Assembly: GCF_020509005.1 (NCBI RefSeq)
Contig: NC_063019.1
Location: 2,480,001 to 2,544,000 of the forward strand
DNA length: 64,000 nt
Reading direction: 5' to 3'
Origin: Fulvia fulva
Lineage: Eukaryota; Ascomycota; Dothideomycetes; Mycosphaerellales; Mycosphaerellaceae
Position numbers and translations under genes: made by a program. The notes under the pieces are model-generated. The model saw nothing but the letters and a program-made list of their open reading frames with translations. It had not been told where the DNA came from and made no database searches. This document shows positions 1 through 64,000 of the stretch, piece by piece (position 1 is the stretch's first letter; the number at the start of each line of letters is the position of its first letter).

Positions 1-2495
1 CAATCGTCTGTTCTTCGTTAAAGGGATTAAGGGGGTTATATATTTACGTATAAACGTCTAATTAAGAGAGAGAGAGGTAGAGGTAGAATCTATAAGGCCG
101 CGAGCCTTTTCGTATTATATTATTCCGAGTAATACTATATAAGGGTGTATAGCTAGTTGTTATTTATCTAGTATATATACCGATATCTTAAGCTCCTTAC
201 TATAGTCCGTCTCTTATATTCTATATCTCTTAATCTTATACTCTTTCTATCTTAGAAAGTTCGGTTACTAACCGCTATCTACTACGCTTAGGTAGCGGTC
301 GTACTATTTCCCTATTACTATAGGTCGGTAGTAAGGGAGCTAAGGTTCGGGTTAGCGTTCGCGTTGTTTTATAGACGTAGAGGGCGGTAGTCGCCGTCGT
401 AACTATATATCGGGCATTCGGGGTTTAGTAATACGTACGAGCCTATACGGTAGCGGTAGTACTTACCCTACTTCTTAAGGTCCTTAGGCTACTTACGGTT
501 TAATAAAGGTAGGTTCTATAAGTAAACCGGTAGGTCCTCCTTCTTCTTCGTACCTACGTATTATAGTAGTCGCTAGACGATTATAGCGGTCGTACTAGTA
601 GCTACGGCGCCTACGGCATTACTACCGCCTTATACGCCGTTATTACTCGAATTAGGGTTGCTACGTAGGCGCTTCTTCTATAGATATAGTCGGTCGGTCT
701 CGTAGAAGCTCTTATCTAATACCGTATATTCCTTAATAACATCCTATATATCGTATAAGCGTCTATCTATTTCCCTATTACCAAAAGTCTTAATAAAGTA
801 CTTACGGTTTAGGTAGCTACGAAACAGTATTAGCTTAGTCTCTTTGGTCTACTCTATCTAAGTACGTAGCTTTAAGTAGCGAGCGTAGAAGGTAATAAAG
901 GTCTCGCCCTACTCCTACTTATAGGTAGCGATATTAAGTATAGCCTTAGTTCCTTCGTTACGGGTGCCGTACTAGCGCGTTATCTAATCTAGTAGTTCTT
1001 TACTAGTCTTGAACTCGTTAAATAATTGTTATCTAGGCACGAGGATCCTCGGCTTAATACTTCTCTAAGGGTCACCCTGTGTCTATCTATATATAAAACG
1101 TAGGCCGTCTACCTCGGAGCGGAAAGTAGTTATAGTTAGCTTAAGAAGCACGCTACTATACTAACTGTCGAAGTTAGGGTCGTAATCGTTCTTAAAGTAC
1201 TTCGGGTTAGGTACGCCCTTACTAACCTCGATACCGCGTATTAGAGTACGGTTAATAGTAAATAGGCGTTCTGAAAGTTCGGTTAGGGGAGTCTATATAC
1301 GGGTATTACGCGCTCGAGAGTCGCGACCGTTATTGTTATTAGGTCGTAGACGGTTTCTATCACGTCCTCGGTCGTTATTACTATTACCGTTATTATTATT
1401 ATTACTACCGCCTCCGCCGCCGCCGCCTCTACTAGTAGCTTTACGATACTTACGTATTAGCTACTCGAGTAAAGTCTCGCGTAGAGGTGAATAGGAGGGT
1501 CGGCGACTAGAGCGGCCCCTACCTCTATTCTATATAGTGTCTTTAGTAGCTTAGAGTCGAGTCTTTAGATCGTTAACCTCCTTCTATAGAGCCTAGTTCT
1601 TAGCTTCGGCATCCTATACCTTCTTCTTCTCCTTTTCGTAAATCTCGCTAAATTGCTTATATAGGTTATTAGCCTCCCTATACTTCTTCTCTACCTCTTA
1701 TAACTTTACTAGGTTATAATCCTTCTTACTCTTTAGGTCTACGGCTATCTTCTATATTATAGCCTCCTCGCTTCGTAGCATCTTATAGATACGGTTATAC
1801 TCGGTATATAGCGTAGTGTACTAGGTGTTCTAGAGGTTATTAGCTCGCTCTATTATATCGAGTTATCTGCCTTTAGTAATCGCTATATTCACTACCTATA
1901 GTACGAAGTATAGGTAGTCTTTAGGTACTAGGATACGAGGGTCGTAAGTTTGTCTAGTATAACATTCTAGTATTCGGATACGAGAATATACTCTACCTCG
2001 TCGAGTAATAGGTATACCTCGTCTAGGTTGCCGCCTAGGTTCTCTTCGAGCTTGAACTCGAACAGTTCTATAAAGTCAATCTTACTACCTTCTTCTCGCT
2101 CGAAGGCTTTCTAGTAAGCTTTATTAATTTCCTATTATAGCGCGACACCGGTGTCTACTATAACCCGCCGGTTATCGTCCTATATCTAACTCTAAGGAAA
2201 AGAGGAGAGGTTAGAGAAAAGAGATATACGCTACTTACCTTTACTCTTAGGCTTTAGTAGCGGTAGTATACCGCTATTTGTCTATAAAGTTATATTGTCT
2301 AGGTTTAGGGGAGGCGTAACGATGCCTATTTCCTAACTATCTACGAGCGCGCGACTACCTACTAATAATATCGCCGCGTTACGTTCTTTAGGCATTTACG
2401 CGCTATACGCCTTACCGTGTTCTATGTTCTAATACGACTCTACGCGTTCTTCGAGTTCTATAGTTCTGTCTATTCCTATTATTACGCGTCCCTTA

Positions 2496-2514
2496 CCTAG
2501 ATCCGCGATCTAGG
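2496..2514. other. Leader hairpin of gypsy-1 (partial copy)
   Basis: A perfect inverted repeat, CCTAGATC-3 nt-GATCTAGG, lies about 20 bp inside the LTR. The same hairpin is at the equivalent place in the complete copy at 8052-8070. Confidence 0.6.
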
Positions 2515-2532
2515 TAGGGTAGTAGAACAAAC

Positions 2533-2716
2533 TATAAGAGCGCGCGTACCGTAGGGTCTAAATAAGAGAGTTATTATTCTACGAAGCTATAAAAGAGGAG
2601 CGCGAGGCGCGGCGAAGTTATAAAGTAAAGCTAAGCCGCGCTAACCCGATAAGGAAGGTCCGCGGCTTAGCCGGGCCGACGTAGCTATAGTAAGGGGTCG
2701 CGGGCTACCCGTAATA
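2533..2716 (-). repeat. 5' LTR of partial gypsy-1 copy
   Basis: A 184-bp LTR, identical in length and closely similar to the LTR pair at 7850-8033 and 15475-15658. Its outer end reads TA-TTACGGG on the minus strand, where the intact LTR has TG-TTACGGG. This fits a TpG to TpA mutation. Confidence 0.87.
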
Positions 2717-4705
2717 CGAGTTAGTCTATTTAGCTACTTGATCTAGCTAAGTAGTCGTCTCGAGTTCCCTATACTACGGTAGGTTTACTATTAGGAGGTC
2801 TCTTATATCGTCCTAGTATACCTTCTTCTAGTTACGGCGTAGTTTGCTTACTAGCTCCTCTATTACCTTTACCCCTAGCGTCGTTTAAATAGGAATATAG
2901 TCTAAGGAGGCCTCTAGCGCGTAGTTCGGTCGGTATTAGACTAGTCTCTCTTTAAGTTCTCGTAATAGAAAGTATAGGTCGATTATACTTATACTTATAC
3001 GGGCCTTCTACGTCTCTATTCCCTTTAGGGTTACTAAGGCTATTCCGTAGCGTACGGTTATATATAGTAGCTTCCCCCCTAGAAACGCGTACGGGGGAGT
3101 GAAGTCGAGTCCCTACTATAGGTAGTAGAGGTTAAAGTCGCTAAGGAGTACTGACTTTACGTCTTAGCTTAGGGTCCGCTCTAGGTAGGCGAGGGTTCCT
3201 AGTTTCCTACTCGTTCGACCCTACGGTAGCGGGTTATAAACGTTATAGATCTAGATAGAGCCTTATGTCGTATCGATCTAGATTAAAATTATGCCTCCTA
3301 GGTTACCCTACTACGGTAGTATAACCTTCTACGACTTAAGGTCTATAGTCTTACTTACGTATATATATATCCTCGGGATAACGCCTCGTTTGCCTACGAT
3401 TACGGTATAGTATCTCCGGTCATTATATATAGCTAGGAGTCGTACGTAGGGTTTAATCTATAGTTCCTATATCGTAATAATATAATGCCGTAGCGGGTCT
3501 AGCTCTTATAGAAAGTAGCGCTAGACTTTGTCCCTACTTTTATTTACGTTATACTATACGATAGTAATGTCGGCGTATAGTATTATCTATTATCCGTAAG
3601 GTCTATTTCCGTACTAACCTACTATATCTCCTAAGTCTATATCCCGCTATCCGGCTAGCCCTAGGACCGCTAGGGCGCCCTAAAGATTCGTATTTAGCCT
3701 AGTTCGTTAGCGGCCCGGTTAAGGTGACGAGGCCTACTAGGAGGTAGATACGTTTAAGGTTAGGTTCCCTTATTTAACTCTTCTACCCTCTTCCTCTTAC
3801 TCGGCTCGAAGCCCTTATATATAGTAGGTCTCTCCTACTATCGTTAGGAGTACCTAGCTAGTATAGAGATCCTTACTTGTCTCGCTCGTTCTTATACTAC
3901 TATTCTAGCTAGGCATTAGTTTAAATACGCTAGGTACCTTCTACCGTAGTATATATACCTACTCTCCTTTTCTAGGCATTCCCTTCCCTATTATAGGCCT
4001 ACGTAGTAAGGGTACCTTAGGGTCTTCTCCCCGTATTTTAGGGCTATATAACCGTACTATTAGTATTAGAAGCATTATAGTACCCTATAGCTACTCTAAT
4101 AGATCTCCGTGTCTATTCTCTCGTAGTGCTAGAATAGCCTATTGTCTAGTATCTAGTTACCTTGTTCCGCTATCTCTACCTAGATAATAAGCGATAAATA
4201 CGTCTTTACTCGGTCTACTGTCTTATATAACTATACCGCCTTCGTTAGTCGTACTCCTAGGGATATATTCTAGTTCTATACTTAGAGTTAGGGAAAGTCT
4301 TCGACCTTAAATGTCCTAGGGACCCCGTAGGTAATGATAGTATACTATTAGTAGGAGACTCGTACCGACTTCGCGACTTTAGTAGTTTACTCCTTATAGG
4401 TCTCTAGTTTTTGTCTATTAGACTCTTATACGGTAAAGAGTCTTACTACGCCTATTACCTCTACCTTTGCTCTAACTACCTCCTTTTAGTCGATTCTATC
4501 GATAATCTCCTTACTTATTAGGGCTACGATTTCTTGTTTCTCCGCCGGATTAGTAATATATAGGCGTACCGTATTACTTACCTTCGTAGGGGGTTAATTC
4601 TTACCTACTACTACTATTACCTATATAGTTAGTCTCTAGGCTACCTTCTATATTACTTATTAGAGTAACCTAGGTAAGCGGGGGACTGACCTAGTTGATT
4701 ATAGC
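2717..4705 (-). pseudogene. LINE-3 remnant: ORF1-like region and endonuclease
   Basis: Read on the minus strand this is a RIP-ruined non-LTR retrotransposon fragment. An ORF1-like stretch runs from about 4700 down to 3700. Below it is an apurinic/apyrimidinic-type endonuclease domain, with a VYNPLP block near 3235 and an (S/G)DFNL block at about 3127-3146. Such endonucleases nick target DNA to prime reverse transcription. The wording differs from the endonucleases of LINE-1 and LINE-2 in this window, so I treat it as a third family. No reverse transcriptase follows. The remnant stops at the LTR of the partial gypsy-1 copy, which probably inserted here. All frames carry many TAG/TAA codons. 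Confidence 0.6.
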
Positions 4706-4790
4706 GAGGCTACTATTAAATACGACATATTTCAAAGCCCTTATTAAGGCTATTCTAATAATCTATAAAGTAGGCTACTACCCCTAGAAT
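4706..4790 (+). repeat. Inverted fragment of LINE-1 5' end
   Basis: About 85 bp match the 5' ends of both long LINE-1 copies (plus strand 25894-25978; minus strand 17580-17494), ending in the shared block CCCCTAGAAT. It points opposite to the LINE-1 3' portion that starts at 4791, so the junction is a rearrangement and not a simple truncation. Confidence 0.6.
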
Positions 4791-7140
4791 CTCTTCCTAT
4801 ACTACTCCTACTAGGCGGTACTATTCTAGCTAGCCCTTCTCTAGTATCTAGTTCGTAATACGCCGTAGGTCCTTAACGTTGTTAAGAAGTGCCCTAATCG
4901 TCCGGTTCCTCGCCTTTACTATCTACTCCCCCCTTTATAGTAACTACCTCGGATAGACGAGGAGTACGTACCGTATATTCTAGGAGTAATAGCCGTAGGG
5001 GTAGCTAGTATTCGTATATTCTAGAACCTTCCTCTATAATAGGTACCCCTAGAGGCCGATATATTCCCTTCGTAGTTAGGTTACTATACTACTCTATACC
5101 CTCGTAAGGCGGTAGTAGATAAGCTTCGGGGAGTACTTAACCGCGGATTTCGTAGCTAACTATTCCTTAGGTTATCCCGCTAGCTAAGGGCGTCTACTAT
5201 ACCCTACACCCTAGTTGTTCTACCTCTCTTTCTATAGTTGCTCTATAAACGACTTCTTACCTTCCTATCGTATTACTAGCTATTCGTCCCTTACCCGGTA
5301 GTTCGGCTCGTTCCCGGGTCGAATGCCCTTATACGCTAGTACTAATTCGCGGGCCCTTACAACTATACTAGCGATAACCTTCTATACTAGGTACTATGCC
5401 GACTTGCCTAAGTAGGAGGTCCGTAGTTCCTAGATATATAGGTCGATCGGCGGTATAGCGGTCTCGTACTTAAGCATTCTTATTAGTATCGACTTATATA
5501 CCCCGGTGACCTTCCTTAGGTATTAGTTTTAGATCTTCGCTAACGGCGCGACGAGTCCCTTTAATAGGTAGGCCCTCTCGCCTAAGGACTATACTTAGCT
5601 ACTATAGGTAAGAACTGGCCGTATAATAGCCGTATATAGAAGTCGTAACTACCGAAAGTCCGCCCCCTATATAGACGTAGTAAGCCTCTAGTATAATACT
5701 ATATTCTGTTTAGCTTTCTATAATATTACCTATACGTACTTCCTCTACCGTAGCGCCGGGTCTACCTATAGTCCGAGGATCCTAAGCTAATTTGCCGGGT
5801 TAGTCGTATACCCCTATATCTAGATAGAAGCTTATATATTATAGAACCGTAGCCGGCGCGTAAAGTGTATTAGATTATACTCTTCTAGGGCAAACCGAGC
5901 CCTTTACCTCCTAGCCTAGTCCTCGTAGATCTTATACTTCTCTTCTAGTAGCCTATAGTTCTCCTTAGTCGAGGACGACTACGCTAGGATATTCGTGTCG
6001 TCTACGAAGCCGCTCGTAGCGGTATTCTTAGATTCTAGGGCTAGGAGTAGCGTCGCTATAGAGAAGAGGAATAGGATAGGTACTAGCGTTAAGCCTAACG
6101 GGATTCTAGTATAGACTACTTAAAATAGGCTTTTGTACTAACCGACTAGGATCGACGTACTACGGTTTTAGAGGTAGGACCGTACGAAGTTAATAAGCTA
6201 CTTAGGGAGTCCTTTCGACCTTAGGATATAGAGTAGCCGCGGGTATAATACGTAGTCAAAGGCTCCCGATATGTCTAGACTAAGTAAGAATGCTACCTTG
6301 TCTCTATTCTTATACTAGATAGCCTTTACCTAAGAGGTAATAACTTCTATCGCGGATATCGTCGATCGCTATAGGCGCGTACCTATCTAGGTGTCCGGGA
6401 GTAGGGAGTACTCCTCTACCGCCTAAGAGAGTCTCGTTATAACTAGCTTCTTAAGCGCCTTCCTAAGAGTATTAAGGAGCGTAATTAGGCGGTATAACTT
6501 CACCTACGTATAGTCCTCCTTTTACGGCTTACGTAGGACTACTATCGTCGATTATTTAAATACTATCGGGTAGTATCCGGTCTATAGGCAGGCGTTAAAG
6601 ATCGCTACGACTACTAGGGCTAGTTAATCTCTACACTTCTTTAGTAGCTCGTTTAGGATCCTATCCGGCCCTAGGGCTTTCTTCGCCGGTAACTTCCTAA
6701 GTATAGCGATAATATCTCCCTCGGACATATCCTATTAGACCGCGATACTAGGGGCTAGGAGAGTAGAGCTATTTATATCGCTTAGATTAGCCTCGACTAG
6801 GGGCGGGAAGAACTTACTAGCTAGTAGACGCGCCTTAGCCTCGGGGTCGCTAACCGGGCTACTAGGCGATTATAGCGCTAGAATAGAGAAGGAGGGGCCC
6901 TATATAGGGTCCTATCGGGCCTATTTTACTAGCTTCTATATCCTCGCTAGCTTGCCGGCGATTTCTTCTACTATAGCTCTCTAGCCGACTACTTTCTCCC
7001 TCCGTATTATAGCTTTCTTCTATTAGTATTCCTCCCTATATACGTTCTAGGCCTCCTCGCTATAGCTGCTCGTCTATACCCGGCGGGCTCTCCTTACTTC
7101 TCTTACTACCGTAGTATACTTCGGCGTCTAGTATAGTTTA
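4791..7140 (-). pseudogene. LINE-1 copy 1 ORF2: reverse transcriptase and C-terminal knuckle
   Basis: The reverse transcriptase of a LINE, which copies element RNA at the nicked target. On the minus strand, going from 7140 down, I read the entry block KKAPGPDRI near 6680, a LDISGAFDYV-type block near 6270, and the catalytic FVDD block at about 5994-6015. A cysteine/histidine-rich C-terminal knuckle follows around 4900-5000. No RNase H domain is obvious. The frame carries dozens of TAG codons that look like former CAG or TGG. It continues upstream beyond the solo LTR. Confidence 0.8.
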
Positions 7141-7381
7141 TGTTAAAACAGGTACGGGTGGATAGTAGCGGAGTGGAGTAAGAGATCAATCTTCAACTGA
7201 CTAATAGCACGAGTATGTAGCAATATATTAGGAACTAATATATTGATTGTGTTGGATGTCTATCTAAGCTAAAGGGGAGAGAAGGTATCTCCCTATAAGC
7301 TGAGTCATCGTGGATGCCTTAGGCTACTAGATCACTTCCTGATTATTGACTCCCTTTGAGATGCTACATCTTAACAGTTTA
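7136..7381 (+). repeat. Solo LTR with 5-bp TSD
   Basis: A 236-bp sequence (7141-7376) starts TGTTAAAACAGG and ends ATCTTAACA, with the TSD gttta on both sides (7136-7140 and 7377-7381). The host LINE frame continues cleanly across it. Its first bases resemble the copia-2 LTR, so it is probably a relative left by LTR-LTR recombination. The orientation is not certain. It keeps many TG and CA dinucleotides in a strongly RIPed host. Confidence 0.85.
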
Positions 7382-7844
7382 GACTATATTATTAGTTAGG
7401 TAAGCGGAATGTAAAGTAAGGTCGCTTTTCTTATTTCGTCTATTAACCCTTAGACTACCTCGTCTATCTCGTCTTTACTATTATATTGCTACTACGCGAT
7501 CTAGACTAGCCTCTCGGAGTCGTCGAGGTATACCTAGATATTAGCCTAGTAGGCCTTTCTCTAGTTTAGCTTATAGGGTCCTCGCTAGTATATATTATAT
7601 CTATATCGTAATAGAGGTCCTAACTAGTATATAGTCTAACGACGCCTCGAGTTTATATTCGATCCTATAGTAGGTTACTATATAGTAGTAGCTATCTAAG
7701 ATCTAGGAGAGGTCGATCGTACCTTAGAACCCCCCTCTCTTCTAGGTACCTAGGTCCTTCGGGGTATTAAGGGTAATTACGTTACTCGCTATTAAGTTAA
7801 GTACTTTAACGGCTATAGGGTACGGCTATATAAGGCTTTCCTAG
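7382..7844 (-). pseudogene. LINE-1 copy 1 endonuclease, C-terminal part
   Basis: The second half of the LINE-1 endonuclease and the start of the linker to the reverse transcriptase, on the minus strand. It matches 27800-28280 of the full-length copy, including the stretch encoding LIASNVIALNTPKDLGT. Gypsy-1 cuts it immediately after the GDFN block, whose other half lies at 15672-15686. Several stop codons interrupt it. Confidence 0.75.
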
Positions 7845-7849
7845 GAAGG

Positions 7850-8033
7850 TGTTACGGGTAGCCCGCGACCCCTTACTATAGCTACGTCGGCCCGGCTAAA
7901 CCGCGGACCTTCTATATCGGGCTAGCGCGGCTTAGCTTTACTTTATAACTTCGCCGCGCTTCGCGCTCCTCTTTCGTAGCTTCGTAGAACAACAACTATC
8001 TCATTCGGACCCTATAGTACGCGCGCCCTTATA
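7850..8033 (+). repeat. gypsy-1 5' LTR
   Basis: 184 bp, starting TGTTACGGG and ending CCCTTATA; the final TA probably was CA. It differs from the 3' LTR by only a few bases, although both carry RIP-type changes. Confidence 0.9.
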
Positions 8034-8051
8034 GTTTGTTCTACCTTACTA

Positions 8052-8070
8052 CCTAGATCGCGGATCTAGG
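8052..8070. other. gypsy-1 leader hairpin
   Basis: CCTAGATC-GCG-GATCTAGG, a perfect 8-bp inverted repeat that flanking TTAC/TAAG bases extend imperfectly. It starts 19 bp after the LTR, in the zone where primer binding and packaging signals lie in LTR retrotransposons. It is kept in the second copy at 2496-2514. Function is unknown. Confidence 0.55.
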
Positions 8071-8271
8071 TAAGGGACGCGTAATAATAGGAATAGATAG
8101 AACGGTAGAACTCGAGAACGCGTAGAGCCGTATTAGAACATAGAACACGGTAAGGCGTATAGCGCGTAGATACCTAGAGAACGTAACGCGGCGATACTAT
8201 TAGTAGGTAGTCGCGCGCTCGTAGATAGTTAGGATATAGGCACCGTTACGCCTCCCCCGAACCTAGATAAT

Positions 8272-10450
8272 ATGACTTTATAAATAGCGAACGGCGGTAT
8301 ACTACCGCTACCTAAGCCTAAGGGCAAAAGTAAGTAGCGTATATCTCTTTTCCCCGACCTCTCCTCTTTTCCTTAGAGTTAGACATAGAACGATAACCGG
8401 CGGGTTATAGTAGACACCGGTGTCGCGCTATAATAAGAGATTAATAAAGCTTACTAGAAGGCCTTCGAGCGAGAAGAAGGTAGTAAGATTGACTTTATAG
8501 AACTGTTCGAGTTTAAGCTCGAAGAGAACCTAGGCGGCGACCTAGACGAGGTGTATCTATTACTCGACGAGGCAGAACACATTCTCGTATCCGAATACCA
8601 GAATGTCACCCTAGATAACCTCACGACCCTTATATCCTAATACCCGAAGACCACCTACGACTTCGTACTATAAGTAGTTAATACGACGATTACTAAGGGC
8701 AGACAACTCGATATAATAGAGCGAGCTAACGACCTCTAGAACACCTAGTATACTACGCTATACACCGAATACGACCGTATCTACAAGATGCTACGAAGTG
8801 AAGAGCTTGTTATATAGAAAATGGTAGCAGATCTTAAGAGTAAGAAGGATTACGACCTAGCTAAGTTATAAGAGCTAGGGAAGAAATATAAGGAAGCTAA
8901 TAACCTATATAAGTAGTTTAGCGAGATCTACGAGAAGGAAAAGAAGAAGGCACAAGATGCTAAGGCGAAGAACTAGGCCCTATAACAAGAAGTCGATAAC
9001 CTAAAGGCTCGGCTTAAGGTAGGAGATACTATATAGAACGGAGGTAGGGGCCGCTTAGGCCGCCGACCCTCTCGTTCCCGCCTACGCGAGACCTTACTCG
9101 AGTAGCTATTACGTAGGTATCGCGAAGCTACTAGTAGAGGGGGCGGTGGCGGTAGTAGTAATAACGATAGAGACGACGATGACCGTAGCGATAATAGCCG
9201 AGGACGTAATAACGACCGTCCGCGACTAGGACCTAACAATAGTCGTGACTCGAGAATACGTAACACCCGTACCTAGACACTACTAGTTAACCTTCTAGAA
9301 CGTCTCTTTACTATTGACCGTACCCTTACTCGCGGTATAGAGATCGGTAAGGGTATGCCTAACCCTAAGTACTTTAAGAACGATGACGACCCTAATTTCG
9401 ATAGCTAGTATAGTAGTGTTCTCCTAAAGCTAACTATAGTAACCTTCCGTACTAAGGCAGATAGTCTACGCTTCGTATATAGGTAGATATAAGGTAATCC
9501 TTAGCGAAGTCATTAAGCCGAGGATCCCTATACCTAGACAGTAGTCCTTTAACGAGTTTAAGACTAGAGAAGAGTTGTTAGACTAGATAACACGCTAATA
9601 TAGCATACGTAATAAGGGAACTAAGGCTATAGTTAATATTACTACCTATAAGTAAGAACAAGGCGAAATCTTTATAGCCTTCTATGCCCGCTACTCGAAG
9701 TTGCGCGCCTAGATGTTATAGACCGATAAGACCGAGCTTATACTGTTCCGTAACCGACTGAACCGTAAGTACTTTATTAAGACCTTCGGCGACCGCGAAG
9801 TCGACCGCCGCCTAGATAGTATATAAGACGTTATCGAGGAGTATACCGTACTAGACGAGAGTTTCTACGAGACAGATCGACTATACCCGTAGAAGGAGCG
9901 CCCCCGGGGTAATAGTAACTCGAATAGTAATAGCGGCTAGAATAACTAGAATAACGGTAACGTAGTTACTAGTACCGCTACCGGTATAGTAGGTGCCTTA
10001 GTATAGCGCCTACTATAGTACGCTAGTACTAAGAAGAAGGAGGATCTGCCGACATATCTATAGAACCTACCTACGCTTAACCGTAAGTAGCGCGAAGACC
10101 TTAAGAAGTAGGGTAAGTACTACCGCTACCGTATAGGTTTTTACGTATCGACTAACCCTAAATGCCTAATATATAGGTACGATAGCGACTATCGCCTACC
10201 GCGTCTACGTAATACTACGCCGAATCTAAACGCGAACCTTAGTTCCCTAGCCGCCGATCCGCGGTAGGGAAATAGTACGACCGCTACCTAAGCGTAGTAG
10301 ATAGCGGTCACCCGAACTTCCTAGGATAGAAAGAGTATAAGATTAAGAGATACGAAACGTAAGAGACGGTAATAGACTATAGTAAGGAGCTTAAGATATC
10401 GGTATACGTACTAGATAAGTAATAGCTAGCTATATACCCTTATATAGTAT
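8272..10450 (+). pseudogene. gypsy-1 gag (nucleocapsid)
   Basis: Gag packages the element RNA. A likely start ATG lies at 8272, after the leader. The first 220 codons are acidic and then strongly charged, with a predicted coiled-coil-like K/E-rich stretch around 8820-9000 and an R/G/D/N-rich stretch around 9060-9260. A capsid-like region follows (about 9290-9900). A CCHC-type knuckle can be read near 10118-10180. The frame is broken by many TAG/TAA codons at former glutamine or tryptophan positions. The protease that should follow was not resolved. The second copy, on the minus strand at 1-2460, supports the reading. Confidence 0.65.
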
Positions 10451-11369
10451 TACCCGTAATGATATAATATAGAAAGGCTCGAGGCCTTATAGATTCTACT
10501 TCTACCTCTCTCTTTCTTAACTAGAAATTTATACGTAAATACACAATACCCCTAATCCCTTTAACGTAAAGCCGACGACTAACACTAGGAGATAGAACGG
10601 CCACTACGCGGTAGATTATATACGCGGCCCCTATAGACGTAGTTATAGGCGATTATTACGAGCAAATGTTATACTACGTCACCGACCTCGAATACGATAT
10701 CGTCTTTAGCCTACCGTAGCTTATAGCGTACAACCTAAACATCTTCTAGGAGATAGGCGAGGTGGTATTTAGGTCGGATTACTGCTTTAGTCACTGTCTA
10801 TAGAATAAGACACCGATAACAGTATAATCCCTAAACTACCGCGAGAAGAAGAAGTAGGCACTAGTACGGTACGGACTAGAGCCCTTTACTAGAGAAGTAG
10901 CGAGCTTTATAGTAGGAGGGGTAGAGCTAAACGTCTTATTATATGACCTAGAAGATATAGACGATGAAGAAGTGGACTACTAGAGCGTTTCTTAACGCGC
11001 GTAGGGGATGTACGCGTACCGGCCTAGGGCTAAGTGCTTCTATATTATGCCTACTAGGCGTAAGAGCGACGGCGGAGAGCTTAAGCTAAGTGTAATAGCT
11101 ACTAATAATCTAGACCAATTCTTAAATAAGCAGTTTAATCACAACCCGAAGGAGAAGTTACCGCTAATATACTACTATATTACGGACGCTTTCTTAGCTA
11201 AGGATTATAAAGGACTCCTACCTTACCGACTAGGCGTAGATCATAAGATTTATATTAAGCCTAATAGTCTATAAGAGCTACTATACCGCAAGCCCTACGG
11301 CCTAGCTAAGAAGAAGAACGAGGCAGTTAAGAAATAGCTAGACGAGTAAACATCTAAAGGGAAGGTACG

Positions 11370-14300
11370 GAAAGTAGGGCAAAAGACGAACTAGTCTCCT
11401 ATACTAGTACTAGTGGTACGTAAGCCTAGAGGTAGGCTACGTGTTTATATCGACTATAGAGGATTAAATGCGATCACTATTCAGAACCGGTATCCGATTC
11501 TCTTAATATAAGAGACGCTTAACCGTATATAGATAGATAGATAGATTTGTCATTCCCCTGTTCTAGGACCCTATCCGGCCTATGTAGGTATATATCTATT
11601 GTTATGTACAAAGGGAAACCCGAATAGGTGAAAACCCTTCCCGCCCCCGACTACTCCTTATCTAGATTAGCTTTCCCTCTGAACGTACGTAGTCCATGTC
11701 ACTACCCCGTTAGCCCCCGCTCCTAGCCGGTCTCGTCGCGCTGCGTCGTGTCCTCTCTTCCTACACTGCTCCTACTAGGCGGTACTGTTCTAGCCAGCCC
11801 TTCTCTAGTATCCAGTTTGTAATGCGCCGTAGGTCTTTAGCGTTGTTAAGAAGTGCCCCAATCGTCCGGTTCCTCGCCTTTGCCATCCACTCCCCCCTTC
11901 CTAGCGACCACCTCGGACAGACGAGGAGTGCGTGCCGTACGTTCTAGGAGCGATAGCCGCAGGGGCAGCTAGTATTCGTGTATCCTAGAACCTTCCTCCA
12001 TGATAGGTACCCCTGGAGGCCGATGTGTTCGCTTCGTAGTTGGGTTGCTATGCTACTCTATGCCCTCGTAAGGCGGTAGTGGATGAGCTTCGGGGGGTGC
12101 TTGACCGCGGCTTAACCGTATATACGGTAAGAAGTACTTTATAAAGCTAGACATTGTAGTAGCCTTTAACAAGTTACGGATAGCTAAAGGGCACGAGTAG
12201 TTAATAGCGTTTACGACACGATACGGCATCTACGAGTGTCTAGTGTTGCCATTCGGCTTATATAACGGACTAGCATCGTTCTAATTATATATTAATAAGG
12301 TCTTATAAGAACACCTAGACGACTTTGTATCGGCCTACCTAGATGACGTACTTATCTTTAGTGACACCTTAGAGGAGCACATTGAACACGTACGGAAGGT
12401 TCTTACTAAGCTACGCGATATAGGACTTATAGTAGATATCGACAAAAGCGAATTCTACTAATAGAAGGTGAAGTATCTTAGGCTAATCATAACCCCTAAC
12501 GGCATCGAGATAGACCCTAAGAAACTCGAATGTATTTAGACATAGGAAGCTCCTAAGAACCTAAAGGATGTCTAGGCCTTCCTTAGATTTACTAACTTCT
12601 ATAGGCGGTTCATCGAAGCATTTTCGCGTATAGCTACTCCTCTTATAAACCTAACCAAGTCGGACGGACTAAGCAATCATAAGAACAGAAGGATTTAATA
12701 GTCACTAGATTGCTAACGAGCCTTTAACAATTTGAAAGCTACGTTTAGTAAAGCCGGCATGCTCGTACATTACGTACTAGGTAGGGAAATAGTAATAGAG
12801 ACAGATTCTTAGATTTTGTAAACGCCGGCGTGCTTTCGTAGTATGACGAGAATAGTATGCTACATCCTATAGCCTTCTACTCGAAGAAGTTAAGTCTATA
12901 GGAGTGTAATTATGAAATCTATAACAAGGAACTATTAGCTATCATCAAGGCTTCTAAGGAATAGAGACCCGAGCTCGCCTACGAGGTAGATAATAAAGAC
13001 TTATAGCTAGTTAAGATTTATACCGACTATAAGAACCTAGAATACTTCATGACGACAAAGTAGCTAAATCGGCGATAAGCGCGTTAGGCTAAGTTCTTAT
13101 TATAGTTCAACTTCAAGATAATATACCGTCTAGGACTTTAAGGTACAAAGCTAGACAGCCTAACGAGACGTAGCTAGGACCTTCCGTAGGGGGTAGACGA
13201 CCCTCGGAACTAGTATTAGTATTAGACATTACTACCTCCTAAGCGATTCCTTAAGATCGCCTTACTATAGGCAATAGTAGAAGATACGCCGGAAGAAGAG
13301 GAACTAGTACCGCTAAACCCTAAAGCTAAAGAGTTTATACCTATAGAACGAGATACGCCTACTAAATAACCGGCGACGCGTAAAAGTCAGCGGGAAGCCG
13401 AACTCGAGTATCGAATGTCGACGGCGTACGTAACCGATAACGAGCTTAAGACCGCGATTAAGGACCTATAGAAAGACCGTACTCCTATACTGCTATAGAG
13501 AGCGAAGATTCACCTAGTATACTACAAAGTAGATAGCGACCTACTATATGTTCGAAATCAATACGACGGCTAGAGCTTATAGATACTAAATGACTAAGCT
13601 TTATAGACTAGGATAATTAAGATAAACTATAACGCTCTAGTAGTAGGCTATCTAGGACGAGCTTATACTTATAAACTCGTAGCACGTAAATTCTACTGGC
13701 CTAGATTAGCGAGATCCGTACGTAGATATACCGCGAATTGCCGTACCTACCGTATAACAAAATCTCTATACTCCTAGCCACTAGGATTACTATAGCTACT
13801 TCCTGTTCTAGATCGGCCTTAGAAACACATTATAGTCGACTTCGTTATCGGACTCCTAGATAGTACTCTTGACGGTATAGTCTATAATAACATTATGACC
13901 GTTACTAATAGGCTTACTAAGGAAGTCGAGCTGATCCCTATTGGCGTAATAATAGCATAGAATACGGCAAGGCTTTTCCTTAAATATATGTTCTATCGGC
14001 GCGGGTTTCCCGACACTATTATATCAGACCGTAGTAAGTAGTAGGTTGCTACCTTCTAGAAGAAACTCTATAAGATGCTCCGTACAAATCGTAAGCTAAG
14101 TTCTTCGTATTACCTAGAAACTAATAGATAGTCGGAACGTACTAACTAGGCGATAGAATAGTATCTCTGTATGTTTACTAATAAGGCATAGGATAACTAG
14201 GTAGAATGGCTATGCCTTGCTCAGTTCGCGATCAATAATTACCTATCTAAGACTACTAGTGTGTCGCCGTTCTACGCTACCTTAGGATATAACCCTAAGT

Positions 14301-15010
14301 TTATAGAGCGAGTTGACCTAAACGCTAGAAAGGAGGGAGGACTGACTACTCTCTAGCGACTAGATACGCGATTAGTAGAAACCTTTATACGTCGAATTTG
14401 CGAGCTTTATAAACACCTTTAAGAGAATATACGAATGTTATAAGCTCTCTAAGTAGAGGTAGCAAACCGCTACCAAAGCATTCCTCTAGACTATAAGGTA
14501 GGTAATTAGGTATATCTTAGCACTAAGAATATCCGTACGACTCGACTATCTAAGAAGCTAGATAGGAGATATACCGGCCCTTACTAGATCACGGAAGTTA
14601 TACCGGCTAGACTCTCTTATCGACTGAAACTATTAGACGCTCTAGTAGGACTTAATAACTACTTCTACACCTTACTACTATAACGAGCCGACCACCCCGA
14701 TTTCCTACTACTTAAAGGGTAGTATCTAGCGCCGCTACTACCGATAACTATCGAACCTAATACTACCGAGGCTAATATAGTAGCCGATATAGTAGTAGTA
14801 CCTACGTATATATACGAGGTGGAAAAGATCCTTAATATATATACCCGTAAGCGGGCAGGTAAGGTGAAGAAGGGGTATAAGCGTAAAGTAGATATATAGT
14901 ATAAGGTGAAATAGGCTAGATATCAGAACGAGGAGGATAGTAAGACCTAGTAACCTATAGAGGATATACTTAAACACGTAGCCGCCGCTATTATAGACTT
15001 TCACTATAAC
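11370..15010 (+). pseudogene. gypsy-1 pol: reverse transcriptase, RNase H, integrase, chromodomain
   Basis: Pol makes and integrates the DNA copy. Reverse transcriptase begins with [12 protein letters not shown] near 11440. It is cut by the LINE-1 tail and resumes at 12125 with KLDIVVAFNKLRIA and the catalytic [10 protein letters not shown] block near 12335. RNase H runs to about 13170 (EIYNKELLAIIK, YTDYKNLEYF). Integrase has an H2C2-like finger near 13700, then VDFVIGLLDS (first Asp) and ISDRSK (second Asp). A chromodomain-like block (YEVEKILNIYTRKR, YKVK, PIEDIL, FHYNRPE) lies at about 14810-15010. All of it is interrupted by stops. Confidence 0.82.
11532..12110 (-). mobile_element. 5'-truncated LINE-1 tail inserted in gypsy-1
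   Basis: A 579-bp LINE-1 3' end flanked by the 14-bp TSD cttaaccgtatata (11518-11531 and 12111-12124). On the minus strand it begins within the C-terminal knuckle region, includes the 3' untranslated part and ends in a TATC/CTAT repeat tail. This is the classic product of target-primed reverse transcription that stopped early. It keeps many CA and TG dinucleotides, unlike the surrounding gypsy-1. It matches 33130-33696 of the full-length LINE-1. Confidence 0.92.
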
Positions 15011-15474
15011 CGGCCGGAGTTGTCTACGCCTATAGGCTTCGTAGCTCTATCTGACTAGTCCCTACTAGCTACTAAGATACTCGGGCTCAACTCGATTAGG
15101 GTCATTCCGAAAGACACCGTCACGAATAAGTCGCCTCGAGCCTTACCTCTAATAGAATCTACTCCGTATATATTCGATACTCGAGTAGAGCCTATAGAGC
15201 CTACAATAATACCTAACTTTGGTTATAAGGATTATACGCGAGTACGAGCTAAAGACAGACTTGGATCTAGGGCAAGCTAGCTAACTAGGCAATATGTTTC
15301 TCGAAGGAAGCCGGTCGAGGATAGTCTTAATAGAGTGAATACGATATTATCGGATGACGATAGGGCACTAGAGGATAATTCGGCGTTCGCGCGATTATAG
15401 AGCTCGATAGGCAAGTGGCCTTATAAGGTAGATAACGCTTAGAGGACTAAGGCGTGTTTTGGGAGGGGGGGTAC

Positions 15475-15658
15475 TATTACGGGTAGCCCGCGACCCCTTA
15501 CTATAGCTACGTCGGCCCGGCTGAACCGCGGACCTTCTATATCGGGCTAGCGCGGCTTAGCTTTGCTTTATAACTTCGCCGCGCCTCGCGCTCCTCTTTC
15601 GTAGCTTCGTAGAACAATAACTATCTCATTCGGACCCTATAGTACGCGCGCCCTTATA
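15475..15658 (+). repeat. gypsy-1 3' LTR
   Basis: 184 bp, pairs with 7850-8033. Its first dinucleotide is TA where the 5' LTR has TG. It is followed by the TSD gaagg. Confidence 0.9.
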
Positions 15659-15663
15659 GAAGG

Positions 15664-17580
15664 GTAGTATATATTAAAGTCTCCTACTACAATATAGCAC
15701 CCTTGTCTCTTAAGCGTACTATCTAGGTGTCTATAGACCCTAAGGTTGCGGCTAGACCTCGAGGCTAGCGGTTATATATATATATTGTATATCTAAGTAC
15801 TACCTACGTAGAGGGAGGTAATGTCTCCCCCGCCTTCTTTGTCTACGTAGTATACTACCTTCTAGTCGGATTCTAGTATATCCTTACTAATATAGAAGTA
15901 CGTACGGGGTTTACCGTCGCTTAGTAGGTATATCGTATAGCCTAGTAACTTATAGGTCGTTAGTCTCTTATAGTACGGGTTAATCTATAGCTCCTAGATT
16001 ACTAGGATATAGTAGACGTACGGGTCCGCCTCGTATAGGAAATAGGTTTATACTATATCCTTACTATAGTTAACGTTATACTAGATAGTACTACGCGTAT
16101 CGAGGCTAGTTATCGGTATCGACAATCATTTCCTCTATAGCGTCCTATGTCCTACTACCTAGCGCGTCCTAGTCTACGCCTCTCGGTTATATACTAAAGG
16201 GGAGCCGGGCCTAGTTAGATTACCTCGCCGTAACTAGTAGAGTACGTAGCCTCCCGTACGCCCTAGGTTACATATCCTTTATATTATTCTCGGCCCTAGG
16301 GCGCTTATACTCGACCGCCGCTAGCTAGTTCCGGTATAGACTAGCCTTACGGTCGCCGTAGAATCTTAGGGCGACGGTTCTATTTATAATTGCCTTGTTT
16401 TTCGCTAGTTTCTACTATAGGCATTCCGCGCTATACGATAGGTAGTACCCCGGATAGTTCGCGTACCGCCTCGTAGCTAATATATAGTCCCTAGATATAT
16501 AGTCTCCTATATAGTTCGAGTAGGCCTACTTGTTTATACACGTATAGGTCTAGTGTCTATACTGTTAGCATTTAAAGTATTAGAGGACACGAAAGGATAA
16601 GGAGTACTTTTCGACTATCTTAAGGCTATATTACTAGATTAGGCCTTGTTCTATCGCTAGATCCGCCACTTTCGCGTCTTATAGCTATACGATTAGCGCC
16701 GAGGCCTTCTTACCTTCTAGCCATTTCCTATAGAGCTAAGTCGCCTTCTAAATTAGAGAGTTAAGAGTAACCGGATTGTCCTCTTAGAGAGTACCTAGGT
16801 AGCCTTAGTTAGTTAGGTCGAACTCCTTAGGTATATTGTAGACTAGGATCGTAAATTGCTTCGTTAAGACCTTCGCTAATACCGTAACCTTAGATCCCTA
16901 CTATAGCTATACCTCTAGGTGCCTCCTAGTAGTAGTAGAGCTAGTATAGATCTAAAGAGTGCCTTTAGACTATTAGTACACTACGACCACCCCTAGTTAG
17001 TTAATTCGTTAGGCGAGCTCCTTATTTAATAACTTCGTAACTTCGGCCTAGTCTTCCTTTACTATAATACGGATCGTAACTATATCGTACGTTAGGCGGG
17101 GGCCTAGTATCGATACCGCGACCAATGCCTAGCTATAGGGATGTTGATTCCGGGTGGCTTTATTAATCGCCTAAGACGTCGTCCTTATTTTATATTGCCC
17201 TCGATAATATAATAGTACGAGCGCCGTACGTAGCTAAGTAATTATGACCCGTAGAGACCGGTATAGGAGCTAATCGTTAGTTTCTATACTTTTTACGTCC
17301 TCTATAAGTTACTACTAGTTGTCTTAGGGGAGCTTCGCCTATATAGCCGTAGGCGCTAGTAGTACCGTAGCCTAGGCTACTATTACCTAGGAGTTGCCTA
17401 ATGTAGCTAGGTACCTCCGCGGCGTTTAGAGCTAAAGAAATAGGGTGAAGAGAACTTTAAGCTATCTAAATTAAATAAGGTAGAACTCCCTCTATTCTAG
17501 GAGTAGTAGCCTACTTTATAGATCGTTAGAATAGCCTTAATAACGGCTTTCGAATATATCGTGTTTAGCAATAGCGCCTC
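15664..17580 (-). pseudogene. LINE-1 copy 1 ORF1 and endonuclease N-terminal part
   Basis: On the minus strand the 5' end (about 17580) leads into an ORF1 gag-like protein that binds element RNA. Its zinc knuckles lie around 16450-16600, where C-x2-C-x4-H-x4-C spacing can be read with some cysteines mutated to tyrosine. The endonuclease then runs to the GDFN block at about 15672-15686, where gypsy-1 interrupts it. It aligns over its whole length with 25890-27830 of LINE-1 copy 2. No open frame remains. Confidence 0.75.
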
Positions 17581-17699
17581 CTATTACTATTATATAGTAT
17601 CTAAGTAGAATACTATAGACACTTAATAATATGACTATAGTAAAATGTTAATAAAAGCTATAATTGAGTTATAACTATATTTCTCTAGGTAGTCGATCT

Positions 17700-18169
17700 A
17701 AATATATATTTTATCCTTATAATTTAGGACCCCTAGCGGAATCTATAGATACTAACGACCTTATACTTAGCTAAATACTACCTCGTATATCTACCTTACG
17801 TAAATATAAGAGTATACTTCTTTATTAGTAAGGTACTCGACTAAGACTACTAGGAAGCGAAAGAGTACTTACCTGATCTTCTAATACTTACGCTCCGCCT
17901 AGATAACGATTAGCCCGTCTATATCTATAACTACTATAACTAATCGCCGAAACTAGCCTCGAGTCGTAATATCGGGGTACTATAACGGCTCCTAGAGGCA
18001 CTAAATCGGGAAGGCGACTATATACTTCTCGGAGACTTTAATCTACTCTATCCTTCCTAGGGTAGTGTCCTCTTACCGACGTAATATATACTAGGTAACG
18101 AGGTAATCGATATTACGACTAGGGCGAGCCTATAGCTAACCCTCCCGCTAGGATCTATTACCTAGCGGA
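17700..18169 (+). pseudogene. LINE-2 endonuclease, N-terminal part
   Basis: A RIPed endonuclease segment. Near its end I read REGDYILLGDFNLLYPS, the conserved GDFN block of LINE endonucleases, followed by SVLLPT. The frame is broken by TAG codons. The copia-1a insertion separates it from its continuation at 40464. Confidence 0.7.
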
Positions 18170-18376
18170 TGTCGCGATCCGAGCGTATATATAGGTAATG
18201 ACCTATTATTAAAACTTAAGGCTACGTACGCTAAGAATTAGGTAACTAATTAGTCACCTATAGCTTCTTTAAGACTAACACTTGTCTATTCTAGATAGAT
18301 ATATATAATATATAACCTGCTTTTGAAACACCCTATATAAGCCCGTACAATAACTTCCTATTCTTCTAATATAATA
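18170..18376 (+). repeat. copia-1a 5' LTR (heavily RIPed)
   Basis: 207 bp. It differs from its partner LTR at 40252-40458 at roughly three dozen positions, nearly all C to T or G to A in this copy and mostly at CpA/TpG. Confidence 0.92.
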
Positions 18377-18538
18377 GTTATAAGCCCGGTTAGCGCTTAC
18401 TAATATTCGCTACGATAAGGAAGCCCTAAAGTAGAGTTTATATCGTTATAGTACTACTACTATAACTAGTATAGTAGCAACCCCTAGGCCTAGTAAACAC
18501 GCGTAGAACTTATACTAGCTTATAACCTATTTTATAGT

Positions 18539-20000
18539 TATAGCTACTACCGAGACCCCGGTAACTACCGGTACCCTATCTTAGGGTACCGTAGTTCTAA
18601 AAAGCTATAACTAATAGGACAAGTTTAACCGTTAGCTAGAGCTCTACGTAGAGTCTTTAAATATCTAGAAGTATATAGATCCTTACTAACTAAGTAACGA
18701 GCTAATAGAGCCTACTTACTTAACGTTTAAGGAAATCTAATAAGTATATACGGTAGGAGACGCTATATTAAGAGACCTTATTAAGCTACGATAAATAGAC
18801 GTAGACCGAAGGTAACGGATATACGATATCTTTACTACTACGCGATTAAAGCTTATTACCTACCTTATCCGTACGACGATAGAGCTAGGGTAAGAGCTAA
18901 TATACGGCTAGAACACCCTTAGAGCGAAATACTAGGCTCTTAAGAATTAGTATAGTTTAGACGATATACTACGTAAGCGGTAGCTTACGCTTAAGCTATC
19001 TAGGCTTTAGAAGGCTAGCGTACGTAGAATCGATAACTTGTACTTAGACTAGTTAGTTTTGTCGACTAAGATACTTAAGTATAACTACGCCGAGTACGAC
19101 GACCTTAGTAGACACTTCCTACTTACTATTTAGTAGAAGTAGGCTCTAGCCTACGGTACTTCTCTATATAACGAGTAGAAGCGTAATAAAATGTTACTAT
19201 AAAAGCTTACTAAGCATTACCTCGAATAGATACGCGATACCGTACTAGTAATAACTAACGGTCGATTAGTCTTCGTAACCTTCTCCGGAGAAACCGTAGT
19301 AGAAGTAGAGGATAAAACAGTACCTATAGGTGCTAGTCAAAAGGAGGGTGACCGTAGTAGTAGCCGTAGTAACAATAACCGTAGTAATAGCCGTAGTAAT
19401 AAGGGTCGAGGTAGTAGCCGCGGCGACAAGAATAAAGACAAGGATAATAATAGGCTAAGCGGCTACTAGAACATTACCGGCGAGCCTAAGAACACCTGTT
19501 ATAAGGGCCTATTCTTATACGATGTAATTAACCCCGATAAGCGCCTAGTAAAGGATTAGCGCTTAGAGTAGTAGAAGAAGTACTAGAAAAACTTTATTAA
19601 CTACTACTTAAGCGACGACGGCGAGCGTCTACTTAGCGTATTAAATTGTAATAATCGTAAGGACTAGGAACGTAACAAGGCTATTACTAATATAAAGAAG
19701 GCATTACTAAGCGATAAGGGCTTTATCAGCCTTACTGTTCTTTCTAGCTCAATTAGTAAGTTAAGCGATAACTTTAGGGATTACTAGGTATATCATAACT
19801 GTTTTGACACTTATATAATCAATTATTATAACTAGGAGAGTATAGAGTTTATTATAGAGCGCCTTATCACCTTAGAAATTTAGGCTAGAACAACCACCTT
19901 TCTAATTATAGCGTTAGGGCGTGTTTATATATCAATTAGGAGCTATTTACTCACCTTACTAGATATAGCTTACTACCTAGGCTTTTATATAAACGCTATC
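18539..20000 (+). pseudogene. copia-1a gag and start of pol
   Basis: The RIPed equivalent of the gag start in copia-1b. The start codon has become ATA (18539-18541). The region aligns base for base with 45435-46890, including the G/S/R/D-rich tract (19340-19440). The differences are overwhelmingly C to T and G to A in this copy. Many in-frame stops. The MINE-like element interrupts it just downstream of the protease-like block. Confidence 0.85.
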
Positions 20001-20018
20001 TCTTATATATATATATAG

Positions 20019-21084
20019 GTCGACGACGAGAATTACCTATACGTAGTGTCGGCTACGAACCTCTCGTCTAGCTACGAGAGAGCCAAGTATTCTCACGCTA
20101 GAGCGTCGTGGGCGCGACGGGCGCGTATCGTAGGCGAAGCCGCGGCGAATAGAGGACTACTAGCAAAACGGGTATAAAAACTATCCGACGAGCGTATACT
20201 CGTATCGGGAGCGAGTCCCTCTTCTTTCTACGTATAAGAAGGGCGCGGAACCGTGGCCTATACGCTCGACAGGATACCTCTAGTATAAGTATAGAATTTT
20301 CACCTCCGGAGACCGTAAACCGAGCGGGCTAAGCGACGAACATTAGACGAGCGGACTATAGAACAACAACTAAGCGGACTATACGACGGCGTCGAGCGGA
20401 CTACGAAACAATCTGGTGTTTACTAGCGGGCAATGCGGTAGGTAGGTGGACACGCGACGAAGCCTATAAGGGCCTATTAAACACCCGGTATAGGAACGAG
20501 GGTTTTGCCTAAGGCACTACCTATCCCGCTACATAACGTACCTAGTCTGATATAGTAGATTGCGACGAGGAAAAGACGATAGCCTAAGCAAGGAAAAGAC
20601 GGCTATTAGGACGGGAAAAGACGTATAATGCAAGTGGATTAGTTCTGTGATCGGGGAGGATCGAGGGTAGGGTAATAAGGAACTTTATATTAGTTAGTAG
20701 GTGGAAACGCTGCCCGGCGTGGTGTGTGCCCCGAGCAAACCTGCGAGGTATAGACGGCCGCTTTCTAGAGATAGGCTGCGGTAACGGGAAGGGCGTCAAA
20801 ACCTAGGGCGTAGTGTACACTAGCAGCGACGGCTGACACTGTCTGTACAGCCCGAGAGGACGGATGGGCATGTCGGTCAATAGATAGCACTAAAGGGCTT
20901 AGGCCTATAGAGGTGGATATTGGCTTAAGGAGCAAACAGGGAGGGAGGGCGTAGAGGGAAGCTTTTGCTCCGGGCTAACCTCTCGAAACGAGGCTACACG
21001 GTGGTGCTAGATGAGTGGAAAGCGCGGTTAAGACTTGTCACCTTATCTCGTAGCTAGCTTGCTAAATACGATTTCTTCCTTGCC
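20019..21084 (+). other. Shared 5' module of the MINE-like elements
   Basis: Non-coding as far as I can see. It starts gtcgacgacgag and ends at cttccttgcc, where the sequence switches to LINE. It carries spaced copies of GCGGACTA at about 20351, 20373 and 20395, with a diverged one near 20325, and a GTATAAAAA box near 20172. Its first 600 bp are RIPed and its last 400 bp much less so. The other copy is 31742-32820 (minus). Confidence 0.7.
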
Positions 21085-22614
21085 AACTGGACAGTCCAGT
21101 TTATCCAGTCCTTCCTCAGAGGCAGAACCACAAGACTAAGACTGGGCAGATACAAATCTGACAGCATGCCTACAGAGACAGGAATCCTATAGGGATCAAC
21201 AATGTCTCCAATACTGTTTCTCCTCTTTATGGCAGACCTGCCAGCAAAGCTAAACTCCAGAAACACATCAGCCTCAGGGTTTGTAGATGACATAAACATC
21301 CTAGCCTGGTCAGACAGCACAGAAGAGAACTGCAGAATCTTGCAGAAGAAACACAAGGAATGTGAGGAATGGGCCAGGAAACATGGAGCCAGACTTGCCC
21401 CAGAGAAGTATCAACTCATCCACTTCAGTAGAGCCAGAAACAGACACAATATGCAAGCCCCAATCACTATTCAGGGACACATAACAGAACCCTCAAGTGA
21501 ATTAAGGATGCTAGGAATATGGATGGATCCAAAGCTCAGCTGGGGACCACAGGTCAAGAAAGCACAGGCAAGAGCAGACAACAACAGGCAATCAATTGAC
21601 AGGCTTACAGCCTCCACATAGGGAGCCACATTTGCGAAAGCAAAGGTTATGTACAAGGCCATTGTGAAGCCAGCCATGCTATATGGAGCCCAGATCTGGT
21701 CAGCCTAAGACAAGATCCCAAAGAGAATTGCAGATCCTATAAGCAGAGCCTAAGCCTCCTGTCTGAAAAAGGTGCTTGGAGCATACAAGTCAACTCTAAC
21801 AAGGGTGGTCGAAATGGAGTCTGGCTCCCCACCAGCCAAGCTCTACCTTCAAGGGTTGAGATACCAGTATGTAGGAAAGACGTCTGCATACCCAGCCTAG
21901 CTAGTAATCTAGAAGGCAGTCAACAAAATCAGGAGCCAGTGCACAAGAAGGCACAGACAAGCAAGACCCAATCTAGCCCTATAGAAGCAGCAGGACCTGC
22001 AGAAGTTCAAAGAACTAACAGAACAGCTGCACCTAGCCCAGCAGGAACAGGACAGGAGGGCTCAAGGGAGAGGATCAGCAGCCAGCCAAGGGAAGAAGCA
22101 ACAGTCTCTAGCTGAAAGGATGGCAGGACTCCTCTGGAAGACTGAATGGACAAGAACCCCACAGAGGCCAGGAACCCCAAAGGCACTCCAACAGTTTGGT
22201 AGCCACAACTACCTACTGTACTCAGACCTGACCAGGTCAGAAGCAAGCATAGCAATACAAATCCGCTCTGAACACATCGGAGTCAGGGCATACCTGCATC
22301 AGAGAAAAGTCCTAGGTATCGAAGACAAGAGTTGCCTATGCGGCTACCTGTCCCAGAATGTCGAACATAGACTTCTGGTTTGCAAAGAATGGAGTACAGG
22401 GAGAGGTGAATGGAGGGCAAGGGCAAGGAACAGAAACTTCCAAGCCATGATCAGCAATAAGGGAGACCTCCAGAGAATTACAAGGTGGATCATCCACCAA
22501 GGATTTTTGGAGCAGTTCTCTCTTACTAGGGAAACAGAGAGATGGATTGAGGAGAGAAAGAAGGAGGAGGAGAGCAGGAAGAGGGGGACAACTCTAGGGT
22601 TGCAGACAAGGTAG
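21085..22614 (+). pseudogene. MINE-like copy 1: LINE reverse transcriptase C-terminal half
   Basis: LINE ORF2 from just before the catalytic motif to the end. A SFLRGRTTRLRLGRY block is followed by STMSPILFLLFMADLP and the intact GFVDDINILAW near 21285. A LGIWMDPKLSWGPQ block and a C-terminal knuckle (CLCGYLSQNVEHRLLVC, near 22340-22380) follow. The reading frame stays open for long stretches (21202-21621 and 22120-22614). It is broken by about ten TAG/TAA codons in contexts where CAG, CAA or TGG is expected, so it was hit lightly by RIP. The start of the domain is absent because of the fusion, not because of point mutation. Confidence 0.85.
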
Positions 22615-22816
22615 TCAGAGGCTAACCACCATGACACTAGTGCACCCTAATGGAAGGAAAACTGAGAACTCATGGCAAGGAAGCTATTAGAGAAGGAGAG
22701 GAGGTTTTTACCTAGGAATAGGTTTCCTACCTTATGTAGTAACATGTATAGACATAAACCCGCATGGGCCGGAGGGCACCATAACGGGTAAATGAATCAT
22801 CTATCTATCTATCTAT

Positions 22817-25800
22817 ATATATATAAAAATAGCCGGACTCTAGTAGTACGGACTTAGCAATTCAATATAGCATAACGACACTAAATTAATGGACCTATAC
22901 CGCCCTACTAGTACAATCCCGTTCTTTAAGGTGGTTATACTACCTAAGTCACCTATCATTTACTAATAGCCTATAAAAGAGGGCCTAGTACTACCGAAGG
23001 TTACTAAAAAGATACGTAACGCGCACTTTATAAGTACTATTAGTAGGGGTATAAACATCGGCGATGAATCTACTAATAGCGTAGTATTACTAACTACTTA
23101 AGAGGATAGTAACCGTACCGTTCTTATAGTTATAGATAGTACTAGGGGTACTAAAGGTATAGCTACGTCTAGTAGGACCCCTATTTAATACCGAAAGCTC
23201 TCTAGCCGCTAGTAGTATCAAATCTTTAGTTATATTAGCGCTAAACGTATTAAGTAGTTACCGCTTAGAGTTAAGGGGGTGATTATTAATAATAGTCTAA
23301 GCGTACCCCTTACTAGACATTATAGAGTATATAGGCTTAGTAAAGCTTATAAGGTATATAATTGATCTTAGCCTATGAGGGTAATAACCCTATATACCTA
23401 TATAGCTATAGACTTAGTAGAATTCACTATAACCTATAACGGTAATAGGTACCTCGTCTACTCCTACGATCTAGATACCTATAGACACTTCTAGTTCACT
23501 ATTAAGGATAGGGATTAGCAATTGGTATTAGCTTACTTTAATAGCCTACTAAGCTTTATTAACTTTATTAGTCGTAGGTTCGTATACTTCTATAGCGATA
23601 ACGAGCCCGCTATTAGGAAGGTGTTTCGCTTAGTTATTGATAATAACAAGATTAAATAGTACGTAACCGCGGAATACGCGCCTACGTAGAACCTAGTAGA
23701 AAGAGCTAGAGCTCTAATCATTACTATAAGTAGAAATATTCGTATCTACGTACAATTGCCGGAAAAGCTTTCGCTAGAATGTACTATAGTAGCGGTATAT
23801 ATCCTCTAGCAATCCCCTATCTAGTTAAAGGGCTAGAAGACCCTATTCGAATTAGTAATAGGACGAATTCCGAACGTAGGTTATATAGTAGTATATAGCT
23901 CCCTTATATACGTGTTTATCTATAGACTAGATTAGCCTAGTAAAAGCGAGAAACTCTAAGAGAGAGCGCTTATAGGCTACCTTATAGGAAACGACTCTAC
24001 TAATATCTACCGCGTATAGGACCTATTAAAAGATAGGGTTATACGAGTTGAGGACGTCCTCTTCGATAAGACTACGTTCTATAATCTATTACGCCTAATA
24101 GTAGGGTATACGACCCCTATCGAGAATATCGTAATAGCGGAACCGGCTAAAGAGCCTCAATAATATATATATCGCTTATTACGAGTAAGATATAGTATAG
24201 GCCGAGGGGGTGGAAGAACAGGCTTAGTAGCCGTATACCTAATCACCTCGAGACGCCTACTAAAAGCTCCTTAGGTAAGAACTATACTAGCCGTAACACC
24301 GCGAGTTAGTAATATATAACTAAAAGGACCGGCAAATCGAGCACGTAACAGATCACGTAACTCAAGACAATATATAGTAGTTAGTATATAACACTACTGA
24401 CTACTACGACACCCTATAGCAGTAGATAATAGATGCCCTTACCGTAGAAGACCGTAAGGAGATTATAGGTAACACGTACCCTAATCGCGAGCTATTTCTA
24501 TTTATATTTATACTACTAGAAGACGCGTTAATATATAACGCGTCTAATACACTACTCTTCCCCCTAGAGCTAGAGCTCTACATACTAGACGAGTCTAACT
24601 ATATAGTTATAGAGAATAGAAAGCGCCTACAAACGGCCTACTTCTACTATATACTATACTAGATTATAGTCGCTAATATAATTATCGGCTAGATGTCCGG
24701 TATACGACCTAGAACACGCGCCTATCGCGATAAGAGCGATCGAAGCCCTACACGAAGAGGTAATAGCCCTCTAAGGCGTATTAATACTACTACCTCTATA
24801 TACCGCGATGACCTTCCGCCCGAACCTTCTAACTACGGAGCCGCTATAAAACACCGCTTCTCCTAATAGTAGATCAAAGCTATAGCTAAGGAGTTTACTA
24901 AAGCCCTAGCAATAGGTACATTTAGATAGGTAATAAAGGAAGAGAAGGATTAGGATACTTAGTAAGAGGAGGGACTTTAGCTACTACTACCGCTAAAGTA
25001 GGTATATAAATATAAACTAGACGAGCACGGTATACTAAAGAGCTTTAAGGCTAGGCTATACGTAAGAGGCGATTTGTAAGGAACATACTTAGATATATAC
25101 GCCGCTATACTACTAGTAAGTATGTTCCGCCTCTACTATACTATAGCCGCGAGCTTCGACCTAGAAGCCGAACAATTCGATATTATTAACGCCTTCCTAA
25201 ACTCGGACCTACTATATACTATATATCTATAACCACCTCCTAGAATCGATAGGCCATCCTATAGACACGCCCTTAAGCTAGTTAAGGCTCTCTACGGTCT
25301 AAAGGAGTCCCCTTTATTATAGTATAACTCCCTAACCGAGACGCTAGCCTCCCTTAGACTAGTACCCCTATCGGACTCCGAATATATCTACTATAACAAC
25401 AAGGTTATGTTCTTCTTTTACGTTAACGACCTAGTTATACTCTACTACCGTAAGTATAAGGCCTATACTACTAATATTAAGTAGCGGCTGCTTACTAAGT
25501 ACGAGATGTACGAGCTCGGTGATCTCTCCTAGTTCCTAGGAATTAAGGTTACGCGCGATAGAAACAAGCGCTTACTATAGCTCTCTTAAGAAGACTACAT
25601 TAAGAAGCTAGCCGCCAAATTCAGTATATCTACGAATACACGTAAAACAATAGTACTAGTAGATTAACACCTTAATTAGACCGTTCTAGAGGATTATTAA
25701 CCCACCTCTATCGCTATCCTTACGTACTAATAACGTATAGGATCCCTTAACTTCGCCGCTATATATACGCGGCCTAATATTGCCTTTTCCTTATCTATAC

Positions 25801-25867
25801 TATCGTAGTATCTAACTAAGCTAACTAAGACTTACCTTAAGCTTATAGATTAGTATTTACGCTATCT
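22817..25867 (+). pseudogene. copia-1a integrase and reverse transcriptase
   Basis: Continuation of copia-1a pol after the MINE-like insert. It aligns with 46900-49975 of copia-1b. Integrase occupies roughly 23210-24050 and reverse transcriptase 24990-25700. The catalytic YVDD of the reverse transcriptase reads YVND here (near 25420), a G to A change, so the enzyme would be dead even without the many stops. The region is interrupted at the start of RNase H by LINE-1 copy 2. Confidence 0.85.
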
Positions 25868-26099
25868 ATTATTATTACTACAGAAGAACGACAGAGGTAG
25901 CCCTAAAGCACGATACATTCGAAAGCTCTTATTAAGGCCATTTTAACGATATATAAAGTAGGCCACTGCCCCTAGAATTAAGGGAGTTCTACCTTATTTA
26001 ATCTAGACAGCTTGAAGTTCTCTTCACCCTATTTCTTTAGCTCTAAACGCCGCGGAGGTGCCTAGCTACATTAGGTAACTCCTAGGCAATAGTAGCCTA

Positions 26100-27330
26100 G
26101 GCTACGGTACTAACGGCGCCTACGGCTCTATAGGCGAAGGTCCCCTAAGACAACTAGTAGCAACTTATAGAGGACGTAAAAAGTATAGAAACTAACGATT
26201 AGCTCCTATACCGGTCTCTATAGGTAATGATTACTTAGCTACGTACGGCGCTTATACTGTCGTATTACCGAGGGCAACAAGAAATAAGGACGACGTCCTA
26301 GGCGATTAGTAAGGTTACCCGGAATCAACACCCCTATAGCTAGGCATCGGTCGCGGTATTAACACTAGGCCCCCGCCTAACGTACAATATAGTTACGATC
26401 CGTATTATAGTAAAGGAAGACTAGGCCGAAGTTACGAAGCTATTAAATAAGGAGCTCGCCTAACGAATTAACTAACTAGGGGTGGTTGTAGTGAACTAAT
26501 AGTCTAACGGTACTCTTTAGATCTATACTAGCTCTACTACTACTAGGAGGCACCTAGAGGTATAGCTATAGTAGGCATCTAAGGTTACGGCATTAGCGAA
26601 GGTCTTAACGAAGCAATTTACGATCCTAGTCTACAATATACCTAAGGAGTTCGACCCTACTTACTAGGGTTACCTACGTACTCTCTAAGAGGACAACCCG
26701 GTCACTCTTAACTCTCTAATCTAGAAGGCGACTTGGCTCTACAGGAAAAAGCTAGAAGGTAAGAAGGCCTCGGCGCTAATAGTATAGCTATAAGACGCGA
26801 AAGCGGCGGATCTAGCGATAGAACAAGGCCTAATCTAGTAATATAGCCTTAAGATAGTCGAAAAGTACTCCTTATCCTTTCGTGTCCTCTAATACTTTAA
26901 ATGCTAATAGTATAGACACTAAACCTATACGTGTATAAATAAGTAGGCCTACTCGAACTATATAGGAGACTATATATCTAGGGACTATATATTAGCTACG
27001 AGGCGGTACGCGAACTGTCCGGGGTACTACCTATCGTATAGCGCGGAATGTCTATAGTAGAAACTAGCGAAAAACAAGGCAATTATAAATAGAACCGTCG
27101 CCCTAAGATTCTACGGCGACCGTAAGGCTAGTCTATACCGGAACTAGCTAGCGGCGGTCGAGTATAAGCGCCCTAGGGCCGATAATAATATAAAGGATAT
27201 ATAACCTAGGGCGTACGGGAGGCTACGTACTCTACTAGTTACGGCGAGGTAATCTAACTAGGCCCGGCTCCCCTTTAGTATATAACTAAGAGGCGTAGAC
27301 TAGGACGCGCTAGGTAGTAGGACATAGGAC
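26100..27330 (+). pseudogene. LINE-1 copy 2 ORF1 (gag-like, zinc knuckles)
   Basis: An RNA-binding ORF1-type protein. I can read FTILVYNIPKEFDPTY near 26615, a short RNA-recognition-like stretch, followed at about 26890-27060 by tandem CCHC-type knuckles in which several cysteines have become tyrosine. Numerous TAG codons interrupt it. Family placement is by layout and the knuckles only. Confidence 0.65.
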
Positions 27331-27339
27331 GCTATAGAG

Positions 27340-29970
27340 GAAATGATTGTCGATACCAATAACTAGCCTCGATACGCGTAGTACTATCTAGTATAACGTT
27401 AACTATAGTAAGGATATAGTATAAACCTATTTCCTATACGAGGCGGACCCGTACGTCTACTATATCCTAGTAATCTAGGAGCTATAGATTAACCCGTACT
27501 ATAAGAGACTAACGACCTATAAGTTACTAGGCTATACGATATACCTACTAAGCGACGGTAAACCCCGTACGTACTTCTATATTAGTAAGGATATACTAGA
27601 ATCCGACTAGAAGGTAGTATACTACGTAGACGAAGAAGGCGGGGGAGACATTACCTCCCTCTACGTAGGTAGTACTTAGATATACAATATATATATATAA
27701 CCGCTAGCCTCGAGGTCTAGCCGCAACCTTAGAGTCTATAGACACCTAGATAGTACGCTTAAGAGACAAGGGTGCTACATTGTAGTAGGAGACTTTAATA
27801 TATACTACCCTTCCTAGGAAAGCCTTATATAGCCGTACCCTATAGCCGTTAAAGTACTCGACTTAATAGCGAGTAACGTAATTGCCCTTAATACCCCGAA
27901 GGACCTAGGTACCTAGAAGAGAGGGGGGTTCTAAGGCACGATCGACCTCTCCTAGATCTTAGATAGCTACTACTATATAGTAACCTACTATAGGATCGAA
28001 CATAAACTCGAGGCGTCGTTAGACTATCTACTAGTTAGGACCTCTATTACAATATAGATATAACGTATACTAGCGAGAACCCCTAAGCAAAACTAGGGAA
28101 AGGCCTACTAGGCTAATATCTAGGCGTACCTCGATAACTCCGAGAGGCTAGTCTAGATCGCGTAGTAGTAATACAATAGTAAAGACGAGATAGACGAGGC
28201 AGTCTAAGAGTTAATAGACGAAATAAGAAAAGCGACCTTACTTTACGTTCCGCTTACCTAACTAACGATATAGTCTAAACTATACTAGACGCCGAAGTAC
28301 ACTACGGTAGTAAGAGAAGTAAGGAGAGCCCGCCGGGTATAGACGAGTAGCTATAGCGAGGAGGCCTAGAACGTATATAGGGAGGTATACTAATAGAAGA
28401 AAGCTATAATACGGAGGGAGAAAGTAGTCGGCTAGAGAGCTATAGTAGAAGAAATCGCCGGCAAGCTAGCGAGGATATAGAAGCTAGCAAAATAGGCCCG
28501 ATAGGACCCTATATAGGGCCCCTCCTTCTCTATTCTAGCGCTATAATCGCCTAGTAGCCCGGTTAGCGACCCCGAGGCTAGGCCCCTCTACTAGCTAGTA
28601 AGTTCTTCCCGCCCCTAGTCGAGGCTAATCTAAGCGATATAAATAGCTCTACTCCCCTAGCCCCTAGTATCGCGGTCTAATAGGATATATCCGAGGGAGA
28701 TATTACCGCTATACTTAGGAAGTTACCGGCGAAGAAAGCCCCGGGGCCGGATAGGATCCTAAACGAGCTACTAAAGAAGTGTAGAGATTAACTAGCCCTA
28801 GTAGTCGTAGCGATCTTTAACGCCTGTCTATAGACCGGATACTACCCGATAGCATTTAAATAATCGACGATAGTAGTCCTACGTAAGCCGTAAAAGGAGG
28901 ACTATACGTAGGTGAAGTCATACCGCCTAATTGCGCTCCTTAATACTCTTAGGAAGGCGCTTAAGAAGCTAGTTATAACGAGACTCTCCGAGGCGGTAGA
29001 GGAGTACTCCCTACTCCCGGACACCTAGATAGGTACGCGCCTATAGCGATCGACGCTATCCGCGATAGAAGTTATTACCTCTTAGGTAAAGGCTATCTAG
29101 TATAAGAATAGAGACAAGGTGGCATTCTTACTTAGTCTAGACATATCGGGAGCCTTTGACTACGTATTATACCCGCGGCTACTCTATATCCTAAGGTCGA
29201 AAGGACTCCCTAAGTAGCTTATTAACTTCGTACGGTCCTACCTCTAAAACCGTAGCACGTCGATCCTAGTCGGCTAGTATAGAAGCCTATTTTAAGTAGT
29301 CTTTACTAGAATCCCGTAAGGCTTAACGCTAGTACCTATTCTATTCCTCTTCTTTATAACGACGCTACTCCTAGCCCTAGAATCCTAGAACACCGCTACG
29401 AGCGGCTTCGTAGACGACACGAACATCCTAGCGTAGTCCTCCTCGACTAAGGAGAACTATAGGCTACTAGAAGAGAAGTATAAGATCTACGAGGACTAGG
29501 CTAGAAGGTACGGGGCTCGGTTTGCCCTAGAAAAGTACAATCTGATACACTTTACGCGCCGGCTACGGTTCTATAATATATAAGCTTCTATCTAGATATA
29601 GGGGTATACGACTAACCCGGTAAATTAGCTTAGGATCCTCGGACTATAGGTAGACCCGGCGCTACGGTAGAGGAAGTACGTATAGGCAATATTACGGAAA
29701 GCTAAACAGAATATAGTATTATACTAGAGGCTTACTACGTCTATATAGGGGGCGGACTTCCGGTCGTTACGACTTCTATATACGGCTATTATACGGCCAG
29801 TCCTTACCTATAGTAGCTAAGTGTAGTCCTTAGGCGAGAGGGCCTACCTATCGAAGGGACTCGTTACGCCGCTAGCGAAGATCTAAAACTAATGCCTAAG
29901 GAAGGTCACCGGGGTATATAAGTCGATACTAATAAGAATGCTTAAGTACGAGACCGCTATACCGCCGATC
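27340..29970 (+). pseudogene. LINE-1 copy 2 ORF2: endonuclease and reverse transcriptase
   Basis: The endonuclease shows CYIVVGDFNIYYPS near 27775 and KLEASLDYL (expected SDHL) near 28005. Reverse transcriptase begins at about 28690 with ILRKLPAKKAPGPDRI. It continues with LLSLDISGAFDYVL near 29125, LVPILFLFF near 29330 and the catalytic GFVDDTNILA at about 29403-29430. The chimera inserted at 29981 cuts the C-terminal region, which resumes at 32832. Many TAG codons make it non-functional. Confidence 0.82.
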
Positions 29971-29980
29971 GACCTATATA

Positions 29981-31741
29981 GATAGATAGATATTTCATTA
30001 AGCTGTTGTAGTGCCCTTTGGCCTATATAGCTATGCTATCTTGTTTTCGTATATATAGAGGGGAAACCGTGTTGGTGAAAACCCCTCCTCCTTCCCGCCT
30101 ATCTTTTCCTCCTAGTTGTTGTCTTAATTTTCCCTTGTTAGGGGTACGCTAGTGTCATAGGCCTGCCCTAATGACTACCCTATCTGCCACCCCCTAGCTT
30201 CCGCCTCTTGTCTATCCACTCCTCCGTCTCGCTAGCGAGGCTAAACTGCTAGAGGTATCCCTACTATAGTATCTACCGAGAGATTCGGCGAATGTTGCCT
30301 TTGTCCCTAATGATTAACTTGTAGTCTCTCCTTCCCGCTTAGTGCCTCCAATTTCCCCTGCCTCTCGCCCACTACGGGCATCGTAGTAGCATATGTTCTG
30401 GGTTTTGCGATAGGTAGCCACACTAGTAGGCTGGGCTATAGATGTCTAGTACGCGTCTTCTAAATAGGTAGGCCCTTAACCTAATGTGTTCGGACCTGAT
30501 TTGGATCGCTATGCTTGCCTCGGCCCTTGTCAGGTCCCTATATAGCTAGTTATTGTGTCTCTAGAAGGCTCGGAGAGCTATCGGGCCTGTTGTCTTAGGG
30601 GGCTTCTTTTTCTAGTCCTGCTCCTATAGGTAGCTCGCTATCTGTTCCGCTAGGCTTTAGGTCTTAGCCTTGCTCCCGCCGGCCTAGCGAGTCCTACGCT
30701 CCTCCTCTTTTCGTGCTAGCCATTCGGTGCTTATCTATATAGCCGTAAAGGTAGTAAGGTCATCCTCTTTTTGGCTTGTCCTATGTCCGGCCCCTCTCCG
30801 GTAGTGGCGTTCTATCTTATTCTTTGCCTCCTAGATCGTAGTTTGTACTAGGTAACCTGTCGTCCTTACCGCGTATTGAATTCTTATTCCCCGGATGTAC
30901 TGGCCGATTAGTAGCGTTCCTGTCTCCATTTCTACCGTACTTATTAACGTTGTCTTGTATACGCCTAGTACCCTACGTAGGTTGCCTACCTGTGTCCTAT
31001 TTAGGGGTTGCTCTATCCGTTTCGGGATCGGCTTGCCTATGCCTCCTGTTCCCTAAATCTGTGCCCCGTATAGTATAGCTAGTCTAACGATCGCCTTATA
31101 TATTACTCTTGCCTTATCGAATGTTGCTCCCTATATAGATGCCGTAAGTCTCTTTATCGAGGCTTCGTTGACTTGTACTCGACTCTAGGCTTTCTTAACC
31201 TATACATTCTAGCTTAGCTTCGGGTCGAGCTAGATCCCTAGTACTCGTAGCTCCGCTAATAGCTTTGTCTCGTAGCCTTAGATTCTTACCGCCGCCTTTA
31301 TGTTATAGTGTATTCTCGCTTTACTAAAGTGTATAAGTTGGTACTTTTTAGGGGCGAACTGGGCACTATGCTTCTTTGCCCACTCCTCGCATTTCTTGTA
31401 CCTATCTTCGAGGAGGCGACAGTTCTCTTCTGTCGAGTCTGACTAGGCTAGGATGTTTATGTCGTCTACGAACCCCGATGCTAAGGTTTGCGGAGAGGTG
31501 AGTAGGGGGATTAGATCAGACATAAATATTAGAAACAGGATAGGGGAGAGAGTAGATCCCTAAGGTATTCTAGTCTCTACCTTTACCGGGTCGGACGTGT
31601 ACCTTCCTAGGACTAGGTATGTCGTCCGTTCCTAGAGAAAGGAGTAGACGAACGTCGTTGCCTATAGGGGGATGCCTTTCTGCTATAGGATATGTATTAG
31701 CCTTTGGTGTGAGACGTTGTCGAAGGCTCCTACGATGTCGA
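29981..31741 (-). pseudogene. MINE-like copy 2: LINE reverse transcriptase C-terminal half
   Basis: Starting just after the fusion point at 31741, the minus strand encodes LDIVGAFDNVSHQRLIH, then STLSPILFLIFMSDLIP and the intact GFVDDINILA (near 31470-31440). A block ending FAPKKYQLIHFSKA and a diverged C-terminal cysteine region follow. Stop codons are frequent. The 3' 250 bp are untranslated and end in the CTAT tail. Confidence 0.82.
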
Positions 31742-32820
31742 GGCAAGGAAGGAATCGTATTTAGTAAGCTAGCTACGAGATAAGGTGACAAGTCTTAACC
31801 GCGCTTTCCTACTTATCTAGCACCACCGTGTAGCCTCGTTTCGAGAGGTTAGCCCGGAGCAAAAGCTTCCCTCTACGCCCTCCCTCCCTGTTTGCTCCTT
31901 AAGCTAATATCTACCTCTATAGGCCTAAGCCCTTTAGTGCTCTCTATTGACCGACATGCGCATCCGTCCTCTCGGGCTATATAGACAGTGTTAGCCGTCG
32001 CTACTAGTGTACACTACGCCCTAGGTTTTGACGCCCTTCGCGTTACCGTAGCCTATCTCTAGAAAGCGGCCGTCTATACCTCGTAGGTTTGCTCGGGGCA
32101 CACACTACGCCGGGCAGCGTACTCCTTACGTTTCTACCTACTAACCAATATGAAGTTCCTTATTACCCTACCCTCGATCCTCCCCGATTATAGAACTAAT
32201 CTACTTGTATTATACGTCTTTTCCCCGTCCTAATAGCCGTCTTTTCCTTGCTTAGGCTATCGTCTTTTCCTCGTCGTAGTCTACTATATCAGACTAGGTG
32301 CGTTGTGTAGCGGGATAGGTAGTGCCTTAGGCAAAACCCTCGTTCCTATACCGGGTGTTTAATAGGCCCTTATAGGCTTCGTCGCGTGTCTACCTACCTA
32401 CCGTATTGCCCGCTAGTAAACACTAGATTGTTTCGTAGTCCGCTCGACGCCGTTATATAGTCCGCTTAGTTGTTGTTCTGTAGTCCGCTCGTCTAATGTT
32501 CGTCGCTTAGCCCGCTCGGTTTACGGTCTCCGGAGGTGAAAATTCTGTACTTATACTAGAGGTGTCCTATCGAGCGTATAGGCCACGGTTCCGCGCCCTT
32601 CTTATACGTAGAAAGAAGAGGGACTCGCTCCCGACACGAGTACACGCTCGTCGGATAGTTTTTATACCCGTTTTGCTAGTAGTCCTCTGTTCGCCGCGGC
32701 TTCGCCTACGTTACGCGCCCGTCGCGCCTACGACGCTCTAGCGTAAGAATACTTGGCTCTCTCGTAGCTAGACGAGAGGTTCGTAGCCGACACTACGTAC
32801 AGGTGATTCTCGTCGTCGAC
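31742..32820 (-). other. Shared 5' module of the MINE-like elements (copy 2)
   Basis: Pairs with 20019-21084. It keeps the spaced TAGTCCGCT repeats (the reverse complement of AGCGGACTA) at about 32400-32520 and the TTTTTATACCC box near 32660. No convincing protein is encoded on either strand. Confidence 0.72.
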
Positions 32821-32831
32821 CGACCTATATA

Positions 32832-33500
32832 TCTAGGAACTACGGACCTCCTACTTAGGCAAGTCGGCACAGTACCTAGTATAGAAGGTCATCGCTAGTA
32901 TAGTCGTAAGGGCCCGCGAATTAGTACTAGCGTATAAGGGCATTCGACCCGGGAACGAGCCGAACTACCGGGTAAGGGACGGATAGCTAGTAATACGATA
33001 GGAAGGTAAGAAGTCGTTTATAGAGCAACTATAGAAAGAGAGGTAGAACAACTAGGGTGTAGGGTATAGTAGACGCCCTTAGCTAGCGGAATAACCTAAG
33101 GAATAGTTAGCTACGAAATCCGCGGTTAAGTACCCCCCGAAGCTTATCTACTACCGCCTTACGAGGGTATAGAGTAGTATAGTAACCTAACTACGAAGCG
33201 AATATATTGGCCTCTAGGGGTACCTATTATAGAGGAAGGTTCTAGGATACACGAATACTAGCTGCCCCTATAGCTATTACTCCTAGAACGTACGGTACGT
33301 ACTCCTCGTCTATCCGAGGTAGTCGCTAGGAAGGGGAGAGTAGATAGTAAAGGCGAGGAACCGGACGATTAGGGCACTTCTTAATAACGCTAAGGACCTA
33401 CGGCGTATTACGAACTAGATACTAGAGAAGGGCTAGCTAGAATAGTACCGCCTAGTAGGAGTAGTATAGGAAGAGAGGACACGACGTAGCGCAACGAGAC
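32832..33500 (+). pseudogene. LINE-1 copy 2 ORF2 C-terminal region
   Basis: The end of ORF2 after the nested chimera, matching 5430-4791 on the minus strand of copy 1 and the tail fragment at 12110-11532. It includes the cysteine-rich knuckle region (about 33240-33310). About 200 bp of non-coding sequence and the CTAT tail follow. RIPed. Confidence 0.75.
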
Positions 33501-33708
33501 CGGCTAGGAGCGGGGGCTAACGGGGTAGTAATATAGACTACGTACGTTTAGAGGGAAAGCTAATCTAGATAAGGAGTAGTCGAGGACGGGAAGGGTTTTT
33601 ACCTTTTCGGGTTTCCCTTTATATATAACAATAGATATATACCTATATAGGCCGGATAGGGTCCTAGAACAGGGGAATGACAAATCTATCTATCTATTTA
33701 CGCTATCT

Positions 33709-33901
33709 CCTAGAGACTAAGAACCTCTACCTTATAAATAGCGCTAGTAAACATATTACTAGCCTTTATAGCTAACTAGAACACCTCGGTAGTAACTACG
33801 AGTTCTTTAGAGTATTAGACGCGTCCTACGGCATAAATAATAATAGGACTAGCTTAAATAGCTAGGTCTTTATACTGTTCGGTAGACTAGTAGATTATAA
33901 G
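33709..33901 (+). pseudogene. copia-1a RNase H, first part
   Basis: Collinear with 49978-50155 of copia-1b. The frame runs through without the one-base insertion that copia-1b carries near 50010. It is cut at 33906 by copia-2 and continues at 38752. Confidence 0.8.
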
Positions 33902-33906
33902 GTATC

Positions 33907-34124
33907 TGTTAAACAGGTACGAGTTACGTAGCAGTGGAAGACGGCGGATCACACGAAAGACGAAGAAGGACCCAATGGGATAGCGTGTATCTATATACAG
34001 TATCGCCGGTGTTAGTGTAGGTGTTTCAGGAGGGACAGCTGTACTCAGGACTTGACTAGCAAGCCCTGATTACTAATCCCCCTAAGCACCTAATGTTGAC
34101 CCTATGACCTGCATATTCTCAACA
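33907..34124 (-). repeat. copia-2 3' LTR
   Basis: 218 bp, TGTTAAACAGG to TCTCAACA as written on the plus strand. It keeps most CA/TG dinucleotides. It pairs with 38529-38746. Confidence 0.92.
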
Positions 34125-34136
34125 CTCCCACTCAGG

Positions 34137-37100
34137 TCAGAAGGTCTCAAACAATCCCTTATACAAGCTGGAGCTGCCTTACAAAGTTTTGAAACTGCTG
34201 GCCATTAAGGGGCTTAGCCAGCCCATCAGCAACTATGTCCTTTATGTGGCAGTAATCCACTACAATCTTCCTTTACTACGAGAGATTCCTGACATAGTGG
34301 TATGCAACATCAATATGCTTTGACCTGTCATAGACATGGGCATCTTTAACAAAGGTCAAAGCTGCTTGGTTGTCACCTATAAGCTCTACGGGTCTCAGCT
34401 CATCAACAGTACTGCTTGCCTTGATCCTAGGTTAGAATGAACACTCTCTAACCAGGTCAGGACACCTTATCTCCCTAAGGACTGCAGCAAGAAACTGTGA
34501 CTGCTTGGCTGCTGCATTTATGGCTATGAACTTAGCCTCCATTGTTGATGTGGCAACAGACTTCTGCTTCCTACTTATCCAGGACACAGGTGATCTATAA
34601 AGGAACCACACATGTCTAAGGATTGAGACTCTGTCTGCCTTGTCCATGGCATAACCAGAATCTGGGTATCCCTGGAGAATACCTCCTCCTCTTCTGTACA
34701 TCAAGCCTAGGTCCGGGTATGATCTCAGATACCTGGAGAGTTTCTTCAAAGCTCTAAGATGTTGCTTTGGAGGGTCAGCAACATATGAGCTGATTCTTCT
34801 AAGGGGGAAAGCAAGGTCTGGCCTTGTCATTGTCATTGGCCACATCCAGGTACCATTGCAACCCTGGTACTCCTGTTTGTTGCACCTCTCATCCATAGTA
34901 GCTGAAGGTCTCAGATCCTCATAGCTGTCCATAGGTGAGAGTGTGGGTGTGGCCTTCTCTGGAGAGATGCCCATCTTGGCAAGGTTAGTTTGGATGTAGT
35001 GTCCTTGATCAAGCTTTACAGTGCCTTAGGACCTGTCTCTTGTAATCCTCATTCCAAGGATCTTCGTAGGTTCACCAAGATCTTTAATCTTAAACACTTT
35101 TCCAAGCTCAGCCTTAAACCACTGAACATCTGACAGCTTTGGAGCTACAATGGGGATGTCATCCACATAGGTGAGGACCATGAGGTCTCTTCCTCTGTAG
35201 ATGAGTAGGCATGGATCCACCTGGGACTAGGTGGATCCAATCTGTTCTAGCTTGGCAACATAGAGCTTGTTCCAATCTCTAGCTGCTTGCTTCAGTCCAT
35301 GTAGGCTTCTAAGGACCTTGAAGACCATATTTGGTGGAATTTCAACACCTAGGGGTGGGATCATGTAGATGTCTTCAAGAAGGCTGCTTTCGGTGAAAGC
35401 ATTGTTCACATCCACCTAGTATATCTCAAGATCTCTCTCACATACTACAGCCATGAAGACCCTAAGGGTATCATGCCTAACAGTAGGTGCAAAGGTCTCT
35501 TCAAAGTCAACACCATATTTTTGTGAAAACCCTCTTGCAACCAGTCTTGCCTTGAACTCTTCAATGGCTCCACTGATCATTCTTTTCACATCAAAAACCC
35601 ACTTAGATGTAACCAGGCTTGCACCCCTTGGTGGTACAACTGGTTCCAAGGTGTTGTTGCTTCCTAAGGCAATAAGTTCTTTCTGGATTGCCTCTTTCCA
35701 CATATGTCCCCAATTGGGGTCTCCCACTGCCTCCTTATAGGACTTTAGGATTGGCACTTCCTGCTGGTAGGCTATAGCCTGCCTAACAGCAGCAAATGCA
35801 TATCCCTCCACATCATTCAGGATTTCCTCAACCCAGCTCATAGTTGGATCAAGATGAAACATCTGAGCAATCAATGCCCTATAATGCTTGGCTTCATGCT
35901 CAGCAAAGCCATCATCTTCATCCCCCCTTGACCTCTTGTTGCCTGTAAGCTGAGGTGGCTGTTGAGGTTGATCCTCCTGAACAAGTTCCTCTTCCTTTTC
36001 TTTTCTTGGAGTCCCCTCTACTCCAATCTTCTGGTACTCTCTAATGTCTTTTGGAGGTTGGGGAAGTTGCACAAACACTGTTTTAGCAAGGAAAGAATTT
36101 CCCTTGCACCATCACTACGGATTGCAGATAGAAAACACCTTGAGCTGTTCTCTACCTGAACCTTCCATTCCTTTAGAGCTGTAGGAGCATCACTCCTAGC
36201 CTTCAAAGGGACTACCCACTTCTTCCTCAAGAAGTTGTCTACAATCTCAAGCCAGTACTTGAAGCCAAGTCTTGAGACTGCCCCTTGAAAAGGCCCACAG
36301 ATGTCAATAGAGATGAGGGCCAGCCTCTCTCCTTTCCTCTCTGTGGCAGGTCCTTTGAACTTCCTCATGTTTGCAAGGGAGCAGACCTTGTAGTTCTGGT
36401 GTTCAGAAGGAACAGGAATGGGATCTTTCTTGTCAGTGACTCTATGCAGGTTTCTTAGCAGTCCCTTGCTAAGGTGTGCACATCTTCTATGCTATAGCTC
36501 CCACTGGTCCTAGGACTCAGTGGCAGTCATAGCCTATTCCAATTCATACTCAAAATGTGTACCTAACTTGGACAGATCCAAGTCATGCTCCTGTAGAGAG
36601 GCATATGCTTGAGGCATAGCTTCAAGCTGCTCTGAAACACTTTGAATGAATGGAACACCCCCTCTCAGCTTTGTCTAGACAACAGGTTTTCCAGAAAGGG
36701 ATTTAAGGGTGAAACTGGGTGGTTGGACAGCAAATTGTTGGCTGAACTGATTCCAAGAAACAAGACTAACTCCAAGGCCAGGAACAAACAAGACATTTTC
36801 TAAGACAATTTGCTTTCTAGAAGGACCACCCATTACTGCACTTCCCATATGTGTAGCTTGTAGATAGCCACCCCCAACCTTGATCCACTTCCTCTTTTGA
36901 AGAGGCTTCAGTGTCCTGAATAGTGAATCTTGGTCAGTCATATGTAATGAAGCACAAGAGTCAAGCAACCACTCGGACGAGGGGTACTTGCCCTTAGCTT
37001 CTACAGTGGAATGGGCAACCTCATCAACATCATCATCTTCTGATGGTATCTCAGAGTCTGATGCGTCTTCCTGGGTCGCACGGGCCCTTGCAGGCTTCTT

Positions 37101-38060
37101 ACTAGGGGAGGCCTTTGGCTTGCGGCTCTCCTTCATCTGCTTTGCAAGGTCCGTCATCACCTTGAGGACATCACGAAGGTTTGGTGATGATGACCTCCTA
37201 CGAGGTGGTGACGGTTGTCTCTTAGCAGGGTAGGTAACCCTAGCTAGTTTGTCCTTGTTCCTAACAGCCTGCTGAGCTGTAGAAAGGTGTAGGCACTTGC
37301 TCATAAAATGGTCACTATTGTAGAGATGGTACGTGAGCTTGCCCTGGAAACCCTTCTTAGCGAACATGGCTGTCCCTTGATAAATCATTGATTCTTGCTT
37401 CTCCCTAAGGATTGCAAGAATGTCTTGTGGTGAGAGATTCACCTGGGCATCAATTGCATCGCGAATTGAGCCAAATGAGTCTGGCAGAGCTGCTAAGAGT
37501 TGCTAGATCTTTCTGTCCTTAGTCTTGATGTCTTGGAACTAAGGCGAGATTGAAACAGCCCTCCTTGCAATTGAGCTAAGCTCCTGCCAGGCGTCATCTA
37601 TTGACTAGTCCTCTGTCATCACGAAATTGGTGTATTGCTGAAGCAAACTTCTTCTAGTAGCGAGAAGTCTTCTCTTGTATTTGGCTTCAGCCCATTCCCA
37701 CAACTCCTTCGTATGCCGGATCTCGTATGTCATCTCTTAGTCATCTGTCGATAGACAGATGTACATCTCATACAGGGCCGTTACATTGTGCCGTCTATAC
37801 GATGCCTTCCTTATCGCTTAATCTAAAGGAAGGGATGACTCCGATGATGTAGAGGGTGTCGCTATAGATAGGGTCGTAGCGGGAATGTCCGTAATAATGT
37901 CTTCGAGGACCTAGTCAACCTGCTTTAATACTAGGTATATTCTTATTAGCTTGAACTATGTTTCGTGGTTCTCTCTTGTTAGAACAGGTACTACTCTCTT
38001 TCTTATAAACCCAGTCTCGTTCTCTATTTTTTGTAAGTTAAGGGACAGGTTGGCTACCCT
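34137..38060 (-). pseudogene. copia-2 gag-pol polyprotein
   Basis: One minus-strand polyprotein in copia order. A UBN2-type gag comes first (about 38000-37300), with a degenerate zinc knuckle (SDHFMSKC, near 37300). A protease motif, WLLDSCASLHMT, follows near 36970, where Cys stands in place of the usual Gly. The integrase core keeps SIDICGPFQ and IRSDGAREIL, but the segment with the catalytic Glu is missing near 36060, apparently deleted. Reverse transcriptase (35740-35050) has SKWVFDVKR, DVNNAF and an intact LTYVDD. RNase H (34970-34140) ends at a TGA at 34137-34139. In-frame TAGs, as at 35413-35415 and 35221-35226, fit former CAG codons. The start is approximate. Confidence 0.88.
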
Positions 38061-38528
38061 TAGGTAAAAGGATATATTCGGTCGTACGCGATCGGATCGA
38101 AATGGGATAAAACGAACGCGAGGTTAATGGCGGAGAGGATGGCTATCCGCCGGAAAGGGGAGGAAAGTCGAAGGATCGTATTAGTGCTAAGACACTATAG
38201 CGTAACTCTCTTAGTAGAGGGGGTTTCTAAGACACTACGGCTCTCTTAGAATGAACAGTTAGTCGATGCGAACGCGATGTCCGGAGAGCGACTCTTCTTA
38301 GTAAGCTCGCCTACTTATCTAAGGTATTAGTATAGGCTCCCTGACTCGGAGTCTAACAGTGCCTCACTAGGCTCTTTCACGTCTTATATACACCTATAGC
38401 ACGGCTGTAGCTTCCTATATAATGCGGGTACGGCCTCTAGTCTGCCTTCCTTTTGTTCCAAAGAGGAATAACTCTAATACGACTTTGTCGAGAGTGAAAC
38501 ACCGAGTTGCTAACCCGGGCTTATAACC

Positions 38529-38746
38529 TATTAAACAGGTACGAGTTACGTAGTAGTAGAAGACGGCGGATTATACGAAAGACGAAGAAGGACCTAATAG
38601 GATAGCGTGTATCTATATCTAGTATCGCCGGTATTAGTATAAGTGTTTTAGGAGGGACAGCTATACTTAGGACTTGACTAGCAAGCCCTGATTACTAATC
38701 CCCCTAAGCACCTAATGTTGACCCTATGACCTATATATTCTTAACA
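38529..38746 (-). repeat. copia-2 5' LTR (RIPed)
   Basis: 218 bp, pairs with 33907-34124. It carries many more TA dinucleotides than its partner, including TATTAAAC for TGTTAAAC at the edge. Confidence 0.92.
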
Positions 38747-38751
38747 GTATC

Positions 38752-39183
38752 TAAACAAATCACTATTACTAAGTCCTTAATAGAGGCTAAGCTACTCGGG
38801 CTTTCGTAAGCCGCCTTAGAGCTTATATAGTAGGAACGAGTCTTCGCTAAGATATACCTTTAGTTTAATTAGCGTACCTACTTATACTACGATAATACGT
38901 AGACTATCCGCCTTATTAACTAATAAGGGCAAAAGCTTAATACGAAGCTACGCTACGTTAATATCTACTACTACTAGCTCTAATAGCGAGACTAGCGCGG
39001 AGACATTAAGATTAAGTATCTTAGTACTAACTATATACCTATAGACGGGCTGACTAAGCTACTTCTACTATAGAAGTATAAGTACTTCGTTAAGCTACTT
39101 AATATAGCTAAGGAAGGCGTAGACCTACGTACCTTAGTACCCTCTATAGCCGTATTAGGAGGTAACGGGCTAATAGACGCCTA
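38752..39183 (+). pseudogene. copia-1a RNase H, last part
   Basis: Continuation of copia-1a pol after copia-2, aligned with 50156-50589 of copia-1b. It ends at the same TAA stop (39181-39183, after GGNGLIDA). RIP-type stops interrupt it. The element's long 3' non-coding region follows. Confidence 0.8.
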
Positions 39184-40251
39184 AGAAGCCCGTAGTAGCG
39201 GCCTTACCTTATCTCAAAACGAACACCGAACGGCTTTATCTTTACGGACACCTCTCTAGAAGCGCTAGTAGGCGTAAGACACGGCTACTAGTAGCTACTA
39301 ATACTATAGACGATAACGAAGCTAGGGTAAAGCATCTACTATTCACCGGTACGGCCCTAGTACTATTATTAATAGGTGTTTCTCGGACTCCTATTAGCTA
39401 ATAGCGTAAGGGCGAGAAACACCCCTATTACTAGTAGTAGCGTACGCGCGCGCGACAAAAGTAGCGCGTCTAATTAGAACGTAAGAAACGCCTTTAACTT
39501 ACTACTAGTAACAACACTACCACCTTGTCACTATATCATCCGCTGCTTTCGTACCTTATATATAGCACACACTTGCCTAAAACAAAAAGCTGTCATCACC
39601 CTAAGGTGATGACCTTTAAAAGTATAGAAAGTAAGGCACCCCGAAGGTGCCTTTTCAACTTTCCGATACCGTTGCTCCGGTGTTACCTATTGGAGCCCGA
39701 TTACACCTCACATGGTGCAAGCTCTGTCGTAGACAGCCTAGTGTATTGCGCTACTGACTAGTATCTCATACTCCCTAGGGGCAGAGCGAGCTCTCTTACT
39801 ATTCGCCGGAGCGGAATAACTTGGCATAAAGCAATTATCGGACAATTTAATAAGTTGAGCGGACGACAATATATGTTTAAGCATACGATAGGACTAAGGC
39901 TACCCCTGGATTGAACTCAGGACCTCTGATGTTTGCCGGTGGGTGAGATGATTGCACACTCAAGTGAAAGTCCGTGCAACGGGACCATCACCTGAGCCAT
40001 CTCACCGGCAACAGTCACACAATCTATGCTTTCAATGGCAGCAGTGAAAGTGAGGAATGAGGGAAGGGGTACAAAGCTCACCTCACTCACCTCAGCTCAC
40101 TTCACTTGAAACAGCTGACTTACCCTCACTGCAGCAGCAGCAACACCGAGGGCCTGACGTCACTGCCATAGGTAGGGGGGTGGTTATGACAGGGTGCACG
40201 CGATCACATGGGAATCAGCTCATTCACTCCAGTGCACGAGCTGAGGGGGTG
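39184..40251 (+). other. copia-1a 3' non-coding region with hairpins and tRNA-like module
   Basis: About 1.07 kb between the pol stop and the 3' LTR with no convincing gene. It holds an 11-bp-stem hairpin (39375-39423), a perfect 9-bp hairpin GTCATCACC/GGTGATGAC (39592-39613), an 8-bp hairpin followed by T4 (39633-39655), a tRNA-like module (39898-40009), a TGACGTCA palindrome (40155-40162), and a purine-rich tract against the LTR. The same order occurs in copia-1b. Confidence 0.75.
39898..40009 (-). ncRNA. tRNA-like folded module in copia-1a
   Basis: On the minus strand, GCCGGTGAGATGGCTCAGG resembles a tRNA 5' half with an A box. GAGGTCCTGAGTTCAATCC resembles a T arm with a B box. Between them are a TTGCAC/GTGCAA hairpin and a stem pairing GCCGGT-GAGATG with CATCTC...ACCGGC. 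The 3' end does not pair as a normal acceptor stem, so this is not a standard tRNA. An identical-length, nearly identical copy is at 51280-51391. A tRNA- or SINE-derived piece captured by the element is the best guess. Confidence 0.45.
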
Positions 40252-40458
40252 TGTCGCGATCCGAGCGTGCACATGGGCAACATCCCATCATCAAAACTTG
40301 AGGCCACGTACGCCAAGAATCAGGTGACTGATTAGTCACCTGCAGCCTCTTCAAGAGCAACACTTGTCTATTCTAGATAGACACATGCAATACACAACCT
40401 GCTTTTGAAACACTCTATATGAGCCCGTACAATAACTTCCCACACTTCTAACGTGATA
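40252..40458 (+). repeat. copia-1a 3' LTR (nearly unmutated)
   Basis: 207 bp. It differs from the copia-1b 5' LTR at only about four positions, yet from its own 5' LTR at roughly three dozen. It is followed by the TSD gcgga. Confidence 0.93.
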
Positions 40459-40463
40459 GCGGA

Positions 40464-41367
40464 TACGCTATAGTATAAGCATACTCGACCTAGTATTTGC
40501 TACTAGGAGCATCACGGGGCGAATCTAGTAGTGCTAGCCGTACGAAGAACTCGATTCCGACTCCGACTACATCTTAGTTATCACCTCGATCGAGATAGAG
40601 ATCCCGACGCAACCGGAAGGACCCGCTCGACCGTAGTAGAAGAAAGCTAACTAGGCAAAGGTCCACAAGACGCTGAAACAGAAAATCCTGGATCTGGGAT
40701 TGGCACCGAGCACATGTCATGCAGATCTCGACGACAAGGCGCATCGATTGCAAGGTGCGATCCAAGAGACAATTGAGCTTACCATCCCGAAAGCCCGACC
40801 ATCACACCTCGCACGAGCGGGGTGGACTACGGAATGCAAAGAAGCGACACGCCAGGCGAGGCGAGCACGACGACGATGGACGCGAAGCGGACTCGACGCC
40901 GACTATCTAGCCTACCGGACGGCGACGAACTCGAAGAAGTGACAGATTCGGAAGGACACTAGAACGACGTGGCGATAGACGGTGGCGGATATCACCAAAG
41001 ACCCGAAAAATGTGCTGTTGGCGGTTGTGAACCTCCAAAGGTAAGCGTAGCGGAATGGAGCTCTCTACCAACCCTTCTAGACTGCAAAGTAGCGTGCGAT
41101 CCACGCTACCGCTACCCGACGTACAGTGCTTATTATACGACGACATAGGCGTTAGCGACGAGTATATGTTTACGCAACAGGCACAGTGCGGTAGGTCACG
41201 TGACCCTAAAACTTGAAAGTTGACCGATCAGAGCGGGCGCTAAGGCTAGTTGAGGGCTGGTATAGAGCTTCACTCCCTCGCTGACGCCTCACCTACGTAC
41301 TCGCAAGCTCGTACTCCGGTGTGGCTAGCGCTCGGTCGCTACGCTTAAAGATGTGGAAACTAGCTAA
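40464..41367 (+). pseudogene. LINE-2 endonuclease C-terminal part and linker
   Basis: Continuation of the LINE-2 endonuclease after copia-1a, leading to the reverse transcriptase. The C-terminal endonuclease blocks are recognisable but broken up to about 40640. From 40680 the sequence is rich in CA/TG and an R/A-rich linker reads open in places (40700-40942). Some stops and probable frameshifts remain. Confidence 0.6.
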
Positions 41368-42666
41368 GTGGGCGAGAACGTCAGCGTTCGAGCTACAAGC
41401 ACCACCTCAGTTCCCGCCGTTGAAAACAAGGGACGGCATCTACCAAAGCTCGAACGACGCGAAAGCAGACATCCTCGCAAGCACTTCTTCCCGCTAGAAA
41501 AGGCAGCCGACCTCTCTGACATTGCGAACCATCAATACCCCAACGAAATACCTATGCTGCAAACAGTCACCGTTGAAGAAGTCGTCAAAATCCTGAAGGC
41601 CTTACCGCCGGACAAGGCTCCAGGCCCGGACGGCATTCCTAACAGAGTGCTTCGAGAGTGCCGCGGACCGCTCTTGCAACCGCTGGCGAGCTCCTTTCAG
41701 GAGTGTCTCGAGATGTCACACCACCCAGCTCCGTTCCGACACTCCAACACCGTCGTGATACGAAAGCCCCAGAAGCCGTGCTACGACGTCCCGAAGGCAT
41801 ACCGGCCGATCGCGTTGCTCAACACGTTGGGCAAAGCTCTAGAAAAGATCGTGGCGATACGGCTGTCACAGTTAGCAGAAGAACATCATCTCCTCCCTGC
41901 CACACAGATGGGAGCGAGACCTCGGCGGTCCACCGTGACGGCACTGGAGCTCCTCACGGAACAGATTCGGACAGTGTGGGCCCAAGATAAGAAGCTGGTC
42001 GCCACACTTCTCAGCCTCGATATCTCGGGTGCATTCGACAATGTCCCCCACGACAGGCTTCTCCACAACGTTCGCAATGCGGGTATCCCGAGCTGGACCG
42101 TGCAATACATCAAGTCATTCCTCACCGACCGCACAACATTCTTAACACTGGGCACATACCGCGATAAGACCCGGCCGGTCTCCACCGGAATACTGCAGGG
42201 ATCCACTCTGTCTCCGATTCTCTTCTTGTTCTTCGCCTCAACGCTGCTGCCACAGCTTAATAGTGGCCTAACATCCGCAGTGGGATTTGTAGACGACACC
42301 AACATCCTCACATTCGGCCGATCGACAGAGGATAACTGTCGGACATTGGAACGAGCGAACGACATACGTATCGAATGGGCCAAGACGCACGGAGCCACTT
42401 TCGCCCCTGACAAGTATCAACTCATTCACTTCACCCCCTGCCTAAAGAAGTTCAACTTGCAGGCCACGATCCAGATTCCTGGGTTTCAGGGTAATCCCTC
42501 GCCAGTGGTTCGAATCCTCGGCGTCGACCTCGACTCTCGACTGAAATGGGGTCCTCACATCCGACAGACCGCAAAGGCTACAGCCCAGATGTCGGCAGTC
42601 ACTCGACTGACGCAAAGCACGGGGGGGCATCGTTTGCAAAGGCGAGGCAGATTTACGCCGCAGTAG
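41368..42666 (+). pseudogene. LINE-2 reverse transcriptase (432-codon open frame)
   Basis: The best-kept LINE reverse transcriptase here, in one open frame. Blocks in order: EEVVKILKALPPDKAPGPDG (about residue 71), YRPIALLNTLGKALEKIV (about 145), LLSLDISGAFDNVPHDRLL (about 213), ILQGSTLSPILFLFF (about 272), the catalytic GFVDDTNIL (about 303), and RILGVDLDSRLKWGPH (about 379). The frame is lost after STGG near 42625 by a one-base change. LINE sequence then continues in other frames (CLRTVTGAYKTT, LEHEASISPLDLHLEKLA) to about 42970. The first ATG is probably not the true ORF2 start, because the endonuclease lies upstream. Confidence 0.88.
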
Positions 42667-43060
42667 TGCGACCGGTATTGAAGTACGGGTGCAAGTGTGG
42701 TATGACCCCGAGGACAAACGAATTGGCCGGAACAAACTCATCTACCCGTTGCAAACAAAACAAAGCAAGTGCCTGCGGACTGTCACAGGAGCGTATAAGA
42801 CGACAAATGTGTAGCTCCTCGAACATGAAGCCAGTATCTCACCCCTAGATTTACACCTAGAGAAACTCGCAGTGACATACGCACTGAAATCAGCCGACAC
42901 CGACGGGAATCGGACTGTCACACAGGCGTGCGACCAGGTGGAAGAGCGAGCCCTAAGGACACTTGACATCCGATTAACGAAACCCCTCTTATTAGTAAGG
43001 AAGCTCTAGAGAAGACTGGAGCGCCTCGACAGCAACGGGGTAGGAGGGCAGGGAATAACG

Positions 43061-43678
43061 TCGACGACGGGTGAGCGTTGTATTTGGCTGTTATAGGAAC
43101 AGCAAATGGTTTTACAGCATCTCTATCAAAAGGGCTTCGGCTACTTATAGAGAAGAAGGAGTTTTACCCGGGCCTCGGCCACGGCTTTCCTCCTTGTCGG
43201 CAGGTAGATAGGGGCAACACGCATGGACCCGCAATGGAGCTATATCGGGGTAAGAATGAATAGTAATTATTCTCGTTGACTTGACTTCTCTGTATTAAAC
43301 TGATATATTCATAGTACCTAGCTTCGAGCTTCAGGGAATACCTAAAGCTAAGTACCCGTAGTCGATATTACTTTTACTAATAAGCTCATATTACTTTAAT
43401 TTCGACCTTAATATCGGGAGAGGTTAAATTATCTACTCTAGATAGAGTTCTTCTAGGAGTAGCTAACTAGGACATGCCGGCTCTACCTTAATATTAGGTT
43501 TATAGAATAAAGGAGAAGAGGGTGTCCGAGTAACAAACAGTTTAGTATATAGGCCTTCCTACCTCTCTTCTACATTAATTTCTATTCGAAGTTACTACCG
43601 CCATTAACCTACCTCCTATCTAATTACCGAGCCTTCGTACGAGTCACTATATCTCGAAACTGTTATAATCTCGCTACT
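43061..43678. other. Spacer between LINE-2 and the secreted-protein gene
   Basis: 43061-43260 contains a short open stretch (43078-43263, 61 codons) with no recognisable domain, and may be a LINE-2 tail. From 43260 to 43678 the sequence is TA-rich and poor in CA/TG, as in RIPed DNA, with no gene. It would be the promoter region of the gene starting at 43679. A TATATAGG box near 43545 and a C/T-rich stretch (43550-43610) are compatible with a fungal promoter, but the evidence is weak. Confidence 0.5.
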
Positions 43679-44047
43679 ATGCATCTCGCTCAAGCTTCTT
43701 GGGTTATCCTACTTCCACTCTTAGGTCAGATTACAATGATATCCGCACTTTCGTGCGACTACGGGAACTCCGACCCCTTTCCAAATTCCATTCCAGGCCA
43801 CCCCCAATGTACGAAGAACGTTCTAGATCCTATGACGGGCAGGGTCTACGACTTCAATCAATACTGCGTAAGACCTGGATCTGTTCGACTTTGCCAAATA
43901 TGACTAACGGGTAGCTAGTGCACGAATGTCTCCCCTCCTCCTCCGGGTTCCGTAGAAAGGGGCGGTTGCGGGTCGGTAGCAGTACGATGTAAACTTGGCA
44001 TTGCGGGTGATTACTACGGCCGACCTGCTTGCTGTCCAGATCCATAA
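43679..44047 (+). CDS. Small cysteine-rich secreted protein, effector candidate (2 exons)
   Basis: Exon 1 is 43679-43867 and exon 2 is 43919-44047. The 51-bp intron (43868-43918) has a GTAAGA donor, a TGACTAAC branch site and a TAG acceptor, typical of filamentous fungi. The predicted product has 105 residues. Residues 1-25 form a signal peptide (hydrophobic core WVILLPLLG, likely cut near ALS-C). The mature 80 residues hold eight cysteines (26, 44, 63, 64, 80, 87, 101, 102), two of them CC pairs, one made exactly at the splice junction. Without splicing the frame ends after 74 codons. Unlike its flanks, the gene keeps normal CA/TG content and has no premature stop. The cysteine spacing is not that of hydrophobins and I do not recognise the family. 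Small size, secretion, many cysteines and a repeat-rich setting are typical of fungal effectors. That role is inferred. Confidence 0.72.
43868..43918 (+). other. Predicted spliceosomal intron of the secreted-protein gene
   Basis: Phase 0, 51 bp. An earlier TAG at 43912-43914 is only about 8 nt from the branch adenosine. It would give an exon 2 with a single cysteine, so the TAG at 43916-43918 is preferred. Confidence 0.7.
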
Positions 44048-44499
44048 TTATGGAGTCTAGAGAATGTTGAAACGCTGCGACTATCTATGGTGTCCCTACC
44101 TCAGAGGGCCGGAGACGGAGCTCTGTATCTAGCAGTCCGCCAAAACCGAAAACCTAATTTCAGGACATCAATTCTATCGTAATTTCGGACAACACTACGA
44201 ACACTATACGAAAACTTATGTAGAAGTGTCTATGTTCTCTAACGTGCTTCACTACCGAGCGGGCTATACTACCGAGCGGGCCACTTTTGGTAAGAACTGT
44301 ACCACTTCTACTTTAATTACGACGGTATCTTAACACGACGACATCCTATAGAATCGCCACTAGGAGGACAATTCCTCTTCAGATTCTTCGCTATCTAGCG
44401 AGTCTACTTAACAGGTACGTACGTTATGCCCCGACTCGCCACATCGCTTATAGCGTCGTAGCCTTAGTACTAGCCGAACACTATCTAGCGACTCTCTAC

Positions 44500-45059
44500 T
44501 CACTTCCTGCCTCCTAGTATCCTCTAGAGGTATCAATTGCGACGCCTTATCGAAGGTTAGAGACCCTCTAGACTGAATGTACTTACGCTTTCGTGCTTTC
44601 CGCTATATAAGGGCGTCGTTAGACTTACGTAGCTCACTAATCTCGCTTCGTATAAGAGCTATCTAATGCGCTATCTCTCTACTCCCTCTCTGTTGCCCTA
44701 TTAAACGACCTTCCTCTTTCTACTACGCCTTTCTGAACCCGTAACGACGCTCTAAGACGTAATGACACCTATTATAAACCCTGTCTCGTCGAAGTTATAG
44801 GTGTCCTAGTTAAGGATACTATACTTCTCCTTTATATTACGTATAAGTAAGAACTACTTCTCGATAACGTCTAGATCTTCTATTAGGGCTCGCTAACGAT
44901 CGTATCTACGTGTTATACGAACCTTTAGCTTACGATGCCGCCTAATGAACCTGTCTGTCCAATTGAGACTAGCGGGCTTAAGACCCTTCTCTTTTAGTAA
45001 TAAATCGGCCATTACTCGTATACTAGCCTTTAATAGCGGGAAACCTCTAAGATCTAGCT
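44500..45059 (-). pseudogene. pogo/Fot1-like transposase, C-terminal pieces
   Basis: Minus strand. After the copia-1b insertion the frame resumes with LDLRGFPLLKASIRVMADLL and LNWTDRFIRRHRKLKVR, a CENP-B-type DNA-binding region. The first catalytic block DTYNFDETGF lies near 44790. Soon after VVTGSERR the sequence jumps to the C-terminal RSEISELRKSNDAL region. About 200 residues with the remaining catalytic acids are therefore deleted. Stops at former CAG/CAA codons are also present. Confidence 0.8.
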
Positions 45060-45064
45060 CGAGT

Positions 45065-45271
45065 TGTCGCGATCCGAGCGTGCATATGGGCAACATCCCA
45101 TCATCAAAACTTGAGGCCACGTACGCTAAGAATCAGGTGACTGATTAGTCACCTGCAGCCTCTTCAAGAGCAACACTTGTCCATTCTAGATAGACACATG
45201 CAATACACAACCTGCTTTTGAAACACCCTATATGAGCCCGTACAATAACTTCCCACACTTCTAACGTGATA
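45065..45271 (+). repeat. copia-1b 5' LTR
   Basis: 207 bp, TGTCGCG to GTGATA. Almost identical to 51634-51840. Confidence 0.94.
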
Positions 45272-45283
45272 GTTATGAGCCCG
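45272..45283 (+). other. copia-1b primer-binding site
   Basis: GTTATGAGCCCG directly abuts the LTR. Its complement is the CAU anticodon stem-loop of initiator tRNA-Met. Confidence 0.7.
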
Positions 45284-45434
45284 ATTAGCGCTCACTAACA
45301 TTCGCTGCGACAAGGAAGCCCTAAAGCAGAGTTTGCATCGTCACAGCACTACTACTACAACCAGTGCAGTAGTATCCCCTAGGCCTAGTGAACCCGCGTG
45401 GAACTTTCACCAGCCTACAACCCATTTTGTAGTT

Positions 45435-48400
45435 ATGGCCACTACCGAGACGCCGGTGACTACCGGTGCCCTACCTCAGGGTACCGTGGTTCTGAAGAGC
45501 CATGACCAATGGGACAAGTTTGACCGTCAGCTAGAGCTCTACGCAGAGTCTTTAAATGTCTGGAAGTATGTAGATCCTCACCAACTGAGTAACGAGCCAA
45601 CAGAGCCTACTTACTTGACGTTTGAGGAAATCCAACAAGCGTACACGGCAGGAGACGCTACATTAAGAGATCTCATCAAGCTACGACAAACAGACGCAGA
45701 CCGAAGGTAACGGATGTACGACATCTTTGCTGCTGCGCGATCAAAGCTCATTACCTACCTCATCCGTACGACGACAGAGCTAGGGCAAGAGCTAATGCAC
45801 GGCCAGAACACCCTCAGAGCGAAATACTAGGCTCTCAAGGATCAGTATGGTCCAGACGATATGCTGCGTAAGCGGCAGCTCACGCTTGAGCTGTCTAGGC
45901 TTCAGAAGGCTAGCGCACGCAGAATCGATGACTGGTGCTCAGACTGGTTAGTTTTGCAGACCAAGATGCTTAAGTGCAACCACGCCGAGTACGACGACCT
46001 TAGTAGACACTTCCTACTTGCTATTCAGCAGAAGCAGGCTCCAGCCTACGGTGCTTCTCTATACAACGAGTGGAAGCGTGACAAAATGTCACTACAAAAG
46101 CTTACTAAGCGTTACCTCGAATGGATACGCGACACCGTACCAGCAACAACCAACGGTCGATCAGTCTTCGCAACCTTCTCCGGAGAAACCTCAGCAGAAG
46201 CAGAGGATGAAACAGCACCCACAGGTGCTGGTCAAAAGGAGGGTGACCGTGGCAGCAGCCGTGGTGACAACCGTGGCAACAGCCGCGGTGACAAGGGTCG
46301 TGGCAGCAGCCGCGGCGACAAGAACAAAGACAAGGACAACAACAGGCCAAGCGGCTGCTGGAACATCACCGGCGAGCCCAAGGACACCTGTCACAAGGGC
46401 CTGTTCTCATGCGATGTGATCAACCCCGACAAGCGCCTAGCAAAGGATCAGCGCTTAGAGCAGTAGAAGAAGTACTAGAAAAACTTCATCAACTACTGCT
46501 TGAGCGACGACGGCGAGCGTCTGCTTGGCGTGTTGAATCGCAACAATCGCAAGGACCAGGAACGTGACAAGGCTATTGCTGATGCGAAGAAGGCATCACC
46601 AAGCGATAAGGGCTTTGTTGGCCTTACTGTTCTTTCTAGCTCAATTAGCAAGTTGAGCGTCAACTTCAGGGATTGCTGGGTGTATAATAACTGTTCAGAC
46701 ACTCATGTGATCAATCATCATGACCAGGAGGGTGTAGAGTTCATTGCAGAGCGCCTCACCACCTCAGAAATCCAGGCTGGAACAACCACCTTTCCAATTG
46801 CAGCGTTAGGGCGCGTTCATATGTCAATTAGGGGCCATTCATTCACCTTGCTGGATGTGGCTTACTGCCCAGGCTTTCATGTGAACGTCATCTCTCACAC
46901 ACGCATAGAAAGAGCCGGACTCTAGTGGCACAGACGCAGCAATTCAATGTGGCATAACGACACTAAATTGATAGACCTACACCGCCCTACTGGTACAATC
47001 CCTTTCTTCAAGGTGGTCACACCACCTAAGTCACCCATCATTTACCAATGGCCTACAAAAGAGGGCCTAGTACTGCCGAAGGTCACTGAAAAGATGCGCA
47101 ACGCGCACTTCATCAGCACTATTAGCAGGGGTGCAAACATCGGCGATGAACCTGCCAATAGCGCAGCATCTCCAACTGCTCAAGAGGATGGTGATCGCAC
47201 CGTTCTCGTAGTCATGAACAGCACTAGGGGCACTCAAGGTGTAGCTACGTCCAGTAGGACCCCTATCAAACACCGAAAGCTCTCTGGCCGCCAGTAGCAT
47301 CAAATCTTTGGTCACATTGGCGCTGAACGCATCAAGCAGTTGCCGCTTAGAGTTGAGGGGGTGATCATTAACGATAGTCCAAGCGCACCCCTCACTACAC
47401 ATTGCAGAGCATGTGGGCTTAGCAAAGCTCATAAGGTGCACAATCGGTCTCAGCCCATCAGGGTGATGACCCTATACGGCCACATGGCCATAGACTTGGT
47501 AGAATTCACTGTCGCCTATAACGGTGACAGGTACCTCGTCCACTTCTACGATCTGGATACCTATAGACACTTCTAGTTCACCATCAAGAACAGGGATTAG
47601 CAATCGGTGTTGGCTTGCTTTAATAGCCTGCTGAGCTTCATCAACTTCATTGGTCGCAGGTTCGTATGCTTCTACAGCGACAACGAGCCCGCCATTAGGA
47701 AGGTGTTTCGCTCAGTCATCAACAACAACAAGATTGAATGGCACGCAACCGCGGAATACGCGCCTGCGCAGGACCTAGCAGAAAGAGCTGGAGCTCTGAT
47801 CATCACTATAAGCAGAACCATTCGCATCCACGCACGATTGCCGGAAAAGCTTTGGCCAGAATGCACTACAGCAGCGGCGTACATCCTCTAGCGATCCCCT
47901 ATCTAGTCAAAGGGCTGGAAGACCCCATTCGAATTGGCAACAGGACGAATTCCGAACGTGGGTCACATGGTGGTGTATAGCTCCCTTGCATACGTGTTCA
48001 TCTATGGACTAGATCAGCCTGGCAAGAGCGAGAAACTCCAAGAGAGAGCGCTTATAGGCTACCTTATGGGATACGACTCCACTAACATCTACCGCGTATG
48101 GGACCTATCAAAAGATAGGGTTATGCGAGTCAAGGACGTCCTCTTCGATGAGACCACGTTCTATGACCCATCACGCCTAACAGCAGGGTACACGACCCCT
48201 GTCGAGAACATCGCAACAGCGGAACCGGCTAAAGAGCCTAAACAATACTACGACCTGTATGTCGCTCATCACGAGCAAGACATAGCACAGGCCGAGGGGG
48301 TGGAAGAACAGGCTCAGCAGCCGCACACCTAACAACCTCGAGACGCCTACCAAAAGCTCCTTAGGCAAGAACCACACTGGCCGCAACACCGCGAGTCAGC

Positions 48401-50589
48401 AACATATAACCAAAAAGACCGGCAAATCGAGCACGTAACAGATCACGTGACTCAAGACAACACATAGTAGTCAGCACCCAACACTACTGACTACTACGAT
48501 ACCCTGCAGCAGCAGATAATAGATGCCCTCACCGCAGAAGACCGTGAGGAGATCATGGGCAACACGGACCCTGATCGCGAGCTATATCCATTCACATTCA
48601 CACCACCAGAAGACGCGTTAACACACAACGCGTCCAACACACTACTCTTCCCCCTAGAGCCAGAGCTCTACACACCAGAGGAGTCCAACTATGCAGTCAC
48701 AGAGAATGGAAAGCGCCTACGAACGGCCTACTTCTACTATGCACTGTACCAGATTATGGTCGCTAATGTAATCATCGGCCAGATGTCCGGCATACGACCT
48801 AGAACACGCGCCTATCGCGACAAGAGCGATCGAAGCCCTACACGAAGAGGCAACAGCCCTCTAAGGCGTGTCAACACCACTACCTCTATGCACCGCGATG
48901 ACCTTCCGCCCGAACCTTCTAACTACCGAGCCGCTATAAAACACCGCTTCTCCTAACAGTGGATCGAAGCTATAGCCAAGGAGTTTGCCAAAGCCCTGGC
49001 AACAGGCACATTCAGATAGGCAACAAAGGAAGAGAAGGATCAGGATGCTCAGCAAGAGGAGGGACTTTAGCCACTACTGCCGCTCAAGTGGGTGTACAAA
49101 TACAAACTGGACGAGCACGGCATGCTGAAGAGCTTTAAGGCTAGGCTATACGCAAGAGGCGATTTGCAAGGAACACACTTAGACACATACGCCGCCACAC
49201 TGCCAGCAAGCATGTTCCGCCTCTGCTATGCTATAGCCGCGAGCTTCGACCTAGAAGCCGAACAATTCGATGTTATCAACGCCTTCCTAAACTCGGACCT
49301 GCTATACACTATATATCTGTAACCACCTCCTAGAATCGACAGGCCATCCTATAGACACGCCCTCAAGCTGGTCAAGGCCCTCTACGGTCTGAAGGAGTCC
49401 CCTTTATTGTGGTACAACTCCCTAACCGAGACGCTGGCCTCCCTTGGACTAGTACCCCTGTCGGACTCCGAATGCATCTACCATAATAACAAGGTTATGT
49501 TCTTCTTTTACGTTGACGACCTAGTTATGCTCTACCACCGCAAGCACAAGGCCCATGCTGCTAACATTAAGCAGCGGCTGCTTGCTAAGTACGAGATGCA
49601 CGAGCTCGGTGATCTCTCCTGGTTCCTAGGAATCAAGGTTACGCGCGACAGAAACAAGCGCTTGCTGTGGCTCTCTCAAGAAGACTACATTGAGAAGCTA
49701 GCCGCCAAATTCAGCATATCTACGAATGCACGCAAAACGACAGTGCCAGTAGATCAACACCTTGATTGGACCGTTCCAGAGGGTCATCAACCCACCTCTA
49801 TCGCCATCCTTGCGTACCAACAACGTATAGGATCCCTCAACTTCGCCGCCACACACACGCGGCCTGACATCGCCTTTTCCTTGTCTATGCTATCGCAGTA
49901 TCTGACCAAGCCAACTGAGACATACCTCAAGCTTGCAGATCAGTGCTTGCGCTATCTCCTAGAGACCAAGAACCTCTGCCTTGTATATGGCGCCAGCAAA
50001 CCACATCACTGGCCTTCACAGCTAACTAGAGCACCTCGGTAGTAACCACGAGTTCTTTGGAGCATCGGACGCGTCCTACGGCATGAATAATGACAGGACC
50101 AGCTCAAATGGCTGGGTCTTCATGCTGTTCGGTGGACCAGTGGATTATAAGGCATCTAAACAAATCACTGTCACCAAGTCCTCAACAGAGGCTAAGCTAC
50201 TCGGGCTTTCGCAAGCCGCCTCAGAGCTCATATAGTAGGAACGAGTCTTCGCTGAGATACACCTTCAGTTCAATCAGCGCACCCACTTGTACTGCGACAA
50301 CACGCAGACCATCCGCCTTGTTAACTAACAAGGGCAAAAGCTTGACACGAAGCTACGCCACGTTGACATCCACCACCACTGGCTCCGACAGCGAGACTAG
50401 CGCGGAGACATTGAGATCAAGTATCTCAGCACTAACGACATGCCTACAGACGGGCTGACCAAGCTGCTTCCACTACAGAAGCACAAGCACTTCGTCAAGC
50501 TGCTCAATATGGCTGAGGAAGGCGTGGACCCACGCACCTCAGTGCCCTCTGCAGCCGCATTAGGAGGTAACGGGCCAACAGACGCCTAA
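45435..50589 (+). pseudogene. copia-1b gag-pol polyprotein
   Basis: A single frame from ATG 45435 to TAA 50587-50589, with some two dozen in-frame TAG/TAA codons (45708, 45829, 46464 and others) that fit CAG, CAA or TGG. Gag covers roughly the first 340 codons, with a G/S/R/D/N-rich tail. The protease-like block WVYNNCSDTHV (46680) has Asn where the catalytic Asp is expected. Integrase has an HHCC finger (HQIFGHIG, HCRACG), then AIDLVEF, FYSDNEPAI and LAERAG carrying the DDE triad (47300-47880). Reverse transcriptase (49090-49760) has an intact FFFYVDDLVM near 49510. RNase H has a one-base insertion near 50010, then ASDASYG and SSTEAK. Without the stops and the frameshift most catalytic residues are kept. 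Confidence 0.9.
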
Positions 50590-51633
50590 GAAGCCCGCAG
50601 CAGCGGCCTCACCTTATCTCGAAACGAACACCGAACGGCTTCATCTTTACGGACACCTCTCTAGAAGCGCCAGCAGGCGCAAAACACGGCCACTAGCAGC
50701 CACCAATGCTGTAGACGACAACGAAGCCAGGGCAAAGCATCCACTATTCACCGGTGCGGCCCTGGCACCATCATCAACAGGTGTTTCTCGGACTCCCATT
50801 GGCTAACAGCGCAAGGGCGAGAAACACCCCTGTCACCAGCAGCAGCGCGTCTAATTAGAAAGCGAGAAACGCCTCCAACTTGCTGCTAGCTACAACACTA
50901 CCACCTTGTCACCACATTATCCGCTGCTTTCGCACCTCATACATAGCACACACTTGCCCAAAACAAAAAGGTGTCACCACCCTGAGGTGATAGACCTTTA
51001 AAAGTGCAGAAAGCAAGGCACCCCGAAGGTGCCTTTTCAACTTTCCGATACCGTTGCTCCGGTGTTACCCATTGGAGCCCTATTACACCTCACATAGTGC
51101 AAGCTCTGTCGTAGACAGCCCAGTGCATTACGCCACTGACTAGTATCTTATACTCCCTAGGGGCAGAGCGAGCTCTCTCACCATTCGCCGGAGCGAAATA
51201 ACTTGGCACAGAGCAATTATCGGACAATTCAATAAGTTGAGCGGACGACAATATATGTTTAAGCATACGATAGGACTAAGGCTACCCCTGGATTGAACTC
51301 AGGACCTCTGATGTTTGCCGGTGGGTGAGATGATTGCACACTTAAGTGAAAGTCCGTGCAACGGGACCATCACCTGAGCCATCTCACCGGCAACAGTCAC
51401 ACATTCTATGCTTTATTATATAGGTAACAATGGCAGCAGTGAAAGTGAGGAATGAGGGAAGGGGTACAAAGCTCACCTCACTTCACTTGAAACAGCTGAC
51501 TTACCCTTACTGCAGCAGTAGCAACACCGAGGGCCTGACGTCACTGCTATAGATAGGGGGGGTAGTTATGACAGGGTGCACGCGATCATATGGGAATCAG
51601 CTCATTCACTCCAGCGCACGAGCTGAGGGGGTG
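50590..51633 (+). other. copia-1b 3' non-coding region
   Basis: No gene seen. It has the same features as in copia-1a: hairpin GGTGTTTCTCG/CGAGAAACACC (50780-50828), an imperfect hairpin near 50970-50995, hairpin AAGGCACC/GGTGCCTT plus T-run (51015-51037), the tRNA-like module (51280-51391), TGACGTCA (51536-51543) and a polypurine tract (GAGCTGAGGGGGTG) touching the LTR. Confidence 0.75.
51280..51391 (-). ncRNA. tRNA-like folded module in copia-1b
   Basis: 112 bp, almost identical to 39898-40009. The A-box-like TGGCTCAGG, the B-box-like GAGTTCAATCC and the inner stems are all kept. Confidence 0.45.
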
Positions 51634-51840
51634 TGTCGCGATCCGAGCGTGCACATGGGCAACATCCCATCATCAAAACTTGAGGCCACGTACGCTAAGA
51701 ATCAGGTGACTGATTAGTCACCTGCAGCCTCTTCAAGAGCAACACTTGTCCATTCTAGATAGACACATGCAATACACAACCTGCTTTTGAAACACCCTAT
51801 ATGAGCCCGTATAATAACTTCCCACACTTCTAACGTGATA
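51634..51840 (+). repeat. copia-1b 3' LTR
   Basis: 207 bp, pairs with 45065-45271. It is followed by the TSD cgagt (51841-51845). Confidence 0.94.
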
Positions 51841-51845
51841 CGAGT

Positions 51846-52051
51846 ATGTACTTAAGTATTACCCTCTCTTCTAGCTCTATAAGCTTCTTCGAATTAGGCT
51901 CGTAGTCACCCCGAGGAGGTCGTCTATTCAATCGATACCCTAGTATAGTTCGAGACGCGTCGTATACCTTTGTAGTAAGTCGATTCGTGATTATCGCGTC
52001 GCGTTTCGTGGCCTGGACAGCTAAGGTCAGTTTGGCCTCGTTTAAAGACAA
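51846..52051 (-). pseudogene. pogo/Fot1-like transposase, N-terminal piece
   Basis: Starts with ATG at 52051 on the minus strand. It encodes a psq-type helix-turn-helix region (AIITNRLTTKVYDASRTIL) followed by RPPRGDYEPNSKKLIELEE, the usual start of Fot1/pogo transposases. It runs up to the copia-1b insertion point and continues at 45059. Confidence 0.78.
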
Positions 52052-52146
52052 TACACGCTATAATAGTGGTTGTATAGCTATATCTATAGAAGTAGTATAG
52101 CTCTTAGCAAAAGTGGCCCGCTCGGTAGTGTAGCCCGCTCGGTAGT

Positions 52147-52400
52147 AAAGTACGTTATGTCCTTCTCCTTATTCTATACCGCACCTATAAACCGCTTTAA
52201 TTTATCCTTAGTAGCCCGTAGAGTATCTTATACACGGCCTATATTCTTGTTCACTTTAGCTATATTCGAACGTACGACCTCAATCTTGCCCTCTACGGCC
52301 GCGAGGCGAGCTTAGAGATCCTCTATAGTCTACCGCAACTCTTAGATATTGTTCGTAGAAGTTGGTAGCGGTAGCGGTAGTTGGTTGGTTGGTTGGTTGC
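52147..52400 (-). pseudogene. Coiled-coil-encoding remnant, unidentified
   Basis: A RIPed minus-strand frame reads ARLAAVEGKIEVVRSNIAKV and TLRATKDKLKRFIGAV, a heptad-like K/E/V-rich stretch, interrupted by TAA/TAG at probable glutamines. It begins at a (TTGG)n/(GGTAGC)n simple repeat (52360-52399) and runs into the pogo inverted repeat. I do not recognise the protein. A retrotransposon gag N-terminus is possible. Confidence 0.4.
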
Positions 52401-52531
52401 TTTTATCCTACACGGTTTCAGCCGCAACTTACTGCGGCTATGCCCGGAAGTAAGGGCTTGGCCGGTGGCTGAAGCATTCTCGACCTTACCGCATCGAGGC
52501 TGCCCCACTTCGCCTAATGTTCAAGCCACAA

Positions 52532-53019
52532 GCTTCGCCGCACCCCAGCAGTCGCCGCACCCCAGTGACTTTTTATCATCAACACCACCAATATTGCTCA
52601 TATCAACTTGATTCTTTTCCCAATGTGTTTGCAGCTATCTGTCTTCATATTCTGCATACTCATATCGCGTAAAAACTCGTTGTGTTGCCGAGAGGTTGGT
52701 GTTGACGCTTCGGCATAGGATTTTGGTGAGAGCCCCACCAAAGCTTCATGCGCCCGTGTCGAGATTCACGCGTTTCTTGCTTTCTTACCACCTCACCACA
52801 TACAACAACACACCATGGAGCCCACTATAGTGCCCACAGGCTCTCAAATTCTGTATTCGCGATGCTATCCTGATCAATTTGAGCTACATATCGTGTATTT
52901 TGAGCGTGTGTGGCAATTGATATGTACAAGCCAGCAACACCATGTGTCGGAACGCGAGAATCCGAGCTGGGGTGCGGCAATTGCTAGGGTGCGGCGATTG
53001 CTGGGGTACGGCGAAGCTT
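52532..53019. mobile_element. MITE-like element with repeated inverted ends
   Basis: Its ends are inverted repeats, AAGCTTCGCCGCACCCCAGC at the left and its near-perfect complement at the right. Inside each, CGCCGCACCCCAG is repeated (two copies on the left, three on the right). It is about 490 bp with no RIP. An open stretch from 52815 (76 codons, good ATG context) has no known domain. The outer boundary and TSD are unclear, so the superfamily is undetermined. Confidence 0.6.
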
Positions 53020-53155
53020 ATGGCAATGTTCAACTTCACAGGTAATCAACAGACCAGCCATTCCCTGCACCCTCACTCTGCTCACCAACCACCGCCTGTT
53101 TGTGCCTGCCAGCTTCCTCAGGCGGTGATTGTCTCTCTACTGCTTCCTCGTACTA

Positions 53156-55150
53156 CTCGTGTTGCAAGCCCCGCGCCGAAGGCGTGTTGACCTGTTACGT
53201 TCTTATCCGAACACACCGCCGGCTTGGCGCTCAGCTTTATATTTAGAGTTTTCTCAGGTAGCTTTTCTGTATCTCAGATTCACACCTGCCAAGGTTCTCA
53301 CAGGCCACCTCAACGCAAATCACGTGCTCAACGCGCATCTCAATCTCGCGTTCTACGAGGTGTATTCAATCTATTACAATACCACCACATTATGTCTAAT
53401 TACTACGAAATTGAGGATGCTATATCAGAGGCTATTGAGTACTACAATGCGTGCGAGCCAGCCCTCCCCGTCACCCACGTCGCGTCCATGTTCGCTGTTC
53501 CCTACCATCACCTGAACGCGCGCTTGAATGGCCGTCTATCTCGATTAGAGCGTGCACCTACCAACCGGAAGCTTACAGACGAGCAGGAAGAGGTATTACT
53601 ACAATATCTAAGGCGATTAGATCAGTGTGGTATGTCCCCACGACTCCGGATGGTGGCACTTGTAGCCAATTCAATCTTAAGACGATCTCATTCAGGCTAT
53701 GGGCCACCACCCTCTGTTGGAGCCCATTAGGCTGATAGGTGGAACGATCGCAATCCCTCATGGTTTAAGAGACGTCAGAAGCCACAGGAGTTATCAAGAG
53801 CTGTTGCTGAAGAGCTAGAAGACCTTACAAACTGGTATGCGAAGTACTTCGCGGTCTGCGATAAGCATGGCATCCTGCCTTCTGATACTTGGAATATGGA
53901 CGAGTCTGGCTTCAGAGTGGGTGTTGCTAAGGCTAAATACGTACTTCCTAAGTGTCCATCGCGTGAGGCTCGTATTCCGAATAGCAGCAACCGCGAGAGT
54001 CTTACGGTGATAAAGGCTATCTCAGCTGCTGGAAAGAAAGTCCCTGCTATGCTTGTTCTGATAGGCAAGCAACATATGGCCAGCTGGTACCGGGAACCTC
54101 AACGACGATACGATAGTTGGTGTGTCTAAAACCGGCTACACGAACGACCAACTAGCACTTCGCTAGATTGAGCACTTCAATGAGTATTCAAGGCGTACGC
54201 AGCTTGGCTCTAGGCGGCTGCTGCTAATGGATAACCATGGCAGTCACTGCACGAAGGAGTTCATTCAATATTGCGACGAGAACCTAATTATCCCCTTCGG
54301 ACTCCCTTCACATGCTACGGCGGTACTGCAGCCACTGGATGTAGTGGTAATTCAACCATATAAGCACTACCACGGAGAAGCTGGAGACCGAGCTGCTCTC
54401 TATGGAATAGAGAATTACGACAAGCTGGCCTTCCTTGCTGACTTTGAGCACTGCAGAACGCAAGCTATGAAGGAGTCCACTATTATATCATCCTTCAGAG
54501 CGACAGGTCTATATCCGTACGACCCTGAGGTGGTATTAGGCCCTGTTCGTGCCCAGGTTGAGAGGACTCAGAGACCGAGAACACCGCCTCGAATGCACCC
54601 TGCAGAGGCTACAACACCTCTTACAAGCAGAGGGCTTCAGCGACAGTGTCAGGCTATTCTTCAACAACATATAGAGCCTCAATTGCGACGACAGCTACTG
54701 CCCTTGCTTAAGGGTGCTCAAATCCAAGCTATGGCTCACCAGCAAGCTCAGGACGATCTTGATGGATTCAACGCAGTGCACCGGCTACGCCTTGAAAGGA
54801 AGGCTAATAAGAGACGTAGACTACAACTTGGCGGTGTTATGAAGGCTTCAGAAGCTCGTGCTGCAACAGAACAGCGTATCGAAGACGACTTGGCTATACT
54901 GAAGCGGAAGACAGCTTATGCGGAACAGGCGGATTATAGGCATAGATTAGCAACGATAAGGCGCATCTGGCAGCCTCGATATGAGCTCAGAGGTATGAAG
55001 AGCGCCTTCCGAGGCAATATAGTCAACCATATGTGTGTTATAGATGAGATACGAGCCTTCGAGTGGGCCTAATACACCTTGATTTGTGTTGAGCACGTGA
55101 TTTGCGTTGAGGTGGCCAACACGCCTTCGGCGTGGGGCTTGCAACACGAG
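53156..55150 (+). mobile_element. pogo-like DNA transposon, nearly intact
   Basis: A 1995-bp element flanked by TA on both sides (53154-53155 and 55151-55152), with inverted repeats of about 55 bp starting CTCGTGTTGCAAGCCCC. The left repeat is broken by a 114-bp insertion (about 53190-53303), after which GCCACCTCAACGCAAATCACG resumes the match. TA duplication and a DDE transposase place it in the Tc1/mariner-pogo group. It is barely RIPed. Confidence 0.88.
53394..55072 (+). pseudogene. pogo-like DDE transposase
   Basis: The enzyme that would cut and paste the element. It starts at ATG 53394 (MSNYYEIEDAISEAIEYYN). Its helix-turn-helix region includes VTHVASMFAVPYHHLNARL. The catalytic blocks are TWNMDESGFRVG (near 53890) and LLMDNHGSHCTKEF (near 54220) with PLDVVVIQPYKHYH (near 54335). 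The lesions are a TAG at 53728-53730 (probably CAG), one extra base near 54091, and a TAG near 54163 (probably TGG). The long C-terminal part (54227-55072) is open, basic and rich in Q/R, with a predicted coiled coil, and ends at TAA. Length without lesions is about 560 residues, normal for the family. Confidence 0.88.
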
Positions 55151-55152
55151 TA

Positions 55153-55706
55153 GGCTCCTAGAGGCTACGCCCCCTGCTTCGCCGTCCGAATACCTACAGT
55201 CTCCGCCCAGCGTTCGACTTCGTCTATCCCTCCACGATCCTATTCTGCCCCAGGATCTGCGCCCGTCCCATGAAAGAGATGGCCTTTTTGGCTAGCTTAT
55301 GCTTGTTCAGGATAACACAGAGGTTGGTCCGTCCAGAGAATCGGCCGAGGTGTTCACTCCTTAGATCACGGAGTCGTCGGCACGTAAGGAGCACGTGTCG
55401 CACGGTGTGTCGTCCCTCCTTACACGGGCACATTGGGTCCAGGACACCTAGTACTTTCCTTTCGAAGAGGAAGTCGTTCAGGCCAATCTTTTCTGTTCGC
55501 ATGTGGACCAGTAGGGCGCTCTCGCGCTTGAACAGTCCTTCGTGGAGCCGAAGGACCTTCTTGGACGGGGTTGGGGTGTACCTATACGAGTCAAAAGTGG
55601 AGATCAGGGGCTTCACGGGCCTCGATACTTCCGTTCCCCCCAGATCGCCGCCTTCCCCCCAGCAATACCCACACTTCAGATATAGCCATATAGGCTCCTG
55701 TATCAA
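55153..55706 (-). pseudogene. LINE ORF2 C-terminal fragment
   Basis: A minus-strand open stretch (55706-55224) encodes the C-terminal end of a LINE polyprotein: KRESALLVHMRTEKIGLNDF, FERKVLGVLDPMCPCKEG and HTVRHVLLTCRRLR, giving a C-x-C...H...C knuckle. No reverse transcriptase is attached. It is not RIPed and differs from the other LINE C-termini in this window. It is probably a 5'-truncated insertion, but I could not define its TSD. Confidence 0.75.
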
Positions 55707-55887
55707 ATGGCATTCAATATCGCATCAATTCAAGCTAATGTTATCGCGTCTAATCGCGTTGTTAGGTTGTTGTGGGCTCGCAGCGGCACTAGGAGGTGAT
55801 CTCGAAATCCGCCCTCCCAGGACCTCATTTTTCGCACTTTCTCAAGCCTAATCTCATCCATTGCAACACTACCACCTCAATAGCGAC

Positions 55888-57350
55888 ATGGACGATTACG
55901 AGACGGTGTTGTCAGCATCACAGCCACCTGCTATCGACCTCACCGCCGCCGCCGAACCGCCTGTACTGCCAGAAACACCTTGTTTTGACCGCTCCGACTC
56001 AGATGCGCGTGGGCGTCGAAGAACGCGGTCTATCACCTCTCACACCTTCATACGACCTCAATATTCGACACGCTCTGTATCACCACGGCCTCAGAAGCAC
56101 GCGTTCATTATGAAGCCGGTGCCAGATGGTCCTATACCGCGAGAAGACACGTTCTCTAGCGAGAAGGAATTGACCGATTACTACTACGCGTTTGGAAAAG
56201 AGGAGGGCTTCGAATACAGACCAGATCCGAAGGGCTCTAAGGATTGCAACCGTGCTGGACAGCGGTATCGCTACAAGGTAGTGTGTTGCTATACTAGCTT
56301 TGCTAAGACCGATAAGAACAAGGCGAAGAAGAAGTCTAAGCGATGTGGTTGCCCTTTCTACTTCTACGCTGTTGCTGCTATACTAGACGAGCCTAAAGGG
56401 GAGTGGGAGATACGCCATTCGAACAAGCCTGAACACTATCGACACAATCATAAGCCGGACGATATAATAGCGCTTGTTACACACCGCTAACGTTCAAGGA
56501 CTGCTACGTTCTTAGAGGAGCTTAAACGCCTTTAGAAAACACGTATATCGACAGCGAAGATTATGGCCTATTTCAGGGGGCGTGTGTTACTAAAGCCTTA
56601 CGACATTCATAACATTGCTTAGGCTCGTAATATCAACGCTCGGCGTGAGCATAATCAAGTAGAGAGGATAGTCAATCTGCTTAACAGTAAGTCTATATAT
56701 GATAATATCTATACGGACTCTAAGACAGGCTCAATTCGAAGTATAATAGCCCTTTATCCGAAGAGCCTTAAAGCCTTTAAGAATACGCCGTATACGATCT
56801 ATATTAACTTAACATATAGCACAAACCTATACAATATAGAGCTTATTAACATTGTATCTACTAGTCCTATAAACGATACAATCGAGCTAGGCGTTAGCTT
56901 GATTCGACCTAAGCCTAATAAGTTAGACTTTGTCGAATTGTTACGCTCTCTTCGTAAGGGCCTTAAACAGACTAGTTATCTAATCCCTACGGTCTTCGGT
57001 ACTAACCGTAAAGAGGTACTTATATTCGCCGTCGACGAGGTCTTTCTAGAAAGCACGAATATTGTGTACGATTAGTATCTATAGCAAGACATCCTTATAC
57101 GTATATAGAAGGAGAGAGGTAAATTCGGACAGGTTAGGTAAGACGGCTATTAGACGGACAGTCTATCTACTACTTAATTCTTAAAGCTATTCACTTATAC
57201 CGTACGGAGTCAGTCTAAAGATGAGTCTAATAGTAACGTTATAAAGCTCGATATAGTATATCTAATGTTTAAGCAGTACTTATACGTTAACTAGTAGCGC
57301 TTTAAGATACGTATTGTCTATTACTAGACAAACGAGATCAAGTACTTCGG
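55888..57350 (+). pseudogene. MULE transposase: FAR1-type domain and catalytic region
   Basis: Residues 1-75 are an S/P/T/R-rich leader. A FAR1-like zinc-binding DNA-binding domain follows (about 80-190: TFSSEKELTDYYYAFGKEEG, CCYTSF, KRCGCPFYFY, HYRHNHK). The frame first stops at TAA 56488-56490 (CAA expected). Beyond it the MULE catalytic region is readable through stops: ALYPKSLKAFKNTPYTIYIN, LTYSTNLYNIELINIVS and ELGVSLIRPKPNKLDFVELL. The first catalytic Asp position reads Asn, a G to A change. Hop-like fungal MULEs have this layout. Confidence 0.82.
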
Positions 57351-57355
57351 CGAGA

Positions 57356-57875
57356 TGTTAGGGCGAGAGCCTGGCCTATAAGATATAAGGGTAAAAGCGA
57401 GAATGTAGGTACGAAGTGTAGATACAAAAGGGTATAGTATGATTGCTACATAAAACAAAAGACGAAGAAAGTAAGAGAGGCCTAGGGAAGGCTAGATATT
57501 TATACGCGACCCTCGCGAGTACGTGTCCCCGTATTAATAGGGCTAACCCGTGCGAAGCCACGCTTAGTAGCTTTGCTTAAAACCTTATTCTAACCTACCC
57601 TACGTTCCGAGTCTTCTACGTGCTTCTTCTAGGGTCTAGCGTAGTCGCGGGTGCTCGCGGGAGTGCCGTGAGTCACATAGTCACGAGCCGAAGTGAATCT
57701 GTTAAGGTTTAGTAGAGGGATGAATTTAGAGGGCTAGGTCCCGTAGTAAATGTTGCGGGGTATATAATTCTTAGCGCTTATACACTAAGCTAGACTGTTA
57801 CTTCTTAACGACTTCTAAGCACTCTGAGGCTCTTCTGTCCCTACCTTCTATATACTCTATAGGGAGACTATGATA
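57356..57875 (-). repeat. gypsy-2 3' LTR
   Basis: 520 bp, pairs with 63127-63646. They differ at a few dozen positions, mostly RIP-type and on both copies. Confidence 0.92.
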
Positions 57876-57959
57876 GTAGCCCCCCCGAACAAAGCTAAGT
57901 TCCTACGAAGCCGTAGTAGTTCTATATATCGAGGATGTTCAGCTTTAGTACTAGGCCTA

Positions 57960-60900
57960 GGCCTAATGTTATAGTCGATATACTATTAGTAAGCCCCGTC
58001 GAAGAGCTTAGATTCGAAGAGCCTACCGATGTTGACTTCTAGGCCGTCTACGCGGACGTAGTATTCTTCGATTGCTTAACGATTAAAGATGATATATTGG
58101 ATAGGTTCCTATAAGGTATCCTACTTAGGGCAACCTTACTATTCGACTTTATACTTAATCGGCGGTAGTCCTTTAACGTCGTTAGGCTCTACGCGGATTC
58201 CCCGGATCTTACGGACGGTATAGTCGTCAGAAGGTAGGTTAATAGGCTCGTCGACTTCTACTTCATCGGGAGGACCTAGTATATCTTGGTTTTAGTTCGG
58301 GAATAGGTCCTTAGCCGACGGCCGAAGGCGTACGGGATAGAAGACGTCGTGGATCTTTATGTTCGTAGGAAGAGCTAGACGGTAGGCGTATAAACTAATA
58401 CGCTCGGTGATCTCAAAAGGACCTAGGTTCTTCTAGTTCAGCTTCTTAGAGGGGCGGTCCGTCTTAATGTTCTTAGAGTTGAGGTAGACTATATCGCCTA
58501 CTTAGTAGTCGGGAGCTAGCTAGCGACGACGATTAGCTTAATCCTCGTAGATTGCTTATACGTATACTATCTCGTCGTGAACTTCTTTATAGATCTATAA
58601 GAGTATAGTAGCGAACTTGTCTACTGCTTACTCGTTTACGTCTTCGGTAGGCGGGAGAGGTTCTTCTAGTTCTATGCCTATACGAGGGTAGTAACCTCTC
58701 GTAGTATAGAAGGGAGAGTAGCTAGTAGTCTCCGAGTCCTAGTTACGAGTAGCGAACTCTACCGTAGGGATATACTAAGGCCAATCCTTCTAGTAGTAGT
58801 CGACGAAGTAACGAAGGACCTGCTCGAGAATAGCGTTCGTAATTTCGGTCTAGCCGTCGGTCTATAGCTAAAAACTAGTCGAGAGGTTATGCTTGATGCC
58901 TAGGATAGCACACAGACGCTTCTAGAAGTGCGAGATGAACTAGGTGCCTCTGTTAGAGGTAATACTATCCGGGAGGCCTTGAAAGCGCTAGACGAATTCG
59001 TAGAATAAGCGAGTAGTCTCCTTTACGGTCATACTCTAGCACGGGATTATGTACCGGTCCTTAGAGTAACGGTCCACGATCACTAGAAGGGCCTTTGCTT
59101 TCACGCCGCTAAAGGTCTTACCGTAAGGAAGATCGGTAATAAAGTCTATAGTAATGTACTTCTACGGACGATTAGGAGCCGGGAGAGGGTATAAGAGACC
59201 GTAGGGACGGTGGCGGTTAGCTTTGGCTCTTCGGTAAGTAGCGTAGTTTAGTACGTAGCGGCGGACGTCCTTCTAGGAATACGGCTACTAGTAACACCTA
59301 GCGAGGAGCTTGTAGGTCTTAGCTACGCCTAGGTGACCCCTAGAGGCGGAGTCGTAGATGATTTGAAGAATCTTAGCTCGGATATTAGAGCCTTCGGGCT
59401 GCGGTACGTAAAGCTTCTTACGGAAGTAGACGACACCTTCCTAGAGCTCGTACTCGGATAGCGAGAAGCCCGGGAATGTCCTCGCGCTAGATCTAAGGGC
59501 CTGAACTAACTCTTAGGCGTCTATGTCGGCATCGTACGCTATTCGTACTCGTGCTATAATGCCTTCGGGCTACTCCTTATTATTAAACCCCTTAAAGTCT
59601 AATTCGGATAAGCCGTCGGTCGTTACTAAGCCCTCTTTATCGTCGTTCAAGTCCTTAGCGTCCGAGGCGTATTCTTTAGGCTCGGATTTATCGTCACTCT
59701 CGTTAAGGTAGGCAGGAGCGAGTACGAGAGTAGTAAAGGAAGCGGCGAGCGTAGGCTAGCCGTTCGATAGGTACTCTCGAAGCTCGGAAGAGAGGTTATA
59801 CTCTTTAATGACTTGTTGCCCTACGATTTGCCGGCCCCCTCTTCGATCAACTAGAGAGTCACTAGGGCGGTAGGTAAGGGCGTCGGCTATCGAGTTGGCC
59901 TTGCCGGGCGTGTACGAGATCACGAAGTTGAACCGGGAGAGGAACTCGCTCTAGCGGGCCTAGCGACGATTGAGCAGCTTGCTCTTTATAAAGTAGACGA
60001 GGTTCTTATAGTCGGAGCTTACTTAGACGGGCATAGTAGAGCCTTCGAGCTCGGGGCGCTACTCTTCGAAAGCTTTGACGATAGCGAGAAGCTCCTTGTC
60101 GTAGATCTCGTAGTTATACTCCGTAGCGGTCAACTTCTTAGAGAGGAAGGCGATAGGTAACTAGGGGGATTTAGGCGAGCGGCGTTATAGTAGGACACCG
60201 CCTACTACGCCGTCGGATACGTCGGTCTCTACACGGGTCTCTAGTTCGAAATCGAAGTGCTATAGAAGCGGGTTCTTAATAAACTTCGCTTTGAGCAAGT
60301 CAAAAGCCTCCTAGCATTCGTCGGTCTAGGCGAACTTCTCACCCTTGCGCGTAAGCTTCGTTAAAGGGCGTACTACGCCCGAAAATACGTAGATAAAGCG
60401 GCGGTAGAAGTTGGCAAAGCCTAGGAAACCCTAGACCTCTTTAACGTTCGTAGGAGCATCCTATTCGACGATAGCGTCGATCTTCTCTTAGTCTATCTTG
60501 ATGCCGTCTACGGTAATAATTAAACTAAGGAACTTGACTTCGGTCTTCTTAAACTCGTACTTATCGATGTTGAGCTACAAGCCGGCGTCTACGAGCTTCT
60601 AAAGGACCTTATAGACGTGCTCGCGGTGCTCCTCCTTAGTCTCGCTATAGACTAGGATGTCGTCGATATAGGTAGTGTAGAACTGATCGAGGAACTCCTA
60701 AAGGATATCGTTAATAAAGTTCTAGAAGGTACTAGGCCCGTTACAAACGCCGAAGGGCATAACGAGCGACTCGAACAGCCCGTAGCGAGTACGGAAGGCT
60801 ATAAGATACTCGTGTCCTTCTACCATTCGTAACTTGTTGAACGTAGCGATGACATCGAGCTTAGTGAAGTACTTGGCCTTAGAGAGGCGCTCGAGCGTCT

Positions 60901-61800
60901 CCTAAATCAACGGTATTAGGTAGCGGTTCTTCTTTATAATAGCGTTTAAGCCTCGGTAGTCTACGTAGAAGCGTAGACTACCGCCGGGCTTCTTAACGAA
61001 TATGACGGGACTGCTAGCGCTAGAACGGCTCGCTCGAATAAACCCCTTCTTTAGGTTCTCTTCGAGGTATCTCTTAAGGACGATAAGCTCTTCTCGGGAC
61101 ATAGAATATAACGGTCCGAACGGTATCTCTACACCTTCTTCTAGCTCAATCTTGTGGTCGTAAGGGCGATAAGGAGGCAGCTCGTCTACGGCTTTAGTAT
61201 CGAATACGTAGAGGATGTAGTATACCTAAGGAGGGACCTTCGTAGTAGGGTCGGTAGGTATACGCTTCTTATCGAGCTTCTCGAGGGCGATGTCGATATC
61301 GCGGAGAGAGGCGGCGAAGACTTAAGCTTTAGGCTACTTAGTAGTAGTAGTGAAGGCAGCGGCGTTTACCTAGAAGATCTTAGTATACTTAGGACCGCGC
61401 TAAGGCGGCGGAGAAGGCGGAGGTACCGGAGGAACTTCTAGAGGGAAGCTGATAGTAAGGGAAGTCTAGTCGATAATAGGTCGGTATCGTCTAAACTAGG
61501 GGAGGCCGAGGATAAACTTCTAATACGGTAGGGACGTAAGGAAGCTAGTGATCGACATACGCTTACCTCCGAGGGTGATTAACGTGTATATAATATAAGT
61601 AATCTTACTAGTAGTAGTCTCCGTACCGTTAAAGAGTTCAAGGGTACGAGGGTACTTTAGTTCCTAGGGTTCGAGGTTAAGAGAGGTCGCGAGTTTATAG
61701 TCTATAAAAGACTCGCCTAGTACGCCAGTGTCTATAAGAGTGAGATTGGAAGAAGAGAGTTTCTTTAAGCCGATATTTACATTCGTGACGAACGGTTTAT
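57960..61800 (-). pseudogene. gypsy-2 pol
   Basis: Read from 61800 downward on the minus strand. The protease has TLIDTGVLGESFIDY (61745). Reverse transcriptase opens at [20 protein letters not shown] (61100), with [15 protein letters not shown] and the intact catalytic [11 protein letters not shown] near 60660. RNase H has [16 protein letters not shown] (60100). Integrase has a GHLGVAKTYKLL zinc region (59320), ITIDFITDLP with the first Asp, ITSNRGT where the second Asp has become Asn, and TEITNAILEQ with the Glu. A chromodomain-like block (IKYKVE, EPIQYIIFN) lies near 58110-58200. Numerous TAG/TAA stops. Confidence 0.85.
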
Positions 61801-61849
61801 AAGCGTAGTCCTTGCCCGTCTCGTCGTATAGGTCTAGCTATACTGTATT

Positions 61850-63110
61850 GATCCTCAACTTCTTTCCTCTCTTTACTTTCGGTAAACGTTGTTCTTAGTC
61901 TTCATCGCGTCGATAAGGAAGACCTAGGCTTTTTCCTACTTAGCGAGAGTAGTAGGAGTAGGCTCGATAGCGCCGATAGCGCCGCGAACCGGGTTACGGG
62001 CGTTACGGGTAGCGAGCTACGGACAGTTAGCTACGATATAGCCTAGACCGCCGTAGTAGGTATAGAGTCCGGCCTAGCGACGGCGAAGCTTCTCTTCGGG
62101 AGTGAGCTTACCGTTAACGAGGCCCTAGACTCGAGGGACGGCGGTACTAGCGCTAAGATCTATAGCGTCACCTATAGAGACGGGAGGGAGAGCCGTAGGA
62201 GCGGCGGCGCCTAGTAGAGTAGCGAAGTGGCTTCCGGGACTACGAGGCTAACGACCTTAAGAACGGGAAGCGAGGAGAGAGGCGGTGTGTTTTATGTTAG
62301 AGTCGAGGCGCTAGTAGGTCTCGACGAGCTTACGGAAGCTTATAGTACCGACGTCCTTGTCCTCGAGGGCTCGAAGAAGCTCTGCTAACAAACCACGGCG
62401 GAGAGTGCTCTTCTTAGTCTCTTCGTTATAGCCGGTGAACCCGATGTCGCGGTTAAAGGCCGCGAGGTACTCGGCGAAGCTCTTGTTCTTCTAGAGGAGG
62501 TTATAGATAGCGTTCTAGGCGGTAGCTCTACGGTCTAGATCACTAAAGGTAGTACGGAGGTCCTAGATCAAGGTGAGGACGTCCGGGCAGCCGATAGTCT
62601 ACGTAGCGTTGTCGATATAGTGTTATACCTAAGCCGCGGCGTCTCCCTAAAGGAGGGAGAAGACGTACGTGACTTTGTCCTTCTCTTACGGAAAGTGGTC
62701 GGCATTAGCCAACAGCTTAATAGTAAGCTATGTCTTAAATGCCTTAAACTTGCTCTTATTACCGTCGAACTCGTCTAGGTCGTTAACCTTCTTAGAGAAG
62801 TACTAGCGGCGGTTATCGTCGGCGTACGGGGCGAGGTTCTAGAAGGTGTTTATAATACCTTAAAGGTATGTTGCTTAGTTGTTTGCTTGCTCGACCTGCT
62901 AGGCGGTCTCGCGGAAAGAGGAGACGGTGCGGTTGATAAGAGCGTAGGCGGTATCGGGGTTAGCGTTTGCCTAGGTACCGAAGGTAGCGGCGTTCGAGAA
63001 GGGGATGTTAGTCTACTTACTAAAGTAGAATAGAGTGTCTTAGTTGTCGAGGTTAATACCTCTATCGGTAGCGTAGTCACCTATAAGGATGACTCGAGTA
63101 GTTAACGGTT
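61850..63110 (-). pseudogene. gypsy-2 gag
   Basis: A minus-strand capsid protein of the Retrotrans_gag type, with the typical core KDKVTYVFSLL (62680), FAEYLAAFNRDIGFTGYNEE (62480) and KSTLRRGLLAELLRALED. A CCHC knuckle, YYGGLGYIVANCP (62040), follows, with one Cys and the His changed to Tyr by RIP. The frame appears continuous with pol. Interrupted by TAG codons at probable glutamines. The start codon is uncertain. Confidence 0.82.
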
Positions 63111-63126
63111 TGTTAGTCTTTTATGA

Positions 63127-63646
63127 TGTTAGGGCGAGAGCCTAGCCTATAAGATGTAAGGGTGAAAGCGAGAATGTAGGTACGAAGTGTAGATATAAAA
63201 GGGTATAGTATAATTGCTATACAAAACAAAAGACGAAGAAAGTAAGAGAGGCCTAGGGAAGGCTAGATATTTATACGCGACCCTCGCGAGTGCGTGTCCC
63301 CGTATCAATAGGGCTAACTCGTACGAAGCCGCGCTTAGTAGCTTTGCTCAAAACCTTATTCCAACCTGCCCTACGTTCCGAGTCTTCTACGTGCTTCTTC
63401 TAGGGTCTAGCGTAGTCGCGGGTACTCGCGGGAGTACCGTGAGTCATATAGTTACGAGCCGAAGTGAATCTGTCAAGGTTTGGTAGAGGGGTGAATTTGG
63501 AGGGCTAGGTCCCGTAGTGAATGTTACGGGGTATATAATTCTTGGCGCTTATACACTAAGCTAGACTGTCACTTCTTAACGACTTCTAAGCACTCTAAGG
63601 CTCTTCTGTCCCCACCTTCTATACACTCTATAGGGAGACTATGACA
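63127..63646 (-). repeat. gypsy-2 5' LTR
   Basis: 520 bp, TGTTAGGGCG to ACTATGACA as written on the plus strand. Somewhat less mutated than its partner. Confidence 0.92.
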
Positions 63647-63651
63647 CGAGA

Positions 63652-64000
63652 AGACAACATTACGAGTTGAAGTATATTACGGTCGTATTAAGGAGTGGCT
63701 TAACTATAGTAGCCGCTACGATATCTTTATACTCTTCGAGTCGTTACTAAATTAGTAGAACTAAGGCTACGACCGTTAACGTAGTGAACTCGCTAATAAT
63801 CGTAAGTGTTGTTATAAGGTGTTAACCGGTCACTTCTAGTAGAGTATAACTCGCTATATTAGTAACTACGTACTACTCGAAGTGCTTAAGCTTTATAAGC
63901 GCGTAGAAGCATTGCTCTATAATAACTATAGGGTTGACGATGCTAGTAATAAGATCAAGTACTCTACGTATAGCTACGGCTATAAGTAGTATTAGTATAA
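63652..64000 (+). pseudogene. MULE transposase, continuation
   Basis: A RIPed continuation of the transposase frame (TLRVEVYYGRIKEWL, YISNYVLLEVLKLYKRVEAL, KIKYSTYSYGYK), the region before the C-terminal zinc finger in this family. It is cut by the window end. Confidence 0.7.

What the first reader, a model, noticed from the sequence alone, without database searches (positions are those of the whole stretch)
43679..44047. Intact small cysteine-rich secreted protein gene stranded in a RIPed transposon island
Splicing a canonical 51-bp fungal intron turns a 74-codon frame into a 105-residue protein with a signal peptide and eight cysteines in an 80-residue mature part, including two CC pairs. 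One pair is created exactly at the splice junction and another ends the protein, which is unlikely by chance. The gene has normal CA/TG content although both sides are TE or RIPed. This is the compartment where fungal effector genes are commonly found. I do not recognise the family.
Basis: partly seen in the sequence, partly recalled or inferred. Interest (0 to 1): 0.85.

Follow-up and report, generated by a model that had tools for sequence, protein, structure and literature searches.

The report
Known tomato leaf mould protein Ecp8
The small secreted cysteine-rich gene is real and was read correctly, but it is Ecp8, an already described candidate effector of the tomato leaf mould fungus, in the kind of repeat-rich surroundings where such genes are known to be enriched.

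Summary
Exon 1 (43679-43867), a 51-base intron and exon 2 (43919-44047), each exon translated apart, match residues 1-63 and 64-105 of a deposited 105-residue protein exactly: Ecp8 of Fulvia fulva, also called Cladosporium fulvum. The window's assembly (67,169,167 bases, 14 contigs) agrees with the published Race 5 genome (67.17 Mb, 14 chromosomes), whose authors name Ecp8 among genes whose annotation they verified with RNA-seq (PMC9453070, passages). Only the self match was found in the genome. The gene lacks the signature of RIP (repeat-induced point mutation). Upstream is a RIPed stretch with only its self match; a high-copy element begins about 192 bases past the stop codon. No homologue outside F. 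fulva and no Pfam or NCBIfam match was found. A hydrophobin match (E 0.71) is not significant; the fold model is uninformative (pLDDT 39.7). Its molecular target remains unknown here.

The parts
43679..43867 (+). Ecp8 exon 1 (codons 1-63), with a hydrophobic N-terminus that looks like a signal peptide
   Evidence: Translation identical to P0001 residues 1-63. The signal peptide is judged by eye; no predictor was run.
43868..43918 (+). 51-base intron, phase 0, GTAAGA...CTAAC...TAG
   Evidence: exact agreement of both exon products with the deposited protein
43919..44047 (+). Ecp8 exon 2 (codons 64-105 and TAA)
   Evidence: Translation identical to P0001 residues 64-105
43241..43678 (.). Upstream stretch with strong RIP-like composition and only its self match in the genome
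   Evidence: ratio 0.35; TA/AT 1.65; 1 match, the self match, query 43240-43678
44240..45064 (.). Part of a high-copy element; many other copies carry an inverted match to its first 70 or so bases about 1.1 kb away; the window copy matches only over this part
   Evidence: most copies begin at query base 193, i.e. 44240; 40 other matches spanning 820 or more of the 824 bases 44241-45064, a lower bound because only 40 of 1082 candidates were scored
41368..42666 (+). Reverse transcriptase open frame, probably of a non-LTR element (type inferred), upstream neighbour
   Evidence: RVT_1, E 7.3e-33, for 41554-42663; relatives at 63-69% and two short matches at 81% among the 40 of 235 candidates scored

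Best explanation
The feature is the Ecp8 gene of Fulvia fulva (syn. Cladosporium fulvum), a gene for a small cysteine-rich protein that is most likely secreted into the space between tomato leaf cells. Shown here: the gene model, its identity, the lack of other copies found in the genome, the lack of a RIP signature in the gene, and its repeat-rich surroundings. Inferred: about the first 23 residues are removed on secretion, the eight cysteines form up to four disulfides that stabilise the protein outside the cell, and it acts in the leaf apoplast, most likely by binding a host or wall component, as described for Avr2 (protease inhibitor) and Avr4 and Ecp6 (chitin-related). RIP acted on neighbouring repeats and leaked into single-copy flanks, while the coding part stayed intact because it is unique and probably under selection.
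For: Exact identity of both exon products to deposited Ecp8. Assembly size and contig number agree with the published Race 5 genome. The paper names Ecp8 as an example among 69 effector or candidate effector genes whose annotation was verified, and adjusted when needed, with mapped RNA-seq reads (PMC9453070, passages), and reports RIP leakage and effector enrichment in gene-sparse regions (same paper, abstract and passages). Only the self match in the genome. RIP contrast. The deposited protein stands on 5 contigs with one member sequence, which fits the five published isolate assemblies (PMC10823647, passages); that link is inference.
Against: No direct evidence of function was obtained: no family match, no homologue, no usable structure. 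Expression in leaves and any plant response to Ecp8 could not be checked; the 2018 paper that described this set of proteins was seen only as a reference. The passages I saw do not say whether the authors place Ecp8 in a gene-sparse region. The first 100 bases after the stop codon are not RIPed either, so selection on the coding part is not the only possible reason for the clean gene.
Confidence: 0.9

Rival explanations
1. It is a secreted antimicrobial protein aimed at competing microbes in the leaf, not at the plant.
For: Small, cysteine-rich and secreted-looking. I recall that the 2018 description of this set predicted antimicrobial-like folds for seven members; I do not know whether Ecp8 is one.
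Against: No sequence match to an antimicrobial family was found, but the tests are weak and the fold could not be modelled.
Confidence: 0.2
2. It is a divergent hydrophobin-like surface protein.
For: The best PDB sequence match is a hydrophobin (2fmc), with five cysteines (CC, C and CC) lined up. Eight cysteines with two CC pairs.
Against: E is 0.71, i.e. chance level. The order is C-C-CC-C-C-CC, not the hydrophobin order C-CC-C-C-CC-C (recalled). No Pfam family was reported up to E 10, though HMMER's filters drop most matches above about 0.1.
Confidence: 0.04
3. It is a chance frame or a transposon fragment.
For: Transposon frames and repeats lie on both sides.
Against: Exact identity to a deposited, named protein; only the self match in the 67-Mb genome.
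Confidence: 0.005

Closest known systems
Ecp8 of Fulvia fulva (UniRef A0A1P8YXI0)
   Same: All 105 residues, split 63 + 42 by the intron.
   Different: Nothing at the protein level.
Other F. fulva small secreted effectors (Avr and Ecp proteins)
   Same: Small, secreted, cysteine-rich as a class; Avr4E, Avr5, Avr9, Ecp1, Ecp5 and Ecp7 lie in gene-sparse regions (PMC9453070, passages).
   Different: Avr2, Avr4, Ecp2, Ecp2-2, Ecp2-3, Ecp4 and Ecp6 lie in gene-rich regions. No other place in the genome matched the Ecp8 protein at E up to 10.
Hydrophobin (PDB 2fmc)
   Same: Two CC pairs and a weak partial alignment over residues 49-104; hydrophobins have eight cysteines (recalled).
   Different: E 0.71; different cysteine order (against a recalled pattern); no Pfam match.

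Membership tests
F. fulva Ecp8 | Identical protein sequence | tested here: met
   Exon 1 equals residues 1-63 and exon 2 equals residues 64-105
F. fulva candidate effector (criteria in PMC9453070, and PMC10823647) | Shorter than 250 residues, at least 2% cysteine | tested here: met
   105 residues, 8 cysteines = 7.6%
F. fulva candidate effector (criteria in PMC9453070, and PMC10823647) | Signal peptide, no transmembrane segment in the mature part, no GPI anchor; EffectorP class | not tested
   None of these predictors was run; the N-terminus is hydrophobic by eye
F. fulva in-planta effector | Expressed in infected leaves and found in the apoplast | not testable with these tools
   A published RNA-seq check of the gene model is cited; expression in leaves and presence in the apoplast were not seen for Ecp8
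Hydrophobin | Cysteine order C-CC-C-C-CC-C (recalled) | tested here: not met
   Order C-C-CC-C-C-CC
Hydrophobin | Pfam hydrophobin match | tested here: not met
   0 families up to E 10, with the filter caveat

The most novel reading that the evidence does not exclude
Ecp8 is an orphan with no relative detected outside F. fulva and an eight-cysteine order that matched no family searched here, so it could hold a new disulfide fold with an undescribed apoplastic target.
Probability: 0.12. Interest if true: 0.45.

Novelty: already known. Interest (0 to 1): 0.12.

Why it matters
It shows that a reading of raw sequence alone recovered a real effector-type gene with its exact splice. The genome paper says such genes are difficult to annotate from ab initio prediction alone: 35 previously described candidates were missing from its first annotation, although Ecp8 is named in a separate group of 69 that was verified. 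Biologically it is one more example of a published pattern in F. fulva, candidate effectors beside repeats with RIP leakage. The open question is what Ecp8 does.

Tried and rejected
Chance frame: rejected by exact identity to Ecp8. Transposon fragment: only the self match in the genome. Paralogues in the same genome: none at E up to 10. Homologues elsewhere: 1 of 11 candidates passed E 10, the protein itself; the search needs shared 5-residue words and candidates of similar length, so distant relatives can be missed. Pfam and NCBIfam: 0 families. PDB by sequence: 4 matches up to E 10, the best at E 0.71, taken as chance. Structure: a single-sequence prediction, mean pLDDT 39.7, pTM 0.19, so no fold search was made. 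Papers, seven searches: 'Ecp8' with 'Cladosporium fulvum' gave 1 paper; 'Ecp8' alone gave 29 papers, of which 20 were listed and, by title and abstract start, none concerned this fungus; one search found the genome papers; some searches gave listings in which I saw no function for Ecp8. PMC9294515 has no mention of Ecp8 in its main text. Of PMC9453070, PMC10823647 and PMC9294515 I saw passages, not the whole text.

Full report
What was checked. The finding describes a two-exon gene at 43679-44047. The sequence and a script that kept the exons apart confirm it: exon 1 is 189 bases, the intron is 51 bases with GTAAGA at the 5' end, CTAAC inside and TAG at the 3' end, and exon 2 is 129 bases ending in a stop. 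The cysteines of the product lie at 26, 44, 63, 64, 80, 87, 101 and 102, and the 63/64 pair straddles the splice junction.

What it is. A search of 5.77 billion proteins with the 74-codon frame returned one protein, P0001, named Ecp8 of Fulvia fulva (UniRef A0A1P8YXI0), 105 residues. Exon 1 equals its residues 1-63 and exon 2 equals its residues 64-105. The window lies on contig 8 of an assembly with 67,169,167 bases in 14 contigs, in agreement with the published Cladosporium fulvum Race 5 genome of 67.17 Mb in 14 chromosomes (PMC9453070, passages). That paper states that 69 previously described effector or candidate effector genes, with Ecp8 as a named example, had their annotation verified, and adjusted when needed, with mapped RNA-seq reads. 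F. fulva is in the Mycosphaerellaceae.

Surroundings. RIP indices were computed in 500-base blocks over the whole window and for chosen stretches. The gene has a (CA+TG)/(AC+GT) ratio of 0.91, against 0.35 for 43241-43678 and 0.39 for 44151-44900. The RIPed upstream stretch and the less affected stretch 42667-43239 each gave only a self match in the genome. This fits RIP leakage towards non-repetitive DNA, of which the paper reports evidence on all chromosomes (abstract); an old repeat too decayed to match is the alternative. Further upstream is a reverse transcriptase frame (41368-42666; RVT_1, E 7.3e-33 for its part from 41554) without a RIP signature over most of its length, with relatives at 63-69% and two short matches at 81% elsewhere. 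Downstream, at about 44240, 192 bases past the stop codon, begins part of a high-copy element: 40 other matches span 820 or more of the 824 bases 44241-45064. Of the 18 stop-to-stop frames of 150 or more codons in the window, 17 were scanned against Pfam, one of them from its first ATG; the frame at 45952-46419 was not. Eight had a match at E up to 0.01. Five of these pass the curated cut-off and are reverse transcriptase, Pol or transposase (DDE) families; the three below it are HTH_Tnp_Tc5, FAR1 and MULE, also transposon-linked (FAR1 by recall). Nine had no match. I saw no host gene among them, but genes split by introns would be missed.

Copy number and relatives. The gene's DNA and the protein each matched only themselves in the genome. 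The full protein found only itself among 11 candidates at E up to 10. Pfam and NCBIfam gave nothing. The best PDB sequence match was a hydrophobin at E 0.71. CC, C and CC align, but the cysteine order differs from the recalled hydrophobin order and the score is at chance level, so it is not filed there. The single-sequence structure model is unusable (pLDDT 39.7).

Mechanism. Shown: an intact gene, its exact match to a deposited protein, and the lack of other copies found in its genome. Published: its standing as a candidate effector. Inferred: secretion, disulfide bonding and action in the leaf apoplast. The general model is that of the F. fulva effectors with known roles, Avr2, Avr4 and Ecp6 (as told in PMC9294515, passages; that Ecp6 binds chitin fragments is partly recalled): stable extracellular proteins that bind a host enzyme or wall sugar. 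Which target Ecp8 binds is not known from anything I read. PMC9294515 reports that nine of 41 cloned genes of the 2018 study induced a response in at least one of 25 tomato accessions; whether Ecp8 is one of the nine was not shown in what I read.

Novelty. The gene is known, named and deposited. The pattern is published too: 66 of 345 candidate effectors lie in gene-sparse regions, a significant enrichment (p 6.6E-15), while the other 279 lie in gene clusters (PMC9453070, passages). Where the authors place Ecp8 itself was not shown in the passages I saw. What remains open is its function and fold. The finding is a correct, unaided rediscovery, and ordinary for this genome.

On re-reading the calls I mended wording only (distance to the repeat, the cysteines aligned with the hydrophobin, the filter caveat, the 279 candidates in gene clusters, the list of paper searches).

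Noticed in passing
window 44240-45064: A high-copy element (at least 40 other copies; many carry an inverted match to its first 70 or so bases about 1.1 kb away) begins 192 bases after the Ecp8 stop codon. Against the majority of 30 aligned copies, 20 of the window copy's 24 differences are T>C or A>G, so this copy looks less RIPed than its relatives; in the other 29 copies 512 of 561 differences are transitions.
   Followed up: partly
window 41100-41349: A sequence of about 250 bases or more (its left end was not determined) with 40 other near-full matches at 95-96% identity, just before the reverse transcriptase frame.
   Followed up: no
window 34001-37500 and 21001-22500: Stretches almost without CpG (observed/expected 0.00-0.39 in 500-base blocks) and rich in CA/TG, the reverse of the RIPed surroundings; the first holds frames with RVT_2 and Pol_BBD matches. 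This may reflect CpG methylation decay or an element of foreign composition.
   Followed up: no
window 53191-55072: Transposase frames (DDE_1, and a weak HTH_Tnp_Tc5 match below its cut-off) with near-normal, un-RIPed composition.
   Followed up: no
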